Positions 1 through 64,000 of a stretch of 64,000 nt of DNA are shown piece by piece. The notes under the pieces are model-generated. The model was not told the origin of the DNA. It was given only the letters and a program-made list of their open reading frames with translations, and did no database searches. Positions within the stretch are counted from its first letter, which is position 1; each line of letters starts with the position of its first letter. This DNA is from Acidimicrobiia bacterium (lineage in GTDB: Bacteria; Actinomycetota; Acidimicrobiia; Acidimicrobiales; AC-14). Made by a program: the position numbers and the translations under genes. The stretch lies in contig JAHFUP010000010.1 of assembly GCA_023265025.1 (NCBI GenBank), positions 1-64,000 on the forward strand, in the 5' to 3' direction.

Positions 1-1
1 G

Positions 2-58
2 GGACAGGCCGCCCGCATCCTCGAGCTCCTTGATGTCGATCCCATCACCACCCGCTGA
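2..58 (+). CDS. C-terminal end of an unidentified protein (partial)
   Basis: The first 58 bases hold an open frame that ends at a TGA at 56-58 and reads ...GQAARILELLDVDPITTR. It enters from beyond the left edge, so only about 18 residues are visible. The amphipathic AARILELL helix is typical of the last helix of many Rossmann-type or sugar-nucleotide enzymes, but this is too little to name a family. The next gene is on the opposite strand and converges on it. Confidence 0.4.
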   Translation, partial: GQAARILELLDVDPITTR

Positions 59-112
59 CCGGAGGCCACAAATGAGTACGACTCGACGCCCACTCATGTA
101 CGGAACACCCGG

Positions 113-928
113 CTAGTCGGGGGTGAACCACTCGGCCCAGCCGTGGCCCTGCCCGCCGGCGGCGGTCTCGTAGCGGCAGAACGCCCGGGCCAGGCGGCCG
201 GCGCCCGGCACGAGGACCGGTGCGTGGGCGACGGCTGTCCCCCGCACCTCGGTCCCGCCGGCGGTGCAGGTGAGCGACCGCAGCCGGCCGTCGTCGTGGT
301 GTTCGACCACCGGGTCGGCGGACGCGAACGCCGGCCCGCCGTCGATCCGGCCGGCGGCCCAGCCCGACGGGGCCGTCCGGGGCTGCTCGCCCCACAGGTG
401 GATCCGCGTGCCGGCGCCGTCGAGGGCGAAGCGCTCGGCGCCCACCAGCACGACGCCGTGGGCCGCGCAGTCCTGCCAGTAGCCGGCGCCGGCGCCCGCC
501 CACGGCACGCAGGGGCCTCGGGCCTCCCACTCGACGTCGAGCCCGAGGGCCCACGGGTCGCCCCGCTCCCGGCCCCACGCCTCCAGGGGGTCGTCGAGGG
601 CGACGCCGAACGCCTCCAGGCCGACGCTCCAGTGGTCGAGGGGCGTCTCGCACACCAGCTCGGTCCACAGCCCCGACGCCCGGACCTCCAACCCCCCGCC
701 GGTCGGCATCGGCACCTCGTGGTCGCGGACCGCCACCAGCGGCGGCCCGCCGCCCACCATCCCCACCCAGAACCAGGCCGTGCCCTCGGCCGGGCGCAGC
801 GCCAGCCGCACGTACCCGGCCAGCCCGCCGTCGCCGTCGACGAAGTCGAGGTACCACGACTCCTCCCAGTGGCGACCCGGGGCGGGCCGGTGCCGGCGCT
901 CGTCGGCGGGGGCGATCTCGGCGTCCAT
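113..928 (-). CDS. Hypothetical protein, possibly of the AttH/hydroxyneurosporene-synthase-like type
   Basis: A 271-residue protein without signal peptide or membrane segment. It is rich in Trp, Gly and acidic residues (for example ESWYLDFVDGDGGLAGYVRL and TAWFWVGMVGG near the N-terminus). This gives the impression of a large antiparallel beta-sheet protein of the lipocalin/AttH-like type found in many actinobacteria, but I do not recognise a diagnostic motif. An upstream GTG would give 308 residues, but that extension runs into the divergent SCP2-like gene, so I prefer the ATG at 926-928. A TACGGT box lies at 939-944, 10 bases before this ATG. The divergent neighbour starts only 34 bases away, so the two probably share a control region. 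Confidence 0.6.
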   Translation of the reverse strand: MDAEIAPADERRHRPAPGRHWEESWYLDFVDGDGGLAGYVRLALRPAEGTAWFWVGMVGGGPPLVAVRDHEVPMPTGGGLEVRASGLWTELVCETPLDHWSVGLEAFGVALDDPLEAWGRERGDPWALGLDVEWEARGPCVPWAGAGAGYWQDCAAHGVVLVGAERFALDGAGTRIHLWGEQPRTAPSGWAAGRIDGGPAFASADPVVEHHDDGRLRSLTCTAGGTEVRGTAVAHAPVLVPGAGRLARAFCRYETAAGGQGHGWAEWFTPD

Positions 929-962
929 GTCCCGGGCGACCGTAATGGGCAACACTGTGGGG

Positions 963-1334
963 GTGAGGTTCCTCAGTGCCGAATGGCTCGACTGTCTTCG
1001 TGTGGCGACGTCGACCGCCTCCCCCGCCGTCGCGCTCACCGTCTGCCAGCGGGTCGTCGGCGGTCCCTACGGCGACGTCGCGTACGTCCTGCGGGTGGCC
1101 GACGGACGGGTGCGGGTCGAGCCAGGGCCGCCGGCGGGCGAGGTCGACGTCGAGCTCACCACCGATTACGAGACGGCGGCCGCCATCAGCCAGGGCGTGC
1201 TCAGCCCGGCCTCGGCTTTCGCGGCCGGCCGTCTGCGGGTGGGCGGGACGGTCGGCGCCCTCGTCGACCACCAGGAGTCGTTCGCCGAGCTCGGCGCCCT
1301 GCTGGCCGGCATGGCCGAGGCCACCACCTACTGA
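963..1334 (+). CDS. SCP2 sterol-binding-domain-like protein
   Basis: A 123-residue protein. It opens with RFLSAEWLDCL, the typical start of small actinobacterial SCP2-type proteins, and continues through a VELTTDYETAAAISQGVLSPASAFAAGRLRVGG core that matches the lipid-pocket helices and strand of that fold. Such proteins are thought to bind sterol-like or acyl lipids in the cytoplasm; the ligand here is unknown. I chose the GTG at 963 because the family begins with (M)RFLS; earlier in-frame starts would run into the divergent promoter. The stop lies two bases before the GTG of the J-domain gene, which suggests co-transcription. Confidence 0.75.
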   Translation: MRFLSAEWLDCLRVATSTASPAVALTVCQRVVGGPYGDVAYVLRVADGRVRVEPGPPAGEVDVELTTDYETAAAISQGVLSPASAFAAGRLRVGGTVGALVDHQESFAELGALLAGMAEATTY

Positions 1335-1336
1335 CG

Positions 1337-1864
1337 GTGGCGACGTACTACGACTTGCTCGGCGTCGAGCCCGGCGCCAGCGCCGAGGAGATCCAGCGCT
1401 GCTACCGCCTCCTTGCCCTCCGTCACCATCCCGACGTCGCCCCCGACGCCGACCAGTCGATGATGGCCGCGATCAACGGGGCGTGGTCGGTGCTGAGCGA
1501 CCCGTCCCGCCGGCGGGCCTACGACGCCGGCCTCGGCCGTCCGGAGCCCGTCGCCCGGCCTGCGGCCCCGACGGGCGGGCCCTCGCCCGACTGGCGGCCG
1601 CTGGAGGACGACGAGGGCGACCTCGACCCGGAGGACCTGAGCGACGAGCCCTACACGCCGACCGAGCGCCGGCCGTCGGACATGCTGGTCATGACGCCGG
1701 TCCTGCTCGTCGTCGGCGCCGTCGCCCTCTTCTTCTTCAGCATCATGTCGGGTTCGAACGCGCTGCGGACATTCTCCATGCTCCTGGTGCCCCTGGCCGG
1801 CGTGGGCTTCGTGATGGCCCCGCTGTTCGTGATGCTCCGCTCGAAGAGCCGCTCAGGCGAGTAG
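1337..1864 (+). CDS. J-domain (DnaJ-like) membrane protein
   Basis: A 175-residue protein. Residues 3-65 form a J domain (YYDLLGVEPGASAEEIQRCY, HPD at 31-33, then a DPSRRRAYD helix), which in this family stimulates the ATPase of DnaK-type Hsp70. An acidic, Pro-rich linker (about 70-108) is followed by two hydrophobic segments (about 112-135 and 142-162), so the J domain is probably tethered to the cytoplasmic face of the membrane. There is no Gly/Phe region or zinc domain, so it is not DnaJ itself. The GTG start lies directly after the SCP2-like gene. The last 12 bases overlap the convergent mdh. Confidence 0.85.
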   Translation: MATYYDLLGVEPGASAEEIQRCYRLLALRHHPDVAPDADQSMMAAINGAWSVLSDPSRRRAYDAGLGRPEPVARPAAPTGGPSPDWRPLEDDEGDLDPEDLSDEPYTPTERRPSDMLVMTPVLLVVGAVALFFFSIMSGSNALRTFSMLLVPLAGVGFVMAPLFVMLRSKSRSGE

Positions 1865-2785
1865 GCCGAGCGCCTCCTGCTGCTTGCCCCGCACGGCTTC
1901 GGCGGCGGTGCGCAGGGCCGCCAGCTCGCCGGCGTCGAGGTCGACCTCGACCACCTCCTGCACGCCGCCGCGGCCCAGTCGGGCCGGGACACCGAGGTAG
2001 ACGCCGGCGATGCCGTAGGCCCCGTCGACCCACGCACTGACCGGGTGCACCTCGTTCGTGTTTTCCGCCACCGCCCGCACCATCGTCTCCGCCGCCGCCG
2101 CCGGCGCGAAGTACGCGGAGCCGGTTTTCAGGAGGACGACGATCTCCGCCCCGCCGTCACGGGTCCGCTGGACGATCTCGTCGATCGTCGCCTGGTCGAG
2201 GACCTCGGTGAGCGGCTGGCCCCCGACGGTCGCCAGCGACGGCACCGGCACCATCGTCTCGCCGTGGGATCCGAGGGTGATGGCCAGCACCTCGTGGGTG
2301 GGGACGCCGAGGCGCTCGGCCACGAAGTGCCGGAAGCGGGCCGAGTCGAGCAGCCCCGCTTGGCCCATCACCCGCTCCTTCGGGAGTTCGGAGACGGCCG
2401 CAGCCAGGGCGGTCATCTCGTCGAGCGGGTTGGACACGACGATCAGCACCGCGCCGGGCGACGCCTCGACCAGCCGGCGGGTGACGTCGCCGACGATCCT
2501 GGCGTTGACCTCGAGCAGATCCATCCGGCTCATACCCGGCTTGCGGGGCAGGCCGGCGGTGATCACGCAAATGTCCGACCCGGCGGTCGCCTCGTAGCCG
2601 TTTGAGCCAACGACCCGCGTTTCGAAGCCGGCGAGGGGCCGGCTCTGCATGAGGTCGAGGGCGATCCCCTGCGGCTTGCCCTCCACGATGTCGGTGAGCA
2701 CCACCTCGCCGGCGTACCCCGCCTCCGCCACCCGCTGCGCCAGCGTCGACCCATAGAAGCCGGCGCCGGCGATCGAGACCTTCAT
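1853..2785 (-). CDS. mdh: Malate dehydrogenase
   Basis: A 310-residue LDH-like NAD-dependent malate dehydrogenase. It has an N-terminal Rossmann motif GAGFYGS (7-13) and the acidic TDIVEG loop. The active-site loop LPRKPGMSRMDLL places Arg where lactate dehydrogenases have Gln, which marks oxaloacetate/malate specificity. The catalytic histidine lies in ITLGSHGETMVP. It interconverts malate and oxaloacetate in the TCA cycle. It lies downstream of icd in the same direction. The 160-bp spacer between them is one copy of the interspersed repeat, whose end supplies a GAGGGCGA ribosome-binding site directly before this ATG. Confidence 0.95.
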   Translation of the reverse strand: MKVSIAGAGFYGSTLAQRVAEAGYAGEVVLTDIVEGKPQGIALDLMQSRPLAGFETRVVGSNGYEATAGSDICVITAGLPRKPGMSRMDLLEVNARIVGDVTRRLVEASPGAVLIVVSNPLDEMTALAAAVSELPKERVMGQAGLLDSARFRHFVAERLGVPTHEVLAITLGSHGETMVPVPSLATVGGQPLTEVLDQATIDEIVQRTRDGGAEIVVLLKTGSAYFAPAAAAETMVRAVAENTNEVHPVSAWVDGAYGIAGVYLGVPARLGRGGVQEVVEVDLDAGELAALRTAAEAVRGKQQEALGLLA

Positions 2786-2945
2786 TCGCCCTCACTCGCT
2801 CGCTGCGCTCGCTCCGTTTGGGCGAGTTGATCGAGCTCCGGCCGTCCGGCGGAGCCGGCCGCCCTCCGCCGTTTCTCTCCTGGCCGGCAGCCGAGGATGG
2901 CCGCCTGCGGCGGCGTCGGCGGCCGCCGGCATTGCGACGGCGACA
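2786..2945 (+). repeat. Interspersed intergenic repeat, copy 1 (forward)
   Basis: This spacer between icd and mdh is filled by a GC-rich multi-hairpin element. It begins CACTCGCTCGCTGCGC at the mdh start codon and runs through CTCCGGCCGTCCGGCGGAG. It contains the hairpin CGGCGGAG-9 nt-CTCCGCCG and ends in a GGCCGCC/GGCGGC-rich stem near the icd stop. Read on the minus strand, its edge gives GTGAGGGCG just before the mdh ATG. It resembles the other copies near 12.4, 46.1, 50.4, 57.3, 59.6 and 63.0 kb. Confidence 0.85.
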
Positions 2946-4142
2946 TCACAGGCGCTCGACGATCGCCGCCGCGAACTCCGATGTCTTGACCTCCGTCGCA
3001 CCCTCGGTCAGGCGGGCGAAGTCGTAGGTGACGATCCGGTCGGCGATGGTGGCCTCCAGGGCGCGGACCACGTCGGCGGCCGCCTCGTCCCAGCCCAGGT
3101 GCTCCAGCATCAGCACGCCCGAGAGCAGCAGCGAGCCAGGGTTGACCTTGTCCAGGCCGGCGTACTTCGGCGCGGTGCCGTGGGTGGCCTCGAAGATGCC
3201 GTGGCCGGTCACGTAGTTGATGTTGGCGCCCGGTGCGATACCGATCCCGCCCACCTGGGCGGCCAGGGCGTCGGAGGCGTAGTCGCCGTTGAGGTTCGTC
3301 GTGGCGATGACGTCGAACTCCTCGGGGCGGGTCAGGACCTGCTGCAGGAAGATGTCGGCGATGGTGTCCTTGACCAGGACCTTGTCGCCCGGCTTGCCCC
3401 CGCAGTCGTCCCAGCCCACGGCGACGTCGGCGAACTCCTCCCGGACCAGCTCGTAGCCCCAGCCCCGGAACGCCCCCTCGGTGAACTTCTGGATGTTCCC
3501 CTTGTGCACCAGCGTGACCGACGCCCGGCCCTTGCGGACGGCGTACTCGATGGCGGCCCGGATCAGCCGCTTGGATCCGGTGATCGAGACCGGCTTGATG
3601 CCGATGCCCGAGTCCTCCCGGATGTCCCAGCCGAACTCCTTGGTGCAGAACTCGATCAGGCGCTTGACCTCGGGAGTGCCCTGCTCCAGCTCCAGGCCGG
3701 CGTAGACGTCCTCGGTGTTCTCCCGGAAGATCACCATGTCGACCTTCTCCGGGTGCTTCACCGGCGACGGCACGCCGGTGAACCAGCGCACCGGGCGCAG
3801 GCAGACGTAGAGGTCGAGGATCTGGCGCAGGGCGACGTTGAGGCTGCGGATGCCGCCGCCCACCGGCGTGGTCAGCGGGCCCTTGATCCCGACGACGTGC
3901 TCCCGGAAGGAGGTGACCGTCTCCTCCGGCAGCCACGACCCGGTCTCGTCGAACGCCTTCTGCCCGGCCAGCACCTCCAGCCACTCGATCCGCTTGCCCC
4001 GCTTGGCGACGGCGGCGTCGAGGACGAGCTGCGCCGCCGGCCAGATGTCGACGCCCGTGCCGTCGCCCCGGATGAACGGGATGATGGGCTCGTCGGGCAC
4101 GTGCAGGGTTCCGTCGGGTGCCGCGGTGATCTTGTCAGGCAT
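2946..4142 (-). CDS. icd: Isocitrate dehydrogenase, NADP type
   Basis: A 398-residue homodimer-type isocitrate dehydrogenase. It has the PFIRGDGTG start of the beta-decarboxylating dehydrogenase fold. The substrate-binding segment [20 protein letters not shown] carries the Ser and Arg residues that bind isocitrate, and [13 protein letters not shown] and [17 protein letters not shown] follow; the latter precedes the coenzyme site. It makes 2-oxoglutarate, CO2 and NADPH in the TCA cycle. Its promoter is of the leaderless type: TAGCAT at 4149-4154, then six bases, then ATG. The TAG of that box is also the stop codon of the upstream DUF885 gene. Confidence 0.95.
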
Positions 4143-4148
4143 CCGCCG

Positions 4149-4154
4149 ATGCTA
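4149..4154 (-). promoter_or_regulatory. -10 box of a leaderless icd transcript (shared with a stop codon)
   Basis: TAGCAT on the minus strand, six bases before the icd ATG. Bases 4152-4154 are also the TAG stop of the upstream DUF885 gene, so a stop codon doubles as the TA-containing end of the -10 hexamer. Confidence 0.55.
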
Positions 4155-5828
4155 GGCGTGAACGGATTGCACCCAGGCGTCGACCAGGTCGGACAGGATG
4201 GGCAGACGGACGGCGCCCGACGTCAGCACGGCGTCGTGGAAGCCGCGGAAGTCGAAGGCCTCACCCAGGCGGGCCTGGGCCGAGGCCCGCAGGCGCAGGA
4301 TCTCGCGCTGACCGAGCTTGTAGGCGAGGGCCTGGCCGGGCATGCCGATGTAGCGGTCGACCTCGACGGTGACCTCCTCGACGGAGATCGGGCTGTTGGC
4401 GGCCATGAAGTCGATGGCCTGCTGCCGGTTCCAGCCCAGAGCGTGCAGGCCGGTGTCGACGACCAGGCGGCAGGCCCGGAGGGAATCGGCGGCCAGCATG
4501 CCGATGCGCTCCATATCGTTGCGGTACAGGCCCATGTCCTCGGCCAGCCGCTCGGCGTAGAGCCCCCAGCCCTCGACGTAGGCGGTGTTGGCCAGCGAGA
4601 AGCGCCGGAACCGGGGCACGTCGGTCAGCTCGGTGGCGATAGCCAGCTGCAGGTGGTGGCCGGGGATGGCCTCGTGGAAGGCGATCGACGCCGTCTCGTA
4701 GCGGGCCTTGTCCTCGGGTGCATGGGTGTTGACGTAGTACGTGCCGCCGCGGGACCCGTCGCCGGCCGGGGGGAAGTAGTAGGCGCTCGGTGAGTCGGCG
4801 GCGAGGAACGCCGGCACCTCCTCGATGGCGCAGTCCGACTGGGGGAGGCGGCCGAACCACTCGGCCATGGCCGCCTTGGCGGCGGCGAACGCCTCCCGGG
4901 CGTCGGCCATGATCTCCGCGTCCGTCGCGTAGCGCAGCGCCGGGTCGGTTCGGAGGCGGTCGAGCACCTCGGCCACGTCGGTCAGGCCGAACAGCCGGCC
5001 GCCGACCTCGGCGTACTCGGCGGGGAGCTTCTCGGTCACCTCCTGCAGGCCGATGGCGTGGATCTCCTCCGGCGGCAGGTCGAGCGTCGTGTGGTGTGAG
5101 GCGAGGGTGGCGTAGATCTGCGCCCCGTCGTCACCCAGCCACGACAGGCCGCAGTGCTCGTCGTCACGGCCCCGCGGCAGCAGCTCGTTCTTGAGGGTGT
5201 CGGCCAGGCGGCGATACGCCGGCCGGACCTCGTCCTCCACCACCCGACGCAGGTCCGTCCGGTCCCAGTCGTCGGGCGCCCCGACGGTAGCGAACACGTC
5301 GACGTCGAGCGGCGACGCGAGGTACCCCTCGATCATGTGGACCGACCGGGCCACGCAGACTGCGGCCGGCGGGCGGCCGGTGCGGGCGCCGGCCAGGAAC
5401 CGCTCGGCCGCCTGCTCCAACGCCCTCGGGATCTGCCGGAACCGGGAGACCAGCATGTCGGCCGACGCCTCGTCGGGGGCAGCCATGACCGGCGCGGCCT
5501 GCAACAGGTCGATGTGGAAGCCCGTCATCTGGTCGGACTGGAGCTCGACGAGCCGCTGGTCGATGGTCGCCACGGCGTCGTTGAGCTCGGCGGCCAGCAG
5601 GCCGTGGGTCACGAGGTCGCCCGGCTCCAGTCCGTCGCGGGGAATCTCCTCCAGTCGGCTCCGCATCGACGCCCACCGCACGCGCAGTACCTGCTCGGCG
5701 TCCTCCGACAGGTCTTCGAGGCGGTCGTCGTAGCGATGGTCGCCCAGGAGGGTCGCCGTGCTCGGGCTGGCCTCGAGCACGGTCTCCCAGTACTCCTCGG
5801 CCAGGGCGCGCAGCGTCTCGTCGGGCAT
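4152..5828 (-). CDS. DUF885 family protein (metallopeptidase-like)
   Basis: A 558-residue DUF885 protein without signal peptide. The hallmark is HEAIPGHHLQL at 385-392, an HExxxxHH arrangement like that of zinc metallopeptidases, followed by the conserved YVEGWGLYAERLAEDMG. The C-terminus keeps PGQALAYKLGQREIL. Members are predicted zinc-dependent peptidases, mostly without a proven substrate. The gene starts at an ATG six bases after TAGGTT (5835-5840), consistent with a leaderless mRNA, and its stop codon forms part of the icd -10 box, so the two are adjacent but separately promoted. Confidence 0.85.
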   Translation of the reverse strand: MPDETLRALAEEYWETVLEASPSTATLLGDHRYDDRLEDLSEDAEQVLRVRWASMRSRLEEIPRDGLEPGDLVTHGLLAAELNDAVATIDQRLVELQSDQMTGFHIDLLQAAPVMAAPDEASADMLVSRFRQIPRALEQAAERFLAGARTGRPPAAVCVARSVHMIEGYLASPLDVDVFATVGAPDDWDRTDLRRVVEDEVRPAYRRLADTLKNELLPRGRDDEHCGLSWLGDDGAQIYATLASHHTTLDLPPEEIHAIGLQEVTEKLPAEYAEVGGRLFGLTDVAEVLDRLRTDPALRYATDAEIMADAREAFAAAKAAMAEWFGRLPQSDCAIEEVPAFLAADSPSAYYFPPAGDGSRGGTYYVNTHAPEDKARYETASIAFHEAIPGHHLQLAIATELTDVPRFRRFSLANTAYVEGWGLYAERLAEDMGLYRNDMERIGMLAADSLRACRLVVDTGLHALGWNRQQAIDFMAANSPISVEEVTVEVDRYIGMPGQALAYKLGQREILRLRASAQARLGEAFDFRGFHDAVLTSGAVRLPILSDLVDAWVQSVHA

Positions 5829-5834
5829 CGGGTC

Positions 5835-5840
5835 AACCTA
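5835..5840 (-). promoter_or_regulatory. -10 box of a leaderless DUF885 transcript
   Basis: TAGGTT on the minus strand, followed by exactly six bases (gacccg) and the ATG. No Shine-Dalgarno sequence fits in the gap. Confidence 0.5.
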
Positions 5841-5849
5841 CCCGCGGAG

Positions 5850-7295
5850 TCACCTGACGCCGGTGAGCTGCTCCACCCACTCGATGCCGAAGTAGACGAC
5901 GAACAGGGCGGCCACCACCCAAAGGAGCGGGTGGACGTCGCGGGCCCGCCCGGTCACCAACCTGATCACCGCGTAGGTGACGAAGCCGGCGCCGATCCCG
6001 TTGGTGATCGAGAACGTGAACGGCATGAGCACGATGGTGAGGAACGCCGGGATGGCCAGCGCGTAGTCGTCCCATGGGATGTCCTTGACCCGGGTCATCA
6101 GCAGGAAGCCGACCACGACCAGCGCCGGCGAGGCCGCTTCGTAGGGGACCACGCTGACGAGCGGCGTGACGAACAGCGCGGCGACGAACAGCAGCCCGGT
6201 GACGACGCTCGCCAGCCCGGTCCGGGCCCCGTCGCCCACGCCGGCCGCCGACTCGATGTAGGTGGTGTTCGACGACGCCGACGCCGCCCCGCCGGCGGCC
6301 GCGGCCAACGAGTCGATGAGGAGCACCGGGCCGGCGCCGGGCAGCTCGCCGTTCTCGTCGAGCAGCCCGCCCTGGGCGCCCACGCCCACGACGGTGCCCA
6401 TGGTGTCGAAGAAGTCGGCCAGCATGAGGGTGAACACCAGCAGCAGGGCGCTGATCACCCCGACGGCGGCGAACGAGCCGCCGAGGCTGAAGTGCCCGAG
6501 CAGCCCGAAGTCGGGCGTCGACACGAGCTTGTCGGGCAGCGCCGGCACGTTGAGGCTCCAGCCCCGCGGCTCCACCGGCATGCCCGGGACGACTTGCGCG
6601 CGCACGTCGACAATGGCATTGAGAGCGATGGCGAACAGCGTCGTCCCCACGATGCTGAGGAGGATCGCGGCCCGCACCTTGCGAGCCACCAGGACGACCG
6701 TCGCCAGGAGCCCGACGACGAAGACCAGCGTGGGCCACCCGACCAGCCGGCCGCCGACCCCGAGCCCGACGGGCACGGGCGACGAGGCGGCGTCGGGCAC
6801 CCGGCGGACGAAGCCGGCGTCGACGAAGCCGATGAAGGCGATGAACAGGCCGATGCCCACCGCGATGGCGTTCTTGAGCGCCAGCGGCACCGCCGAGAAA
6901 ACGGCCTGCCGCACGCCGGCCAGGACCAGCACGGTGATGGCCAGCCCCTCCAGGACGACGACGCCCATCGCCGCCGGCCATGACATCTGTCCTGCAAGCT
7001 GAAAGGCGACGACGGCGTTCAACCCCAGGCCGGCGGCGATGGCGAAGGGGTACCGCCCGACCACGCCCATGAGGATGGTCATGGCTGCGGCCACCAGGGC
7101 GGTGGAGCTGGCCACCTGGCCAATGTCGAGTTGGCGGCCGTTCACGTCGGCGGCGCCGGCGAGGATCAACGGGTTCAGGACCACGATGTAGGCCATGGTG
7201 AAGAACGTCGCCACCCCGCCCCGCACTTCCGTCCGGACGGTCGAGCCCCGCTCCTCCACCTGGAAGTACCGCGCCAGTCCGGTGGCGGTGCTCAT
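5850..7295 (-). CDS. NCS2 family purine permease (AzgA/COG2252 type)
   Basis: A 481-residue integral membrane protein with about 12-14 hydrophobic segments. The start (LARYFQVEERGSTVRTEVRGG) and the following ATFFTMAYIVVLNPLIL segment are the signature of the AzgA-like branch of NCS2 carriers, which import adenine, guanine or hypoxanthine with protons. The ADFFDTMGTVVGVGAQGGLLD and ASSNTTYIESAAGVGDGARTG segments contain the substrate-site helices 8 and 10 of the family. The longer frame would start at 7364, but the family N-terminus and a GAGG about ten bases upstream favour the ATG at 7293-7295. This permease fits the purine genes elsewhere in the window, although it is not in an operon with them. 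Confidence 0.9.
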   Translation of the reverse strand: MSTATGLARYFQVEERGSTVRTEVRGGVATFFTMAYIVVLNPLILAGAADVNGRQLDIGQVASSTALVAAAMTILMGVVGRYPFAIAAGLGLNAVVAFQLAGQMSWPAAMGVVVLEGLAITVLVLAGVRQAVFSAVPLALKNAIAVGIGLFIAFIGFVDAGFVRRVPDAASSPVPVGLGVGGRLVGWPTLVFVVGLLATVVLVARKVRAAILLSIVGTTLFAIALNAIVDVRAQVVPGMPVEPRGWSLNVPALPDKLVSTPDFGLLGHFSLGGSFAAVGVISALLLVFTLMLADFFDTMGTVVGVGAQGGLLDENGELPGAGPVLLIDSLAAAAGGAASASSNTTYIESAAGVGDGARTGLASVVTGLLFVAALFVTPLVSVVPYEAASPALVVVGFLLMTRVKDIPWDDYALAIPAFLTIVLMPFTFSITNGIGAGFVTYAVIRLVTGRARDVHPLLWVVAALFVVYFGIEWVEQLTGVR

Positions 7296-7457
7296 CCGGG
7301 CGACCTCGCGCCCACATGGAGGATTGACGCCGGGTGTAGCGTAGGGCCCAGACACGACAACCACCCGAGCGTGCCGACCAGCCCCCGGGCTGGACCGGGA
7401 GCGATGCCCCAGACCCCGGCAGCGCGTCGATCTCGACGCTTGCCATTGGGATGGATC

Positions 7458-7844
7458 ATGTTCACATCGGCTCGTTCGCCGGAGCTATCGGAGGGGCGGA
7501 GAACCCTGCCCCCGTTGGTCTCCCATGACCGCGGCCGTGCGGTGATCTGGCTGGGCGGCGAGCACGACATCGCCACCGTCGCCCTCCTGAGGGACACGTT
7601 GGCCGGTGTGATATCCGACGGCAGCGCCGACGTTGTCGTCGACCTGCAGCGGGTGACGTTTATCGACGCGGCCGTCATCGGCGCCATGTTGGACGGTCGG
7701 GAGGCACTGGTTCGCCAGTCCCGCCGGTTCTCCCTCCGGTCACCGTCGACGTGTGCCATGCACGTCCTCACCCTCTGCGGGTTGTCGGGTCTGGTGGAGT
7801 CCGCGTCATCCCTCCCACATGAAAGGACAAGTGAAAAGAGATGA
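7458..7844 (+). CDS. STAS-domain protein (anti-sigma-factor-antagonist-like) lacking the phospho-serine
   Basis: A 128-residue single STAS domain. It shows strand VIWLGGEHDIATVALLRDTL (29-48), VVVDLQRVTFID (59-70) and a C-terminal VLTLCGLSGLVE helix. This is the layout of RsbV/SpoIIAA antagonists, which release sigma factors from anti-sigma kinases. Where these have the phosphorylated DSSG, this protein has D70-A71-A72-V73, so kinase-controlled switching as in SpoIIAA should not be possible. The stop codon overlaps the ATG of the next, 28-residue gene (ATGA), indicating coupled translation. No anti-sigma kinase lies nearby. Confidence 0.75.
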   Translation: MFTSARSPELSEGRRTLPPLVSHDRGRAVIWLGGEHDIATVALLRDTLAGVISDGSADVVVDLQRVTFIDAAVIGAMLDGREALVRQSRRFSLRSPSTCAMHVLTLCGLSGLVESASSLPHERTSEKR

Positions 7845-7927
7845 GCTTCCTGTTATCGCTCGTCGTCATATTCATCATCTTTGCCGTCGCCGGATGGGGC
7901 TGGCGGTTCGTGCGCGGGCGCCGCTAA
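7841..7927 (+). CDS. 28-residue single-span membrane peptide coupled to the STAS gene
   Basis: The ATG at 7841 overlaps the STAS stop (ATGA). The 28-codon frame encodes MSFLLSLVVIFIIFAVAGWG followed by WRFVRGRR: one hydrophobic helix (about residues 3-21) and a strongly basic C-terminus, so N-out/C-in insertion is likely. The sequence upstream (AAAGGACAAGTGAAAAGAG) offers purine-rich ribosome-binding options. The hydrophobic, positively flanked composition would be unlikely in random GC-rich sequence. Function unknown; it might tether or modulate the STAS partner. Confidence 0.6.
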   Translation: MSFLLSLVVIFIIFAVAGWGWRFVRGRR

Positions 7928-7981
7928 TCGTCATCGCCGGCACGCCGCTGCGGTTGGCCTGAGCGACGGGCACCGCCATGG

Positions 7982-8434
7982 TCACCGCCGGTCGGCGGCG
8001 CCCTCCGCGTCGAACTGCCGGCGCAGGGAAAAAGCATGCGGCGTCGGCCCGTGCAGCCGGAGGTGGATAAGACGCCCGAGGCCCTCGTCGACCGTCGGCC
8101 GCATCCCCTCGTCGACCCACCACATAGCCGTCGTGAACCCGCCCAACGGTACGAACCAGCGGTTGCGGCGCTGCATGAACAGGGTGTGCCCGCTGCGGTA
8201 CACGTACTTCTGCAGCGCCTCGAAGTCGGTCCAGATCGACAGGGTGACGATCACCCGGTCGTCGCCCAGCTGGCCGAAGGTGACCGGCCCGTCCTGCGGC
8301 GGCAGGCGCCAGAGGAAGCCCTTGCTCGTGTCGGCCAGCCAGTTCACGTCGTCGACGGCCTTGACGAAGCCCGACATCGCCGGCGCGTCGAGTGCGGCGG
8401 CGGGCAGGGCGACGTTGCACTCGGCGAGCTCCAT
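7982..8434 (-). CDS. DUF3291 domain protein
   Basis: A 150-residue soluble protein. It matches the DUF3291 pattern in order: an N-terminal ELAECNVALP strand, a SIWTDFEALQKYVYRSGHTLFM region, then RRNRWFVPLGGFTTAMWWVDEG with the conserved WW, and a C-terminal LHGPTPHAFSLR. The fold resembles the dimeric alpha/beta-barrel (monooxygenase-like) family. No reaction is established. It starts 63 bases from the divergent winged-helix gene. The ATG at 8432-8434 gives the usual family length; a longer frame would read into the divergent neighbour. Confidence 0.8.
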   Translation of the reverse strand: MELAECNVALPAAALDAPAMSGFVKAVDDVNWLADTSKGFLWRLPPQDGPVTFGQLGDDRVIVTLSIWTDFEALQKYVYRSGHTLFMQRRNRWFVPLGGFTTAMWWVDEGMRPTVDEGLGRLIHLRLHGPTPHAFSLRRQFDAEGAADRR

Positions 8435-8497
8435 GACCGGGTCATCTTCGCGCCGTGCCTGCGGTCTGGGAGTGGCAGCATCCTTGACGTGCTGCGC

Positions 8498-9661
8498 ATG
8501 ACCGTCGACGAGCGCCGGGCCCGGCTGGCCGTCCGCCACCGCCTGGCCGCCGGCGCCCGCACCGACGAGCCGGTCGCCATCGCCGACGGCGTCGTCGCCC
8601 TCCACGGCACCGACCCGTCGTCGGTGTTCCTGTCGGCCGCCGCCCGTATGGTCACGCCCGCCGTCGGGCCGTTGGAACGGGCGCTCTACGACGAGCGGCG
8701 GCTGGTGCGGACGCTGTGCATGCGCCGGACCATGTTCGTGCTCGCCGTGCCGCTGGTCCCCGTCGTCCAGGCCGCCTGCACCGACGCCCTGGTCCCGGCG
8801 CAGCGGAAGCGGACGCTTGGGATGATGGAGGAGGCGGGCATCGTCGACGCCGAGCGCCATCTGACCGAGCTCGAGGACGCGACCGTCGCCGCGATCGCCG
8901 AGCGCGGCGAAGCCACCGGCGCCGAGCTGTCCAAGCTCGTGCCCGGCCTCGGCCGCCAGCTGCTGGTCGGTGCCGGCACCAAGTGGGAGGGCACCGTCGG
9001 GCTGACCACCCGGGTCCTGTTCCTGCTGTCGACGGAGCAGAAGGTGGTGCGGGGCCGCCCGAAAGGGAGCTGGACCAGCAGCCAGTACCGGTGGTCGCCC
9101 ATGTCGTCCTGGCTACCCGAGGAGCTGGCCCGGCCGACCGCCGAGGAGGCCAGGATCGAGCTGTGCCGGCGCTGGCTGGGAGCGTTCGGGCCGGCGCCTC
9201 TCACCGACCTGAAGTGGTGGACGGGGCTCACCCTCGGTCAGGTGCGCAAGGCGGTGCTGGGGCTCGACGTCACCGAGGTCGACCTCGACGGGGCACCGGG
9301 GATCGTCCTCACCGCCGACCTGGCGCCCACGCCGGCGCCCGATCCGTGGGTCGCCCTCCTGCCGAGCCTCGACCCGACGACCATGGGCTGGCAGCAGCGG
9401 GACTGGTACCTCGGCGGCCACGCCAAGACGCTGTTCGACACCAACGGCAACGCCGGCCCCACGGTCTGGAGCGACGGCCGGGTCGTCGGCGGGTGGGCCC
9501 AGCGCAAGACCGGCGAGGTGGTCGTCCAGCTGCTGGAGGACGTGGGCGCCGACGCGACCGCGGCGGTCGAGGCCGAGGCCGCCCGGCTCACGGCCTGGCT
9601 CGGCGACGTCCGGGTCACCCCGCGGTTCCCGACGCCGCTGCAGCGCCGGCTAACCGCTTGA
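8498..9661 (+). CDS. Winged-helix DNA-binding protein, AlkZ-like (HTH_42 family)
   Basis: A 387-residue protein of the actinobacterial winged-helix family related to the AlkZ/YcaQ DNA glycosylases. The pattern includes FLSAAARM near the N-terminus, a middle wing with GRPKGSWTSSQYRWSPMSSW, RWLGAFGPAPLTDLKWWTGL, and LLPSLDPTTMGWQQRDWYLG followed by VVGGWAQRKTGEVVVQLL. AlkZ-type enzymes excise interstrand crosslinks or alkylated bases; whether this member is catalytic is unknown. The ATG at 8498 is preceded in frame by a GTG nine bases upstream as an alternative. The 3' end overlaps the convergent neighbour by 12 bases. Confidence 0.8.
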   Translation: MTVDERRARLAVRHRLAAGARTDEPVAIADGVVALHGTDPSSVFLSAAARMVTPAVGPLERALYDERRLVRTLCMRRTMFVLAVPLVPVVQAACTDALVPAQRKRTLGMMEEAGIVDAERHLTELEDATVAAIAERGEATGAELSKLVPGLGRQLLVGAGTKWEGTVGLTTRVLFLLSTEQKVVRGRPKGSWTSSQYRWSPMSSWLPEELARPTAEEARIELCRRWLGAFGPAPLTDLKWWTGLTLGQVRKAVLGLDVTEVDLDGAPGIVLTADLAPTPAPDPWVALLPSLDPTTMGWQQRDWYLGGHAKTLFDTNGNAGPTVWSDGRVVGGWAQRKTGEVVVQLLEDVGADATAAVEAEAARLTAWLGDVRVTPRFPTPLQRRLTA

Positions 9662-10594
9662 GTTCAGCGTGCGCAGAGCCCGGCGCCAGGCCCGTAGGCC
9701 GGAGAACGCGGTCCAGTCGCCCCGGGACGCCTGCTCGACCCGGTCCGCCCGCACCCGCATCTCGGCGGCCACTTCGTCGGCGGTGGTCCACTGGCGGGAC
9801 CCGCCCGGCGTCGAGACCGACGTGTGCACGGTCGAGCGGGTCGACAGCACCCAGAACTGGTCGACGAGGAACCCGGGCAGTCCGGCCCGCAACTGGTTCG
9901 CCGAGCCGGCGTGGCCGGCGAGCGCGCGGAATGCCCTCACCAACGGCTCGGGGTTCCGCGTGGCACCGACGGCCGCCGCGTCGGCCACCAGGTCGCGGGC
10001 GCCGTCGGCGTAGCGCCCGCCGAAGAAGGCGAGGAACGCGGTCGGCATCAGGAACGGGTTCACGAACACGGAGCCGAACAGCAGCGCGAACCGCGGCCCC
10101 TGCACCAGTTGCGCGGCGGTCGCCCACCGGACCCAGCGGTCCCCGGCCACGACCAGCTGCGAGGCCACCAGCCCTTCGAGCTCGTCCCGACCCAGGGAGT
10201 CCACCGCGCCCGACGTGGCCACCACCAGGTTCCCCGATCGGGTCGGGAAGGCGCCGACGTTGGGGACGTCGGAGTCGATGACCGCCACCCGGCCCTCGGG
10301 CACGCCGATGGCGATGGCCAGGCCGGCGGCCACGTTGCCCAGCCGGGCCGGCGCCTCGCCGGCGGTCAGCCGCCGGGCCACCCACTCCCCGTACCGGGCG
10401 ACCGGCAGGGCGAACACCGCCAGCGCGACCAATGCCCACACGACCACGAACACGATGGCCGAGACGGCCAGCCGACGCGCCGAGAACCCGATGTAGATCG
10501 GTGCGGCCAGCGCGGCGGCGAGCACGGCCCAGCAGAACGCGGCCCGCACGGCCGCGGAGACCACCACGAGCCGGGCCCGCAGCGGCAGATCCAT
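9650..10594 (-). CDS. M48-like membrane protein with a lost HExxH motif (pseudoprotease)
   Basis: A 314-residue protein with two N-terminal membrane helices (about 12-35 and 42-64) and an M48 peptidase-like domain. PNVGAFPTRSGNLVVATSGA and DSLGRDELEGLVASQLV align well with HtpX/Ste24-type proteins. The zinc motif expected at 145-149 (HExxH) is SQLVV, and the later Glu ligand region reads ARDLVADAAAV. Metal binding and proteolysis are therefore unlikely; a scaffold or regulatory role is an inference. It starts four bases after the metF stop, so it is probably the last gene of the purN-purH-folD-metF run. Confidence 0.7.
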   Translation of the reverse strand: MDLPLRARLVVVSAAVRAAFCWAVLAAALAAPIYIGFSARRLAVSAIVFVVVWALVALAVFALPVARYGEWVARRLTAGEAPARLGNVAAGLAIAIGVPEGRVAVIDSDVPNVGAFPTRSGNLVVATSGAVDSLGRDELEGLVASQLVVAGDRWVRWATAAQLVQGPRFALLFGSVFVNPFLMPTAFLAFFGGRYADGARDLVADAAAVGATRNPEPLVRAFRALAGHAGSANQLRAGLPGFLVDQFWVLSTRSTVHTSVSTPGGSRQWTTADEVAAEMRVRADRVEQASRGDWTAFSGLRAWRRALRTLNSSG

Positions 10595-10598
10595 CAGC

Positions 10599-11474
10599 TC
10601 AACCGGGCGGCGCCGGAACCAGACCGAGGTTGGCGTAGATCTCGCGGGTCGCGCTCGACCGGTTCAGGGTGTAGAAGTGCAGTCCCGGCACGCCGTTGTC
10701 GAGCAGGTCGCGGCACAGCTCGGTGGCCAGCTCGACGCCGACCCGCCGCACGTCGTCGGGATCGTCGGCCACCGCCTCGACCCGGGCCACGATCTCGGGC
10801 GGCACCTCGCAACCCGACAGCTCGGCCATCCGCTTCACGCCCGACAGGCTGGTGATCGGCATGATGCCGGCGATGACCGGCTTGTGCATGCCCCGCTTGC
10901 CCAGGTCGTCGACCAGGCCCACGTAGTCGCTGGTGCGGAAGAAGAACTGGGTGATGGCGAAGTCGGCCCGCTCCATCTTGGCGACGAGGTGCCGGCGGTC
11001 GAGGTCGCGGTCGCCACCCGAGTTGGGGTGCAGCTCGGGGTGGGCGGCCACGCCGATGGAGAACCCGCCGATGGCCCGGGCCAGCTCGACCAGCTCGATG
11101 GCGTGGCTCAGCTCGGCGTGGCCGACCTCCTGGGCGTCGGGCGGCGGGTCGCCGCCGAGGGCCAGCACGTTGTCGACCCCGGCCTTGCGCAGCTCCACCA
11201 GGATCTCGGCCAGCTCCAGCCGGCTGTGCACCACGCAGGTGAGGTGGGCCATGGGGTTGAGCGCCGTCGTCTGGATCATGCCGGCGACGAGGTCGTGGGT
11301 GCGCTGGCGCGAGACCCGCCCGCCCCGGTAGGTGACCGACACGAACGCCGGGTCCAGGGGCTCCAGGTCGCGCAGGGTGCGGACGAGCGTGGCCTGCTCG
11401 ACGTCGTTCTTGGGCGGGAAGAACTCGAAGGAGAACGTTGTCCCTTCGTCGAGCAGCTGGAGGATCTGCGTCAT
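10599..11474 (-). CDS. metF: Methylenetetrahydrofolate reductase
   Basis: A 291-residue flavoprotein of the MetF TIM-barrel family. It has FSFEFFPPKN at the start, with the catalytic Glu, then FVSVTYRGG, NVLALGGDPP, and the FAD-binding AKMERADFAITQFFF. It reduces 5,10-methylene-THF to 5-methyl-THF for methionine synthesis. The start codon overlaps the folD stop (ATGA), so translation is coupled. Its position after folD fits a one-carbon operon. Confidence 0.95.
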   Translation of the reverse strand: MTQILQLLDEGTTFSFEFFPPKNDVEQATLVRTLRDLEPLDPAFVSVTYRGGRVSRQRTHDLVAGMIQTTALNPMAHLTCVVHSRLELAEILVELRKAGVDNVLALGGDPPPDAQEVGHAELSHAIELVELARAIGGFSIGVAAHPELHPNSGGDRDLDRRHLVAKMERADFAITQFFFRTSDYVGLVDDLGKRGMHKPVIAGIMPITSLSGVKRMAELSGCEVPPEIVARVEAVADDPDDVRRVGVELATELCRDLLDNGVPGLHFYTLNRSSATREIYANLGLVPAPPG

Positions 11475-12325
11475 GCCCGCTGGGCCGCCCGCACCGCATT
11501 GGCCAGTAGGAGGGCGACGGTCGTCACGCCGACCCCGCCGCGGCGGGGAGTCACCCAGCCGGCCACCTCGACGACGGCCTCGTCCACGTCGCTGATGACG
11601 CGCTTCCCCTCCCACGTGAGCCCGGCCCCGACGACCGCAGCGCCCCGTCGGACGTCGCCCGGCCCGATCATGTTTGGCACGCCGGCCCCGCCGACCACGA
11701 TGTCGGCCCGGCGGGTGTAGTCGGCCCAGTCGGGCACGCCAGTGTGGACCACGGTGACGGCGGCGTTGGCGCCCCGACGCTTCTGGGACAGCAGGAGCGA
11801 CAGCGGCCGGCCGATCGTGGGGCCGCGACCGACGATCACGACGTTGCGACCCTCGACCGGCACCTCGTAGTGGGCCAGCATGGCGACGATGCCCGCCGGC
11901 GTGCAGGCCAGCGGGGCGTTCGTGGCTCCGAGAGCGAGGAGGCCAAGGTTCGTCGGATGGAGGCCGTCGGCGTCCTTCGCCGGGTCCACGGCGGCAATCG
12001 CCGCGTTGTAGTCCTGCCCACCGGGGAACGGGTTCTGGATGAGGAAGGCATCGACCGCGGGGTCCTGGTTGAAGGCCCGCACGGCATCGAGGATCTCGGC
12101 CTGGGATGCGTCGGCCGCCAGCTGCTGGTGCGCCGAGTGGATGCCCATGGCCTCGCACGCCTCGTGCTTCTTGCGGATGTAACCGGCGCTCGCCGGGTCA
12201 TCCCCGACCAGGATCGTGCCCAGGCCCACCTGCACGCCCTCGGCCGCCAGCTTGGCCACGTCCTCCGCCACCTGAGCCAGGACGGCATCGGCGACGGGCG
12301 CCCCATGCATGATCACGGCGCTCAT
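11471..12325 (-). CDS. folD: Bifunctional methylenetetrahydrofolate dehydrogenase/cyclohydrolase
   Basis: A 284-residue FolD. The catalytic-lysine segment is YIRKKHEAC, and KDADGLHPTNLG carries the conserved Asp. The Rossmann part is VVIVGRGPTIGRPLSLLL, and the C-terminus is TPRRGGVGVTTVALLL. The usual QLPLP loop is replaced by QNPFP, an uncommon variant that may affect the folate pocket. It interconverts methylene-, methenyl- and 10-formyl-THF, and 10-formyl-THF feeds PurN and PurH just upstream. The ATG lies at the edge of repeat copy 2; no clear Shine-Dalgarno is visible. Confidence 0.92.
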   Translation of the reverse strand: MSAVIMHGAPVADAVLAQVAEDVAKLAAEGVQVGLGTILVGDDPASAGYIRKKHEACEAMGIHSAHQQLAADASQAEILDAVRAFNQDPAVDAFLIQNPFPGGQDYNAAIAAVDPAKDADGLHPTNLGLLALGATNAPLACTPAGIVAMLAHYEVPVEGRNVVIVGRGPTIGRPLSLLLSQKRRGANAAVTVVHTGVPDWADYTRRADIVVGGAGVPNMIGPGDVRRGAAVVGAGLTWEGKRVISDVDEAVVEVAGWVTPRRGGVGVTTVALLLANAVRAAQRA

Positions 12326-12470
12326 GGCGACCCGATCCGGCGGCCGTGGTCGCCGTCGCAGACGGCCCCAGGCGGCTGCCGGCGGAAGGAAACGGCGAGG
12401 GGCCCCCGGCTCCGCCGGCGGTCCAGAGCACGATCAACTCGCACGAACGGAGCGAAGCGAGTGAGTGCGA
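12326..12470 (-). repeat. Interspersed intergenic repeat, copy 2 (reverse)
   Basis: This copy fills the purH-folD spacer in reverse orientation. It reads, on the minus strand, TGATCGCACTCACTCGCTTC, the TGA being the purH stop, then CGTTCGTGCGAGTTGATCG, GGCGGAGCCGGG and a GGCCG-rich tail close to the folD start. The same landmarks occur in the same order as in copy 1, but the CGGCGGAG/CTCCGCCG stem is slightly degraded. Confidence 0.85.
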
Positions 12471-13982
12471 TCAATGGCGGAACTGACGCTCGCCGGTGAA
12501 GACCATGGCCAGGCCCTGCTCGTCGGCCGCGTCGATCAGCTCCTGGTCGCGCATGGCGCCGCCAGGCTGGATGACGACCGCGGCGCCGGCCGACACCGCG
12601 GCGTCGAGGCCGTCGCGGAACGGGTAGAAGGCGTCGGTGGCGCAGGCGCCGCCCTTGCCCCGACCCGCGGCTTTGCGGGCCGCGATCTCGCCGGCGTCGA
12701 CCCGGCTCTGCTGGCCGGCGCCGATGCCCACCGCCTGATCTCCGGCCACGAGCACGACGGCGTTCGACTTGGTGTAGCCCGCCAGCTTCCACGCCAGCTC
12801 GGTGTCGGCCCACTGCTCCTCGGTGGGGGCCACCTTGGTGACCACCCGCCAGTCGGCTCGCGTGGCGGCGAAGCGGTAGGGCTCCTGCACGAGGAACCCG
12901 CCGCTGATCTGGCGGACGTGCAGCCCGTCGTCGCCGGGCGGCGCAGCCTGCAGCAGCCGGGTGTTCTTGCGCTTGGCGATGAGGGCGTCGAGCGTGCCCG
13001 AGGCATACCCCGGAGCGATGACGACGTCGGCCTGGGCCGCGCCGACCATGAACGCGGCGGTGGCGTCGTCGACGGGACGGTTCAACGCCACGATGCCCCC
13101 GAACGCCGACTTCTCGTCGCACTCGTAGGCCAGCCGGTAGGCGGTGGCCAGGTCGCCGGCAACCGCCGCGCCACACGGGTTGGCGTGCTTGATGATGGCG
13201 ACCGCAGGCCCGGGGCCCATCTCGTGCACCAGTTCCCAGGCGGCGGAGGCGTCGAACAGGTTGAGGTAGGACAGCGGCAGGCCGGCGTGCTGGACGACGT
13301 CGTCCCACCAGCTGTGGACGCCGAGCCGGCGGTAGCGCGCCCCCTGCTGGTGGGGATTCTCGCCGTAGCGCAGGTCCTGGGCCCGCTCCAGGCGGATGTC
13401 GAGCGTGGCCGGCAGCGGGCCGGCGCCGTCCTCGGAGCCCTGGTCGAGCCACGACACGATGGCCGCGTCGTAGGCCGCGGTGTGGGCAAACGCGGCGCGG
13501 GCCAGGCGCCGGCGGGTCTGGGGGCCGAGCAGGCCCTCGCGGGCCAGCTCCTCGAGCACCGCCGGGTACTCGGCCGGGTCGACGACGACACCCACGTGGG
13601 CGTGGTTCTTGGCCGCGGCCCGCACCATCGTCGGCCCGCCGACGTCGATCATATCGATCGACGGATCGGACCGGAACGGGTAGAGGTTGCAGACGACCAG
13701 CCCGATGGCGGCGATGTTCTGGGCCAGCAGGTCGGCCACGTGCTCAGGGCGGTCGCGGTCGGCCAGGATCCCGCCGTGGATGGCCGGGTGGAGGGTCTTC
13801 ACCCGGCCCCCCAGCATCTCGGGGCTCCCGGTGACCTCCTCCACCGGCGTGCAGGCCACGCCGGCCGCGCTCAGGGCGCCGGCCGTGCCCCCACTCGAGA
13901 CCAGCTCCCAGCCGAGCCGGGACAGGCCGCGGGCGAACTCCACCAGGCCGGTCTTGTCGTAGACGGAGATCAGGGCTCTCAC
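12471..13982 (-). CDS. purH: Bifunctional AICAR transformylase/IMP cyclohydrolase
   Basis: A 503-residue PurH. Residues 1 to about 190 form the MGS-like IMP cyclohydrolase ([45 protein letters not shown]). The rest is the AICAR formyltransferase with the catalytic [12 protein letters not shown] and the late [14 protein letters not shown]. It carries out the last two steps of IMP synthesis using 10-formyl-THF. The GTG start overlaps the purN stop (GTGA). The stop codon lies within the first bases of repeat copy 2. Confidence 0.96.
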
Positions 13983-14530
13983 GTCGAGATGAACTTTCGG
14001 ATGGTCTCCGGATACAAGCGGTGCTCCACTTCCTTGATGCGCTCGTGCAGGGTCTCAGGGGTGTCGTCGTCGAGGACGGGCACCGCCTCCTGGGCCAGGA
14101 TGGGGCCGGCGTCGACTTCGAGCGTGGCCACGTGGACGGTACAGCCCGTGACCTTGACGCCGTACGCCAGCGCTTCCTCGACGGCATGCCAGCCGGGGAA
14201 CGCCGGCAGCAGGGCGGGATGGGTGTTGAGGATGCGACCGGGATAGGCGTCGTGGATCTGCTTGTCCAGGATGGTGCCGAACCCGGCCATGACGACGAGC
14301 TCGACGCCGTGGCGCTCCAGGGCGTCGACCACCGCCTCGGTGTAGGCGGCCCGGTCGAAATCCGGGCCGTAGCTCTCCCGCAGCACCAGCTCAGCCGGCA
14401 CGCCGGCGGACTCGGCCACCGACGTCGCCCCGCACGGCCGGTCGACCACGACGGCGACCACGGGCAGCCCGGCCCGCAGGATGGCCTCCAGGTTGGTCCC
14501 CCCGCTGGAGGCGAGGACGCCGATGCGCAT
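13979..14530 (-). CDS. purN: Phosphoribosylglycinamide formyltransferase
   Basis: A 183-residue GAR transformylase. It has RIGVLASSGGTNLEAIL, the catalytic NTHPALLPAFPG (Asn-His), and VTGCTVHVATLEVDAGPILAQ with the catalytic Asp. It formylates GAR with 10-formyl-THF. The ATG at 14528-14530 is supported by the family start (M)RIGVLASG; a GTG codon immediately precedes it. TACGGT at 14539-14544, eight bases upstream of the ATG, looks like the promoter of the purN-purH-folD-metF run. Confidence 0.95.
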   Translation of the reverse strand: MRIGVLASSGGTNLEAILRAGLPVVAVVVDRPCGATSVAESAGVPAELVLRESYGPDFDRAAYTEAVVDALERHGVELVVMAGFGTILDKQIHDAYPGRILNTHPALLPAFPGWHAVEEALAYGVKVTGCTVHVATLEVDAGPILAQEAVPVLDDDTPETLHERIKEVEHRLYPETIRKFIST

Positions 14531-14538
14531 CACACGGC

Positions 14539-14544
14539 ACCGTA
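14539..14544 (-). promoter_or_regulatory. Probable -10 box of the purN operon
   Basis: TACGGT on the minus strand, eight bases before the purN ATG and five before the preceding in-frame GTG, consistent with a leaderless or nearly leaderless mRNA. Confidence 0.4.
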
Positions 14545-14608
14545 CCGCCCTTTCGTGGCAGGGTTGGGCGCCATCCATCTCGGACGTCAGTCACACGGAG
14601 GGGAGACG

Positions 14609-15025
14609 GTGTTCAGCAGGCTCAGTCGAGGCGAGCGAATCGTGGTGGTCGCCGGCGGTTTCCTGCTCCTCAGTCTGGCCTTCTTTCCCTGGCACCGCGC
14701 CGTGGTGTCCGGGTTCTTCGGCAGCGGCACCCTCAAGCGCACCGCCCTCCAGAGCCCCAACTCGTTCCAGGGGACGCTGGCGTTCCTGATCACCGTGGCC
14801 ATGGTCGCCCAGGTCGTGATGACCAGGTACACCAACCAGAGGGTCAATCCCGCGCTGGTCCGACTGCAGGCGCCGGCGGGGCTGGCGGTCGTGGGCATCC
14901 TGGCCTGGAAGCTGGCGAGCGAGACCCTGTACCTCTCCGTGGGCGCGTACCTCGGCATGGCCCTCGCCGCCGCGGTGGCCTACGGCGGGCTCATGATGGC
15001 CCGCGAAGGCGGCAGCCGCCGCTAA
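14609..15025 (+). CDS. Small multi-span membrane protein of unknown function
   Basis: A 138-residue protein with about four hydrophobic segments: VVVAGGFLLLSLAFF, GTLAFLITVAMVAQVVM, GLAVVGILAWKLA and YLGMALAAAVAYGGLM. The loop between segments 1 and 2 holds a short SGFFGSGTLKRT stretch. I do not recognise the family by a motif, though similar four-helix proteins are common in Acidimicrobiia. The GTG start at 14609 has an excellent ribosome-binding site (GGAGGGGAG, five bases upstream of the GTG). The end overlaps the convergent DUF3039 gene by four bases. Confidence 0.7.
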   Translation: MFSRLSRGERIVVVAGGFLLLSLAFFPWHRAVVSGFFGSGTLKRTALQSPNSFQGTLAFLITVAMVAQVVMTRYTNQRVNPALVRLQAPAGLAVVGILAWKLASETLYLSVGAYLGMALAAAVAYGGLMMAREGGSRR

Positions 15026-15234
15026 CCGCGGGACCAGGCGGCGGCCAGCTGCTGGCAGACGACGCACACGGGCAGCCTGCTCGGGTCGGCGGGGGGCTGG
15101 AACCGTGTCCCGCACAGCGCCTTGACCGCCCGGCCCTGCGTGCGGGCCGCGTGCAGCTCGTCGTTGCGGGCGTAGTGGGCCAAATCGTCGTCGTCCCCGT
15201 CGTCGACCTGGGGGTCGTCGACGTCTGGCGCGAT
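15022..15234 (-). CDS. DUF3039-like zinc-ribbon protein, start uncertain
   Basis: The reading frame gives an acidic N-terminus (DVDDPQVDDGDDDD), then LAHYARNDELHAARTQGRAV, KALCGTRFQPPADPSRLPVC and VVCQQL. This matches DUF3039 proteins: an acidic leader, HYxRKDxI, CG, then PVCxxC as a likely zinc site. The frame contains no ATG or GTG upstream. The only standard start, a TTG at 15181-15183, would cut off the acidic leader. The coordinates given use an ATC at 15232-15234, just after the DUF4235 stop, as a possible alternative. Function unknown. Confidence 0.6.
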   Translation of the reverse strand: MAPDVDDPQVDDGDDDDLAHYARNDELHAARTQGRAVKALCGTRFQPPADPSRLPVCVVCQQLAAAWSRG

Positions 15235-15238
15235 GTGG

Positions 15239-15526
15239 TCAGGGGGACACCGCCTCCAGCCCGGGCGGGTAGGCGCCGGTCCTCGCCTTCCACGCCTCCG
15301 CCGCCCCCCGCTGCGCCACCAGCCGGGTCACCGCCAAGGCCACGCCGGACGACGCGGCCCAGATCAGGGCCTCGGACCACTTGGTGCCCGGCGCCGCCGG
15401 GTTCGTCGGCGGATCCCCACCTCGGGTCGTGCGCCACGCGGCGCGGAGCAGGGTGCGGGTCGCGGCGCCGGCCGCGGCGCCGCTCAGCGACCCCACCGCC
15501 TTCCAGAGCAGTCGTCGATCGGCCAT
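15239..15526 (-). CDS. DUF4235 membrane protein
   Basis: A 95-residue protein fitting DUF4235: it begins MADRRLLWKAVGSLSGAAAG, has a hydrophobic glycine-rich first helix, the PPTNPAAPGTKWSEALIWAA segment and a second helix VALAVTRLVAQRGAAEAWK. These are small inner-membrane proteins of actinobacteria without a known function. It lies directly upstream of the DUF3039-like gene, four bases apart, suggesting co-transcription. Confidence 0.85.
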   Translation of the reverse strand: MADRRLLWKAVGSLSGAAAGAATRTLLRAAWRTTRGGDPPTNPAAPGTKWSEALIWAASSGVALAVTRLVAQRGAAEAWKARTGAYPPGLEAVSP

Positions 15527-15566
15527 TGGCGTCGATTCTGCCCGAGATCGGCCGGCGCCGAACCGC

Positions 15567-15572
15567 TACCGT
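15567..15572 (+). promoter_or_regulatory. -10 box of a leaderless transcript starting at an ATC
   Basis: TACCGT followed by six bases and an in-frame ATC. The identical hexamer with the same spacing precedes the GTG at 18732, and with seven bases precedes the GTG at 21630. Confidence 0.5.
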
Positions 15573-15578
15573 GGTCGC

Positions 15579-16478
15579 ATCAGGAAGGCGGCGGCGGTCA
15601 TCGCGCTCGGACTACTGGCCGCCCCGGCGTGCGGTGGTGGTGGCGGCGGCTCGTCGTCGGGGCCGCCGGCGCCGGTGCAGACCGGCCAGGTCACCGTCGA
15701 CGGGGTGGCGCGCAACTACCGCCTCTACGTCCCGTCGACCCTCGACCAGACCCGGTCGGCGCCCCTGCTGATGGTCCTCCACGGCGGCGCCAACACCGTC
15801 GACGACGCGGTGAAGACCATGGGCTTCGACCAGGGCACGGCCGGGGAGTACATCGTCGTCTACCCCGAAGGCACCCGCCGGGAGTGGAACGCCGGCGTGT
15901 GCTGCGGCTCGGCGCCGTCCCGCAGCCCCGACGACGTCGGCTTCCTCACCCAGGTCCTCGATCGCGTCGAGGCGGACCACCGGATCGACCCGGCGCGGGT
16001 GTTCGTGGCCGGTGTCTCGAACGGGGCGATGATGGCCTACCGCTTGGCGTGCGAGCGGGCCGATCGGATCACCGCCGTGGCGTCCGTCGCCGGCGCCGTT
16101 GTCACCGCGGAGTGCCGGCCCACCCGGCCGGTGTCGGTCCTGGAGATCCACGGCACCGAGGACCAGCTGGTCCCCTACCTCGGTGGCCAGCCGTCTGCGG
16201 TCGAGGCCCAGGGGGCGCCGCCGTACACCCCCACGGCGGACATGGTCCGGCGGTGGGCCGAAGGCGACCGCTGCCCGGCGCCGCTCCCGGTGGTGACCGT
16301 CGGCCCGATGACGATCGACTCGTGGACGGGTTGCGCCAAGGGGTCGGAGGTCAAGCTGATCACCATCCGGGGCGGCAGCCACGTCTGGTTCGCGTCGGGG
16401 CTCGGCCCGGCCAACGGCGCCACCGACGCCACCGGCCAGATCCTCCGCTTCTTCAGCACCCTCCGCCCGACACCCTGA
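15579..16478 (+). CDS. Secreted esterase-like lipoprotein (PHB depolymerase/feruloyl esterase family)
   Basis: About 299 residues. The N-terminus RKAAAVIALGLLAAPACGGG is a lipoprotein signal with the lipidated Cys in AAPAC, so the protein should sit outside the membrane. The domain is an LpqC/PHB-depolymerase-type alpha/beta hydrolase: LLMVLHGGANTVDD (oxyanion region), the nucleophile elbow GVSNGAMMAY (GxSxG), the acid region IHGTEDQLVPY and a late GGSHVW histidine. No ATG, GTG or TTG lies near the signal peptide. ATC at 15579 fits both the peptide and the -10 spacing. The stop is one base from the convergent pseudogene. Confidence 0.8.
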   Translation: MRKAAAVIALGLLAAPACGGGGGGSSSGPPAPVQTGQVTVDGVARNYRLYVPSTLDQTRSAPLLMVLHGGANTVDDAVKTMGFDQGTAGEYIVVYPEGTRREWNAGVCCGSAPSRSPDDVGFLTQVLDRVEADHRIDPARVFVAGVSNGAMMAYRLACERADRITAVASVAGAVVTAECRPTRPVSVLEIHGTEDQLVPYLGGQPSAVEAQGAPPYTPTADMVRRWAEGDRCPAPLPVVTVGPMTIDSWTGCAKGSEVKLITIRGGSHVWFASGLGPANGATDATGQILRFFSTLRPTP

Positions 16479-16479
16479 G

Positions 16480-17158
16480 TCAGCGCCCCGGGGTGTCCCG
16501 GAGGCGGATCCACCGGTAGCCGGACCCGGCCAGCTCGACGCCCTTGAGCTCAGGGCCGAGGTCGTCGTACCGGCGGTCGGCGAACACCTCGATCGGGTCG
16601 CCCTCGGCGCCCGGCTGCTCGCCCAGGTCGACGGTCCGCCGGCGGTCCGACAGGTTGTGCACGGCCAGCATGACCCCACCCGGCGCTTCGTAGTGGAGGG
16701 CCAGAACCGAGGGCTCCCCCGTGTCGACCGGCGTGCACGTCCCGACACCGAACGCCGGGCATTCGCGCAGCGTCCGCAGCATCCGATCCATCCAACCCAG
16801 CAGCGATGCCGGGTCGCGCCGCTGGGCCTCGACGTTCACCGTCGCGTAGCCGAAACTCGCCGCCCGAGATGATCGGCCGGCACAGGTCCTTCTTCTTCGG
16901 CGTGGTGGAGAAGTCGGCGTTCGGGCGGCCCGACCACTGCATCGGCGTGCGGATGACGTCGCGCTCCTTGAGCGACAGGTCGTCGCCCATGCCGATCTCC
17001 TCGCCGTAGCGCAGGACGGGCGTGCCGGGCAGGGTGAATTGGAGGCTGTAGGCCAGCTCGATCCGCCGGCGGTCGTTGCCCATCATCGGCGCTGGGGCAG
17101 GCGTCGCCACGCGCCATGGCCAGGAACGTTGTACCAGCGCTCGTGCATGGTGGGGTAC
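16480..17158 (-). pseudogene. Frameshifted C-terminal remnant of a trehalose-synthase-like GH13 protein
   Basis: Two frames join into one recognisable protein end. The first reads APMMGNDRRRIELAYSLQFT, LPGTPVLRYGEEIGMGDDLS, then RDVIRTPMQWSGRPNADFST and ISGGEF. A one-base gain near 16855 shifts it into GYATVNVEAQRRDPASLLGW, which runs to RWIRLRDTPGR and a stop at 16480. The second shift, a one-base loss near 17090, separates a short upstream piece (MHERWYNVPGHGAWRRLPQR). The catalytic half of the enzyme is absent. It lies directly downstream of an intact GH13 gene on the same strand. Confidence 0.75.
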
Positions 17159-18688
17159 CTACCCGCCGGGGCGCACGACCACCGCGTCGGTTGTGCCGAG
17201 CGTCCCGTCCCATGCCAGCCCCTCGCCCCGGCCGGTCGTTGAGACCTCGACGACCCACGCGTCCGTGACCCTGCACGACACCGGGTCGTCGCCGAAGTTG
17301 GCCCACACCTGCCGCCGGTCGCCGTCGTCGCCGAGTCGCTCGTAGGCCAGCACGCCGGCCGGAGCGTCGAGCAGGCGCCAGCTGCCGGCGTGCAGCGCCG
17401 GCGACCGCCGGCGGGCGGCGAGGAGCCGGCGGTACAGGTGCAGCATCGAGGCCTCGTCCCAGGCCAGGCTGCCGGCGTCGCGGGTCCCGGCGTCGGGCGG
17501 CCAGGGCAACCACGGCTCCGCCGCCCAGCCGTGGGGAGGATCCTCGTGCCACGGGATCGGGGCGCGGCAGCCGTCGCGGCGGCCGGGGTCGACCCGCCGC
17601 TCCTCCGGTATCTCGGCGTCGCACAGGCCGAGCTCCTCGCCGGCGTACAGGAACGGCGTCCCCCGCAGGGTCAGTAGCACGCCGGCGGCCACCCGGGCCC
17701 GCGCCTCGGAGCCGCCGTAGCGGGTGCGGTGTCGGGGGGTGTCGTGGTTCGACAGGACCCACACCGGCCACGCGCCGGCGGCAGCCAGAGCGGCCTCGGA
17801 CTCGACGATCCGCTCGGCCCAGCGGGCCGCCTCCCACGGCGCCCAGAGGAGCGAGAAGTTGAAGACCATGTGCAGCTCGTCGCCGGCGCCGTAGTACGGG
17901 ACCAGCAGGCGCGGGGAGCCCAGGTTGACCTCGCCCACCATGACCCGGTCGCCGGCGTAGGAGTCGAGGACGGCCCGGATGCCCCGCAGCAGCGGGTGGG
18001 CCGAGGGATGGTCGTGCACGCCGACGAGGTCGATCTCGGCCAGCTCGGGCGGCTGGTCGGGCAGCGCCGCGTCCTTGCCGATCAGGTGGACGACGTCGGC
18101 GCGGAAGCCGTCGACGCCCCGGTCGAGCCAGAAGCGCAGGACACCGTGCATGGCCTCCACCACGCCGGCGTTGGCCCAGTTGAGGTCCGGCTGCTCGGGC
18201 AGGAACAGGTGGAGGTACCACTGGCCCGTCGCGTCGTCCCATGTCCACGCGCCGCCGCCGAACGCGGCGCGCCAGTTGTTCGGCGGACCACCACCCGCTC
18301 GGCCGTCCCGCCAGAAGTACCAGTCGCGCCGGGGCGAGTCCCGGGTCGACCGGGAATCGACGAACCACGGGTGGCGGTCGCTGGTGTGGTTCGGCACCCA
18401 GTCCAGCAGGATCTTGATGTCTCGGACATGGGCGTCGCCCAGCAAGCGGTCGAACCCCTCGAGGTCGCCGAAAACCGGGTCGACGTCGCGGTGGTCGCTG
18501 ACGTCGTAGCCGAAGTCGGCCATGGGCGACCGGTAGATCGGCGACAGCCACACGCCGTCCACGCCCAGCCACCGCAGGTAGCCCAGCTTCGAGCGCACGC
18601 CCTCCAGATCCCCGATGCCGTCGCCGTCGGTGTCGAGGAACGACCGGGGATAGATCTGGTACAGCACGGCCGTCTTCCACCAGGGCAT
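17159..18688 (-). CDS. GH13 alpha-glucosidase (oligo-1,6-glucosidase/maltase type)
   Basis: A 509-residue cytoplasmic GH13 enzyme. The N-terminal AVLYQIYPRSFLDTDGDGIG precedes the barrel. Catalytic residues are the nucleophile Asp198 in GVDGFRADVVH, the acid/base Glu253 in VMVGEVNLG and Asp316 in VLSNHDTPRH, and DWVPNHTS is the conserved second region. These enzymes hydrolyse alpha-1,4 or alpha-1,6 glucosides; the exact substrate cannot be read from sequence. The ATG at 18686-18688 is chosen over the preceding TTG because it lies exactly six bases after the TAACTC -10 box. Confidence 0.92.
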   Translation of the reverse strand: MPWWKTAVLYQIYPRSFLDTDGDGIGDLEGVRSKLGYLRWLGVDGVWLSPIYRSPMADFGYDVSDHRDVDPVFGDLEGFDRLLGDAHVRDIKILLDWVPNHTSDRHPWFVDSRSTRDSPRRDWYFWRDGRAGGGPPNNWRAAFGGGAWTWDDATGQWYLHLFLPEQPDLNWANAGVVEAMHGVLRFWLDRGVDGFRADVVHLIGKDAALPDQPPELAEIDLVGVHDHPSAHPLLRGIRAVLDSYAGDRVMVGEVNLGSPRLLVPYYGAGDELHMVFNFSLLWAPWEAARWAERIVESEAALAAAGAWPVWVLSNHDTPRHRTRYGGSEARARVAAGVLLTLRGTPFLYAGEELGLCDAEIPEERRVDPGRRDGCRAPIPWHEDPPHGWAAEPWLPWPPDAGTRDAGSLAWDEASMLHLYRRLLAARRRSPALHAGSWRLLDAPAGVLAYERLGDDGDRRQVWANFGDDPVSCRVTDAWVVEVSTTGRGEGLAWDGTLGTTDAVVVRPGG

Positions 18689-18694
18689 CAAGGG

Positions 18695-18700
18695 GAGTTA
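18695..18700 (-). promoter_or_regulatory. -10 box of a leaderless GH13 transcript
   Basis: TAACTC on the minus strand with a six-base gap to the ATG of the GH13 gene. The spacing chooses the ATG over the overlapping TTG. Confidence 0.45.
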
Positions 18701-18719
18701 CCCGCCCGGCGGGAGGGGG

Positions 18720-18725
18720 TACCGT
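18720..18725 (+). promoter_or_regulatory. -10 box of a leaderless transcript
   Basis: TACCGT followed by six bases and the GTG at 18732. The divergent GH13 -10 box lies only 19 bases away. Confidence 0.5.
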
Positions 18726-18731
18726 GGCGCA

Positions 18732-19010
18732 GTGAACGGCATCCGTATCACCCCGTCAGGGCCGCACGAGTTCGGCGTGGAGGTGACCGACGCCGGCGAG
18801 ACGACTTCGCACCGGGTCATTGTCCCGCAGGCGCTGCTGGACGATTGGGGGCTCGAAGACTCCGAGGCCGAAGCGGTCGTGCGGGAGTCCTTCGCGTTCC
18901 TGATGGAGCGCGAGCCGGCGTCATCCATCCTCCCGGAGTTCTCCCTGGCCATCATCCCCCGGTATTACCCGGAGTACCGCGACGAGCTCCCGGAGCGCCT
19001 CGGCGGCTAA
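18732..19010 (+). CDS. Conserved hypothetical protein, 92 residues
   Basis: A small soluble protein. It begins [20 protein letters not shown] with a beta-rich start and ends in an acidic helix region [20 protein letters not shown] plus [16 protein letters not shown]. The clean GTG start, tight promoter and balanced composition support a real gene; similar short proteins are found in many actinobacteria. No motif points to a function. It converges on sucD, and the two stop codons overlap. Confidence 0.7.
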
Positions 19011-19891
19011 GAACGGCCCAGCACCTCGGCCATCCTCGACCCGAGCTCGGTGGGGTCGAGCACGACGGTGGCGCCGGCCGCCTCCAGCGCCTCGATCTTG
19101 GCCGCCGCGCCGCCCTTGCCCCCGGACACGATGGCGCCGGCGTGGCCCATGCGCCGGCCCGGCGGGGCGGTCACGCCGGCGACGTAGGCCACCACCGGCT
19201 TGTCCATCTCCTCGCCGATGAAGGTCGCCGCCGCCTCCTCGTCGGCCCCGCCGATCTCGCCGATCATGATGACGGCGCGGGTCTCGGGATCGGCCTGGAA
19301 CAGGCGCAGGCAGTCGATGAAACCGGTGCCGGGCACGGGGTCGCCGCCGATGCCGACGCAGGTGGTCTGCCCGATCCCGTTCCGGGTCAGCTCGTGGAGG
19401 GCCTGGTAGGTCAGCGTGCCGGAGCGGCTGACGACGCCGACCGGCCCGCCGGGCAGGGCGATCTCACCCGGCGTGATGCCCAGGTTGGCTTTGCCGGGCG
19501 AGATGACACCGGGGCAGTTCGGCCCGATCAGGCGGGTGCCGGGGCAGTTCCGGGCCAGGTGGTGGAAGGCGCGGGCCTCGTCGTGCAGCGGGATGCCCTC
19601 GGTGATGCACACGACCAGGGCGACGCCGGCCTCGCCGGCCTCGATCACCGCGGCCGCCGCGCCGCGGGCCGGCACGAACACCAGGCTGGCGTCGGCTCCC
19701 GTCGCCGCCACCGCCTCGGCGACAGTGTCGAACACCGGGATCCCCTCGACGTCGGCGCCGCCCTTGCCGGGCGTCACGCCGGCGACGACGTTGGTCCCGT
19801 AGGCCCGGTTGCGGAGGCCGTGGAACCGGCCCTGACTACCCGTCAGCCCCTGGACCAGGACCCGCGTCGACCGGTCGACGAGGATGCTCAT
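19007..19891 (-). CDS. sucD: Succinyl-CoA synthetase alpha subunit
   Basis: A 294-residue ligase alpha subunit. It has a CoA-binding Rossmann domain ([15 protein letters not shown], ending in [12 protein letters not shown]), then [18 protein letters not shown] and the phosphohistidine His250 in [13 protein letters not shown]. It forms a heterodimer with SucC and converts succinyl-CoA to succinate with NTP synthesis in the TCA cycle. The ATG overlaps the sucC stop (ATGA). Confidence 0.96.
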
Positions 19892-21030
19892 GAAGCAGCC
19901 AGCGCAACGGCAGTCCGGGCCGCGTCCAGCATCGTCGGCCGGGAGACGAGCCGGTCCGACTCGTGCTCGGCGAGGATGGCCCGGCCCTCCTCGGCGTTCG
20001 TGCCGTCGAGGCGCACGACGATCGGGCTGCGCAGGTCGACCCGACCCAGGGCCTCGACGATGCCCTTGGCCACCTCCTCGCCCCGGGTGATCCCCCCGAA
20101 GATGTTGACGAAGATGGCGCGCACGGCCGGGTCGGCGTTCACCACGTCGAGGGCGGCGGTGATGACGTCGGCCGCCGCCCCGCCGCCCACGTCGAGGAAG
20201 TTGGCCGCCCGGCCGCCGGCCTGGGCCACCACGTCGAGGGTGCTCATGACCAGGCCGGCGCCGTTGCCGATGATCCCGACGCTGCCGTCGAGGCCGACGT
20301 AGGTCAGGCCCTTCTCCCGGGCCGACCGCTCCCGCGGGTCGAGTCCCTCCAGGTCCCGCCACGCCTCCCACCCGGGGTGGCGGAAGGCGGCGTTGTCATC
20401 GAGAACGACCTTGGCGTCCATGGCCAGCACCCGCCCGTCGGCCACCAGGGCCAGCGGGTTGACCTCGACGAGCTCGGCGTCCTCGGCCGTGTAGGCGTCG
20501 TACAACCTGACCAGCAGGCCGGCGAGCGGCTCGACCGCGTCGCCGGTGATGCCGGCGCCGGCGACGGCCGCCGCCGCGTCGGCCTCGGACAGCTTCTCCA
20601 GCGGGTTCACATGGAAGCGGTGGATGGCATCGGGGTAGTCGGCGGCGACCTCCTCGATGTCGACCCCGCCCCGGGCCGACAGCATGCCGAGGTGGAGCTT
20701 GGCCGCCCGGTCGAAGGTGAACGAGAAGTAGAGCTCACGGGCCGCGGTCAGCGCCTCCTCGACCCAGACCTTGTGGACGACGTGGCCCTTGATCGACATG
20801 CCGAGCACCGCGCCGGCCGCCGCGGCCAGCTCGCCGGCGTCGTGGGCCAGCTTGATGCCGCCGGCCTTGCCCCGCCCCCCGACGGGCACTTGGGCCTTGA
20901 CCACCACGGGGTACCCGATGGCGTCGCCGGCGGCGACGGCGTGGTCGACGTCCAGCGCGAGGTGCCCGACGGGGACCGGGACGCCGTGCGCGGCCAGGAC
21001 GCGCTTGCCGGCGTGCTCCAGGAGATCCAC
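19888..21030 (-). CDS. sucC: Succinyl-CoA synthetase beta subunit
   Basis: A 380-residue beta subunit with an N-terminal ATP-grasp domain ([20 protein letters not shown]) and a C-terminal power-helix domain ([35 protein letters not shown]). I place the start at the GTG at 21028-21030, giving (M)[19 protein letters not shown], which matches the family N-terminus. It lies seven bases after the TAGTAT -10 box; the ATG nine bases upstream would lie inside that box. The gene is divergent from a membrane-anchored protein that starts 18 bases away. Confidence 0.94.
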
Positions 21031-21036
21031 CGCCCG

Positions 21037-21043
21037 CATACTA
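21037..21043. promoter_or_regulatory. Overlapping divergent -10 boxes of sucC and the 21049 gene
   Basis: The seven bases CATACTA hold TAGTAT on the minus strand (seven bases before the sucC GTG) and CATACT on the plus strand (six bases before the GTG at 21049). Both transcripts would be leaderless and could not easily be initiated at the same time. Confidence 0.5.
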
Positions 21044-21048
21044 GGGGT

Positions 21049-21573
21049 GTGGCCGATCCCGATTCCCTGGACCCAGTCGACCCGAGCGCGGCCCGCCGGC
21101 GGACTGTCATGTTCACCGCGATCGGCGCCGTCCTGGCCGGCGCCCTCCTCTTCGCCATTGTCGCCCGGGTGGCCAGCACCAGCTCCGGCACCACGGCCAC
21201 GCCGTCAGGGGGCAAGCGCGTGGCCCAGTTCGACCTCGGGCGGGCCAAGGACTTCGCCCCGACGATCGCCCGCTCCGGCCCCCTCCTGTTCCCCGACCCC
21301 CAGGGGAACACCCGGGACATCTTCGTGCAGCACCTGGGCGGCGACACCTGGCTGGCCTTCGAGGCCCGGGTCGCCGGCGCGCCGCGGCAGTGCGTCCTCA
21401 AGTGGGAGCAGGGCGCCCGACGCTTCGTCGACCCCTGCGACGGCCGGACGTTCACGGCCGACGGCGCCGGCCTGGTGTCGTTCCCGACGACCGTCAACGA
21501 CAAGGGCCGGGTCATCGTCGACCTCAGCAGCCCGCAGAGCCCCACGACCGCGATCGCCGCTCCCTCCTACTGA
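21049..21573 (+). CDS. Membrane-anchored protein with a Rieske-like but ligand-less C-terminal domain
   Basis: A 174-residue protein. One N-terminal membrane helix (about 20-42, FTAIGAVLAGALLFAIVARV) is followed by an extracytoplasmic domain containing GAPRQCVLKWEQGARRFVDP and CDGRTFTADGAGLVSFP. The strand pattern and CDGRTF resemble the second cluster loop of a Rieske fold, but the paired Cys/His ligands are missing, so an iron-sulphur cluster is unlikely; two cysteines might form a disulphide. Function unknown. The GTG start is set by the leaderless -10 box. Confidence 0.6.
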   Translation: MADPDSLDPVDPSAARRRTVMFTAIGAVLAGALLFAIVARVASTSSGTTATPSGGKRVAQFDLGRAKDFAPTIARSGPLLFPDPQGNTRDIFVQHLGGDTWLAFEARVAGAPRQCVLKWEQGARRFVDPCDGRTFTADGAGLVSFPTTVNDKGRVIVDLSSPQSPTTAIAAPSY

Positions 21574-21616
21574 GCCCAGTCAGTGTCGCACTCTGTTTCC
21601 TTATCTGATAACGCGG

Positions 21617-21622
21617 TACCGT
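21617..21622 (+). promoter_or_regulatory. -10 box of a leaderless transcript (nucleotidyltransferase/XRE pair)
   Basis: TACCGT with a seven-base gap to the GTG at 21630. It picks this start over the in-frame GTG at 21621, which would lie inside the hexamer. Confidence 0.5.
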
Positions 21623-21629
21623 GGGGTCC

Positions 21630-22325
21630 GTGCCAGAGCCTCTCTCGTTGGACGCCGTGCTCGACAGTGCCGCTCGGCTCCAGGAGTTGGTGCCCGGAGC
21701 GGTCCTCGTCGGCGGGTCGGCCGCCGCGTACCACGCCGGCCACCGCCTCTCCCTCGACCACGACCACGTCGTCGAGGACCTGGCGACCCGTTTCGACACG
21801 GTCCTCCAAACGCTCGAAGCGCTCGACGACTGGTCGACCGCCCGGCTGGCCGGCGGCAAGCTCATCCTCGGTGAGCTCGGCGGGATCGAAACGGGTGTTC
21901 GCCAGATGGTCCGGGAGCGGCCACTGGAGGTTGAGGAGGTTGCCATCGGCCGACGGGTGCTGCGGGTGCCGACGCGGGATGAAATCCTGAGGATCAAGGC
22001 CTGGCTGGTCGTGTCCCGAAATCAGACCCGCGATTACCTCGACGCCGCCGCCCTGTCGGATCGCATCGGCATCGAGCCCGCCGGTCACCTGCTCGCCCAC
22101 ATTGACGACTACTACGCCGAGGTGAACAGGCGACCCGAGGCCGTCGCCACCCAGGTCGCCCGGCAGTTCGCGGACCCCGCGCCCAAGGACTCGTCGGTGA
22201 CGAAGCGGCTCAGCTCGTACCGGCACCTCGATGCCCGCTGGCACGACTGGCGCACAGTCGTGGAGACCCTGCGAGCGGTGGCGGTGTCGATGACCGACCC
22301 AGTCGACGGAGGAGCGGCACGATGA
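21630..22325 (+). CDS. AbiEii-like nucleotidyltransferase (putative toxin)
   Basis: A 231-residue protein with a minimal nucleotidyltransferase core: VLVGGSAAAYHAGHRLSLDH followed by DHVV, giving the GG/S motif at 28-30 and the metal-binding Asp43/Asp45 pair, and RDEILRIKAWLVVSRNQTRD later. This matches the AbiEii/COG2253-like group, whose members block growth by modifying RNA. The stop overlaps the start of an XRE-family gene (ATGA), so the two are translationally coupled, as expected of a toxin-antitoxin pair. Toxicity here is an inference. Confidence 0.7.
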   Translation: MPEPLSLDAVLDSAARLQELVPGAVLVGGSAAAYHAGHRLSLDHDHVVEDLATRFDTVLQTLEALDDWSTARLAGGKLILGELGGIETGVRQMVRERPLEVEEVAIGRRVLRVPTRDEILRIKAWLVVSRNQTRDYLDAAALSDRIGIEPAGHLLAHIDDYYAEVNRRPEAVATQVARQFADPAPKDSSVTKRLSSYRHLDARWHDWRTVVETLRAVAVSMTDPVDGGAAR

Positions 22326-22771
22326 GCGTGCGCTTCCGCAACGTCGAGGTCGACGAGACCGCCCCTCTTGGCACATGGCCGCCCGAAGCGATCGAGATTC
22401 TCGTCGACCGCGGCCATCTGTCGGATTGGCGGCGCATTGCCGACGCGCTCACCCAGGACCCGTGGGGCCCGCTGGCCCGAACGGTGGAGGAGATCGTGGG
22501 GCTCGACAGCCACTACGGCGTCGATCGGATTCTCGAGCGGGTCCTGCAGCGAGAACGTGAGCGGCACACCCTCGCCGGTCGTCGCCGCTATGCCGACCAC
22601 CTCCGTGACCTGCGCCGCTCAGCAGGCGTGTCAATGCGCGAACTGGCCGCGGCAGCCGGTACCTCGCCCGCAAGGATTTCCGACTACGAGAACGCACGCG
22701 TCGCACCGACCACGGACCTCCTCGCCCGGATCGAGGACGTACTGGAACGTCGGCGGGCCGCCGCCGGCTGA
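22322..22771 (+). CDS. XRE-family HTH protein (putative antitoxin)
   Basis: A 149-residue protein. An N-terminal acidic region (about 1-85) with LGTWPPEAIEILVDRGHLSD is followed by a Cro/CI-type helix-turn-helix at 91-148, with HLRDLRRSAGVSMRELAAAA and GTSPARISDYENARVAPTTD. It probably binds the nucleotidyltransferase with the N-terminal part and the operon promoter with the HTH. The gene overlaps its partner by four bases. In typical AbiE systems the antitoxin comes first, so the order is reversed here. Confidence 0.75.
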   Translation: MSVRFRNVEVDETAPLGTWPPEAIEILVDRGHLSDWRRIADALTQDPWGPLARTVEEIVGLDSHYGVDRILERVLQRERERHTLAGRRRYADHLRDLRRSAGVSMRELAAAAGTSPARISDYENARVAPTTDLLARIEDVLERRRAAAG

Positions 22772-22848
22772 GCCCCGAGCGCTTGGCTGGGTGGCGAGTG
22801 GTGCCAGCACCCCTTGCCATCCGGGGCGGGGCCTGCTTCGCTTCAACG

Positions 22849-24096
22849 GTGAGAGCTGGCAGGAAGCTCGGCGGCCTGTTGCTCTGCTTCGCCCTCACCG
22901 CGGCCGCGTGCAGCGCCGGCGGTCCCGAGCAGCCGACCACCCTCCTGCGGGTGCTGATGACCGACGACTGGGTGACCGTGCCGTTTGTCGACGCGGTGCG
23001 CAGCTTCGAACGCCAGCACCCCACCGTCCGGGTGGTCATCGAGAAGGGGCCCATCTCGCTGCTGACCGACGCGGTGCGGGCGGCCATCGGCAGCGGCGCC
23101 CCGCCCGACGTCGTCCAGGGCCACGCCTTCTCCGCCGCCGGCCAGGGCCTGGCCCAGCCGCTGGACGACCTGTGGGCCGGGCACCTCGACGACGCCGAGT
23201 TCTTCCCGGGCGCGGTCGAGGACGTCACCTGGGCCGGCCGGCGATACGGGGTGCCCCTCGACACCAACGCCCTCGTCCTGCTCTACAACGCCGACCTCCT
23301 GCGCGCCGCCGGCGTGCCGGAGCCCGGTCCCGACATGACGTTCGCCCAATTCGAGGCCATGGTGAAGGCACTGACCACGCCGGACGGCCGCCGGCGGGGG
23401 CTCGTCGTGCCCACCAGCACGTGGTGGGCCTACGGGTGGATCCGGGCCAACGGGGGCGAGACGGTCGACGTCAACCCCGACGGCACCGCCCACCTCAGCC
23501 TCGACACGCCCGAGGTCGTCGGCGCCATGTCGTACTTGCGGGGCCTCATCGACAAGGGCTACGCCTTCCCGCCGCGCGCCGCGGACTCCCACAGCGGGGA
23601 TGCGGTGGCTCTGTTCGCCAACGGGTCGGTCGCCTTCCATGCCAGCGGCTCGTGGGATCTGGTAACGCTGCGCCACGTCGTCCCGGGCACGAACTGGCGG
23701 GTGGCCCTGATGCCGAGGGGCCTGGCCGGGCCCTCTGCCGGCTCGGCCCTCGGCGGCAGCAGCATGTGGGTGCCCCGCCAGGCCGAGCACCGGGAGCTGG
23801 CCTTCGAGTTCATGACCCACCTCATCGCCGACGACAACGCGCTGCGCCTGGCCAAGGAGGAGGGACGCCTTCCGGTCCGGCCCCGGGTGTTCGAAGACCC
23901 ATTTTTCGCCGATCGCGACCTCCAGGTCTTCCTTGAGCAGCTGCGCACCGCCCGCCCGCCCAAGCTCGGTGCGTTCGACAGGCCCGCCGAGGAGTTCACC
24001 TCTGCGGTGGAGGACATACTTCTTCCCGGCGGCGCCGACCCGCAGGTGGCGATGCACGATGCGCAGGAGCGCGCCCTCGCCTCTCTTCGACCGTGA
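22849..24096 (+). CDS. Extracellular solute-binding lipoprotein (sugar type)
   Basis: A 415-residue lipoprotein: signal RAGRKLGGLLLCFALTAAAC with the lipidated Cys near residue 22. The mature part is a family-1 solute-binding protein with IGSGAPPDVVQGHAFSAAGQ, YGVPLDTNALVLLYNADLLR and WVPRQAEHRELAFEFMTHLI, typical of carbohydrate binders. No ABC permease or ATPase gene is present. The stop overlaps the GTG of a membrane histidine kinase (GTGA), so it more likely serves as that kinase's ligand-sensing partner than as part of an importer. The GTG at 22849 gives a proper signal peptide. Confidence 0.85.
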   Translation: MRAGRKLGGLLLCFALTAAACSAGGPEQPTTLLRVLMTDDWVTVPFVDAVRSFERQHPTVRVVIEKGPISLLTDAVRAAIGSGAPPDVVQGHAFSAAGQGLAQPLDDLWAGHLDDAEFFPGAVEDVTWAGRRYGVPLDTNALVLLYNADLLRAAGVPEPGPDMTFAQFEAMVKALTTPDGRRRGLVVPTSTWWAYGWIRANGGETVDVNPDGTAHLSLDTPEVVGAMSYLRGLIDKGYAFPPRAADSHSGDAVALFANGSVAFHASGSWDLVTLRHVVPGTNWRVALMPRGLAGPSAGSALGGSSMWVPRQAEHRELAFEFMTHLIADDNALRLAKEEGRLPVRPRVFEDPFFADRDLQVFLEQLRTARPPKLGAFDRPAEEFTSAVEDILLPGGADPQVAMHDAQERALASLRP

Positions 24097-25787
24097 AGGC
24101 GGCGCGGGCCCGCTCGTCGATCCTCTTCAAGGTGGTCGGCGCGCTCGTCGCCGCCCTCACCGTCTCCACCGCGGTCACCGCGCTGGTGGCATCACGTCTC
24201 ACGCGCACGGCCCTGGACGGCCAGGCGGTGCGGACGGCCCAGAGCCACCTCAGCGTGCTCCAGGAGGCCTACAGCGAGCGGGAGCGGTCCCTCGTCGTGA
24301 CCGCCCGGAACCTGGCCGAGAGCCTGATCACCCGCGGCCTCCTCGACCCCCAGAAGCGCCCGGACCTCATCGCCGAGCTGGGCCGGTCATCCGGCAACCT
24401 GGAGCTCGGCATCCTGCGGATCCTCGACGTCGGCGGGCGCGACCTCTCGCCGCCCATAGGGATCGGGGCCACTCTTGCGTCCCCGCCCGGCGCGCCGGAC
24501 GAGCGGGTGTCGCTCGACCCCGCCAGCCGCCTGCTGCGCACGACCGAGGGCCGCTTCGTGCAGGCCGTCCCCGTCGCTCTCGGCAACGGACCGAGCCGGC
24601 TCATCCTGATCGCCGGCTACGACTTCTGGGATCCCTTCGCCTACCGGCTCCGCAAGCAGATCGGCAGCCTCGACCACATCGTGCTCGTCGCCGGCGGCCA
24701 GATGGCGGGCTCGACCCTCACCGAGCAGCCCACGGCCCCGCCGGCCCGGGACCGCAAGACCGGCGTGGTGCCCAGGGAGCCCACCGTCGTCGACGTCGGC
24801 GGCACCCGCAGCCTGGTCGCGTACACGCCGGTGAGCCGCTCGCCCGAGGACCCTGTCGGCGGCGCCCTGGGCGTCGTGCTGACGAACCCCACAGGCGCCC
24901 TCCGCCGCTCGCTGGCCGAGACCCGTCTGATCGCCGGCCTCCTCTCTAGCCTGGTCGCCCTCGGGCTGTGCTGGCTGCTGGTGCGCGCCCTCGTCCGACC
25001 GCTGGTCGAGCTGGCGGGTACCGCCGTCCAGGTGGCCGGCGGCGACAACGTGTCGTTCCGGTCCGGTGGCGGCGACGAGATCGCCATGCTCTCCGGGTCG
25101 CTGGAACAGATGCGCGTCGAACTGCAGCGCCGCCTCGAGACCATCGCCGCCCAGGCCCGCGAGCTACGGGAAAGCTCACAGCGCATCGTCGCCGCCCAGG
25201 ACGGCGAACGCCACCGCCTGGCCCGGGACCTCCACGACGGGCTCCAGCAGCAGCTCGTCGTCCTCCGGATGCAGGTCGGGATGATCGAGGACAGCGACGC
25301 CGCCCTCGGACGCCTCGGCGAGCAGCTCGACTCGGTCATCGAGCAGCTCCGGGAGGTGACGCATGACCTCTATCCGTCGATCCTCGTCGACCGGGGCCTG
25401 GCCGCGGCCCTGCACAGCTACATCGGCCGGCTGCCGGTGTCCGTCCACCTGACGTGCGAGCCGGCGGACTTCCCCCGGCTGTCGCCCGAGCTGGAGAGCG
25501 CGGCCTACTTCCTCCTGGGCGAGGCGATGACCAACGCCCTGAAGCACTCGGGCGCGTCGACGATCGACCTGGGCGTGGGCCTGTCCGACGGGTGGCTGGA
25601 GGTCTCGGTGGCCGACGACGGCCGGGGATTCGTGCCCGACGACGGCCGCCGGCGGGGTGGCCTCCTGCACATGGAGGACCGGGTGAGGTCCTTCGGCGGG
25701 ACGCTGGCCATCACATCGTCGCCGGGAGAGGGCACGCAGGTGGTGGCCCGCTTCCCCCACCGGGCCGCGGTCGAAGTTCCGACCTAG
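24093..25787 (+). CDS. Membrane sensor histidine kinase, NarX/LiaS type
   Basis: A 564-residue kinase. Membrane helix 1 is about 11-33, an extracytoplasmic sensor spans about 34-278, helix 2 is about 279-300 (AGLLSSLVALGLCWLLVRAL), then HAMP to about 355. The HisKA_3 domain has ERHRLARDLHDGLQQQLVVL with phospho-acceptor His381. The ATPase domain has the N box EAMTNALKHSG (Asn481) and G box VADDGRGF (508-513). It overlaps the upstream solute-binding gene, and the likely partner regulator is the convergent NarL-type gene. Confidence 0.92.
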   Translation: MKAARARSSILFKVVGALVAALTVSTAVTALVASRLTRTALDGQAVRTAQSHLSVLQEAYSERERSLVVTARNLAESLITRGLLDPQKRPDLIAELGRSSGNLELGILRILDVGGRDLSPPIGIGATLASPPGAPDERVSLDPASRLLRTTEGRFVQAVPVALGNGPSRLILIAGYDFWDPFAYRLRKQIGSLDHIVLVAGGQMAGSTLTEQPTAPPARDRKTGVVPREPTVVDVGGTRSLVAYTPVSRSPEDPVGGALGVVLTNPTGALRRSLAETRLIAGLLSSLVALGLCWLLVRALVRPLVELAGTAVQVAGGDNVSFRSGGGDEIAMLSGSLEQMRVELQRRLETIAAQARELRESSQRIVAAQDGERHRLARDLHDGLQQQLVVLRMQVGMIEDSDAALGRLGEQLDSVIEQLREVTHDLYPSILVDRGLAAALHSYIGRLPVSVHLTCEPADFPRLSPELESAAYFLLGEAMTNALKHSGASTIDLGVGLSDGWLEVSVADDGRGFVPDDGRRRGGLLHMEDRVRSFGGTLAITSSPGEGTQVVARFPHRAAVEVPT

Positions 25788-25839
25788 TCGACGTTTGGGA
25801 ATCGAAAGCCTTGAACGATGTGACAGGTCTCTCGCCGTG

Positions 25840-25970
25840 GGGGCGTGGGGGGCGCCGCCCCCCACAGGGGGCCCGCAGGCGGCTTTGCCGCCGAGGAGCC
25901 TGAGTGCCGCCGGAGGCGGCTCGACCAACGGGAGGGGGCCGGGGGGAGGGGGCTTTGGCCCCTCCCCCCG
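25840..25970. other. GC-rich multi-hairpin spacer with a strong bidirectional hairpin and G-runs
   Basis: The kinase-regulator spacer holds several hairpins in a row: GGGGGGCG-c-CGCCCCCC, GGCGGC-ttt-GCCGCC, GCCGCC-gga-GGCGGC, and an 11-bp perfect stem GGGGGGAGGGG (25941-25951)/CCCCTCCCCCC (25959-25969) with a 7-base loop. The last begins one base from the regulator stop, so it could end that transcript, and the kinase transcript from the other side. No U-run follows. Bases 25930-25952 form four G-runs compatible with a quadruplex. It is not a clear copy of the 150-bp repeat. Confidence 0.6.
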
Positions 25971-26645
25971 CTAATCCACGTTGCGCTGGAGGAAGAACAG
26001 CACCGCCGCCACCCGGTGATTGATGTCGAGCTCCTCGGACAGGCCGAGCTTCCGGAAGATCCCGTTGATGTGCTTCTCGACCGCCCGCTCCGAGAGGTAG
26101 AGGGTGGCCGCGATCGCCGCATTCGTCCGGCCGCTGGCCATCAGGGCCAGCACCTCGTGCTCCCGCTCGGTCAGGCCGTGGAGCCGGGACCGCGACCGCC
26201 GGCGCTGGGCCTCCATCAGCGCGTCGACCACCTTGGGGTCGAGGATCGATCCGCCGTGGGCCACCTCGCGGATCGCCTCGGCCAGCTGGGCCGGGCGACC
26301 GAGGCGTTCCTTCAGCAGGTAGGCCAGCCGGTTCGACCCGTCGCGCAGCAGCTCCAGGGCGTACTCCGGGTCGGCGTACTGGGACAGGATGACGACGCCG
26401 ATCGACGGGTGCTTCTGCCGGATGAGGTGGGCGGCCTCGATGCCCTCGGCCCGGTGGGTGGGCGGCATCTTGATGTCGAGGACGACGACGTCGGGCGCCA
26501 GCTCGTCGATCAGGGCCATGAGCTCGGGCGGGTCGGCGGCCAGCCCGACCACCTCGATGCCACCGACAGCGGAGAGCACGCTCTTGGCGCCCTCGCGCAC
26601 CAGCAGCTCGTCGTCCGCGATTACCACCCTCAGGTGCCCCAGCAC
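25971..26645 (-). CDS. NarL/LuxR-family response regulator
   Basis: A receiver domain (HLRVVIADDELLVREGAKSV; phospho-acceptor Asp in VVVLDIKMPP, residue 57 from this start) is followed by a LuxR-type HTH (LTEREHEVLALMASGRTNAA, then IAATLYLSERAVEKHINGIF). The expected partner is the NarX-like kinase that converges on it. The frame also offers an ATG at 26654, but GAGGGAGG directly abuts that ATG, whereas it lies nine bases from the GTG at 26643-26645. I therefore prefer the GTG (224 residues). Confidence 0.9.
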   Translation of the reverse strand: MLGHLRVVIADDELLVREGAKSVLSAVGGIEVVGLAADPPELMALIDELAPDVVVLDIKMPPTHRAEGIEAAHLIRQKHPSIGVVILSQYADPEYALELLRDGSNRLAYLLKERLGRPAQLAEAIREVAHGGSILDPKVVDALMEAQRRRSRSRLHGLTEREHEVLALMASGRTNAAIAATLYLSERAVEKHINGIFRKLGLSEELDINHRVAAVLFFLQRNVD

Positions 26646-26669
26646 GCCCGCCATCCTCCCTCACGACGG

Positions 26670-26685
26670 GGGGTGCTAGCACCCC
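26670..26685. promoter_or_regulatory. Perfect 16-bp palindrome upstream of the response regulator
   Basis: GGGGTGCTAGCACCCC is perfectly self-complementary and lies 25 bases before the regulator start, in the region divergent to the 26778 gene. A second inverted repeat, TTCCGCC-agg-GGCGGAA, lies at 26711-26727. Both fit operator sites, possibly for the regulator itself. Confidence 0.45.
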
Positions 26686-26777
26686 TTCCCCAAGACGCAA
26701 GGTCTCACCATTCCGCCAGGGGCGGAAATCTGGCCAAATAGGCGCCAGGGCAGCACTCTGTAGAACAGGAGCCTCAC

Positions 26778-27284
26778 GTGGGCAGGGCCAAGCGGTTGGG
26801 CGGCGGAACCGGCGGCAGCGGACTGGCAATCGAGTTCGTGCGGACACGGAAGGTCGTCCGCCTCTTGGGCTGGACGCCGGACGTCGTCATCGATCCGCTC
26901 GAGATTCCCCTGGATGTGCTGTGCCGGGAGCTCGGCATCGCCCCGCGTGACGTCGGTGCACCGGTGCGCTTCCTCGTCTTCGCCGGCAGCCACCATCGAC
27001 CCCTGGGCGGCCTGCGGGACCTGGTCGGCACCTTCGACGACGAGGCGAGCGCCTGGGCCGCCTTCCGGGACCGTCGCCAGAGCCAGGAGAGCGGCGAAGG
27101 CTGGGCCGAGCTGGCCACCATCGACCTCAGCGGCCACGTGGAGCAGCTGGCCTGGTTCGGGTTGCACCCCACGTCCAATCCGGCGACGCCGGCGCCGGTC
27201 AGCGGCCTGCCCCGGCGAGCCGACACGCGGCCCCTTCGGGGCCACGAGCATCCCGCCTACCTCCGGGCCGTCACGCCTTCTTGA
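26778..27284 (+). CDS. Hypothetical protein, 168 residues
   Basis: A soluble protein with a basic start (GRAKRLGGGTGGSGLAIEFV) and a middle stretch that looks like a compact alpha/beta domain (RFLVFAGSHHRPLGGLRDLV, FDDEASAWAAFRDRRQ). The tail is Pro-rich and probably disordered. The GTG start has an AGGAG seven bases upstream and a TAGAAC -10-like box nearby. I do not recognise a family. It converges on pcrA with a 14-base overlap. Confidence 0.6.
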   Translation: MGRAKRLGGGTGGSGLAIEFVRTRKVVRLLGWTPDVVIDPLEIPLDVLCRELGIAPRDVGAPVRFLVFAGSHHRPLGGLRDLVGTFDDEASAWAAFRDRRQSQESGEGWAELATIDLSGHVEQLAWFGLHPTSNPATPAPVSGLPRRADTRPLRGHEHPAYLRAVTPS

Positions 27285-29493
27285 GGGGCGACCAGGCCAG
27301 GAGCAGCCGCTTCTCCCCCACGCTGGGGAACCGGATGATGACCTCGGCCGAGTCGCCGCTGCCGATCATCTCCAGGACCACGCCCTCGCCCCATTTCCCG
27401 TGGACGACGTCGTCGCCCACCCGGATGCCGAGGCGCTCGGCGCCGGTCGATCGGACGGGCCGGACCTCCGACGGCGGCCGTGAGGCGGCCTCGACGATGC
27501 GGTCCCGACCCCAGGACCCGGAAGCGCCGGCGCCGGCGCTCCGGGCCCGGTGGCTGCCCTCCACCAGCTCGGTGAGCCGCTCGGGGATCTCCTTGAGGAA
27601 CCGGCTGGGCGAGTTGTACTGCGTCGAGCCGAACAGCGAGCGGCTCCACGCGTTCGTCAGGTACAGCCGCTCGCGGGCCCGGGTGATGCCGACGTAACAG
27701 AGCCGGCGCTCCTCCTCCAGCTCGTTCGGATCCTCGAACGACCGCAGGTGGGGGAAGACCCCGTCCTCGAGGCCGATCAGGAAGACGTCGGGGAACTCCA
27801 GACCCTTGGCGGTGTGGAGCGTCATGAGCACGACGCTGGAGGCGTCGTCGGGGATCTGGTCGGAGTCGGCCACCAGGCTGACCGTCTCCAGGAAGTCGGC
27901 GACGCTGGCATCGCGGCCCTCGGCGAGGGCGTTCTCCTCGTACTCCCGGGCGCCGGCGACCAGCTCGGCCAGGTTCTCCAGCCGGCCCTGGGCCTCGATC
28001 GACCCGTCCGACCGCAGCTCATCCTCGTACCCGGTGCGGGCCAGGACGGCTTCGAGCATCGCCGAGGGCGACTTCTCGAGCGTTCGGAGCTCGTCGAGCA
28101 ACCCGACGAGCTGGGTGACACCGGCCAGCGCCCGCCCGCCCACGCCGGCCTCCTCGGCCTTGGCCAGGGCGTCGATGAACGGCCGCCCCCGGCTCGTCGC
28201 CCAGTTGTCCAGCCGGGCCAGGCTGGTGTCGCCCACGCCCCGCTTCGGCACGTTGATGACCCGCCGGACCGACACCTCGTCGGCCGGGTTCACCACCGCC
28301 CGCAGGTAGGCCAGCGCGTCCTTGATCTCCCGGCGGTCGTAGAAGCGGGTGCCGCCCACCACCCGATACGGGATCCTGAGCCGGACCAGCTGCTCCTCCA
28401 GCACCCGGCTCATGGCGTTCGTCCGGTAGAAGACGGCCATGTCGCCCCAGCGCTGGTTCTCGGTCTCGTGGAGGCGCTGCATCTCGCGGCCCACCCACGC
28501 CGACTCCTCGTGCTCGTCCTCGGCGAAGTAGCGGCGGATCAGCTCGCCGCCCACCTGCTCGGTCCAGAGGGCCTTGGGCCGGCGCATGGCATTGTTGGCG
28601 ATGACCGCGTTGGCGGCGTCGAGGATGGTCGACGTCGACCGGTAGTTCTGCTCCAGCACGACCACGGTGGCGTCGGGGAACTGATTCTCGAACTCCAGGA
28701 TGTTGCGGATGTCGGCGCCCCGGAACCGGTAGACGCTCTGGTCGCTGTCGCCGACGACGCAGATGTTGCGGTGCTTGCGGGCCAGCTGGACGACGAGGGT
28801 GTTCTGAGCCGCGTTGGTGTCCTGGAACTCGTCGACCAGCACGTGGGCGAAGCGGTCCTGGTAGTACGCCAGCACGTGGGGGTGGGCCCGGAGCAGCTCG
28901 ACAGTCCGCACGAGGAGGTCGTCGAAGTCCATGGCGTTGGCGTCGACCAGCCGGCGCTGGTAGTCGGCGTACACCTGGGCGATGCGCTTCTCGAACGGGC
29001 CCCGGGCGCGATCTGTGTACGCCTCCACGCTCACCAGGTCGTTCTTGGCCGCGCTGATGGTGGCGTGGACGGAGCGGGGCGGGAAGCGCTTGGCGTCCAG
29101 GTTCTGGTCACGGATGACGTAGCCGGTCAGGCGCTCGGCGTCGGCCTGGTCGTAGATCGTGAAGGACGACGAGTAGCCGAGGTGGTGGCCGTCACGGCGG
29201 AGGATGCGGACGCAGGCGGAGTGGAACGTCGACACCCACATCTTGCGGGCGACCGGCCCGACGAGCGCCGCCACCCGGCCCTTCATCTCGTCGGCGGCTT
29301 TGTTGGTGAACGTGATGGCCAGGATCTCGAACGGCGAGACGCCCTGGTCGCGGATGAGCCACGCCACCCGGGAGGTCAGCACCCGGGTCTTGCCGGAGCC
29401 GGCGCCGGCCACGATCAGCAGCGGGCCGCCGGGGTGGGTGACGGCCTCCCGCTGCACCGGATTCAGGTTGGCGAGCAGGTCGGGACGCGCCAT
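27271..29493 (-). CDS. pcrA: ATP-dependent DNA helicase, UvrD/PcrA
   Basis: A 740-residue superfamily-1 helicase. It has the Q motif LNPVQREAVTHPGG, Walker A AGAGSGKTRVLTSRV, VDEFQDTN (motif II), GDSDQSVYRFRGAD (motif III), LEQNYRSTSTILDAAN (motif IV), LMTLHTAKGLEFPDVFLIGL (motif V) and YVGITRARERLYL (motif VI). The C-terminal tail ends in a Tudor-like GDDVVHGKWGEGVVLEMIG segment typical of PcrA, which binds RNA polymerase. It acts in nucleotide excision repair and restart. The ATG is preceded by TAACCT eleven bases upstream. Confidence 0.95.
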   Translation of the reverse strand: MARPDLLANLNPVQREAVTHPGGPLLIVAGAGSGKTRVLTSRVAWLIRDQGVSPFEILAITFTNKAADEMKGRVAALVGPVARKMWVSTFHSACVRILRRDGHHLGYSSSFTIYDQADAERLTGYVIRDQNLDAKRFPPRSVHATISAAKNDLVSVEAYTDRARGPFEKRIAQVYADYQRRLVDANAMDFDDLLVRTVELLRAHPHVLAYYQDRFAHVLVDEFQDTNAAQNTLVVQLARKHRNICVVGDSDQSVYRFRGADIRNILEFENQFPDATVVVLEQNYRSTSTILDAANAVIANNAMRRPKALWTEQVGGELIRRYFAEDEHEESAWVGREMQRLHETENQRWGDMAVFYRTNAMSRVLEEQLVRLRIPYRVVGGTRFYDRREIKDALAYLRAVVNPADEVSVRRVINVPKRGVGDTSLARLDNWATSRGRPFIDALAKAEEAGVGGRALAGVTQLVGLLDELRTLEKSPSAMLEAVLARTGYEDELRSDGSIEAQGRLENLAELVAGAREYEENALAEGRDASVADFLETVSLVADSDQIPDDASSVVLMTLHTAKGLEFPDVFLIGLEDGVFPHLRSFEDPNELEEERRLCYVGITRARERLYLTNAWSRSLFGSTQYNSPSRFLKEIPERLTELVEGSHRARSAGAGASGSWGRDRIVEAASRPPSEVRPVRSTGAERLGIRVGDDVVHGKWGEGVVLEMIGSGDSAEVIIRFPSVGEKRLLLAWSPLKKA

Positions 29494-29555
29494 CGGTGGG
29501 TCTCAGGTTACCGGCGGGTTGTTTCCTCCGGGCTGACCCCGGGAACGCACGGCCC

Positions 29556-30695
29556 ATGCGGGCAGTCGTGTGGCACGGCAAGGGCGACGTCCGTGTCGAC
29601 ACCGTCGACGACCCCAAGATCACCGAGCCGACCGACGCCATCGTCCGCATCACCTCGACCGCCATCTGCGGGTCTGACCTCCACCTGTACACGAAGCTGT
29701 GGCCGGTCATGGACGAGGGCGACATCATCGGCCACGAGCCGATGGGGATCGTCGAGGAGGTCGGCCCGGAGGTCCCGAACCTGCGGCCGGGCGACCGGGT
29801 GGTCGTGCCCTTCAACATCTCCTGCGGCTGGTGCGACCAGTGCTCCGACCAGCTCTACTCCCAGTGCTCGACGACGCAGAACACGTCGTCGCGCAAGGGC
29901 GCCAGCCTCCTCGGCTACACCAAGCTGTACGGCCACGTGCCCGGCGCCCAAGCCGAGTTCCTGCGGGTGCCGCAGGCCCAGTTCGGGCCGATCAAGGTGC
30001 CCGAAGGACCGCCGGACCACCGGTACCTCTTCCTGTCGGACGTCCTGCCCACGGCCTGGCAGGCGGTGGAGTACGTTGGCGTTGCGCCCGGCCAGACGGT
30101 CGCCGTCCTCGGCCTCGGGCCCATCGGGCAGATGGCAGCCCGCATCGCCCTGCACAGGGGCGCGGCGCGGGTGATCGGCATCGACAAGGAGCCCGACCGG
30201 TTGGCCATGGCCGGGCGCCACGGCGTCGAGCCGCTGGACTTCTCCGCCGTCGGCGACGTGACCGATGCCATGTTCGAGGCCACGGGCGGAGCGCTGTGCC
30301 ACGCGGTCATCGACGCGGTGGGCATGGAGGCGTCGGGCTCGCTGATGGACTCTGTGCTCCAGGCCACCAAGGTGCAGCCCGACAAGCTGGCCGCCCTCCA
30401 CCAGGCCCTAGGGTGCGTCCGCCGGGGCGGGACGCTGTCGATCAGTGGCGTCTACGGCGGGCCGTTCCCGATGTTCCCGCTGGGCGACCTGTTCGACAAG
30501 CAGGTCACCATCCGGATGGGCCAGGCCAACGTCCGCCGCTGGGTCGACGACATCCTGCCGCTGCTGACCGACGCCGACCCCCTCGGCGTCGACGATCTCG
30601 TCACCCATGAACTGCCCCTTGAACAGGCTCCCTACGCCTACGAGATCTTCCAGAAGAAGGAGGACGGCTGCATCAAGGTGGTCCTCGAGCCCTAA
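29556..30695 (+). CDS. Zinc-dependent alcohol dehydrogenase (FDH/threonine-DH-like)
   Basis: A 379-residue medium-chain dehydrogenase. Catalytic zinc ligands are Cys38 (AICGSDLH) and His60/Glu61 (GHEPMG). The structural zinc site has Cys90, Cys93, Cys96 and Cys104 (CGWCDQCSDQLYSQC). The NAD domain has VAVLGLGPIGQMAARIAL. The pattern of a long insert and GCVRRGGTLSISGVYGG resembles glutathione-independent formaldehyde dehydrogenase-like enzymes; the substrate is unknown. The ATG at 29556 begins the conserved MRAVVWHGKGDVRVD. The TAA stop is embedded in the -10 box of the next gene. Confidence 0.88.
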   Translation: MRAVVWHGKGDVRVDTVDDPKITEPTDAIVRITSTAICGSDLHLYTKLWPVMDEGDIIGHEPMGIVEEVGPEVPNLRPGDRVVVPFNISCGWCDQCSDQLYSQCSTTQNTSSRKGASLLGYTKLYGHVPGAQAEFLRVPQAQFGPIKVPEGPPDHRYLFLSDVLPTAWQAVEYVGVAPGQTVAVLGLGPIGQMAARIALHRGAARVIGIDKEPDRLAMAGRHGVEPLDFSAVGDVTDAMFEATGGALCHAVIDAVGMEASGSLMDSVLQATKVQPDKLAALHQALGCVRRGGTLSISGVYGGPFPMFPLGDLFDKQVTIRMGQANVRRWVDDILPLLTDADPLGVDDLVTHELPLEQAPYAYEIFQKKEDGCIKVVLEP

Positions 30696-30698
30696 CCT
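30693..30698 (+). promoter_or_regulatory. -10 box of a leaderless transcript (stop codon doubling as -10)
   Basis: TAACCT, whose TAA is the stop of the upstream dehydrogenase, followed by six bases and GTG at 30705. The same arrangement occurs upstream of icd. Confidence 0.5.
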
Positions 30699-30704
30699 GG
30701 TGCC

Positions 30705-31736
30705 GTGGTGACCACGGCGGACGCACCCGCCAGGAGCCGGGAGGAGCCGCCCCGGCTCTCGGCACGGGAGGACCTGCTCACCGTCGCCTTCAGCGCCTGG
30801 CTGATCTGCGGGATCTTCGTCGACGGCTGGGCCCACAACAACGACAAGCCCGAGTCGTTCTTCACGCCCTGGCACGGCCTCTTCTACTCCGGGTTCTTGG
30901 CGACGGCGCTGTGGATGCTGTCGCGATACCAGCGCCATGGGCGCATCCCGGTCGGCTACGGGCGGGGGTTCGTCGGCCTGGCGTTGTTCGCCGCCGGCGG
31001 CGTGGGCGACATGGTGTGGCACCTGGCTTTCGGCGTCGAGGTCGACCTGGAGGCCCTGCTCAGCCCGACCCACCTGGTCCTGTTCGTCAGCGGGATCCTG
31101 GTGGTCTCCAGCCCGCTGCGGGCGGCGTGGTCCGACGCCGGCCAGCGATCGCTCCCCCTGCCGGCGCTCCTGTCGATGACGATCGTCACCGCCGCCGTTG
31201 CGTTCTTCCACATGCACTTCTCGCCGTTCCTCACCGACGCCATGACTGCCCCGCCCTACCGGTTCGCCGCCGGCCTGGGCCGCGGCGGCGGGTGGCTGGC
31301 CGACGAGCTCCAGCTCGAAGGGTTCGCGGCGATCCTGCTCACCACGGTGATCCTGATGGGGCCTACCCTGTTGCTGCTGCGTCGCTGGCGCCTGCCGGTC
31401 GGCAGCCTGACCCTCCTGTTCACGGTGGTCGTCGCCCTCTCCTGCGCCCTCCTCGGCTTCGAGATGCCCGAGACGATCCTCGCCGGCGTGGTCGCCGGCG
31501 CCGGCGCCGACCTGCTGGCGGGGACGCTGCAGCCGTCCCGGTCGCCGGCGACCGTCCTGCGCGTTGTCGGCTTCGCGGTACCGGTCGTCCTGTGGCTCAC
31601 CTACTTCGCCGTGCTGGCGACCTTCTACAGCGTCGGCTGGTCGGTCGAGCTGTGGTCGGGCATCACCGTCATGTCCGGCCTCGCCGGCCTCGGCCTTGCC
31701 GTGCTTATGACGCTGGCGCCGCCGGCGGACGTGTGA
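30705..31736 (+). CDS. Multi-span membrane protein of unknown function
   Basis: A 343-residue protein with about nine hydrophobic segments. The start WLICGIFVDGWAHNNDKPES, the conserved-looking FFTPWHGLFYSGFLATALWM and GGVGDMVWHLAFGVEVDLEA, LLSPTHLVLFVSG, and FFHMHFSPFLTDAM carry several His, Asp and Trp residues inside or next to helices. Such a pattern would suit metal or haem binding, but no known family motif is visible. The GTG at 30705 is set by the -10 spacing. The stop is followed by a long inverted repeat facing guaA. Confidence 0.7.
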   Translation: MVTTADAPARSREEPPRLSAREDLLTVAFSAWLICGIFVDGWAHNNDKPESFFTPWHGLFYSGFLATALWMLSRYQRHGRIPVGYGRGFVGLALFAAGGVGDMVWHLAFGVEVDLEALLSPTHLVLFVSGILVVSSPLRAAWSDAGQRSLPLPALLSMTIVTAAVAFFHMHFSPFLTDAMTAPPYRFAAGLGRGGGWLADELQLEGFAAILLTTVILMGPTLLLLRRWRLPVGSLTLLFTVVVALSCALLGFEMPETILAGVVAGAGADLLAGTLQPSRSPATVLRVVGFAVPVVLWLTYFAVLATFYSVGWSVELWSGITVMSGLAGLGLAVLMTLAPPADV

Positions 31737-31740
31737 TCCC

Positions 31741-31800
31741 GGTGCGTTTCTGGTCGTGAAAGTCGGACGAAACCGACACGATCACGACCAGAAATGCACC
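31741..31800. terminator. Long inverted repeat between convergent genes
   Basis: The arms 31741-31759 (GGTGCGTTTCTGGTCGTGA) and 31782-31800 (TCACGACCAGAAATGCACC) pair at 18 of 19 positions, with a short inner GTCGG/CCGAC pair in the loop. Lying between the ends of the membrane-protein gene and guaA, it could stop both transcripts. It lacks a U-run, and its terminal-inverted form would also suit a small mobile relic. Confidence 0.55.
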
Positions 31801-31807
31801 GAGACCT

Positions 31808-33340
31808 TTACTCCCACTCGATGGTGCCGGGGGGCTTGGACGTGATGTCCAGCGCCACCCGGTTCACGCCGGGGACCTCGGCGATGATGCGGCTCGAAAT
31901 CGCTTCGAGCACGTCGTAGGGCAGGCGGGCCCAGTCGGCGGTCATGGCGTCGTCGCTCACGACCGCCCGCACGATCACCGGGTAGGCGTACGTCCGCTCG
32001 TCGCCCATCACGCCCACCGTGCGGATGGCGAGCAGCACGGCGAAGCTCTGCCACAGCTCGTTGTAGACGCCGGCCCGCTTGATCTCCTCGATGACGATGG
32101 CGTCGGCCTGGCGCAGGATCTCGAGCCGCTCGGGGGTGACCGTGCCCACGATCCGCACCGCGAGGCCCGGCCCCGGGAAGGGCTGGCGCCAGACGATCTC
32201 CTCGGGCAGCCCGAGCTCCTCGCCGACGGCGCGCACCTCGTCCTTGAACAGGTTGCGCAGCGGCTCGACCAGCTCGAACTGCATGTCCTCGGGCAGCCCG
32301 CCCACGTTGTGGTGGGACTTGATGCGGGCCGCGTCCTTGGTGCCGGACTCGATGATGTCGGGGTAGAGCGTGCCTTGGACGAGGAACCGGGCGTCGGAGA
32401 AGTCGGCCGCCACCTCCTCGAAGACCCGGATGAACGTCCGGCCGATGGCCTTGCGCTTGAGTTCGGGGTCGTCGACGTCGCGCAGCGCCTCGAGGAACCG
32501 GTCGGCGGCCTTCACGTGGACAAGGTCGACCTGGAACTGCCGGCGGAACGTGTCCTCGACCTGCTCGGACTCGCCGGCCCGCATGAGGCCGGTGTCAACG
32601 AACACGCACGTGAGCTGGTCGCCTACGGCCTTGTGCACGAGCGCGGCCGCCACGGCGCTGTCGACGCCGCCCGACAGCCCGCAGATGACCTTCTCGGTGC
32701 CGACCTGGGCCCGGATGGCTTCCACCGCCTGCTCGACGATCGACGTCATCGTCCAGCGGGGCAGGCAGCCGCAGACGTCGTAGAGGAAGTGCTTCAGGAT
32801 CTCCTGGCCCCGGACGGTATGCGCGACCTCGGGGTGGAACTGGACGGCGTACACGGCCCGGTCGACGTCCTCGAGCGCGGCGATCGGCACCATGGCGGTA
32901 CGGGCGGTGACCCGGAAGCCCTCCGGCGCCCGGACGATCGAGTCGGCGTGGCTCATCCAGACGTCCTGCTCGGACGGCAGGCCGGCGAACAGGCCCGAGC
33001 TGGCGATCAGCTCCAGGGCGGTGCGGCCGTACTCGGCCACACCCGTCCGGGCCACCTCGCCGCCGAGCTGCTGGGCGATCAGCTGGGCGCCGTAGCAGAT
33101 GCCCAGGAGAGGCACGCCACTGTCGTACAGGGCCTCGTCGATCGACGGTGCCCCGGGGACGTGCACCGACGCCGGCCCCCCGCTGAGGATGATCCCCGCC
33201 GGCTTGCGGGCCAGCATCTCCGCGAGCGGCATCGTACGGGGCACGATCTCGCTGTACACGTGCGCCTCGCGCACCCGCCGGGCGATGAGCTGCGCATATT
33301 GAGCGCCGAAGTCGACGACCAGCACATTGTCGAAAGCCAT
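31808..33340 (-). CDS. guaA: GMP synthase (glutamine-hydrolysing)
   Basis: A 510-residue GMP synthase. The class-I glutamine amidotransferase part has Cys82 in [10 protein letters not shown] and the His/Glu pair in [10 protein letters not shown]. The synthetase has the PP-loop [17 protein letters not shown], and the C-terminal dimer part ends [15 protein letters not shown]. It converts XMP to GMP. The start is the ATG at 33338-33340, five bases after TAGGCT; longer frames to 33562 lack family similarity. It is transcribed in the same direction as guaB3 farther right. Confidence 0.96.
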
Positions 33341-33345
33341 CGCCC

Positions 33346-33351
33346 AGCCTA
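33346..33351 (-). promoter_or_regulatory. -10 box of a leaderless guaA transcript
   Basis: TAGGCT on the minus strand with a five-base gap to the guaA ATG; no ribosome-binding site can fit. Confidence 0.45.
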
Positions 33352-33403
33352 CCAGTCGCCGCCTCCGCCGGTATCCTGGCGGGAACGTCAAGGGAGGATC
33401 GAC

Positions 33404-33733
33404 GTGGTGCACGATCACAGGCTCCGTCCGCTCGAGCGAAGGGTGCTGAGCCTCAGCGAGGCCGGGCTCGACGACGCCGAGATCGGCCGCCGCTTCCGCC
33501 ACAGCCCGGAATGGGCGGCGAGGGTCCGGGCCTTGTCCGCCATCCCCCGCCCGTCGGGTCACCAGCTGCGGGGCGACGTCCTGCGGCCGCTCGAGCGGCG
33601 GGTCCTACGGTGGCGGGCGGCGGGCGCCGACCCGGAAGACTTCTCCACTCGCTTCCGGCGCAGCCCGGATTTCCTCCGCCGGGTCGAGGCCCTCGCCCAG
33701 TACCGGCTCCGCCCCCCGGAGGACTCGGACTGA
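33404..33733 (+). CDS. Small protein with two tandem helix-turn-helix-like repeats
   Basis: A 109-residue protein built of two similar halves. Residues about 6-48 have [36 protein letters not shown], and residues about 57-100 have [39 protein letters not shown]. The shared pattern (LRPLERRVL ... AG ... F/RFR-SP- ... RV) looks like a sigma-70-region-4/LuxR-type HTH copied in tandem, so DNA binding is likely but unproven. The GTG start has a strong GGGAGG ribosome-binding site. The family is not one I can name. Confidence 0.65.
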
Positions 33734-33748
33734 GGTGTAGTCCAGACG

Positions 33749-34684
33749 TCAGCGGGATTCGCAGGCAATGCCGTCGCCGTCGGAGTCGAGGCGGTACACG
33801 TCCCGGCCGACCACCTGGAAGTTCTTGGTGCTGACGTAGCCCGGCCCGTTGCCGCTCCCGCCGGCGCAGTCGACGTCGGAGAACCCGGTCGGCACGCAGG
33901 CGCCGGCATAGGACGAATGGCAGCCGGCACTCGGGGCCGGCGCCGTGGTCGTCGTCTCCCGGGCGACGGTGGCCAGGGTGGTGGGCGTGGCGGTGACCTT
34001 GGTGGTTGGTGCGGCCCCAAGGGGGACGGCGGGCGCAACCGTGACAGGGGCCGGCGCGGTGGTCGTGGACTGGCACGCCCGCCACAGGCCGAGGTCGGCG
34101 CTGCGAGCCTCGGCCACCGCGGCCCGGAACTCCTCGGCGTGGGCCACGTTGGGCGGGACCGTGAGCTGGGCGGCGAAGCCGTTGCGGGCGACGGCCAGGT
34201 TCACGAACACGCCGTCGGTCAGCTTGTACACGTAGCCGAGCGTGCGCCCGTAGCGATCCAGGCGCTCTACGTCGTACGCCAACCGGACCCTGGTGCCGAC
34301 GGGCAGAAGCTCGTTGAGGTACCGGGTCGCCTCGGACCCGAAGCACTGCAAGCCGCCTGTGGTCTCCGGTGTGTCGACGCCGATGAGCCGAACGTGGATA
34401 TCGCCCGAGACGACGATCGTGTCGCCGTCGATGACGCGGACGACCGTGACCTCGTCACCGGCGGGCGCGGCCGAGGTCGTGCTGGTGACCGGGATGGTCA
34501 TCGGGATCTCACGGGTCACCTCGGCGGTTGTCGTCGAGGCGGTGGCGCCCGAGGTCTGCTCCGCCTCCGAGATGAACGGCGACACGAGGACGACGGCAAC
34601 GGCCACGGCGACGCTCAGCTGTGCCCAGGCCGCGCGAGCCCGGAAGCGCCGCCACAGGCGGGCCAGGATCCGATTCGCTTCCAT
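33749..34684 (-). CDS. Thermonuclease-like secreted/anchored protein with an Excalibur domain
   Basis: A 311-residue protein. An N-terminal membrane helix (about 22-36) is followed by a staphylococcal-nuclease domain (about 77-203): VVRVIDGDTIVV, then Arg99 and Asp104/Glu107 in HVRLIGVDTPET and Arg147 in RYGRTLGYVYK, all four catalytic positions being present. A Thr/Ala/Pro-rich linker (about 206-252) leads to the Excalibur calcium-binding motif DSDGDGIACESR at the end. It should be an extracytoplasmic calcium-dependent nuclease. GGGGAGG lies just before the ATG, so this gene is not leaderless. Confidence 0.88.
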   Translation of the reverse strand: MEANRILARLWRRFRARAAWAQLSVAVAVAVVLVSPFISEAEQTSGATASTTTAEVTREIPMTIPVTSTTSAAPAGDEVTVVRVIDGDTIVVSGDIHVRLIGVDTPETTGGLQCFGSEATRYLNELLPVGTRVRLAYDVERLDRYGRTLGYVYKLTDGVFVNLAVARNGFAAQLTVPPNVAHAEEFRAAVAEARSADLGLWRACQSTTTAPAPVTVAPAVPLGAAPTTKVTATPTTLATVARETTTTAPAPSAGCHSSYAGACVPTGFSDVDCAGGSGNGPGYVSTKNFQVVGRDVYRLDSDGDGIACESR

Positions 34685-34752
34685 TCCGCCTCCCCGCTGA
34701 TGAGCCCCTTGGAGCCCCTATCGGCAGATCCGGCGGAACCCTGAGCGAAAGC

Positions 34753-35916
34753 TCAGGCGCCCATCCCGATGGCCTGGGCGATCTGGAGGCTCTTGCCCTC
34801 GGTCTGCAGCGCCGGCGCCACCATGACCTCGGCCTTCTGGAACTCCTTGACCGTCTCGTAGCCGCAGGTGGCCATCGACGTCTTCAGGGCGCCGAAGAGG
34901 TTGAGGCGGCCGTCGTTCTCGTGCGCCGGCCCGGTGAGGATCTCCTTCATCGTGCCGCGAGGGGTGGTCCGCACCCGGGCGCCCCGAGGCAGGGTCGGGT
35001 GGAAGGTGGCCATGCCCCAGTGGTAACCCCGGCCGGGCGCCTCGTGGGCCGCGGCCAGCGGCGAGGCGATCATGACCGCGTCGGCGCCGCAGGCGATGGC
35101 CTTGGCGATGTCGCCGCCGGTGCTCATCCCGCCGTCGGCGATCACGTGGACGTAGACGCCCGTCTCGTCGAGGTGGCGCATGCGGGCGCCGGCGGCGTCG
35201 GCGATGGCAGTGGCCTGGGGGACACCGAGCCCGAGGACAGCCCGGGTCGTGCAGGCGTGGCCGGGGCCGACGCCCACGAGGATGCCGACCGCACCGGTAC
35301 GCATCAGGTGGAGCGCGGCCTGGTACGAGGCGCAGCCGCCCACGATGACGGGGATCTCCAGCTCGCGGATGAAGCGCTTGAGGTTGAGAGGCTCGACGGT
35401 CTTGGACACGTGCTCGGCGGAGACCACCGTGCCCTGGATGACGAGCAGGTCGAGCTCGGCGTCGAGGATGGCCTTGGACAGCTGCGCGGTGCGCTGGGGG
35501 GTCACTGACGCGCACGACGTGACGCCCGCCTCCTTGATCTCGGCGATGCGCCGCCCGACCAGGTCCTCCTTGATCGGCTCGGCGTAGATCTCCTGCATCC
35601 GCAGGGTGGCCTTGTCGGTGTCGAGCAGGGCGATCTCGCTCAACAGCGGCTCGGGGTCCTCGTACCGGGTCCAGAGCCCTTCCAGATTGAGGACGCCCAC
35701 CCCGCCCAGGTGGCCGATGGCGATGGCCGTCGCCGGGCTGACCACCCCGTCCATGGCCGACGCCATGAGGGGCAGCTCGAAGCGGAAGGCGTCGATCTCC
35801 CACGAGATATCGCAGTCTTCGGGGTCGCGGGTGCGGCGACTGGGAACGATGGCGATGTCGTCGAACCCGTACGCCCGTCGCCCTGACTTCCCGATGCCTA
35901 TCTCGATCTCAGCCAT
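34753..35916 (-). CDS. guaB3: GuaB3-family IMP dehydrogenase-related protein
   Basis: A 387-residue TIM-barrel protein of the GuaB3 family, without CBS domains. It has RRAYGFDDIAIVPSRRTRDP at the start, ASAMDGVVSP, GGCASYQAALHLMRTGAVG and the active-loop GPGHACTTRAVLGLGVPQAT with the catalytic Cys. Actinobacteria often carry GuaB3 next to guaB2 or guaA; its exact role is debated. In this window it lies upstream of guaA with the nuclease gene and a plus-strand gene between. The ATG lies six bases after TATTGT. Confidence 0.92.
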   Translation of the reverse strand: MAEIEIGIGKSGRRAYGFDDIAIVPSRRTRDPEDCDISWEIDAFRFELPLMASAMDGVVSPATAIAIGHLGGVGVLNLEGLWTRYEDPEPLLSEIALLDTDKATLRMQEIYAEPIKEDLVGRRIAEIKEAGVTSCASVTPQRTAQLSKAILDAELDLLVIQGTVVSAEHVSKTVEPLNLKRFIRELEIPVIVGGCASYQAALHLMRTGAVGILVGVGPGHACTTRAVLGLGVPQATAIADAAGARMRHLDETGVYVHVIADGGMSTGGDIAKAIACGADAVMIASPLAAAHEAPGRGYHWGMATFHPTLPRGARVRTTPRGTMKEILTGPAHENDGRLNLFGALKTSMATCGYETVKEFQKAEVMVAPALQTEGKSLQIAQAIGMGA

Positions 35917-35922
35917 CCGTCG

Positions 35923-35928
35923 ACAATA
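35923..35928 (-). promoter_or_regulatory. -10 box of a leaderless guaB3 transcript
   Basis: TATTGT on the minus strand, six bases before the guaB3 ATG. Confidence 0.5.
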
Positions 35929-35956
35929 CCGGGCCGCGACCTCTAGAAGTGGTGGC

Positions 35957-35962
35957 TACGGT
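35957..35962 (+). promoter_or_regulatory. -10 box of a leaderless DUF554 transcript
   Basis: TACGGT with a six-base gap to the GTG at 35969. Confidence 0.5.
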
Positions 35963-35968
35963 CGCGCC

Positions 35969-36676
35969 GTGCGGGGCACCGGCACTGTCGTCAACGTCGT
36001 CACCGTGCTGGTGGGTACCGTCATCGGTGTCCTGCTCGGCGCCCGGCTGCCCGAGCGGCTTCGGACCACCGTCCTGCAGGCCGTGGGGCTCGTCACGCTC
36101 GTGATCGGCGCCCGCGACGCCCTCGGCACCCGCAACGTGGTGTTCCCCCTCGTCGCCCTCATCCTGGGCGCCGGCGCCGGCCAGGCGCTGGCGATCGAGG
36201 AGCGCCTGGAGGCGCTGGGCGTCGCCGTCCGCCGGCGGTTCACGGCGAAGGACAGGAGCGACGAAGACGCCCGGTTCGTCGAGGGCTTCGTCGCCGCCAG
36301 CCTGCTGTTCTGCATCGGGCCGTTGACGATCCTCGGTTCGATCCGAGACGGCCTGGGTGGCCCCGACCACGCCCAGCTCCTCATGGTGAAGGCGGCCCTC
36401 GACGGCGTGGTCGCCATCGCCTTCGCGTCGACGCTGGGCTGGGGCGTCGGTCTCAGCGCGCTGACGGTCGTCGCGGTCCAGGGAACGCTCACCCTCACCG
36501 CCGGCGCCGCCGACCGGGTGTTGACCGAGCGCATGATCACCGAGATGACCGCCGCCGGCGGCGTCATGGTGATCGGGCTCGGCCTGGGGCTTCTCGACAT
36601 CAAGAAGGTGGCGGTCGCGTCGTTCCTGCCGGCGCTGGTGCTGGCCCCGATCGGGGTCGCCCTGTTCGCCCGCTAA
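35969..36676 (+). CDS. DUF554 family membrane protein
   Basis: A 235-residue protein with about seven hydrophobic segments fitting DUF554: it begins RGTGTVVNVVTVLVGTVIGV with the typical glycine-rich first helix, then LPERLRTTVLQAVGLVTLVI, the cytoplasmic loop with RRFTAKDRSDEDARFVEGFV, and ASLLFCIGPLTILGSIRDGL followed by LLMVKAALDGVVAIAFASTL. A transport role is assumed for the family but no substrate is known. The end overlaps the convergent 59-residue gene by three bases. Confidence 0.9.
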   Translation: MRGTGTVVNVVTVLVGTVIGVLLGARLPERLRTTVLQAVGLVTLVIGARDALGTRNVVFPLVALILGAGAGQALAIEERLEALGVAVRRRFTAKDRSDEDARFVEGFVAASLLFCIGPLTILGSIRDGLGGPDHAQLLMVKAALDGVVAIAFASTLGWGVGLSALTVVAVQGTLTLTAGAADRVLTERMITEMTAAGGVMVIGLGLGLLDIKKVAVASFLPALVLAPIGVALFAR

Positions 36677-36852
36677 ACGAGGTCGGCGGAGGCGGCCAAG
36701 TCGGCCTGGGCCTCGGCGGTGGCCTCGAGGAACTCCCGCATCCCGGCGATCTTGAGGTTGCTCATGACCCGGCCGGGGGGGGTGTCGCCGCGCTCCCACT
36801 CCATCCAGGCCACGAGGAGCTTGGCCGGGTCGGGCGGCGGTCGTTCGTCCAC
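36673..36852 (-). CDS. Conserved small protein, 59 residues
   Basis: The frame encodes (M)DERPPPDPAKLLVAWMEWER, GDTPPGRVMSNLKIAGMREF and LEATAEAQADLAASADLV: a mostly helical acidic protein. The DPAKLLVAWMEWERG and TPPGRVMSNLK segments resemble short unnamed proteins found in many Acidimicrobiia and other actinobacteria, but no function is known. The GTG start lies six bases after TAGTGT. It is divergent from the ferredoxin gene with only 22 bases between the two start codons. Confidence 0.75.
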   Translation of the reverse strand: MDERPPPDPAKLLVAWMEWERGDTPPGRVMSNLKIAGMREFLEATAEAQADLAASADLV

Positions 36853-36858
36853 ATCCCC

Positions 36859-36868
36859 ACACTACTCT
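36859..36868. promoter_or_regulatory. Two overlapping divergent -10 boxes
   Basis: The bases ACACTACTCT hold TAGTGT (minus strand, 36859-36864) and TACTCT (plus strand, 36863-36868). Each lies exactly six bases from its start codon (GTG at 36852, ATG at 36875), so both mRNAs would be leaderless and cannot be initiated together. Confidence 0.6.
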
Positions 36869-36874
36869 CGCCCC

Positions 36875-37078
36875 ATGGTGATCGAGATCGAGGTCAGTGC
36901 CGCCCGCTGCATGGGGTCGAAGACGTGCACCCACGCCGCGGAGGGGGTCTTCGTGATGGCCGGCGACGTGGCCCGGGTCGCCGACCCGGGCGCGGCGCCG
37001 CTCGACGACATCCTGGCCGCGGCCGAGGGGTGCCCGACCGGGGCCATAAAAGTACGAAAGGACGGCCAGCAGCTGTAG
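36875..37078 (+). CDS. [3Fe-4S]-type ferredoxin
   Basis: A 67-residue ferredoxin. The cluster ligands are Cys12 and Cys18 in RCMGSKTC (C-x5-C rather than CxxCxxC) and Cys53 in GCPTGAI. Three cysteines in this pattern indicate a [3Fe-4S] cluster of the kind that feeds electrons to P450s in actinobacteria. No P450 or reductase gene lies nearby, so the partner is elsewhere. The last codons lie in a terminator-like hairpin. Confidence 0.88.
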   Translation: MVIEIEVSAARCMGSKTCTHAAEGVFVMAGDVARVADPGAAPLDDILAAAEGCPTGAIKVRKDGQQL

Positions 37079-37093
37079 AGCCGCTGGCCGTCC
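37060..37093. terminator. Hairpin between ferredoxin and groEL ends
   Basis: A perfect 11-bp stem, GGACGGCCAGC (37060-37070) with GCTGGCCGTCC (37083-37093) and a 12-base loop, contains the ferredoxin stop codon. It sits between two convergent genes and probably ends both transcripts. Confidence 0.65.
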
Positions 37094-37107
37094 CTCCTCG
37101 CTGGTCT

Positions 37108-38748
<1,641 letters not shown>

Positions 38749-38752
38749 CTAC

Positions 38753-39049
38753 CTACTTGCCGTCGACGACGGCGAGGACGTCACGGCTGGAAAGGATCAG
38801 CACGTCCTCGCCCCCGACGGTGATCTCGGTGCCGCCGTACTTGCTGTAGACGACCGTGTCGCCCACCTTGACGTCGAGCGGGATGATCTCGCCGGTCTGC
38901 TCCGAACGGCGGCCGGGGCCGGCAGCCAGTACCTCGCCCTGCTGGGGCTTCTCCTTGGCGGTGTCGGGGATCACCAGGCCGCTGACGGTGGTCTGCTCAG
39001 CCTCGTTGGGGCGGACGACGATGCGGTCGTCGAGGGGCTTGAGGTTCAT
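38753..39049 (-). CDS. groES: Co-chaperonin GroES
   Basis: A 98-residue GroES with [20 protein letters not shown], the mobile loop [20 protein letters not shown] and the closing [20 protein letters not shown]. It caps the GroEL folding chamber. The ATG is preceded by a GGAGG ribosome-binding site. It is transcribed with groEL from the promoter and CIRCE operator just upstream. Confidence 0.97.
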
Positions 39050-39085
39050 GTCGGTTCGACCTCCATAGGACGAAAAGGGGAGTAC

Positions 39086-39112
39086 TTAGCACTCTCGTGT
39101 GTCGAGTGCTAA
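39086..39112. promoter_or_regulatory. CIRCE operator (HrcA binding site)
   Basis: TTAGCACTC (39086-39094), nine bases, then GAGTGCTAA (39104-39112): an exact match to the CIRCE inverted repeat. HrcA bound here represses groES-groEL until heat stress. It lies just after the predicted -10 box, so binding should block transcription. Confidence 0.96.
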
Positions 39113-39140
39113 CGATAGCCGCGGTCCCGATGTACGGCAA
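39112..39140 (-). promoter_or_regulatory. groES-groEL promoter
   Basis: On the minus strand, TTGCCG (39135-39140) and TATCGT (39112-39117) are 17 bases apart, fitting -35 and -10 boxes of a housekeeping sigma factor. The CIRCE operator follows directly. Unlike most genes here, it has a true leader with a ribosome-binding site. Confidence 0.7.
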
Positions 39141-39163
39141 CCGCCGGTCGTCCGCCCCCGGCC

Positions 39164-40177
39164 TTACGCCAGCCTGAGGCTGGGCTGGGCCCCGACCTCC
39201 AACGAAGTGGGGCCGTCGGCCCTGTAGCGCCACCAGGCGGCGGCGGCGACCATGGCCGCGTTGTCGGTGCACATCGTCCGGCTGGGGAGGAAGCAGCGCA
39301 GGCCCTCGGCGGTGGCCAGGTCGAGCATGCGCTCGCGCAGCAGGGAGTTGGCGGCCACGCCGCCGCCGATGCAGACGCTCTTGGCGCCGGTTTCGGCCAG
39401 CGCCCGCTTGGTCTTGTCGATCAGCACGTCGACGACCGCGGCCTGGAAGGACGCGGCGATGTCGGCCACCGGCGTCTCGGGGTGAGTCCGCACGTAGCGG
39501 ATCACCGCCGTCTTCAGCCCGCTCAGGGAGAAGTCGAGGCTGTCGGGCATGGCTCGGGGGAACCGGATGGCGGTGGGGTCGCCGGTCAGCGCCACCCGGT
39601 CGATCGCCGGCCCGCCGGGGTAGCCGAGGCCCATGACCCGGGCCACCTTGTCGAACGCCTCGCCCACCGCGTCATCGACGGTGGTGCCCAGCAGCCGGTA
39701 CCGGCCGTGGGCGTCCATGGCCACGAGCATCGTGTGGCCGCCCGACACGAGCAGGACAACCAGCGGCGGCTCGAGGTCGGGCTCCTCCAGGAAGCAGGCA
39801 TAGAGGTGGGCCTCCATGTGGTTCACGCCGACGAAGGGCAGGTTCCACGCCAGGGCGTAGGCCTTCGCCGCGCTGATGCCGACCAGTAGGGCGCCGGCCA
39901 GGCCGGGCCCCACGGTGGCGGCCACGGCGTGGAGCCCGGTCCCGTCGATGCCCGACTCGACCAGGGCCTGGGCGACCGCCGGCGTCAGGAGCTCGACGTG
40001 GGCCCGGCTGGCGATCTCGGGCACGACACCGCCGTAGCGGGCGTGGAGGTCGACCTGGCTCGAGACCACCGAGGACACCACGGTGTCACCGTTGGAGACG
40101 ACGGCGGCGGCGGTCTCGTCGCACGACGTCTCGATCCCGAGGATGAGGAACTGCTCGGGCATCTCCTGCGCGCTCAC
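39164..40177 (-). CDS. tsaD: tRNA t6A synthesis protein TsaD
   Basis: A 337-residue Kae1/TsaD ASKHA ATPase. It has ILGIETSCDETAAAVV, the metal site HMEAHLYACF, GGHTMLVAM, and GGVAANSLLRERM near the end. With TsaB and TsaE it transfers the threonylcarbamoyl group to A37 of ANN-decoding tRNAs. The GTG start lies five bases after the rimI stop, in the conserved order tsaE-tsaB-rimI-tsaD. Confidence 0.96.
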   Translation of the reverse strand: MSAQEMPEQFLILGIETSCDETAAAVVSNGDTVVSSVVSSQVDLHARYGGVVPEIASRAHVELLTPAVAQALVESGIDGTGLHAVAATVGPGLAGALLVGISAAKAYALAWNLPFVGVNHMEAHLYACFLEEPDLEPPLVVLLVSGGHTMLVAMDAHGRYRLLGTTVDDAVGEAFDKVARVMGLGYPGGPAIDRVALTGDPTAIRFPRAMPDSLDFSLSGLKTAVIRYVRTHPETPVADIAASFQAAVVDVLIDKTKRALAETGAKSVCIGGGVAANSLLRERMLDLATAEGLRCFLPSRTMCTDNAAMVAAAAWWRYRADGPTSLEVGAQPSLRLA

Positions 40178-40181
40178 ACGG

Positions 40182-40745
40182 TCACCGTAAACCCTCGCTC
40201 ACCAGGGTCACGCCGGGGATGCCGGCCTCGATCTCGGCCAGGCGCCGGCTGTACTCCGGCGTGTCGACGTCGTGGGCCCACATCACCAGGGCGTCCTCGT
40301 TGGTCTCGACGTAGTAGTTCTTGCGGATGCCGGCGGGGCGGAAGCCGAACCGGCGGTACATCTCCTGGGCCGCGGTGTTCCCCACCCGCACCTCCAGGGT
40401 GAGGTTCGAGGCGCCCCGGCGGATGGCCGTGCGAGCCAGCGTCAGCAGCAATCGGGTCCCGATCTTGTTGCGGTGCCACGCCGGCTCGACCGCCAGCGTC
40501 GTGACGTGGCCGTCGCCCTCGGTGACCATCAGGCCGGCGTAGCCGCAGAGGACGCCGTTGATCCGGGCGACGTAGTAGGCCCGGCTGGTGCGCATGGCCA
40601 TCTCGCTGACGAAGAGGCTGAGCGACCACGGCCGGGCGTAGACCTGGGCCTCGATCTTGAGGACCGACCGCAGGTGGCGCCGGCGCATGGGCAGGATGTG
40701 GACCGTCAGCTGCTCGGGAGCCACCTCGTGCCGGGCCTGCACCAT
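40182..40745 (-). CDS. rimI: Ribosomal-protein-alanine N-acetyltransferase RimI
   Basis: A 187-residue GNAT enzyme. After a basic start (HILPMRRRHLRSVLKIEAQV) come LAVEPAWHRNKIGTRLLLTL (acetyl-CoA loop) and NLTLEVRVGNTAAQEMYRRF, GFRPAGIRKNYY. RimI acetylates the N-terminus of S18 or other proteins and is often linked to tsaB/tsaD. The ATG at 40743-40745 is used; an alternative GTG is the next codon. It is separated from tsaB by a 159-bp inverted-repeat element. Confidence 0.93.
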   Translation of the reverse strand: MVQARHEVAPEQLTVHILPMRRRHLRSVLKIEAQVYARPWSLSLFVSEMAMRTSRAYYVARINGVLCGYAGLMVTEGDGHVTTLAVEPAWHRNKIGTRLLLTLARTAIRRGASNLTLEVRVGNTAAQEMYRRFGFRPAGIRKNYYVETNEDALVMWAHDVDTPEYSRRLAEIEAGIPGVTLVSEGLR

Positions 40746-40747
40746 TA

Positions 40748-40906
40748 GTGCTCCCTCAGGTGACGTCCGCCGCGCTGACGCCGGCCAGGACCGCCGCTGG
40801 CTGCGTTCTCGTCCTCGGCCCACTCACTGTGGGCGTTCGTCCTGCGGCCTTGCCAGCGACGCTCCTGAGTCGCCGTCAGCATCACCGACGCCACCTGAGG
40901 GAGCAC
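40748..40906. repeat. 159-bp element with 20-bp inverted ends (MITE-like or structured RNA)
   Basis: The ends GTGCTCCCTCAGGTGACGTC (40748-40767) and GACGCCACCTGAGGGAGCAC (40887-40906) are complementary at 19 of 20 positions. Inside, further pairs GCTGACG/CGTCAGC, CGCTGGC/GCCAGCG and GCCCAC-tcact-GTGGGC allow one long imperfect hairpin. It fills the tsaB-rimI gap, where the genes are normally adjacent or overlapping. A second small hairpin, CACCTGAG/CTCAGGTG, spans the tsaB stop. No coding frame is convincing. Confidence 0.7.
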
Positions 40907-40907
40907 C

Positions 40908-41612
40908 TCAGGTGGCCCGGTCCATCGCCGCGGTCCAGTTGATCTCGGCGTCGCTCTTGCGCAGGTACAGCGGCTCCAGCTCCCACGGCTGGACGAACTC
41001 CTCCCGCAACGCCTTCGGATGGGCCAGCTCGACGAGCGACGCGGCGGACGGGAACGCCGACGTGGCGTCGCCGGCCTCGGCGCCGGAGACCTCGGTGAGG
41101 ACCTGCGGGTAGCGCACCGCACCGTCGCCGACGACCAGGCAGTCCTCACCGCGGGCCAGGAGCTCGGACGCGAGGTCGTCGGGCGAACCCACCTGGTACG
41201 GCGTCAGGCGCTGAGCGCCACCCGGCACCTGGCGGTAGAAGGAGTAGAAGAGCTCGCCCCGCCGCGCGTCGATGGCCGGGACGATCAGGCGGTTGGTATA
41301 GCGGACCGGGAACGCCAGCAGGTCGAGGCTGGAGATGCCGATGGTCGGAATTCGCAGGGCGTGGGCCAGGGCCTTGGCCGCCGACACGCCGACCCGCAGC
41401 CCACTGAAGAGGCCGGGCCCGACATCGACTGCGATGGCGCTGATCTCGTTCAGGTCGATCTGGGCCTGCCGGCACATGAACTCGATGGCGGGGACCAGCG
41501 TCTCGACGTGGCGCCGGCCCTTGGCCGCATGGAAGCAAGCCAGCACGCCCTCGTGACCGCCGATGGCGCACCCGACCTGGATGGTCGCCGTCTCGATGCC
41601 GAGGATCAGCAC
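40908..41612 (-). CDS. tsaB: tRNA t6A synthesis protein TsaB
   Basis: A 234-residue ASKHA protein. It has LILGIETATIQVGCAIGGHE, the GRRHVETLVPAI segment, and AVDVGPGLFSGLRVGVSAAK. It lacks the metal site of TsaD and dimerises with it. The GTG start follows the tsaE stop by one base. The end lies in the inverted-repeat element. Confidence 0.94.
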   Translation of the reverse strand: MLILGIETATIQVGCAIGGHEGVLACFHAAKGRRHVETLVPAIEFMCRQAQIDLNEISAIAVDVGPGLFSGLRVGVSAAKALAHALRIPTIGISSLDLLAFPVRYTNRLIVPAIDARRGELFYSFYRQVPGGAQRLTPYQVGSPDDLASELLARGEDCLVVGDGAVRYPQVLTEVSGAEAGDATSAFPSAASLVELAHPKALREEFVQPWELEPLYLRKSDAEINWTAAMDRAT

Positions 41613-41613
41613 G

Positions 41614-42093
41614 TCACACCGTCCACGGCGCCACGGCCCGGCGGAGGGCGTCGGCGCGCGGCGGCCAGCCGGGGCCGACGGAGCGAATGTTCAGCAGGCG
41701 GTCGTCGGGCGCACCCGACGCTTCGAGGCGGATCTCCAGGAAGTCGGCGGGCAGGGCCTGCGCCACCGCGTCGCCCCACTCGATCAGAGTGACGGCGCCC
41801 TCGTCGAGCAGCTCGGCGATGCCGAGGTCGACCAGCTCCTGCATCGTGTCGAGGCGGTAGACGTCAACGTGGACCATGGGGAGCCGCCCGTCGTAGGTGC
41901 GGACGAGGATGAACGCCGGGCTCGTCACGGGCTCGTCGACGCCGAGCCCCTTCGCGAAGCCCTGGGCGAACGCGGTCTTGCCGGTGCCGAGATCGCCGGC
42001 CAGCACCACAAGGTCTCCGGGCGCGGCCAGGCCGGCGACCTCGGCGGCCAGGGCGCGGGTGTCGTCGACCGACTTGGTGGCGGCTCGGATCAC
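41614..42093 (-). CDS. tsaE: tRNA t6A synthesis ATPase TsaE
   Basis: A 159-residue P-loop ATPase. It has LAGDLGTGKTAFAQGFAKGL (Walker A), SPAFILVRTYDG, VDVYRLDTMQELVDLGIAEL and LIEWGD. It supports the TsaB-TsaD complex in t6A formation. The GTG start overlaps the stop of the uracil-DNA glycosylase gene (GTGA). Confidence 0.94.
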   Translation of the reverse strand: MIRAATKSVDDTRALAAEVAGLAAPGDLVVLAGDLGTGKTAFAQGFAKGLGVDEPVTSPAFILVRTYDGRLPMVHVDVYRLDTMQELVDLGIAELLDEGAVTLIEWGDAVAQALPADFLEIRLEASGAPDDRLLNIRSVGPGWPPRADALRRAVAPWTV

Positions 42094-42689
42094 GGGGCGG
42101 CCGTCCCGCCGCCGAGGTACTGCTTGGCCCGGACCAGGTCGGCCCGCATCTGGGCGGCCAGGTCGCCGGCGCCCCGCAGCACGGCGGCCGGATGGTACGT
42201 CGGCACCAGCACGCCTCGCCGATAGGGGTAGGCCCGCCCCCGCAGCTTGGTGATGCCTCGCGTATCGTCCAGCAGCAGCCTGGTTGCGAAGTTCCCCAGC
42301 GTGACGACGACCTTCGGGTCGATCAGGTCGACCTGGGCCTCCAGCCACGGGCCGCAGGCGGCAATCTCCGCCGGCTGGGGGTCCCGATTGCCCGGCGGCC
42401 GGCATTTCACCGTGTTGGCGATGTAGAAGCGGTCGCGGGTCAGGCCCATCTCCTCCAGCACCATCTTGTCGAGCAACTGGCCCGACCGGCCGACGAACGG
42501 CTCGCCCTGGAGGTCCTCCTGCTGGCCGGGCGCCTCGCCCACGAACATCAGGTCGGCGCCGGCATCACCCACCCCGAACACCACCCGGGTGCGCCCGTGC
42601 GCGAGCTGACACCGGGTGCAGGTCTTGGCATCCCGCTCCACCTCGGCCAGGGCCGGCACAGTGGCGATGGTAGTTGCCCGTTCACCCAT
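42090..42689 (-). CDS. Uracil-DNA glycosylase, family 4
   Basis: A 199-residue Fe-S uracil-DNA glycosylase. Motif A is FVGEAPGQQEDLQGEPFVGR, motif B is VPTYHPAAVLR. The four cluster cysteines are in CTRC near the N-terminus, CRPPGN, and the AACGPW segment. It removes uracil from DNA in base-excision repair, an asset for a GC-rich genome prone to cytosine deamination. The ATG at 42687-42689 overlaps the end of alr by eight bases. Confidence 0.94.
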   Translation of the reverse strand: MGERATTIATVPALAEVERDAKTCTRCQLAHGRTRVVFGVGDAGADLMFVGEAPGQQEDLQGEPFVGRSGQLLDKMVLEEMGLTRDRFYIANTVKCRPPGNRDPQPAEIAACGPWLEAQVDLIDPKVVVTLGNFATRLLLDDTRGITKLRGRAYPYRRGVLVPTYHPAAVLRGAGDLAAQMRADLVRAKQYLGGGTAAP

Positions 42690-43830
42690 AGATCTTGGGC
42701 ACCCGGGGGCCGATGCCGCACAGGACCTCGTAGGCGATGGTGTCGACCTTCGTGGCCCAGTCCCAGGCCGTGACCTGCTCACCGCCCTGGCGGCCGATCA
42801 GCACCACCTCGTCGCCGGGCAGGACGCGGTCGTCATCACCGCAGTCGACCAGGATCTGGTCCATGGTGACGCTGCCGGCGATCGGCCGCCGGCGGCCCCC
42901 GATCAGCACCTCCCCGCCGGTGACCCCCAGCCGCCACGGCACACCGTCGGCGTAACCGACCGGCACGGTGGCGACCGTGGCGGCCTGCGCCAGGGGCCGG
43001 CGCAGGCCGTAGGACACGGCCTGCCCGGCCGGCACCTTCTTGACGTAGGACACGCGGGCCCGCAGCGACAGCGCCGGCCGCAGGCCGGCGACCAGCTCCA
43101 CGGCGGCGAGCGCCGGGCTCGGGGCGACGCCGTAGAGGGCGATGCCGCAGCGCACCATGTCGTGATGCGCGCCGGGCATGGCCAGGGCGCCGGCGGAGTT
43201 GCACGCGTGGACGAGCGGCGGCCGCAGCCCGAGGCTGGCGAGGCGCTCGACAACTGCGTCGAACCGGGCGCACTGCTCGTCGGTGAAGGGGTTCGCCGGC
43301 TCGTCGGCGACCGCGAAGTGGGTCCACAGGCCGCCGAAGACCAGCTCCGGCCGCTCGGCCACCGCCTTGGCGACGGCGACCGCACCGTCGGCGGACGCCC
43401 CCACCCGGTGCATGCCCGTGTCGACCTTCACGTGGACGGCGAGCGGTGGAGCGGCGGCGGCGGCCACCGCCTTGGCCGCGGCCTCGACACCCTGCGCCGT
43501 GTACAGGGTGGGGGTCAGCGACAGGGCGACGACGTCGTCCATGGCCTCGACCGGCGGCTCGGACAAGAGCAGGACCGGTGCATCGATGCCGTGCCGGCGC
43601 AGCGTCTCGCCCTCGGTGACCAGGGCGACGGCCAGCCACGACGCCCCGCCCTCCAGCGCGGCCCGGGCGACGGCCACCGAGCCATGCCCGTAGGCGCCGG
43701 CCTTGACCACCGCGCACAGCGACGCCGGTGCGGCCAGCGCCGCCAGCAGGCCGGCGTTGTGGCGGATGGCGCCCAGATCCACCTCAGCCCATGCCCGGCG
43801 GGTGGCGACGACGTCCACCTGGGCCGCCAC
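42682..43830 (-). CDS. alr: Alanine racemase
   Basis: A 382-residue fold-type III PLP enzyme. The PLP lysine is in AVVKAGAYGHGS (the usual VKANAYGHG with Asn replaced by Gly). The catalytic Tyr of the partner subunit lies in RARVSYVKKVPAGQAVSYG, followed by VPVGYADGVPW and the closing segment GSVTMDQILVDCG. It makes D-alanine for peptidoglycan. The GTG at 43828-43830, just after the CBS-protein stop, is the best start; the longer frame reads across that gene. Confidence 0.94.
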   Translation of the reverse strand: MAAQVDVVATRRAWAEVDLGAIRHNAGLLAALAAPASLCAVVKAGAYGHGSVAVARAALEGGASWLAVALVTEGETLRRHGIDAPVLLLSEPPVEAMDDVVALSLTPTLYTAQGVEAAAKAVAAAAAPPLAVHVKVDTGMHRVGASADGAVAVAKAVAERPELVFGGLWTHFAVADEPANPFTDEQCARFDAVVERLASLGLRPPLVHACNSAGALAMPGAHHDMVRCGIALYGVAPSPALAAVELVAGLRPALSLRARVSYVKKVPAGQAVSYGLRRPLAQAATVATVPVGYADGVPWRLGVTGGEVLIGGRRRPIAGSVTMDQILVDCGDDDRVLPGDEVVLIGRQGGEQVTAWDWATKVDTIAYEVLCGIGPRVPKIYG

Positions 43831-43835
43831 CGGCG

Positions 43836-44309
43836 CTAGTCCAGACCGCCCACGATGGCCCGAACGAGGTCGCCCCGCGAGACGACCCCAAGCAGCCGAC
43901 CATCGTCGTCGACCACGGCCATCCGGGAGGCGTTGCCCTCGTGGAGGACGGTGGCCACGTTCTCCAGCGTGTCGTCGGGGCTGCACGTGGGCGCATCGGC
44001 GTCCATGACGTCGGAGACGGTGGCGCCGACCGCCTTCCGCAGGTCAGCCTCGAACCGGTGGATCGACGAGGGCAGCTCCAGGTACCCGCCGAACAGCGAT
44101 ATCACCGTCGGGAAGTGCAGCCGGGTGTCCTGGACGATCAGGTCGTCGTCCTCCAGCAGGCCCAGGACCATGCCGTCGTCGTCGACGACGGGCGCGCCGC
44201 CGAGCTGGCGCTCCGAGAGGGCGCGAGCCGCCTCTTCGACCGTGTCCGCCGGCCTGAACGTCAGCACGTCGGTCGTCATCACCTGGCGGACCAGCGTGTT
44301 GCGGGGCAT
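43836..44309 (-). CDS. CBS-domain pair protein
   Basis: A 157-residue protein consisting of two CBS motifs: VRQVMTTDVLTFRPADTVEE, APVVDDDGMVLGLLEDDDLI (1-55) and VSDVMDADAPTCSPDDTLEN, MAVVDDDGRLLGVVSRGDLV (about 96-152). Such pairs bind adenine nucleotides and sense cell energy; the target is unknown. It lies between nnr and alr in the same direction and is probably co-transcribed. Confidence 0.9.
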   Translation of the reverse strand: MPRNTLVRQVMTTDVLTFRPADTVEEAARALSERQLGGAPVVDDDGMVLGLLEDDDLIVQDTRLHFPTVISLFGGYLELPSSIHRFEADLRKAVGATVSDVMDADAPTCSPDDTLENVATVLHEGNASRMAVVDDDGRLLGVVSRGDLVRAIVGGLD

Positions 44310-44323
44310 TCCACCTCGGGAGA

Positions 44324-45682
44324 TCAGGGGGCGAGCGAGTTGAACACGACGGGGAGCAGGTCACCCAGGTCACCTGCGACCAGGCCGCGCCGCCAGCCTA
44401 GGCCCGCCGCCGTCCCGTGCACGAAGGCGCCGGCCGCTGCGGCCCGCGGCCCGTCGAGGCCTTGGGCGAGAAGCGCCCCGATCACACCGGCCAGCACGTC
44501 GCCGCTCCCCGCGGTCGCCAGGCGGGCGTCGCCGGCGTTGGTGAGGAGCACGTCGCCCTCCGCCTCGGCCACGATCGTGGTCGACCCCTTCAACAGGACG
44601 GTGGCGCCGGTGGTGAAGGCCAGGTGGCGGACGGCCGAGATGCGCCGGGGGCCGGGTGGGCAGCCGACCAGCCGGGAGAACTCGCCGTCGTGGGGGGTCA
44701 GAACGGTGGGGCCGGGGCGCTTGCGTAGGAAGCGGACGGGGTCGTCGAGCGAGCCGAGGGCGAAGAGGGCGTCGGCGTCGACCACGACCGGCACCTCGGC
44801 CACCGCGAGCAGCCGGCGCACCGCGGCGGCGGTGGCGTCGGACCGGCCGAGCCCGGGGCCCAAGACGACCGCCTTCATCCGGTCGAGATCGGCGGCCACC
44901 TCCTCGTCCCAGCCCTCCGCCGGCAGCCACCGGCCGACCACCTCGGGGAAGCGGGACGCCGGCGCCTGTCCGGGGATGCCGAGCCGGACGGTGCCGGCGC
45001 CCGACCGCATGGCGGCCCGGGCGGCCATGTCGGCCGCGCCGGTCATGCCCGGCGACCCGGCCACCACCCAGACCGCGGAGCGCCACTTGTGGCTCTCGCG
45101 GGGCCGGTCGGGCATCCACCCGCGGACGTCGGGACCCTCGACCAGGCCGATGGTGAAGCGGGAGACGTCGAGGCCGATGTCGGCGACGATGACCCGGCCG
45201 GCGTGGTCGGCGCCGGCGCCGAGGAGGAGGCCGGGCTTGAGGGCGGCGAAGGTGATCGTCGCCGTGGCTCGCACCGCGCCGGCGCCGGCCTCGCCGGTCA
45301 GCCCGTCGATGCCCGAGGGGATGTCGACGGCCAGCACCGGGGCGCCGGCGGGGTCGGGGGCGGCGTAGTCACCCCGGAAGCCGGTGCCGTAGGCGGCGTC
45401 GATCACGAGGTCGGACGTCGGGAGCCGCTCGGGCTCGTCGGCGGCGTCGATGACGGTGACGCCGGCGCCCCGCCGGCGTAGGCGGTCGGCCGCCACCCGA
45501 CCGTCGGCACCGTTGTTCCCCTTGCCGGCGACGACCACCACCCGCCGGCCGTAGGCGCCGCCCATCATGTCGGTGGCCGCCCGCGCCACCGCGGCGCCGG
45601 CCCGGTCGACGAGTACCTCCACCGGCTCCGGGGCGGATCGATCGACCGCCCTCATCTCCTCGGGGGTGAGGACGGGGATCAC
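44324..45682 (-). CDS. nnr: Bifunctional NAD(P)HX epimerase/dehydratase
   Basis: A 452-residue fusion. The N-terminal YjeF_N epimerase (1 to about 200) has VVVVAGKGNNGADGRVAADR and VLAVDIPSGIDGLTGE. The C-terminal YjeF_C ADP-dependent dehydratase has VVLGPGLGRSDATAAAVRRL, LTPHDGEFSRL, LLKGSTTIVAEAEG and the ATP-type loop TAGSGDVLAGVIGALLAQG. It repairs hydrated NADH and NADPH. The GTG start is ten bases from the acpS stop, whose TAG may form a weak -10 box (TAGGCC). Confidence 0.94.
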   Translation of the reverse strand: MIPVLTPEEMRAVDRSAPEPVEVLVDRAGAAVARAATDMMGGAYGRRVVVVAGKGNNGADGRVAADRLRRRGAGVTVIDAADEPERLPTSDLVIDAAYGTGFRGDYAAPDPAGAPVLAVDIPSGIDGLTGEAGAGAVRATATITFAALKPGLLLGAGADHAGRVIVADIGLDVSRFTIGLVEGPDVRGWMPDRPRESHKWRSAVWVVAGSPGMTGAADMAARAAMRSGAGTVRLGIPGQAPASRFPEVVGRWLPAEGWDEEVAADLDRMKAVVLGPGLGRSDATAAAVRRLLAVAEVPVVVDADALFALGSLDDPVRFLRKRPGPTVLTPHDGEFSRLVGCPPGPRRISAVRHLAFTTGATVLLKGSTTIVAEAEGDVLLTNAGDARLATAGSGDVLAGVIGALLAQGLDGPRAAAAGAFVHGTAAGLGWRRGLVAGDLGDLLPVVFNSLAP

Positions 45683-45691
45683 GGCGACGGC

Positions 45692-46057
45692 CTAGAGGGC
45701 GACGGCGACGGCTTCGGCGACGAGGCCGGTGTGGGTGAGCGACACGTGCCACGACGTGACGCCCCGCCGGGCCGCGAGCTCTGCAGCCCGGCCCGTGAGC
45801 GACAACGACGGGGCACCGGAGGGGGCTTTGACGACCTCGACGTCGCGGAAGGCGAACGCGCCCAGGCCCACCCCCAAGGCCTTCATGACCGCCTCCTTGG
45901 CCGCGAACCGGGCCGCCAGCCGCTCGGCCGGGTCGCGCTGGCGCCGGCCGTAGGCCTGCTCGGCCGGCGTGAACAACCGGTCGGCGATCCCCGGCCGCTG
46001 TTGCAACGCCCGACGGAACCTCTCCACTTCCACCGTGTCGATACCTATCCCGATCAC
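45692..46057 (-). CDS. acpS: Holo-acyl-carrier-protein synthase
   Basis: A 121-residue phosphopantetheinyl transferase. It has IGIGIDTVEVERFRRAL with the metal-binding Asp, FTPAEQAYGRR and RLAARFAAKEAVMKALGVGL with the metal-binding Glu. It adds the 4'-phosphopantetheine arm to ACP for fatty-acid synthesis. The GTG start lies next to repeat copy 3, whose end gives ATGGGCGAAAC before the GTG. Confidence 0.95.
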   Translation of the reverse strand: MIGIGIDTVEVERFRRALQQRPGIADRLFTPAEQAYGRRQRDPAERLAARFAAKEAVMKALGVGLGAFAFRDVEVVKAPSGAPSLSLTGRAAELAARRGVTSWHVSLTHTGLVAEAVAVAL

Positions 46058-46217
46058 GTTTCGCCCATCACTCGCTCGCGTCGCTCGCTCCGTTCGGGCG
46101 AGTTGACGGCGCTCCGGCCGTCCGGCGGAGCCGGCCGGCCTCCGCCGTTCTCCTTCTGCCGGCAGCCGAAGGGGGCCGCCCCTGGCGGCGACAGCGGCCG
46201 CCGGTCTTGGGACGCCA
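46058..46217 (+). repeat. Interspersed intergenic repeat, copy 3 (forward)
   Basis: It fills the glmS-acpS spacer. It has CACTCGCTCG, TCCGTTCGGGCGAGTTGA, GCTCCGGCCGTCCGGCGGAG, and the 8-bp stem CGGCGGAG-9 nt-CTCCGCCG. These are followed by TCTGCCGGCAGCCGAAG and a GGCCGCC-rich tail next to the glmS stop. The landmarks are in the same order as in copy 1. Confidence 0.88.
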
Positions 46218-48059
46218 TCATTCCACTGTCACCGTTTTGGCCAGGTTCCTCGGCTGGTCGACGTCGCAGCCTCGCGCCTTGGCGATGAAGTAGGCGAAGA
46301 GCTGGAGGGCGACCACGTCGACCAGGGGGGAGAACAGCTCGCCGCCCTTGGGGAACTCGGGAACCCACAGCACCGAGTCGGCATGAGCGGCGACCTCGTC
46401 GTCGCCCCGGGTCGCCACGACGACGACCGTCGCGCCGCGCGCCCGGACCTCGTCGATGTTGCTCATGATCTTGGGCCGCAGCCGGCCCCGGCTGGCGACC
46501 GCCACGACGACGGTGCCCGGCTCGATCAGGGCGATCGGCCCGTGCTTCATCTCGCCGGCGGGATAAGCCTCGGCCCGGGCGTAGGAGATTTCCTTGAGCT
46601 TGAGCGCCCCCTCCAGCGCCACCGGGTAGCCCACGCCCCGGCCCAGGAAGAAGAAGTCCCGCGTCTTGACGTACCGGCCGGCCACCTCGCCGATCTCGTC
46701 GGCGCCGGCCAGCACCCCGTCGATCAGCGCCGGCACCGCGTGCAGCGCCTCGATCTGGCGGGCCACCTCGTCGGGGTAGAGCACGCCGCGGGCCTGGGCC
46801 AGCCGCAGCGCCAGCAGCTCCATGGCCACGATCTGGGCCACGTGGGTCTTGGTGGCAGCCACCCCACGCTCGGGGCCGGCCCGGGTGTAGAGGACGGCGT
46901 CGGCCTCGCGGGCCATCGACGAGTCCACCACGTTGCAGACGACCAGCACCTTGGCCTTGTTGGTGGCCGACTTGGCGAACCGGCAGGCCTCCATCGTGTC
47001 CAGGCTCTCGCCCGACTGGCTGACGCCGACGACCAGGCTCTGGGCGTCGAGCACCGGGTCGCGGTAGCGGAACTCGCTGGCCACGTCGATCTCGGTGGGC
47101 AGGCGGGCCCAGTGCTCGATGGCGTAGCGGGCCACCATGCCGGCGTGGAAGCTGGTGCCGCAGCCCACGATGAACACCTTGTCGACGGCCCGCAGCTCCT
47201 CGTCGGACAGCTCCAACTCGCCGAGGGAGAGCCGGTCGCCCTTCGTCCGCTCGCGGAGGGTCTCCCGGACGGCGCGCGGCTGCTCGTGGATCTCCTTGAG
47301 CATGAAGTCCGGGTAGCCGCCCTTCTCGGCCGTCTCGATATCGCCCTCCACCCGCCGGCGGACGGGGGAGACCTCGGCGCCGTCGAGCGTGGTGACCCGC
47401 AGCGTGCCCGGCCCGACCTCCACCACCTGGTCGTCGTCGATGACGTAGACCTCGCGGGTGGCGGCGAGCAGGGCCGGGATGTCGGAGGCGACGAAACCGC
47501 TGCCGTCGGCCCGCCCGGCGACCAGTGGCGACGAGCGCCGGCCGGCGACGATGAGGTCGGGATTGGCCGAGTGCACCACGGCGATGGCGAAGGAACCCTC
47601 CACCCGCTTCAGGGCGGCGCGCACCGCGTCGGCCAGGCCCGTCCCGTCGGCCATCCCCGCTTCGATCAGGTGGGCGAGCACCTCGGTATCGGTCTCCGAC
47701 CGCAGCTCGTGCCCGGCGGACACCAGCTCGTCACCCAGAACTGCGTGGTTCTCGATGATCCCGTTGTGGACCAGGGCCAGCGCGCCGGTGCAGTCGGTGT
47801 GGGGGTGGGCGTTGCGCTCGGTCGGCCCCCCATGGGTCGCCCACCGGGTGTGGCCGATCCCGACCGTGGCGTGCGGCGCGTCACCCACCGCCCCGGTGAG
47901 CTCGGCCAGTTTGCCGGCCCGCCGGCGGACCCAGACCCGGTCCTCGTCGACCAGGGCGACCCCCGAGGAGTCGTAGCCCCGGTACTCGAGCCGGCTCAGG
48001 CCGTCGAGGAGGAAGGGAAGGGCGGGATCACTACCTGTCACGCCGACGATGCCGCACAT
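46218..48059 (-). CDS. glmS: Glutamine-fructose-6-phosphate aminotransferase
   Basis: A 613-residue GlmS. It starts MCGIVGVTGS with the catalytic Cys2 after Met removal, then GHTRWATHGGPTERNAHPHT of the glutaminase half. Two SIS domains follow (GCGTSFHAGMVARYAIEHWA, VGVSQSGESLDTM; FLGRGVGYPVALEGALKLKE) and the tail ends AKTVTVE. It makes glucosamine-6-phosphate for peptidoglycan. The ATG lies seven bases after TACGCT, a leaderless-type start. Confidence 0.96.
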   Translation of the reverse strand: MCGIVGVTGSDPALPFLLDGLSRLEYRGYDSSGVALVDEDRVWVRRRAGKLAELTGAVGDAPHATVGIGHTRWATHGGPTERNAHPHTDCTGALALVHNGIIENHAVLGDELVSAGHELRSETDTEVLAHLIEAGMADGTGLADAVRAALKRVEGSFAIAVVHSANPDLIVAGRRSSPLVAGRADGSGFVASDIPALLAATREVYVIDDDQVVEVGPGTLRVTTLDGAEVSPVRRRVEGDIETAEKGGYPDFMLKEIHEQPRAVRETLRERTKGDRLSLGELELSDEELRAVDKVFIVGCGTSFHAGMVARYAIEHWARLPTEIDVASEFRYRDPVLDAQSLVVGVSQSGESLDTMEACRFAKSATNKAKVLVVCNVVDSSMAREADAVLYTRAGPERGVAATKTHVAQIVAMELLALRLAQARGVLYPDEVARQIEALHAVPALIDGVLAGADEIGEVAGRYVKTRDFFFLGRGVGYPVALEGALKLKEISYARAEAYPAGEMKHGPIALIEPGTVVVAVASRGRLRPKIMSNIDEVRARGATVVVVATRGDDEVAAHADSVLWVPEFPKGGELFSPLVDVVALQLFAYFIAKARGCDVDQPRNLAKTVTVE

Positions 48060-48066
48060 GGCGGCC

Positions 48067-48072
48067 AGCGTA
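48067..48072 (-). promoter_or_regulatory. -10 box of a leaderless glmS transcript
   Basis: TACGCT on the minus strand, seven bases before the glmS ATG, in the gap after glmM. Confidence 0.45.
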
Positions 48073-48087
48073 TGCCCCGGCCAGGGC

Positions 48088-49428
48088 TTACGCGCCCAGC
48101 GACCGCCCGACCGCGTCGCACAGCGTGTCGCACGCCGCCTCGGCCTCCTGCACGGTCATGGCCTCGACCATCACCCTGACGACGGCCTCAGTGCCGCTCG
48201 GGCGCACGAGCACCCGGCCGCGATCGCCGAGGTCGGCCTCGACCGCCTTGACGGCCATGACGAGCTCCTCGGACGCCTGCACGCCGGCCCCTCGGGAGGC
48301 CACGGGCACGTTGCGCAGCACCTGCGGCAGCCGGACCATGACCGCGGCGAGGTCGGCCAGGGATCGGCCGGTGCGGACGACCACGTCGAGCACCTGGAGG
48401 CCGGTCAAGGCGCCGTCGCCGGTGGTGGCCAGGTCGCCGAAGATGACGTGGCCCGACTGCTCGCCACCCAGCGACCAGCCGCCCCGCTCCATTTCCTCCA
48501 GCACGTACCGGTCGCCTACGTCGGTCTCGATGACCCTGATCCCCTCGCCGGCCATGGCCTGGCGGAACCCCAGATTGGTCATCACCGTCACGACCACGGC
48601 GTCGCCGGCCAGCCGGCCGTGGGCTCGGCGGTCAAGGGCGCAGATGGCGATGAGCTGGTCGCCGTCGACGAGGGCGCCGGTGTGGTCGACCGCCAGCACC
48701 CGGTCGGCGTCGCCGTCGAAGGCCAGGCCGGCATCGGCCCGCAGCGCCACCACCGCACGCTGGAGCTCCTCGGGGTGGGTCGAGCCGCACCGGTCGTTGA
48801 TGTTGAGGCCGTCCGGTGCGTCATGGAGCACGGCGACCTCGGCCCCGAGCGCCCGCAGCACAGCCGGCGCCACTTCACTGGCCGCCCCGTTGGCGCAGTC
48901 GAGCACCACGGACAACCCGGCCAGGCTGCGACCGCCGATGGACGCGGCCAGGGCCTGCTCGTAACGGGCGTGGCCGCCGCCGGCGAGGAGACGGCCGAGG
49001 CCGGCGCCGGTGCGACGCTCCTCGGCGGCGGGATGGGCCAGGAGGCGGTCGAGCTCGGCCTCCAGCGCCGCCTCGGTTTCGTCCGAGAGCTTGCGCCCGC
49101 CGGCCTGGAAGAACTTCACCCCGTTGTCGGGGAAGGGGTTGTGCGAGGCGGAGATCACCGCCGCCGGCCGGGCGTCGGCCGCCGAGAGCCAGGCCACGCC
49201 GGGGGTCGGGAGGACACCGAGGTCGACCACGTCGGCGCCCTCGGTGGCCAGGCCGGCGGACAGGGCGGCCTGGAGCAGCGGCCCGGAGACCCGGGTGTCA
49301 CGCCCGACGAGAAAAGGCCCGCCGCCCAGGACCCGGGCCGCGGCCCGGCCCAGGGCCAGCACCAGTTCGGGGGTGAGCTCGGCGTTGGCGACGCCGCGGA
49401 CGCCGTCGGTGCCGAACCGGAGGGTCAC
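48088..49428 (-). CDS. glmM: Phosphoglucosamine mutase
   Basis: A 446-residue GlmM. It has LRFGTDGVRGVANAELTPEL, the phospho-serine Ser95 in VISASHNPFPDNGVKFF, the metal loop LAFDGDADRVLAVD and GGEQSGHVIF. The C-terminal RPSGTEAVVRVMVEA binds the phosphate. It converts glucosamine-6-P to glucosamine-1-P directly after glmS in the pathway. It lies between rpsI and glmS, as in many actinobacteria. GTG start. Confidence 0.96.
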   Translation of the reverse strand: MTLRFGTDGVRGVANAELTPELVLALGRAAARVLGGGPFLVGRDTRVSGPLLQAALSAGLATEGADVVDLGVLPTPGVAWLSAADARPAAVISASHNPFPDNGVKFFQAGGRKLSDETEAALEAELDRLLAHPAAEERRTGAGLGRLLAGGGHARYEQALAASIGGRSLAGLSVVLDCANGAASEVAPAVLRALGAEVAVLHDAPDGLNINDRCGSTHPEELQRAVVALRADAGLAFDGDADRVLAVDHTGALVDGDQLIAICALDRRAHGRLAGDAVVVTVMTNLGFRQAMAGEGIRVIETDVGDRYVLEEMERGGWSLGGEQSGHVIFGDLATTGDGALTGLQVLDVVVRTGRSLADLAAVMVRLPQVLRNVPVASRGAGVQASEELVMAVKAVEADLGDRGRVLVRPSGTEAVVRVMVEAMTVQEAEAACDTLCDAVGRSLGA

Positions 49429-49456
49429 CGGCAGCCTCCTCGGATGGAGCCTGGGA

Positions 49457-49849
49457 CTATCGCTTGGAGTACTGGGGAGCCTTGCGGGCCTTCTTCAGGC
49501 CGTACTTCTTGCTCTCCTTCTTGCGGGCGTCACGGGTGAGGAACCCGGCCCGCTTGAGCGTCATGCGCAGTTCCTCGTCGAGGTCGACGAGGCCACGGGC
49601 GATCCCGAGGCGCAGGGCGCCGGCCTGGCCGGAGATCCCACCGCCGTCCATGGTGGCGTCGATGTCGTATGTCTCGTCCAGCGTGGTGAGGCGCAACGGC
49701 TCGGTGACGATCATCCGGTGCGTCTCAGACGGGAAGTAGTTCTCGATCGGGCGCTTGTTCACCGTGATCACGCCGGTGCCGGGCCGGATACGGACGCGGG
49801 CGACGGCCTGCTTGCGGCGGCCGGTCGACTGCACGAGGGGCTTGGGCAC
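49457..49849 (-). CDS. rpsI: Ribosomal protein S9
   Basis: A 130-residue S9. It has [20 protein letters not shown], the [20 protein letters not shown] segment and the basic tail ending [15 protein letters not shown], which reaches the ribosomal P site. It follows rplM in the usual order. Confidence 0.97.
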
Positions 49850-49878
49850 GATTGTTCCTTCGACTTTCGGAGAGACGC

Positions 49879-50337
49879 TTACAGGCCGCGCTGGCGGGCG
49901 ACGGCCATCGAGAGCTCGAGCGCCTCGGGCATCTGGGCGGCGTGGGGGTGGGTGGGGCCGGCGTAGACCTTGAGCTTCTTCAGCATCATGCGGCCGAGCG
50001 GGCCCTTGGGCAGCATGCCCCGGACCGCCTTGCGGACGGCCTCTTCGGAGTTGTTGGCCATGACGTCGGTATAGGACCGCTGGCGCAGGCCACCGGGGTA
50101 GCCGGTGTGGCGGTAAGCGACCTTCTTGGCCTCCTTGCCGGAGGTCAGGACCACCTTTGAGGCGTTGACAACGATGACGAAGTCACCCGTGTCCAGGTGG
50201 GGGGCGAAGATGGGCTTGTGCTTGCCGCGCAGGAGCCGGGCGACCTCCGACGACATGCGACCGAGGACGAGGCCCTCGGCGTCGACGAGATGCCAGGCGC
50301 GCTGGACGTCGGATGGTTTTGGGGAGAAGGTGCGCAC
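49879..50337 (-). CDS. rplM: Ribosomal protein L13
   Basis: A 152-residue L13. It has [40 protein letters not shown] and [20 protein letters not shown]. It is an early-binding 50S protein. It starts with GTG; repeat copy 4 lies directly upstream. Confidence 0.97.
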
Positions 50338-50496
50338 CGGGGGAAGAGTGTAGTCGCTTTCGGAAGCGGAGCTTCCTCAGCGAGGCGATCGCGTTCGCTC
50401 GGCCGGCGGAGCCGGCTCTCGCTCACCGTCTTCCTTTCGGAGCCGGCAGCCGAGAGGGGCCGCCTCCGGCGGCTTCTGCGGCCACCGGCGGAGCGT
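50338..50496 (+). repeat. Interspersed intergenic repeat, copy 4 (forward, diverged)
   Basis: It lies between the DinB/SCP2 gene and rplM. The core GGCCGGCGGAGCCGGCTCTC, TTCGGAGCCGGCAGCCGAGA and GGGGCCGCCTCCGGCGGCTT keeps the order of the other copies. The start-side arm is altered (GCGAGGCGATCGCGTTCGCT), so this is a more distant member. Confidence 0.65.
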
Positions 50497-51324
50497 TCAC
50501 GGGTTTCTGAGCCAGGAGCGCAGCTGGAGGCCGAACCACGGCTTTCTTCCGGAGGCCATGAGCTGGCCTTTGGGGAGGGCCGACCACTGGCTGATCCGGC
50601 CCCAGGCGACCAGCAGGAAGGCCTCGGGATCGACGGAGAGCTTGCAGTCGACCTTTCCCTGCGGGGTGGCCTCGACCCAGAAGTCACCGTCGTTGAACAC
50701 CAGGCAGGCCCGGCCGTCACCCCGCAGGTGGACGTCGAACCTCGCCCGCTTCTTGCCGGCCACCTCCTGGACGACCATGGCCCGGCCGAGGGTGTGCAGG
50801 GACGGGAACACGAAGCCCTGCAGGATCAGCGAGGCGTGGCCCCGATCGATCGGCCACGGCACGCCTTCGGCCATGGCGATGTCGCGCCCGTGGACGGTCA
50901 GCTCGTTGAGGATGTGGCACGTCAGGGTGGACAGCGGCATCTCGGTGCCCTGGATCAGCCAGCTGTGGGACGAGTCTCGGCCGGTGACCGCCGCCGCCTC
51001 CATGTCGGCCAGGAACCGGCCGACGCTGGCGTCGATCCGGTCGGCCAGCTCGGGCAGCGGCCGCCGGCCCTCACCGTCGATCATCACCTGGCTCAGCACG
51101 GGCAGCCCCGAGATGTCCTCGATCAGGTTGCCGCCGCCGACGCTCATGGCCGAGACGGCGTCCATGGCGTGGGAGACATGGGTCGCCAGCTGGGTCACGT
51201 CCCACTCGCCCAGCGCCGGCGCCTCGGGCTTGCGGGCCGAGCGCAGCAGCTGGGTGAGCCGGGGGCCGGCGTCGGCGACCGCCCCCCGGGCCGCGGCCCA
51301 GTCGACCGTCAGCGGGGTGCTCAC
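50497..51324 (-). CDS. DinB-like/maleylpyruvate-isomerase N-terminal protein with SCP2 domain
   Basis: A 275-residue protein. The N-terminal part has WDVTQLATHVSHAMDAVSAM and LTCHILNELTVHGRDIAMAE; the His residues are the metal ligands of the mycothiol-dependent DinB fold. The C-terminal part (about 170-265) is an SCP2-like lipid-binding domain. Some relatives use mycothiol as cofactor; no substrate is visible. The GTG at 51322-51324 is eight bases after TAGGGT (51333-51338). Confidence 0.82.
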   Translation of the reverse strand: MSTPLTVDWAAARGAVADAGPRLTQLLRSARKPEAPALGEWDVTQLATHVSHAMDAVSAMSVGGGNLIEDISGLPVLSQVMIDGEGRRPLPELADRIDASVGRFLADMEAAAVTGRDSSHSWLIQGTEMPLSTLTCHILNELTVHGRDIAMAEGVPWPIDRGHASLILQGFVFPSLHTLGRAMVVQEVAGKKRARFDVHLRGDGRACLVFNDGDFWVEATPQGKVDCKLSVDPEAFLLVAWGRISQWSALPKGQLMASGRKPWFGLQLRSWLRNP

Positions 51325-51346
51325 GGTCCTGCACCCTAGCGAGGCT

Positions 51347-53419
51347 CTACCCCCACAGGTCGGCCAGCATGCGGTCCACACCGCCCAGCCCGCCGGCGAC
51401 CACCGCCGGCTCACCCCCCGGGCCGGCGCCGTCGTCGAACCGCGGCCGGCCTTCGGCGTGCACCTCGTCCATCAGCGACCGCACCGCCGGCGACAGGAAC
51501 CGGCTGAGCTGGGCGAAGCTGTGGGCGTCGGCCAGCGGGCGCCGGCGGTGGTGGTAGCGCAGCGGGGCGTTGACCTCCAGCACCGACCGGGCCCTCGTCA
51601 CGGCCACGTACATGAGCCGGCGCTCCTCCTCGATGCCCTCGGGGTCGCCGGTGGCCATATCCGAGGGGAACATGCCGTCGCTGGCGTGCAGCACGTGGAC
51701 GACCTCCCACTCGCCGCCCTTGGCCGAGTGGACGGTGGAGAGCACGAGCCAGTCCTCGTCGACCAGCGGCGGGCCGGCCAGGTCGGCGGTGGACGACGGC
51801 GGGTCGAGGGTGAGGTCGGATACGAACCGGCTGCGGGAGGGGGCGTCGGCGGCCACGCCCTCCAGCTGGCGGAGGTCGGCCTTTCGCGCCGCGGCGTGGT
51901 CGTACGTGCGATCGATGACCGGGCCCAGCCACCGGCCGAGCCGCTCCACCTGGACGGCCGGCGGCGGCGTGGCGCCCCCCGGCAGGGCGCCGTCGGCGCA
52001 TTCGCCCAAGGCCTCCCGCAACCCGTCGAGCTCGGGCCGGGCCGCCGCCGGCACCCGGGGCGCGGCGGCCAGGAGCCGGCCCAACGGGGTGACGTTGGGC
52101 TCCCCCGTCTCGCCGGTGGCCAGGTCGGCCATCAGCCGGCGGGCGGTGGCGGCCCCGACGCCCTCCAGCAACTGGAGGGCCCGGAACCAGGCCAGCTCGT
52201 CCCACGGGTTGTCGAGCACCCGCAGCAGCGCCAGCAGATCCTTCACGTGGGCCGCCTCCAGGAACCGCAGCCCGCCGTACTTCACGTACGGGACGTTGCG
52301 CCGGGTCAGGTGCAGTTCCAGCAGGTCGGAGTGGGACGAGGCCCGGAAGAGCACGGCCTGGTCGTGGAGGGCCACCCCCTCGTCGCGGTGGGCCAGCACG
52401 GAGTCGCACACGGCGCCGGCCTCGGCGTCCTCGTCGCCGCAGGTGCGCAGCAACGGCCGGCGGGTGCCGGTGCGGTCGGACCAGAGGACCTTGGTCATCG
52501 CCGTCCCGGGCGCCGACTCGGCCATCACCGCGTTCGCCACAGCCACGATCGGCGGCGTCGACCGGTAGTTCTGCTCCAGGCGCACGATGGTGGTGCCCGG
52601 GAAACGGACGGGGAAATCACCGAGGTTGCCGCTGCTGGCGGCCCGGAACCCGTAGATGGCCTGGGCGTCGTCACCGACCACGGTAAGCCCCCGCCCGTCG
52701 GGGCACAGGGCGGCGAGGATGTCGGCCTGGAGGGCGTTGGTGTCCTGGTACTCGTCGACCAGGACGTGGTCGAACATGCCCGGCAAGAGGCCCGGGACGG
52801 CGCCCAGGGCGCGCCAGCAGAGGAGCAGGTCGTCGTAGTCGAGCAGCTGGCGCTCCCGCTTGCGGACGACGTAGGCCTCGAACGACGCCTTGATGCCCTC
52901 GGCCTCGCCGGCGCACCACGGGAACCACTTCTCCAGGACCGCCGGCAGCCGCTCGCCGGTATTGACCACCCGGTCGTAGATCGACGCCAGCGTCGCCGCC
53001 CGCGGCGACCGCCGATGGGGACCGTCGGTTGTGGTGTGGTGCAGGCCGAGGTCGGAGCGGATCAGGCCGAACAGCTCGGTGACGTCGCCGGAGTCCAGGA
53101 TGCTGAACCCCGGCTCGACGCCCAGGCGCCGGCCGTGGAGGCGCAGGACCCTGTTCGCCACCGAGTGGAACGTGCCGCCCCACACCCGGTCGGCGGCGCC
53201 GGTGTCGGACAGGCGGCCGGCCCGCTGCAACAGCTCCTGCGCGGCCCGCCGGCTGAAGGTGACCAGGCATACCCGATCGGGGTCGGCGCCATCCCGCAGC
53301 AGCCTCGCCACCCGGTGGGCCAGCGTGCCCGTCTTCCCGCTGCCGGCGCCGGCCAGGACCAGCATGGGGCCTCCGTCGTGCTCCACCGCGGCTCGCTGCT
53401 GGGCGTTCAGGTCGAACAT
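51347..53419 (-). CDS. UvrD-family DNA helicase (second paralogue)
   Basis: A 690-residue SF1 helicase. It has LNAQQRAAVEHDGGPMLVLA, Walker A GAGSGKTGTLAHRVARL, VDEYQDTNALQADIL, GDDAQAIYGFRAA, LEQNYRSTPPIVAVANAV, LSTVHSAKGGEWEVVHVLHA and YVAVTRARSVLEV. It differs from PcrA in lacking the Tudor tail and in several inserts. An HRDC domain, usual in UvrD2 of Mycobacterium, is not apparent. Probably a repair helicase with another niche. The ATG at 53417-53419 begins the conserved FDLNAQQ. Confidence 0.92.
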   Translation of the reverse strand: MFDLNAQQRAAVEHDGGPMLVLAGAGSGKTGTLAHRVARLLRDGADPDRVCLVTFSRRAAQELLQRAGRLSDTGAADRVWGGTFHSVANRVLRLHGRRLGVEPGFSILDSGDVTELFGLIRSDLGLHHTTTDGPHRRSPRAATLASIYDRVVNTGERLPAVLEKWFPWCAGEAEGIKASFEAYVVRKRERQLLDYDDLLLCWRALGAVPGLLPGMFDHVLVDEYQDTNALQADILAALCPDGRGLTVVGDDAQAIYGFRAASSGNLGDFPVRFPGTTIVRLEQNYRSTPPIVAVANAVMAESAPGTAMTKVLWSDRTGTRRPLLRTCGDEDAEAGAVCDSVLAHRDEGVALHDQAVLFRASSHSDLLELHLTRRNVPYVKYGGLRFLEAAHVKDLLALLRVLDNPWDELAWFRALQLLEGVGAATARRLMADLATGETGEPNVTPLGRLLAAAPRVPAAARPELDGLREALGECADGALPGGATPPPAVQVERLGRWLGPVIDRTYDHAAARKADLRQLEGVAADAPSRSRFVSDLTLDPPSSTADLAGPPLVDEDWLVLSTVHSAKGGEWEVVHVLHASDGMFPSDMATGDPEGIEEERRLMYVAVTRARSVLEVNAPLRYHHRRRPLADAHSFAQLSRFLSPAVRSLMDEVHAEGRPRFDDGAGPGGEPAVVAGGLGGVDRMLADLWG

Positions 53420-53539
53420 CAGTTCGCCACGATAGCCGAAGGACAGGCATGGCCGGCGGACCGGGAGGGTAGGAACGCGGCGGGATCGCCTGGGGGCCCT
53501 TCGGGGTCGAGCAGCGGGCCGAAGCGAGAGGAGAACGCC

Positions 53540-53779
53540 ATGGTGGAGGTCGCACCACACCTGCAGGACCACGCTGTCGGGCTGGAGATGGAGATCGTCG
53601 AACTGGCTCGCCAGGCCGACCAGGCCGCCCAGGAGGGCTGGCCCGACCGGGAGACCGAGCTTCGCAAGGAGCTGGAGGGCCTCTACGGCGAGTTGGCCAC
53701 GGTCGCCGAGGAGTTGACCGACCAGGTCAGCGCCGTCGCCCCCGCCGCCGAGGTGGCCGCCCCCGCCGCAGGGGACTGA
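53540..53779 (+). CDS. Small coiled-coil protein, 79 residues
   Basis: A helical protein. After VEVAPHLQDHAVGLEMEIVE come LARQADQAAQEGWPDRETEL and RKELEGLYGELATVAEELTD in a heptad-like pattern, so it probably forms a coiled coil; the tail is Ala/Pro-rich. The ATG at 53540 has an AGGAG ribosome-binding site nearby. Not a known family. A divergent gene starts at 53419, so the region between could hold both promoters. Confidence 0.6.
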   Translation: MVEVAPHLQDHAVGLEMEIVELARQADQAAQEGWPDRETELRKELEGLYGELATVAEELTDQVSAVAPAAEVAAPAAGD

Positions 53780-53826
53780 CCGAAGCCGGCGCCTGGGGAA
53801 TAGTCGAGCCCCGAAAGTGTTGTAGA

Positions 53827-53854
53827 GTTCAACCAAGTAGTTGAACCTTCAACT
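53827..53854. promoter_or_regulatory. MarR-type palindromic operator upstream of yceI
   Basis: GTTCAAC (53827-53833), six bases, GTTGAAC, and overlapping it the perfect AGTTGAA-cc-TTCAACT (53839-53854). Such TTGAA/TTCAA palindromes are typical MarR-family sites. They overlap the probable -10 TAGAGT (53823-53828). Confidence 0.65.
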
Positions 53855-53861
53855 GACAACC

Positions 53862-53878
53862 CCGCCCCGTCGGGGCGG
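53862..53878 (+). other. Leader hairpin before yceI
   Basis: CCGCCCCG-t-CGGGGCGG is a perfect inverted repeat between the operator and the GGAG ribosome-binding site of yceI. It would form a stable stem near the 5' end of the mRNA, perhaps affecting stability. Confidence 0.5.
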
Positions 53879-53893
53879 ACAAAGGAGCTCGAC

Positions 53894-54466
53894 ATGGCAA
53901 CCACCTTCACCCGTGACTACCAGGGTGTGCAGGTCCCCCAGGCCGGGACGTACGCCCTCGACAAGGGCCACACGACCGTCGAGTTCGTCGGCCGCCACCT
54001 GATGATCACCAAGGTGCGCGGGCGCTTCACCGACTTCGACGGCCAGCTCGTGATCGGCGACACCCCCGAGAACTCCTCGGTCGAGGTCACCATCAACACC
54101 GCCAGCGTGGACACGTCCGATGAGAAGCGTGACGGCCACCTGCGCAGCGGCGACTTCCTCGACGTGGAGAACTACCCCACCATCGCCTTCCGCAGCACGA
54201 GTGTCGACCTGGGCCGCGACGGCTCGGCCAAGCTCACCGGCGACCTCACCATCAAGGACGTCACCCGCCCGGTGACCTTGGACGTCGAGTTCGACGGTGC
54301 CCAGGCCGACCCGTGGGGCGGCCAGCGCCTGGGCTTCTCGGCCCACGCCGAGATCGACCGCGAGGACTGGGGCCTGACCTGGAACGTCGCCCTGGAGACC
54401 GGCGGCGTGCTGGTCGGCAAGAAGATCCGCCTCGAGTTCAACGTCGAGGCCGTCAAGCAGTCGTAG
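53894..54466 (+). CDS. yceI: YceI family lipocalin-like protein
   Basis: A 190-residue YceI-type protein without signal peptide. It has GTYALDKGHTTVEFVGRHLM, FTDFDGQLVIGDTPENSSVE, LRSGDFLDVENYPTIAFRST and RLGFSAHAEIDREDWGLTWN. The family forms an extended lipocalin barrel that binds polyisoprenoids such as ubiquinone or menaquinone precursors. It is expressed from an operator-bearing promoter, so it is probably induced by a small molecule. The 3' end overlaps truA by 14 bases. Confidence 0.92.
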   Translation: MATTFTRDYQGVQVPQAGTYALDKGHTTVEFVGRHLMITKVRGRFTDFDGQLVIGDTPENSSVEVTINTASVDTSDEKRDGHLRSGDFLDVENYPTIAFRSTSVDLGRDGSAKLTGDLTIKDVTRPVTLDVEFDGAQADPWGGQRLGFSAHAEIDREDWGLTWNVALETGGVLVGKKIRLEFNVEAVKQS

Positions 54467-55262
54467 TCCCGTCGTCAGTGCCCCGGTCTTTCCAGTGCGA
54501 CCGGGGCACTGACGCGTCCGGGTACTCGACCTCCCAGAGACACAGGCCCCGGGCCGGCGCGACGCGGTCGGCCATCGACCGGTCCCGGGCCCGCAGGATG
54601 GCGGCCATCTCGCCGGCCCGCCGGCGCCCCAGCCCCATCGGCACCATGGTGCCGACGATGGCCCGCACCATCTGCTGGCAGAACGAGCTGGCGTCGATGT
54701 CGAAGCGCAGGATGCCGTCGCCCACGTCCAGCCACCGGGCGTCGTAGACGAGGCGCACCATGCTGGCGTCGGGCACCCGCTTCGACACCCGGCAGAACGA
54801 CGAGAAGTCGTGCTCGCCGATGAGAGGGTCGCAGGCCAGGCGCAGGGCGGCCAGGTCGAGCGCTTGGGGCACGTGCCACGTCGTCGTGGCGAGGAACGGG
54901 TCGGGCGCCGGCCAGTTGAGGACCCTGTACCGGTAGCGACGGGCGACGGCGGAGTACCGGGCGTGGAAGCCCTCCGGGGCCACCTCGGCTGACCGGATGG
55001 CGATGGCCGGGCCCAGCATGCTGTTGAGGTTGCGTTGGAGGGCGACCAGGTCGGGCTCGGACTCGACGTCGAAGTGGACCACGTTGCCCCACGCGTGCAC
55101 GCCGGCGTCGGTCCGGCCGGCGACGATGAGTGTCACCGGCTGGCGGAGGATCGTCGACAGGGCGGCCTTCAGCTCACCCCCGACCGTCTTCACGTTCAAG
55201 TTCTCCGAGAAGCCGGAGAACCCGCTCCCGTCGTACGCGATCGTCATCCGCACCCGGGTCAC
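54453..55262 (-). CDS. truA: tRNA pseudouridine synthase A
   Basis: A 269-residue TruA. It has RMTIAYDGSGFSGFSENLNV, the catalytic Asp52 in AGRTDAGVHAWGN and FDIDASSFCQQMVRAIVGTM. It makes pseudouridine at 38-40 of tRNA anticodon arms. It lies after rplQ in the same direction, with an intercistronic hairpin between. GTG start. Confidence 0.96.
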   Translation of the reverse strand: MTRVRMTIAYDGSGFSGFSENLNVKTVGGELKAALSTILRQPVTLIVAGRTDAGVHAWGNVVHFDVESEPDLVALQRNLNSMLGPAIAIRSAEVAPEGFHARYSAVARRYRYRVLNWPAPDPFLATTTWHVPQALDLAALRLACDPLIGEHDFSSFCRVSKRVPDASMVRLVYDARWLDVGDGILRFDIDASSFCQQMVRAIVGTMVPMGLGRRRAGEMAAILRARDRSMADRVAPARGLCLWEVEYPDASVPRSHWKDRGTDDGTTTA

Positions 55263-55277
55263 GGGCTCACCGCAATT

Positions 55278-55315
55278 GGCTGCAGTGACGTGCCAGTAGG
55301 CACGTAGCTGCAGCC
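55278..55315 (-). terminator. Hairpin between rplQ and truA
   Basis: GGCTGCAG..ACGTGCC-agta-GGCACGT..CTGCAGCC forms an almost perfect stem. It lies 16 bases before truA and could be a leaky terminator or an mRNA-processing site that lowers truA output relative to rplQ. No U-run follows. Confidence 0.5.
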
Positions 55316-55327
55316 AGATCGATCGGG

Positions 55328-55681
55328 CTAGACGAGCTCGATGCGGGCCATCGGCGCGTTGTCGCCGTGGCGGGGGCCCAGCTTGAGGATCCGGGTGTAG
55401 CCCCCCGGGCGCCCTTCGTAGCGGGGGGCGATCTCCTCGAACAGCTTGTGGGCCATGTCCTTGTCGAGCATGTACGAGACCACCTGCCGGTGATTGTGCA
55501 GCCCGCCCTTGCGGGCCTTGGTGATGAGCTTCTCGGCGATGGGTCGCAGCGCCTTGGCCTTCGCCTCGGTGGTGACGATGCCCTCGGCCGCGAAGAGCGA
55601 CGCGGCCAGGTTGGCGAACATCAGCCGCTGGTGGGCGGCGGAGCCGCCGAACCGCTTGCTCTTGGTGGGAGTGCCCGGCAT
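55328..55681 (-). CDS. rplQ: Ribosomal protein L17
   Basis: A 117-residue L17. It has [37 protein letters not shown] and the end [10 protein letters not shown]. It follows rpoA by four bases in the alpha operon. Confidence 0.96.
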
Positions 55682-55685
55682 GGCG

Positions 55686-56630
55686 CTACGCCCCGGTCTT
55701 CGACCGCAGGGACAGGCCCCGCTCGTCGAGCTTCTGGAGGACCTCGTCGAGGGACTTCTGGCCGAAGTTGGTGATGGCCAGCAGGTCCTCCTCGGTCTTG
55801 TTGACCAGCTCGCCCACGGTGTTGACCTGGGCCCGCTTGAGGCAGTTGCGGGGGCGCTCGGAGAGGTCGAGCTCCTCGATGGCCAGGTCGAGGTCGGGCG
55901 AACCGCTGCCCAGCACGCCGACGTCGCCCAGCTCGAGGGCACGGGGGGCGTCGCTCATCTCGGCCACCAGGGTGACCAGCGAGCGGAGGGTGGCGCCGGC
56001 GGAGGCCAGCGCCTCACGGGGCGAGATGGAGCCGTCGGTCTCGATGTCGAGGGTCAGGCGGTCGTAGTTGGTGGCCTGCTCGACCCGGGTGGGCTCCACC
56101 GTGAAGGCCACCCGCCGCACCGGGGAGAAGATCGAGTCGATCGGGATGACCCCGATGACCGAGGACTTCTTGTTCTTGTCGGCCGTGACGTAGCCCCGGC
56201 CCCGCTCGACGGTGATGTCGAGGGCCAGGCGGGACTTGCCCGACAGCGTGGCGATGTGCATGTCCGGGTTCAGGATCTCGATGTCGGAGTGGGGCTGGAG
56301 GTCACGGGCGGTGACGTCGGCAGGGCCACGGGCGTCGAGGCGGAGGGTGACCGGCTCGTCGGACTCCACCCGGAGGACGAGGTCCTTCAGGTTGAGCATG
56401 ATGTCGGTGACGTCCTCCTTCACCCCGGCGATGGTGGTGAACTCGTGCAGGACGTCGTCGAAGCGGATCGACGTGACGGCGGCGCCGGGGATGGACGACA
56501 GCAGCGTGCGCCGCAGTGAGTTGCCCAGCGTGTGACCGAAGCCGGGCTCGAGGGGCGAGATGGTGAACAGCTGGCGGTCGCCCTCCTGCTCGCCGAGGGC
56601 TTCGACTGACGGGCGCTGAATGATGAGCAT
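55686..56630 (-). CDS. rpoA: RNA polymerase alpha subunit
   Basis: A 314-residue alpha subunit. The N-terminal domain has [20 protein letters not shown] and [16 protein letters not shown]. The C-terminal domain (about 240-305) has [39 protein letters not shown]. It forms the dimer on which RNA polymerase assembles and contacts UP elements and activators. Confidence 0.97.
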
Positions 56631-56644
56631 GCTTTTCGCTTTCT

Positions 56645-57268
56645 TTACTTCGAGTAGAGCTCGACGATGAGCGACTCGCGCACCGGGACGTCGATGTGCT
56701 CGCGCAGGGGCAGGTCGCGCACGGTGGCGGTGAACCCCTCGCCGGAGACCTCGAGCCAGGGCGGCTTGACGCGGTCGAGCGTGTCCAGGTTGTGGCGCAG
56801 GACGATCATGGAGCGGGACTTCTCCCGGATCTCCACCACGTCACCCTTGCGCACCTGGTAGCTGGGAATGGTGACCCGCCGGCCGTTGACGTTCACGTGG
56901 CCGTGGCGGACGAACTGGCGGGACTGGTTGCGGCTGGAGCCCCAGCCAGCACGGAAGGCCACGTTGTCGAGGCGCTGCTCGAGCATGCGCAGCAGGTTCT
57001 CGCCGGTGATGCCGTCCTGGCGGTTGGCTTCCTTGTACATGTTGCGGAACTGCTTCTCGAGCACCCCGTAGATGCGGCGGGCCTTCTGCTTCTCCCGCAG
57101 CTGGAACATGTACTCGGACTCCCGGATGCGGCCGCGACCATGCATGCCCGGGGGGTAGGGCCGGCGCTCGATCGGGCACTTCATCGAGTCGCACTTCGGG
57201 CCCTTGAGGAAGAGCTTCATCTTCTCCCGCCGGCACAGACGGCAGACGGGACCTGTGTACCTAGCCAT
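56645..57268 (-). CDS. rpsD: Ribosomal protein S4
   Basis: A 207-residue S4 of the zinc-containing (C+) form: Cys9, Cys12, Cys26 and Cys31. It has RRPYPPGMHGRGRIRESEYM and the S4 RNA-binding part NVNGRRVTIPSYQVRKGDVV. It starts 30S assembly and may autoregulate the alpha operon. Repeat copy 5 lies directly upstream and ends in GCGAGGGCGAA before the ATG, which would serve as the ribosome-binding site. Confidence 0.97.
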   Translation of the reverse strand: MARYTGPVCRLCRREKMKLFLKGPKCDSMKCPIERRPYPPGMHGRGRIRESEYMFQLREKQKARRIYGVLEKQFRNMYKEANRQDGITGENLLRMLEQRLDNVAFRAGWGSSRNQSRQFVRHGHVNVNGRRVTIPSYQVRKGDVVEIREKSRSMIVLRHNLDTLDRVKPPWLEVSGEGFTATVRDLPLREHIDVPVRESLIVELYSK

Positions 57269-57421
57269 TTCGCCCTCGCTCGATTCGCTCCGCTCGTGCG
57301 AGTTGATCGCGCTCCGGCCGGCCGGCGGAGCCGGCCCGGCCTCCGCCGTGCCTCTTGCTGGCAGCCGATGGGGCCGCCTGCGGCGGCGTGAGCAGCCGCC
57401 AGGATCGTCCTAGCACCTTAT
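57269..57421 (+). repeat. Interspersed intergenic repeat, copy 5 (forward)
   Basis: It separates rpsK and rpsD inside the ribosomal alpha operon. It has CGCTCGATTCGCTCCGCTCG, TGCGAGTTGATCGCGCTCCG, the stem CGGCGGAG-10 nt-CTCCGCCG, CTTGCTGGCAGCCGATGG and GGCCGCCTGCGGCGGCG. It matches copies 1 and 3 closely. Confidence 0.88.
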
Positions 57422-57820
57422 TCATACTCTTCTTCTCTTCGGGGGGCGGCAGCCGTTGTGGGGGATGGGGGTGAGGTCCTTGATGCCCGAAACCTCGATG
57501 CCGGTCTGCTGGATCGAGCGGATGGCGGTCTCGCGGCCGGAGCCGGGGCCCTTCACCAGCACGTCGACCTTGCGGACACCGTGCTCCATGGCCCGCCGGG
57601 CACAGGCTTCGGCGGCCAGCTGCGCGGCGAACGGCGTGGACTTGCGGGAGCCCTTGAAGCCGACGTTGCCGGCGGAGGCCCACGCCAGGACGTTGCCCTC
57701 CATGTCGCTGATCGAGATGATCGTGTTGTTGAACGAGCTCTTGATGTGCGCCACCCCGTAGGAGACGTTCTTCCGCTCGCGCTTCTTGGGGCGCCTACCG
57801 CCCGGCTTCGGCTTCGGCAT
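57422..57820 (-). CDS. rpsK: Ribosomal protein S11
   Basis: A 132-residue S11. It has [40 protein letters not shown] and [15 protein letters not shown] at the end. It forms the mRNA exit platform. Its ATG overlaps the rpsM TAA by one base. Confidence 0.97.
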
Positions 57821-58197
57821 TACTTCCTGACCTTCTTCTTTCCGGCGACGGTCTTCTTGGGACCCTTGCGAGTACGGGCGTTGGTGTGGGTCCGCTGGCC
57901 GCGAACGGGCAGGCCACGACGGTGGCGGATGCCCTGGTAGCAGCCGATCTCGATCTTGCGCTTGATGTCCTGGGCCACGTCGCGCCGCAGGTCACCCTCG
58001 ACCTTGAGGTTGGCGTCGATGTGGGCGCGGAGCTGGGCGACCTCTTCCTCGGTCAGGTCCCGGACCCGCGTGTTCGGGTCGATCCCCGTCGCCGTGCATA
58101 CCTGGGTGGCGGTGGTCCGGCCGATCCCGAGGATGTAGGTGAGGGAGATCTCCAGCCGCTTCTCGCGGGGAATGTCGACGCCTGAGATGCGCGCCAT
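57820..58197 (-). CDS. rpsM: Ribosomal protein S13
   Basis: A 125-residue S13. It has [40 protein letters not shown] and the tail [20 protein letters not shown]. It contacts the P-site tRNA. It is followed by rpsK with a one-base overlap. Confidence 0.97.
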
Positions 58198-58256
58198 CTA
58201 TATCTCCCGCTCAGAGGGCCGCTCGGGCCACGTCTCTTTCGCTGCGCTCACTCGAC

Positions 58257-58370
58257 TCAGCCCTGCCGCTGCTTGTGGCGGGGGTTGGAGCAGATCACCA
58301 TTACCTTGCCCTCGCGGCGGATGACCTTGCAGCGCTCACAGATCTTTTTCACACTCGGCTTGACTTTCAT
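58257..58370 (-). CDS. rpmJ: Ribosomal protein L36
   Basis: A 37-residue L36. It reads [20 protein letters not shown] then [15 protein letters not shown]. It is the zinc-binding (C+) form with Cys11, Cys14, Cys27 and His32. It lies between infA and rpsM as in most bacteria. The 59-base spacer to rpsM contains CTTTCGCTGCGCTCACTCGA, which may be a short fragment of the 150-bp repeat. Confidence 0.95.
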
Positions 58371-58392
58371 GTGGAGGCCTTCATGGCTGCCT

Positions 58393-58617
58393 TTACTTGT
58401 AGCGATAGGTGATTCGCCCACGACTGATGTCGTACGGCGTCAGCTCCACCTGCACCCGGTCACCAGGAAGGATCCGGATGTAGTGCATCCGCATCTTCCC
58501 CGAAATGTGCGCGAGTACCTTGTGGCCGTTCTCCAGCTCGACGCGGAACATGGCGTTGGGCAGCGGTTCGACGACCGTGCCTTCCATCACGATGGCGTCT
58601 TCCTTGGGCTTGGGCAG
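58393..58617 (-). CDS. infA: Translation initiation factor IF-1, CTG start
   Basis: A 74-residue IF-1. It has [40 protein letters not shown] and the end [12 protein letters not shown], a single OB fold. The only start that gives the full family N-terminus ([12 protein letters not shown], compare MPKKDGAIEIEG in relatives) is a CTG at 58615-58617. This CTG has AGGAG seven bases upstream. The later GTG-ATG pair, preceded by AAGGAAG, would remove nine or more residues. Confidence 0.93.
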
Positions 58618-58733
58618 GTGATGTCTCCTGACGACGCGTCTCAACCAGCGAACTGCCGGGGGACAGGTGGATAGAATAACGCACTTCGGCGCGGTAGTTC
58701 CCGGGGGGTCCGCGCGCGGGCGCCTGACGGGTG
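58618..58733 (-). promoter_or_regulatory. infA upstream region with a probable promoter
   Basis: The 116-base gap between map and infA holds TATTCT around 58676-58681 on the minus strand, about 60 bases before the infA start, which fits a -10 box. This would give infA-rpmJ-rpsM-rpsK-rpsD-rpoA-rplQ its own promoter. No clear -35 box. Confidence 0.4.
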
Positions 58734-59486
58734 CTAGTCCAGGACGGTCAGGACCTCGGGGCCGTCCTCGGTGACGGCGATCGAGTGCTCGAAGTGGGCC
58801 GACAGCGAACCGTCGGCGGTGATGACCGTCCAACCGTCGTCGTTGAGCTGGGTCTCCGGGCTGCCGAGGTTGACCATCGGCTCCACCGCCAGGCAGTGGC
58901 CGACCTTGAGCTTCATCCCCTTGCCCGGATCGCCGTAGTTCGGCACCTGGGGCTCCTCGTGCATGGCTCGGCCGATTCCGTGGCCGACGTACTCCCGCAC
59001 CACCGAGAAGCCGGCGCCCTCGGCGACGGTCTGGACCGCGTGGCCGATGTCGGAGAGCCGGGCCCCTTTCCGGACGTGCTCGATGCCCGCCCACAGGCTG
59101 TCCTCGGTGACCGTCAGCAGCTTGCGGGCTTCCTCGGAGATCTCCCCCACCGGGATGGTGCGGGCCGCGTCGCCGTGCCAGCCTTCGATGATCGCGCCGC
59201 AGTCGATGGAGATGATGTCCCCCTCTTCGAGGCGGTAGTCGCCTGGAATGCCGTGGACGATCACGTCGTTCGGCGAGGTGCAGATCACCGCCGGGTAGCC
59301 GTGGTATCCGAGGAAGTTCGACTTGGCCCTGCGCTTGGCCAGGACCTCCCGGGCCACCTTGTCCAGGTCGGCCGTCGTGATCCCCGGCCGTGCCGCGGTG
59401 GCGCACGCCTCCAGCATCTCGGCGACCACCCGGCCGGCCCGGCGCATCTTGGCGATCTCCTCCGCGGACTTGAGGGTTATGGGCAT
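58734..59486 (-). CDS. map: Methionine aminopeptidase, type I
   Basis: A 250-residue enzyme. Metal ligands are in [20 protein letters not shown] (two Asp), [20 protein letters not shown] (His), [11 protein letters not shown] (Glu) and [11 protein letters not shown] (Glu). It removes N-terminal Met from new proteins. The ATG at 59484-59486 follows repeat copy 6. Its place after adk in the spc region is standard. Confidence 0.96.
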
Positions 59487-59664
59487 CGGGCTGTGCCTTC
59501 GCCGTCGGCCACGATCGGCCGCCGGAGGCGGCCCTCTATGGCTGGCGGTATATGCGGCGAGCGCAGCGACGCCGCCAAGACGAGTTCGGCGGAGGCCGGC
59601 CGGCTCCGCCGGCTGGCCGGAGCTCGATTGCCTCGATCGAACGGAGCGAAGCGAGTGAGATTGA
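59487..59664 (-). repeat. Interspersed intergenic repeat, copy 6 (reverse)
   Basis: It separates adk and map. On the minus strand it reads TGATCAATCTCACTCGCTTC, the TGA being the adk stop, then CGTTCGATCG, GAGCTCCGGCCAGCCGGCGG, CGGCGGAG-9 nt-CTCCGCCG and a GGCCGCC-rich tail near map. An extra CTTGGCGGCGTCGCTGCGCT stretch makes it longer. Confidence 0.87.
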
Positions 59665-60327
59665 TCATCGTCGCGCCAGACGGCTTTCGATGGCACGCAG
59701 GAGGCGGCGCGTGACCGTGTCGGGGTCGCCCTCGCCGTCGACGGCAGCCAGCCGGTCGGTGGCCAGGTACCAGGCCACGAGGGGGGCGGTCTGCTTGTCG
59801 TACTGCTCAAGCCGCCTGGTGATGACGGCCTCGGTGTCGTCCTCGCGCTGGACGACCGCCCCGCCGCAGGCGTCGCAGGTCCAGTCCTGCCTCGGCGGGG
59901 CATCGACGCTGTAGTTGAGGCCGCAGACGGCGCACACCCGACGGCTGGCGAGGCGCTTCAGGACAACGCCGGTCGGCACGTCGAGCTCGATGACCAGGTC
60001 GACGTGGTGGGGCGACAGCATGTCGTCGAGGGCGTCGGCCTGGGCCACGTTGCGGGGGAAGCCCTCCATCACAAACCCTCGGTCGGCGGCGTCGAGCTCC
60101 TCCAGGCGCTCCCGCACCATCTCGTTCACCACCTCGTCGGGGACCAGGTCACCCGCCTCGACGTACTTCCTGGCCCGGCGCCCGATCTCGGAGTCACCCT
60201 TCATGAACACGCGGAACATGTCGCCGGTCGAGATACGGGGCACGCCGAAGTTCTCGGACAGCCGGATGGCCTGCGTCCCCTTCCCGGCACCCTGCTTGCC
60301 CAGGATGACCAGCCGCGTGGCAAGCAC
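59665..60327 (-). CDS. adk: Adenylate kinase, zinc-LID type
   Basis: A 220-residue kinase. It has VILGKQGAGKGTQAIRL (P-loop), ISTGDMFR (AMP site), MEGFPRNVAQADAL and a long LID with four Cys (132, 135, 151, 154) that bind zinc. It interconverts ATP, ADP and AMP. The GTG start overlaps the secY stop by one base (TAGTG). Its stop lies at the border of repeat copy 6. Confidence 0.96.
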   Translation of the reverse strand: MLATRLVILGKQGAGKGTQAIRLSENFGVPRISTGDMFRVFMKGDSEIGRRARKYVEAGDLVPDEVVNEMVRERLEELDAADRGFVMEGFPRNVAQADALDDMLSPHHVDLVIELDVPTGVVLKRLASRRVCAVCGLNYSVDAPPRQDWTCDACGGAVVQREDDTEAVITRRLEQYDKQTAPLVAWYLATDRLAAVDGEGDPDTVTRRLLRAIESRLARR

Positions 60328-61619
60328 TACGCGAGGAAGCCCTCGTAGTTCCGCATCATCAACTGGCTGTCGATCTGCTTCATCGTCTCCAAGGCCACAC
60401 CCACGGCGATCAGGATGGTGGTGCCACCGAACGGGAACTGCCTGACGCCGTAGAGCGAGAGGAGGATGTTCGGGACCAGGGCGATGGCGGCGAGGAACAG
60501 CGAGCCCGGCAGGGTGATGCGGTTGAGAATCTGCCCCAGGTAGCGCTCGGTGGGGGGCCCGGGCCGGATGCCCGGGATGAAACCACCCTGCTTGCGAATG
60601 ATGTCCGCCTGTTGCTGCGGGTTGAACGTGATGGCCGTGTAGAAGTAGGTGAAGAACACGATCAACAGGCCGTAGGTGAAGATGTAGACGATGTTGTCCT
60701 GCTGCACCAGGTACTTGTTGATGAAGTTCACCACCACGTCCCACTGCACGATGTTGGACAACAGCACCGGGAAGTAGAGGACGGAGCTGGCGAAGATGAT
60801 CGGGATGACGCCGGCCTGGTTGACCTTGAGCGGGATGTAGGTGCTCTGGCCCCCGTACATCCGCCGGCCCACCACCCGCTTGGCGAACTGCACCGGGATG
60901 CGGCGCTGGCCCTGCTCGACGAAGACGATGGCCACGATCATCCCGATGCCCAGGATCATGAACAGGGTGAAGGCGAAGTAGCCCTTCTCGGCCTGGACGT
61001 TGCCGAACTGGGCCGGCATGCGGCTGACCACGTTGGCGAAGATGAGGATCGACATCCCGTTGCCGATTCCCCGCTGGGTGATCAGCTCGCCCATCCACAT
61101 CACGATGGCGGTGCCGGCGGTGATGGTGAGGACGATCAGTGCGACGTGGGGCACGTCGAAGGTGGTCACGAGCTTGAGGTTGGTGTTCGTGCCCTGGCCG
61201 AGGAGCCCGTTGTTGAACTGGTAGGTGATGCCGGTGGCCTGCAGGATGGCGAGGCCGACGGTCATGTACCGGGTCCACTGGGTGATCTTCTTCTGGCCGA
61301 CCGCACCCTGCTTCTGCCACTGCTCGATGCGAGGGATGACCACCGCCAGCAGCTGCATGATGATCGAGCTGGTGATGTACGGCATGATCCCGAGGGCGAA
61401 GACCGCCATCTGGGTGAGCGCCCCGCCGGAGAAGAGGTTCAGGAAGCCCAAGACGCCGCCGCTCTCGGCCTGGCGCTGCAGGTCCTGCACCGCAGCGAAG
61501 TCGATGCCCGGCACCGTGACGTTCGAGCCCAGCCGGTACAGGGTGATGATGGCCAGGGTGAAGAGGATCTTGTTGCGGAGATCCGTGACCTTGTAGATGT
61601 TCTTCAGGCTGGAAAGCAT
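60327..61619 (-). CDS. secY: Preprotein translocase subunit SecY
   Basis: A 430-residue SecY with ten membrane helices. It has LFTLAIITLYRLGSNVTVPG, VVIPRIEQWQKQGAVGQKKI, and QGGFIPGIRPGPPTERYLGQ in the cytoplasmic loop that docks SecA or the ribosome. It forms the SecYEG channel. It lies between rplO and adk as usual. Confidence 0.97.
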   Translation of the reverse strand: MLSSLKNIYKVTDLRNKILFTLAIITLYRLGSNVTVPGIDFAAVQDLQRQAESGGVLGFLNLFSGGALTQMAVFALGIMPYITSSIIMQLLAVVIPRIEQWQKQGAVGQKKITQWTRYMTVGLAILQATGITYQFNNGLLGQGTNTNLKLVTTFDVPHVALIVLTITAGTAIVMWMGELITQRGIGNGMSILIFANVVSRMPAQFGNVQAEKGYFAFTLFMILGIGMIVAIVFVEQGQRRIPVQFAKRVVGRRMYGGQSTYIPLKVNQAGVIPIIFASSVLYFPVLLSNIVQWDVVVNFINKYLVQQDNIVYIFTYGLLIVFFTYFYTAITFNPQQQADIIRKQGGFIPGIRPGPPTERYLGQILNRITLPGSLFLAAIALVPNILLSLYGVRQFPFGGTTILIAVGVALETMKQIDSQLMMRNYEGFLA

Positions 61620-61675
61620 CTAGTCCTCAAGCTTCTCAGTCGGGCTCGGACCGCTCGAAGGTCTCAGAGTAGTGG

Positions 61676-62164
61676 TCAGCGGTTCGTAAGGGCGTTGCCC
61701 TTGGCGGGCGGGCGGCCGTTGCCGAAGGGCGGGGGCAGGACCTCGACGGTACCCCCCGCGGCGACGATCGCGTCCTCAGCCGACTTGGAGAACCCGTGGG
61801 CCGACACCCGAAGGGCTCGGGACAGCTCACCGCGCCCGAGCACCTTGACCAGGCCGTGCTTGTGGACGAGGCCCTTCTCGCGGAGGGTCTCGGGGCTGAC
61901 GACCTCGCCCTCGAACTGCTCCAGCGTGTCCAGGTTGACCACCGCGTACTCCACCCGGAACGGGTTAGTGAAGCCCTTGAGCTTCGGCACCCGCCGGCTC
62001 AGGGGCATCTGGCCACCTTCGAACCCGGGCTTGACCGAGCCGCGGGCGCCCTGGCCCTTGGTGCCCCGGCCGGCGGTCTTGCCGCCCTTGCCGCCGATGC
62101 CGCGACCGACCCGGCGCCGCTCTTTCGTCGACCCGGGGGCCGGCTTCAGGTCGTGGACCTTCAT
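61676..62164 (-). CDS. rplO: Ribosomal protein L15
   Basis: A 162-residue L15. It has [40 protein letters not shown] and [12 protein letters not shown]-like [21 protein letters not shown] late 50S assembly protein. Its ATG overlaps the rpmD stop (ATGA). Confidence 0.97.
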
Positions 62165-62346
62165 TCGGACTCCTCTGCGACGGTGATGAGGTGGCGGACG
62201 TTGGCCAGCATGCCCCGCACGTCGGGGCTGTCGGGCAGGCTCGTCTTGCGGCCGATGCCGCAGAGGCCGAGGGCCTTCATCGTCTTGCGGTGGATCGGCT
62301 TGGTGCCGATCGTGGACTTGACCTGGGTCACGCTGAGGCGGGCCAT
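62161..62346 (-). CDS. rpmD: Ribosomal protein L30
   Basis: A 61-residue L30. It has [40 protein letters not shown] and [14 protein letters not shown]. Its start is one base from the rpsE stop and its end overlaps rplO, so the three are translated as a block. Confidence 0.96.
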
Positions 62347-62347
62347 C

Positions 62348-62896
62348 TCAGGCCACCTCCACCGGGGTGTGGGGGCCGCGCTGGGACTCCTGGTAGGCCT
62401 TGAGCAGCCCGGGAGGGGTGACCTCCTCCGGGGACTTGCCCCGCTTGCGGGCCACCTCGTCGGGCCGCATGAGGCCCTTGAGGCCGGCCACGGTGGCGTG
62501 GGCCACGTTGATGGCGTTCGACGACCCGAGCGACTTGGCCAGGATGTCGTGCACGCCGGCCGACTCCAGGATGGCCCGAGCCGCACCGCCGGCGATCACG
62601 CCGGTACCGGGGGCGGCCGGCTTGAGCAGCACCCGGCCGGCGCCGCGCTCGCCCAGGATGGGGTGGGTGATGGTGCTGCCGGCGAGGGGGACGTCGAAGA
62701 GCTCCTTCTTCGCCTCTTCGATCCCCTTCTGGATGGCGGCCGGCACTTCCTTGGCCTTGCCATAGCCGAGGCCGACCTTGCCGGCGCCGTCGCCGACGAC
62801 CACCAGGGCGGTGAAGGAGAACCGCCGGCCACCCTTGACCACCTTGGCCACGCGGTTGATGGCGATGACGCGTTCTACATACGGGCTTTCAGCCAT
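62348..62896 (-). CDS. rpsE: Ribosomal protein S5
   Basis: A 182-residue S5. It has [40 protein letters not shown] and [20 protein letters not shown]. It helps decoding accuracy. I chose the ATG at 62894-62896 (AGGAG seven bases upstream) over an ATG/GTG five codons earlier. Confidence 0.96.
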
Positions 62897-63055
62897 GTGA
62901 CTCCTGACCACTCATGATCCGCCGGCCGCCGGCACCGCCAAAGGCGGTCCCTTCGGCTGGCGGAGGAAGGAAGAGGGCGTAGGGAGGCCGGCTCCGCCGG
63001 CCGCCCGAAGCGCCTTCAAGCTCGCCGAGCAAGCTCTGCTTGCGAAGGCGAAACA
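62897..63055 (-). repeat. Interspersed intergenic repeat, copy 7 (reverse, diverged)
   Basis: It lies between rplR and rpsE. It keeps GCCGGCCGCCGG near rpsE, the GGCGGAGGAAGGAAGAGGGC segment, and GGCCGGCTCCGCCGGCCG. The rplR-side end is different (CAAGCTCGCCGAGCAAGCTC, a small hairpin), so it is an altered copy. Confidence 0.7.
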
Positions 63056-63421
63056 CTAGAACTCGAGTCCGGCTTCGCGTGCGGCGTCGGCGACTGCGGC
63101 GACGCGGCCGTGGTAGAGGTTGCCGCCCCGGTCGAAGACGACCTTGGTGACGCCGGCGGCCTGGGCCCGCTCCGCGACGAGCTTGCCCACCGAGGCCGCG
63201 GCGGCCTTGTTGCCGGTGGGGCCCGACCGCAGGTCGCCCTCCACGGTGCTGGCCGCGGCCAGCGTGCGGCCGGTGACGTCGTCGATGACCTGGGCGGTGA
63301 CGTGCTTGTTCGACCGGAACACGGCCAGGCGGGGACGCTCGGCGGTGCCGCGGACCTGCTTGCGGACCCGGTGGTGCCGGCGCTTGCGCGCCTCCTGCTT
63401 CTTCTTCGTGGAGAAACTCAC
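63056..63421 (-). CDS. rplR: Ribosomal protein L18
   Basis: A 121-residue L18. It has [40 protein letters not shown] and [20 protein letters not shown]. It binds 5S rRNA. GTG start overlapping the rplF stop (GTGA). Confidence 0.97.
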
Positions 63422-63957
63422 TTGGCGGCCTTCCCTGCCTTGCGACGCACGACTTCGCCGGCGTAGCGGACGCCCTTGCCCTTGTAGGGCTCGGGCTTGC
63501 GGAGACTGCGGATGTTGGCGGCGACCTGGCCGACGGCTTCCTTGTCGATGCCGCGGACGGTGATCTTGGTGGGCGCCGGCGTCTCGAAGGTGATGCCATC
63601 AGGGGCGTCGACGGCGACCGGGTGGCTGAAGCCGAGGGCGATGTCGAGCCTGGACGGCGTGGTGGCCGCGGCCCGGTAGCCGACCCCGACGATCTCCAGA
63701 TCGCGAGTGAAACCGTCGGTGACGCCGACGACCATGTTGTTGACCAGCGAGCGGGTCAGGCCGTGCAGGGCACGGTGCTGGCGCTGGTCACTCGGGCGCT
63801 CCACCAGCAGGACGCCGTCGTCCTGGCGGACGGTGATGTCGCGGGGCAGGTCGCGCTCGAGCGTGCCCTTGGGGCCGCTGACCTTGACGTGCTGCTCGTT
63901 CACCTCGACGGTGACGCCGGCCGGGACCGTGATGGGGCTTCTACCGATTCGTGACAT
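63418..63957 (-). CDS. rplF: Ribosomal protein L6
   Basis: A 179-residue L6. It has [40 protein letters not shown] and the C-terminal [20 protein letters not shown]. It binds near the sarcin-ricin loop. It follows rpsH by nine bases. Confidence 0.97.
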
Positions 63958-63966
63958 GGGCCCTCC

Positions 63967-64000
63967 TCACCACACGTAGCAGAGGACTTCGCCACCGACC
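63967..64000 (-). CDS. rpsH: Ribosomal protein S8, C-terminal end (partial)
   Basis: The last bases of the window encode VGGEVLCYVW and a stop on the minus strand, the well-conserved end of S8 (GGEVLCYVW). The gene continues beyond the right edge. Position before rplF is standard in the spc operon. Confidence 0.9.
   Translation of the reverse strand, partial: VGGEVLCYVW

Follow-up and report, generated by a model that had tools for sequence, protein, structure and literature searches.

The window, by which we mean the whole stretch of 64,000 nucleotides that was analysed, carries a gene for a presumably exported, esterase-type lipoprotein; the gene is probably read from a leaderless mRNA beginning with AUC, the AUC serving as the start codon and presumably being decoded by the ordinary initiator tRNA (CAU). 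That the conserved ATC is the start codon is very likely, leaderless initiation is likely as far as the DNA can tell, and regulation by IF3 is speculative. The genus comparison comprised three genomes, G000 (that of the window), G001 and G002. Relatives of the esterase were searched for in 60 related genomes, G000 included, and a match was found in 33 of them.

The ATC codon and its surroundings

The features around the start of the gene are the following.
15025..15240, minus strand: DUF3039 gene (PF11238 match in L186 as well as in the window; G001 also has this gene close to its esterase)
15239..15526, minus strand: divergent DUF4235 gene (PF14019, 68.7 bits)
15567..15572, plus strand: -10 promoter hexamer TACCGT (TANNNT type), with the same 6-base spacing as in two orthologues
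15579..15581, plus strand: ATC, putative start codon and putative transcription start (aligned column ATC in three of three genus genomes, GTG in G005)
15579..16478, plus strand: esterase-type lipoprotein gene, 299 codons and a stop codon (Pfam Esterase_PHB above cut-off; NF050058 154.2 bits against 150)
15579..15632, plus strand: putative signal peptide IRKAAAVIALGLLAAPAC with a lipobox-type cysteine at residue 18 (Cys18 invariant in four aligned sequences)

An earlier note on this DNA had placed the ATC exactly six bases after TACCGT, and this was confirmed at 15567-15581, where GGTCGC (15573-15578) forms the spacer between the two. It had also remarked that no ATG, GTG or TTG lies near the ATC in frame. 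The nearest are indeed a GTG 42 codons upstream (codon -42, 15453) and a GTG 32 codons downstream (codon +32, 15675). Further canonical codons in frame were found upstream (TTG at -66, 15381, and GTG at -65 and -50) and downstream (GTG at +42), and the frame ends with the stop codon at 16476-16478. A scan of 15400-15700 with the sigma-70 consensus, which demands a -35 hexamer, revealed no promoter-like site. Folding of the first 45 bases of the RNA gave -12.6 to -16.3 kcal/mol for the genes of the three genomes, and in these folds 6 to 10 bases at the 5' end stay unpaired; these values stand without control folds and no weight is given to them.

The gene upstream of the esterase differs between the genomes: the window has DUF4235 there, G002 has WhiB and G001 has DUF3039; in the window the DUF4235 gene sits between the DUF3039 gene and the esterase. 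Compared by eye, the larger gene order round the esterase is similar in all three genomes and includes neighbours that we take to be PurH and succinate-CoA ligase. Just downstream of the esterase, at 16483-17083 on the minus strand, are the remains of a disrupted GH13 (alpha-amylase family) gene, the pieces of which are in different frames. At the corresponding place in G002 a GH13 relative occupies one open frame (L196:9952-11592). The remnant reflects either decay or an assembly error.

Conservation of the ATC in orthologues

In G002 the orthologue (L005, 69% identity) reads TAGGCT-TCTCGG-ATC and in G001 (L006, 68% identity) it reads TAGCAT-GACGCC-ATC. A three-way alignment of the promoter DNA showed that TA...T and ATC are invariant and that the flanks have diverged. 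Identity at fourfold sites between the genus pairs amounted to 80/143, 86/136 and 75/150 (50-63%). A single hit of this kind might be coincidental, but TANNNT-N6-ATC at the aligned codon in three of three orthologues is hard to explain in that way. The conservation within the trio reflects shared ancestry, is not fully independent and may rest on one ancestral event. The ATC would be at least as old as the common ancestor of the three genomes, or would have arisen more than once.

The comparison with relatives had been asked for in the earlier note, where an ATG or GTG at this codon was said to reveal a recent mutation. Both genus relatives have ATC and keep it together with TANNNT at six bases, which argues for a start codon rather than a recent mutation. 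GTG occupies the column in G005, which belongs to another genus of the same family and the esterase of which is 51-52% identical; its presence there supports the column as a start position. In the more distant relatives L035 and L036 (61-63%) an ATG or TTG was seen by eye farther upstream, behind GGAG/GAGG-like sites. The conservation of an AUN at this column does not extend to the nearest relatives seen from other genera. A third esterase copy in G005 (L138, G005:C53:46322-47201) is covered by two separate matches, and its codon aligned with the start is ATC. By eye, this copy has an in-frame GTG 13 codons upstream of its ATC and lacks a -10 box at the six-base distance.

The AUC might be the start codon of an mRNA that has an untranslated leader devoid of a Shine-Dalgarno site. 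Such a transcript would explain the conserved ATC equally well. Against it, TANNNT stands at exactly 6 bases in all three orthologues, none of which has a second TANNNT in the approximately 60 bases upstream of the ATC. Neither was a Shine-Dalgarno-like tetramer (AGGA, GGAG, GAGG or AAGG) found in the 21 bases upstream of the ATC in any of the three. We therefore regard a leader as unlikely, and a leaderless mRNA as the preferred reading.

Translation could also begin elsewhere in the frame. A downstream GTG would yield a shortened or unexported esterase, and such codons are available at +32 and +42 in the window, at +42 in G002 (L005) and at +4 and then +48 in G001 (L006), these being the first downstream canonical codons in each case. 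However, no position is common to all three; a start at +42 would lose the signal peptide and the cysteine that is kept in four aligned sequences, and a start at +4 in L006 would strip the signal peptide of its positive residues. A downstream start is for these reasons very unlikely. Still less probable is a start at one of the upstream codons of the window (TTG 15381, or GTG at -65, -50 or -42), which would give the protein a longer N-terminus. In the window the esterase frame is open upstream as far as 15273, and a stop does not exclude these codons. On the other hand, the -10 boxes of G001 and G002 begin with a TAG that stops the frame at codon -4 before the ATC, which makes upstream starts unusable in both; all four candidate codons of the window lie inside the divergent DUF4235 gene, and an extension of 42-66 residues would stand ahead of the signal peptide. 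The least credible of all the alternatives is a start at an NTG that lies out of frame, eight bases ahead of the ATC, with a subsequent frameshift: at position -8 the window has GTG and L006 has ATG, but L005 has CTT, and the codon would overlap the -10 box. Initiation at the ATC itself remains the reading followed below.

Selection on the gene and its product

The earlier note had left room for a gene silenced by the loss of its ATG. This did not withstand the comparison, since the ATC is common to the genomes of three species, all with an intact esterase frame, and dN/dS within the trio was 0.38, 0.41 and 0.29 (0.46 to 0.60 for the trio against G005). Judged by these ratios the esterase is under purifying selection. 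Loss of the start codon with silencing or decay of the gene, or a codon that is an assembly error, would find a parallel in the adjoining GH13 remnant, as decay or sequence error evidently occurs nearby; in the esterase the residues of catalytic type are kept, and with the shared ATC, the intact frames and the low dN/dS this explanation is scarcely credible, less so than an upstream start. It is probable that the ATC start functions and that the gene is not broken.

Read from the ATC, the N-terminus of the protein is IRKAAAVIALGLLAAPACGGG. It looks like a lipoprotein signal peptide; the earlier note, too, had read the gene as an esterase-like lipoprotein with a clear signal peptide. The Pfam families Esterase_PHB, Esterase and Abhydrolase_2 all matched the protein above their cut-offs. 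S147, D195 and H268 are invariant in the alignment of four sequences and likely form the catalytic triad. The product resembles the group of extracellular short-chain PHA depolymerases type 1 and feruloyl esterases in that its score for NF050058, the NCBIfam family of these depolymerases, is 154.2 bits and just over the cut-off of 150, and in that, among solved structures, the feruloyl esterase 9j07 is closest to it in sequence (E 9.7e-34, with a profile of four sequences). It differs from that group in scoring 67.8 bits, under the cut-off of 107.85, for TIGR01840 (PHB depolymerase family esterase).

ATC starts in the genus

The frequency of the arrangement was examined in a sample of 786,559 (G000), 770,503 (G001) and 579,751 (G002) bases, 2,136,813 in total, which covers about 14% of the window's own genome. 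A simple codon-usage caller yielded 2042 genes, of which the 1944 whose stretch included an upstream stop were counted. TANNNT preceded ATG at spacings of 6, 7 and 8 bases in 62, 49 and 36 cases (147 in total) and GTG in 65, 49 and 27 cases (141 in total). These counts are well above those at other spacings, and no other listed codon peaks in this manner. The earlier statement that the esterase has the same spacing as the local leaderless genes therefore stands. For ATC the corresponding counts were 4, 7 and 1 (12 in total), without a peak, as other spacings gave 2 to 12. TANNNT exactly 6 bases before a codon other than NTG was found at 127 of 131,599 positions (0.1%).

ATC as a general leaderless start in the genus was rejected, as TANNNT at spacing 6 occurs at only 4 of 3017 ATC positions. 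Three of the four hits are the esterases. The fourth, L206:1385 (G002:C183), is in a gene for a B12-binding protein and reads TAGCCT-GGGTGC-ATC with an in-frame stop before it. As a candidate for a second ATC start it proves nothing: a TTG follows two codons later and no match was present in G000 or G001. An ATC at spacing 8 in G002 (L197:13803) was likewise set aside; it belongs to a gene that we take to be TsaD-like, the conserved part of which starts about 40 codons later.

Among 333 reciprocal-best orthologue pairs from the three genomes, at least 45% identical, the paired and aligned -10 boxes preceded ATG/ATG in 19 cases, GTG/GTG in 16 and GTG/ATG in 4 (39 RTG pairs), ATC/ATC in 3 and other codons in 15. 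All three ATC/ATC pairs are this esterase. In ten of the 15 pairs with other codons, both members have a canonical start no more than four codons away; by this rule the G001 esterase also has such a codon nearby, a GTG at +4 from its ATC. The five pairs without such a start are CCA/CCA, GGC/GGC, CCG/CCG, CGT/GCT and CTG/ACG, which we read as promoters with a leader or as chance matches. As these five pairs show, a -10 box can be conserved without a canonical start close by. In L266:10651 (G000) and its partner in L238 (G001) a TAACCT box is conserved, and the first canonical start beyond it follows some 37-40 codons later; this may be a promoter whose transcript has a leader. The ATC is an exception kept in one sampled gene and not a rule of the genus; other cases may exist.

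infC and the initiator tRNA

AUN starts of infC occur in other bacteria. In all three genus genomes infC reads AAGGAG TGATGCCGC ATA (L165:1240 in G000 and the corresponding places in L164 of G001 and L163 of G002). An in-frame TGA lies three codons before the ATA, the next canonical codon is at +19, and the AAGGAG stands nine bases before the ATA. IF3_N and IF3_C both match the G000 protein read from the ATA, IF3_N from residue 11 on. This suggests, from the sequence of infC, that the genus does initiate at AUN.

A pattern search for initiator tRNAs gave 10 matches in the three genomes. ARAGORN called tRNA-Met(CAU), with the anticodon CAT, at L167 and L168 (G000 and G002), presumably of the initiator type by the anticodon-stem criterion used. 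It called no tRNA at the matches L171 and L173, nor at the CAT locus L172 of G001. Within these 10 matches a special initiator tRNA reading AUC found no support, as ARAGORN called no tRNA at the five with GAT in the loop. The confirmed initiator-type tRNAs carry CAT, and AUC would therefore be read with a mismatch at the third position.

Comparison with known systems and possible mechanism

In having TANNNT 6 bases before the start (the range there is 6-8) and no Shine-Dalgarno-like tetramer, the esterase is like the leaderless RTG genes of actinobacteria (mycobacteria, Streptomyces). Unlike these, it starts with ATC, not ATG or GTG, in all three genomes. The AUN start of infC serves autoregulation by IF3, and pcnB of E. 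coli starts with AUU. With infC the esterase shares an AUN that is kept in three of three genus genomes. It differs in that infC has AAGGAG nine bases before its ATA and the esterase has no such site, and its product, unlike those of infC and pcnB, is not a translation or RNA-processing factor. Measured by the infC criterion that no in-frame canonical start be available, the esterase is blocked upstream in G001 and G002 by the TAG at -4 and not in the window (-42 to -66), and downstream canonical codons stand at +4, +42 and +32, respectively. Deinococcus deserti reportedly uses non-canonical starts, going by the title of a proteomic study by Baudet from 2010, and by that title alone the likeness to the esterase is that initiation is non-canonical. 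PMC3160421 describes Deinococcus-Thermus as rich in leaderless genes and the TAnnnT pattern in high-GC groups.

The -10 box of the TANNNT type would place the first transcribed base on the A of the ATC or close to it, and initiation at the AUC would take place with formyl-methionine and at low expression. A leaderless mRNA can bind whole 70S ribosomes, on which the check by IF3 of the third codon position may be weaker, and a mismatched AUC might then be tolerated. Published work touches on these steps. IF3 excludes weak third-base pairs in vitro (PMC10158994). In the review PMC9031893, leaderless translation is described as starting mostly by 70S binding and raised IF3 as inhibiting the translation of model leaderless mRNAs, and IF3 is also reported to be necessary for leaderless initiation under some conditions.

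The leaderless reporters of M. smegmatis speak against the proposal. According to PMC4633059, ATG or GTG is necessary at the leaderless 5' end; ATG and GTG initiated, CTG and TTG did not, and ATC was the negative control, which counts against a leaderless AUC start. In the presence of a Shine-Dalgarno site the same paper gives a low activity for ATC, over background. The open-licence PMC literature yielded no report of leaderless AUC starts, of bacterial ATC start codons or of Myxococcus IF3/AUC initiation, which does not establish their absence in print.

The esterase would be made at a low level that may rise when IF3 is in short supply or free 70S ribosomes are plentiful. A wider proposal is that the leaderless AUC has been selected throughout the genus as a regulatory start, alongside the ATA of infC: by escaping the IF3 check on 70S ribosomes it would keep the esterase low and release it upon a drop in IF3 or a build-up of free 70S ribosomes. 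We put this forward tentatively and consider it rather doubtful.

Gene callers limited to ATG, GTG and TTG would misplace the start of the esterase. Similar genes could be sought by a conserved TANNNT-N6-ATC combined with a blocked upstream frame. If the leaderless AUC start is true, the gene would offer a ready substrate for testing start-codon choice by 70S ribosomes, and the rule for leaderless initiation would have to be widened to take in a natural gene whose leaderless ATC is kept in different species.

Follow-up and report, generated by a model that had tools for sequence, protein, structure and literature searches.

Long palindromic repeats have been described in several groups of bacteria. 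The ERIC (or IRU) sequences of enterobacteria are 127-bp imperfect palindromes with TA ends, which occur in many copies in transcribed intergenic regions and are thought to be non-autonomous (PMC2229807, PMC10969869). Correia elements (NEMIS) of Neisseria measure ~107-155 bp, have inverted ends with a terminal TA, duplicate their target and form long RNA hairpins (PMC2229807), and they are cut by RNase III (PMC10969869). YPAL (RU-2) of Yersinia is a mobile palindrome of 168 bp with empty sites in relatives, and is co-expressed with upstream genes (PMC2229807). A different kind of element, TnRErm46/ISRe46 of Rhodococcus equi (IS481 family), is a 6.9-kb autonomous transposon with 5'-TGTTGCGG ends and an NCTAGN duplication; it targets CTAG, and the duplicated TAG becomes the stop codon of the target gene (PMC6794481). 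A literature search returned no paper on such repeats in Acidimicrobiia. Here, a family of ~160-bp mobile palindromes that had not been described before is found throughout this class, and a hairpin between tsaB and rimI in the window (the 64-kb stretch of Acidimicrobiia DNA that was analysed, belonging to genome G000) is one of its copies. The features of the locus are the following.

40748..40906, no strand: mobile palindrome, copy G000_C52 of the family, GTGC...GCAC (one of four copies in G000; covariance model 142.6 bits; folding z -7.74)
40748..40769, plus strand: left arm tip, a terminal inverted repeat with an AGTGC...-type end (19/20 against the right arm; covarying helix 1)
40885..40906, minus strand: right arm tip, terminal inverted repeat (19/20 against the left arm; covarying helix 1)
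40778..40875, no strand: conserved core GCCGGCCAG..GCGTTCTCGTCCTCGG..TTCGTCCTGCGGCCTTGCCAGC..CGCTCCTGA, enclosing a small hairpin at its centre (highest information content among 51 non-redundant copies)
40745..40748, plus strand: target remnant TTAG (CTAA on the gene strand), containing the TAA/ATG overlap of the rimI start (from the sequence and the empty G001 junction, TAATGG)
40907..40911, plus strand: the other target remnant, diverged, CTCAG (CTGAG on the gene strand), containing the tsaB stop TGA (from the sequence and the empty G002 junction, GGGCCACATAGCGATGGTG)
40908..41612, minus strand: tsaB, the upstream gene, ending at the element (TIGR03725, 169.5 bits)
40182..40745, minus strand: rimI, the downstream gene, starting at the element (TIGR01575, 124.3 bits)
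39164..40177, minus strand: tsaD, next in the same cluster (TIGR03723, 421.7 bits)

The initial annotation described 20-bp ends matching at 19 of 20 positions and a single long hairpin, and both descriptions are confirmed: 40748-40767 matches the reverse complement of 40887-40906 at 19/20 positions, and the 159-nt element folds as RNA at -97.1 kcal/mol, against -65.4 +/- 4.1 in dinucleotide shuffles (z -7.74, with 0/200 shuffles equally stable). On the minus strand the tsaB stop TGA lies at 40910-40908 and the rimI ATG at 40745-40743, and the element exactly fills the gap. It had also been described as lacking a clear reading frame. In fact the minus strand holds an open frame (40745-40904) that begins at a GTG and ends in a TAA overlapping the rimI start; the other copies do not keep it, so it is probably a chance product of GC-rich DNA. 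The family does not code for protein, as no reading frame is conserved among copies and lengths are not kept modulo 3, and a coding element like MIRU was accordingly rejected.

The whole G000 assembly (5.45 Mb, 185 contigs) holds four full-length copies, so that the genome search proposed in the initial annotation finds the element to be multi-copy rather than single-copy. The three further copies, on contigs C107, C73 and C103, show 81-84% identity; judging from ORF translations, efp-like and nusB-like genes flank the C73 copy, and two glycosyltransferase-like genes the C107 copy. Copies are also present in relatives from the same genus, family and order. A covariance model built from 26 copies (threshold E<=0.001) detects the family in 84/395 Acidimicrobiia genomes and 46/183 genera; in this class-wide survey many genomes have at least 7 candidates each. 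Copy-bearing genomes are recorded as Acidimicrobiales/Acidimicrobiia MAGs. Elements are ~160 bp long (160-168 bp; 159 in the window) and number from four to dozens per genome. Plasmids, phages and viral contigs were searched with no match to the family.

One pattern match falls outside the class, in a Firmicutes MAG (Angelakisella, G429). There, two ~275-bp palindromes (L133:1467-1742 and L305:1500-1790) carry the family core and are flanked by TA, and their terminal repeats (TACCTTCC... and TATCGGTG...) differ from those of the family. A separate ~50-bp repeat, GTATCTATGTGCACAGCACCTATACGCC..., adjoins the right flank of copy L158 (G324:C50) and has ~40 matches in G262, G324 and G366.

Mobility is most apparent in the single-contig genome G359, which contains 26 full copies in 1.6 Mb. 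Fourteen of them show 100% identity to the reference copy and the others 98.8% or more; both orientations occur, and CTAG stands immediately at both sides in 26/26. This burst of identical, CTAG-flanked copies indicates that the family was recently mobile. The draft state of the G000 genome is the one point in favour of a chance palindrome or an assembly artefact at a single locus, a reading of negligible probability given the folding z of -7.74, the four copies in G000, the 84 genomes and the 26 full copies in a genome of one contig.

Comparison of orthologous junctions agrees with this mobility. The tsaB-rimI junction lacks the element in the sister species G002 (GGGCCACATAGCGATGGTG) and G001 (TAATGG overlap), and in the other readable relatives the two genes are adjacent without it; the comparison with close relatives suggested in the initial annotation thus yields an empty site. 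Two more empty counterparts were found, for the G002_C128 site in G001 and for the L132 site in three relatives. At efp-nusB, a copy sits at the efp stop codon in G000 (C73) and in G002 (C208) in opposite orientations and is missing from other relatives, reflecting either independent insertions or an inversion.

The sequences flanking the copies point to a short target. CTAG lies on both sides of 41/96 aligned copies. Among the remaining 55, an identical 5-mer stands on both sides of six (CTAAG three times, CTGAG, CTTAG and CTAGG) where 0.6 were expected and at most 3 were seen in 300 shuffles, and a 3-mer test of the same copies gives nine against 2.7 expected; these excesses are somewhat flattered, since the flank offsets were chosen as the best among many. 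The same five letters on both sides of these six copies indicate a target duplication, and in our reading the family inserts at CT(N)AG and duplicates its target. Its length is given as 2-5 bp because CTAG is itself palindromic, which makes TA and CTAG inseparable. Insertion without duplication, by which CT^AG would receive AGTGC...GCACT, is attractive for C73, L132, L152, L162 and L176, whose flanks are unequal, but the CTAAG, CTTAG and CTGAG found on both sides of other copies argue for duplication. The window copy retains just remnants of the duplication, CTAA on the rimI side and CTGAG on the tsaB side. The earlier statement that no target duplication is visible consequently holds for this copy and fails for the family. 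The ends of the palindromes are of the GTGGTGTGTCGTGGG type, with end dinucleotides TG..CA in most copies and GA..TC, GG..CC or CG..CG in some subfamilies.

This target places the copies on stop codons. CTAG is rare, with 18 occurrences in the window against 45 expected (Markov estimate) and 731 in 800 kb of G359 against 1295 expected. When coding frames at the flanks are assigned by GC periodicity, a crude method, 63/105 flanks reading toward a copy have a stop codon at the junction; for strongly coding flanks the stop is exactly at the junction in 46/54, where one third would be expected for a random frame (p 5e-15). In 19 copies the next gene start is also within 5 nt. In G359, 10/26 insertions lie on a stop-codon CTAG, compared with 187/1409 (13%) of all CTAG sites (p 0.001), and 5/26 lie inside predicted genes, compared with 747/1409 sites (p 0.0005), which fits CTAG-specific insertion together with selection against gene disruption. 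Insertions pile up at gene ends because CTAG is rare and is often a TAG stop codon or intergenic.

Taken together, the family is short, multi-copy and non-coding, with terminal inverted repeats, empty sites in relatives, a target-site duplication in copies other than that of the window, and a burst of identical copies in G359. These observations bear out the proposal in the initial annotation that the element is a MITE. Very probably, it is a non-autonomous palindromic element of the MITE kind, moved in trans by a transposase with a CT(N)AG target. Such a transposase would cut CTAG (sometimes CTNAG) and insert the ~160-bp palindrome, leaving CT(N)AG at either side. The TAG copy on the upstream side would preserve the stop codon of the upstream gene, while the copy on the downstream side would preserve the downstream start in TAATG, TGATG or TAGTG overlaps. 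In G000, entry into the tsaB/rimI stop-start junction would most likely have followed the split from G001 and G002.

The arms and core of the element evolve in an unusual manner. Across 98 copies, 90.8% of the cells of the consensus structure are paired, and 584 cells are changed on both sides, against 180 in shuffles and 91-135 in slid controls, in an alignment that was fitted to the model and is biased toward the same structure. In the long terminal stem, 357 cells are changed on both sides and 12 on one side, with G-U pairs nearly absent. Among the 51 non-redundant copies, conservation peaks in the AGTGC tips and the core; the arms vary and stay complementary. In an ordinary MITE the pattern of conservation between ends and core is the reverse. 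A core conserved throughout the class with covarying arms is therefore unusual for a MITE and needs explanation.

A rival to the MITE reading is that the element persists as a structured intercistronic RNA, as raised in the initial annotation; its hairpin would then attenuate, process or stabilise the mRNAs of operons. The strong fold, the compensatory change and the position between co-directional genes favour it, and ERIC and Correia elements provide precedents (PMC10969869). However, orientation relative to genes is balanced (27 vs 24), without strand bias, and the near absence of G-U intermediates in the long stem suggests that the arms are constrained, or correct each other, as DNA rather than as RNA. 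Moreover, no Rfam covariance model matches at the gathering score, the same junctions are empty in sister species, and the identical copies of G359 burst into sites at unrelated genes. As the reason for the existence of the element, a structured RNA is improbable.

A second rival is that mobility depends on the folded single strand, hairpin and conserved core, rather than on the end sequence, much as REP sequences are moved by tyrosine transposases. In its favour, the arms change in concert and, apart from the AGTGC tips, are little constrained in sequence, and conservation of the core extends across the class and to the Firmicutes MAG. Single-ended copies (G051 C1, C25, C81, C115, C166, C176 and C186; L075, L080; G359:180744-180795) also keep the same arm, the left in model orientation, 9 times to 1 (two-sided p 0.02), in what is a small sample. 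The remnant at G359:180744-180795 matches the active copies with 100% identity, as though cut short during insertion. Against recognition of a folded strand, the Y1 transposase domain PF01797 is absent from the copy-bearing genomes G000, G002, G003, G007 and G013 and was present only in G051 among the genomes tested, and a target duplication is unexpected under a REP-like mechanism. This mode of movement is unlikely, and REP/RAYT (Y1) was rejected as the general mover on the missing domain and on the flanks, which have CTAG on both sides and not one GTAG tag. A related and rather unlikely proposition is that the mover recognises mainly the folded shape, so that any pairing arms would do and the conserved core and CTAG target would define the element, possibly in Firmicutes too; if true, a shape-recognised element would represent a new mode of non-autonomous transposition.

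For the movement in trans of a MITE-like palindrome, which remains the preferred reading, the transposase was sought in two genomes. None with matching ends was found in G051, by an end-pattern search, or in 45% of G359 (1.6 Mb). The G051 search yielded ~28 loci, all of them palindromes in full, internally deleted or truncated form, and no long element. In the first 0.8 Mb of G359, long inverted pairs ended by CTAG amount to two weak ones, and the repeated insertion sequences of this genome (1.6 Mb) have ends other than those of the palindrome. A 52-bp match in G359 was rejected as an autonomous partner, being a truncated copy beside unrelated genes.

Another candidate mover is an IS630 (Tc1/mariner-like) element, with insertion at the TA within CTAG. 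Short MITEs and a TA/CTAG target are both typical of IS630 elements. Nonetheless, the corresponding domain, PF13358, occurs in 5/24 genomes, with none in G000, G051, G007, G265, G402 or G327, and the CTAAG, CTTAG and CTGAG duplications conflict with a duplication of TA only. An IS630 origin is thus improbable, and IS630-type DDE_3 was discarded as the mover since it is absent from 19/24 genomes, including most of the copy-rich ones. By analogy with known elements, our best guess is a DDE transposase that would target TA/TNA or CTAG, IS5-like or IS481-like. The IS481-family elements of G359 have ends unlike those of the palindrome; an IS481-derived MITE would be expected to have a CTAG target, as the palindromes do, and TG..CA ends, as most but not all of them do. 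Three of these elements (60114-63868, 517247-521480 and 1468522-1469904) adjoin a sequence resembling a tRNA T-arm, GGTTCGAATCCTGCC, and a tRNA end is a possible target for them. At ~646000-659000 the same genome contains ~1.3-kb repeats in a long array, with stretches of low complexity and short period, for example CCGAAGCAACGCCGACGCCAACCCCACC.

In G000 the 159-nt hairpin now stands between tsaB and rimI; in G001 the stop of the first gene overlaps the start of the second. Once transcribed, it may affect the tsaB-rimI mRNA. Judging from this arrangement, it could mildly weaken the translational coupling of rimI to tsaB, and it could offer a site for RNase III, as in Correia elements (PMC10969869). 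No terminator-like or promoter-like site was detected at the operon locus. Orthologous operon junctions with and without the hairpin constitute ready natural experiments, and the transposase might be caught in genomes like G359, which hold dozens of near-identical copies. In GC-rich DNA, CTAG is often a stop codon; by inserting there and leaving TAG at either side, a selfish element could remain harmless in a compact genome.

Among described systems, the ERIC sequences share with this family a long imperfect palindrome, multiple intergenic copies and a presumed lack of autonomy, but the present ends lie in CT(N)AG, exactly on stop codons, and the hosts are Acidimicrobiia. Correia elements are of similar size, with inverted ends, target duplication and a long hairpin; here, in contrast, the arms vary while still pairing, and conservation lies in the core. 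No sequence relation to ERIC was noted. YPAL is likewise a mobile palindrome of similar size with empty sites in relatives, but its duplications span 3-26 bp, it has no TA ends and it occurs in other hosts (PMC2229807). Within G359, a 968-bp insertion sequence of the IS5 family has copies in CTAAG/CTTAG, with those letters at both sides, as in older copies of the palindrome, and it shares the genome with the recent burst; its ends, GAGCGCGCGCAGATAGG, are unlike those of the palindrome, and it was rejected as the parent. For the target, the published element that comes closest is TnRErm46, an actinobacterial element that also uses CTAG and supplies a TAG stop, though the present family is without TGTTGCGG ends. 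To these systems the Acidimicrobiia palindromes add a class-wide family, a CT(N)AG target with stop-codon placement, an inverted pattern of conservation and the burst of copies in G359.
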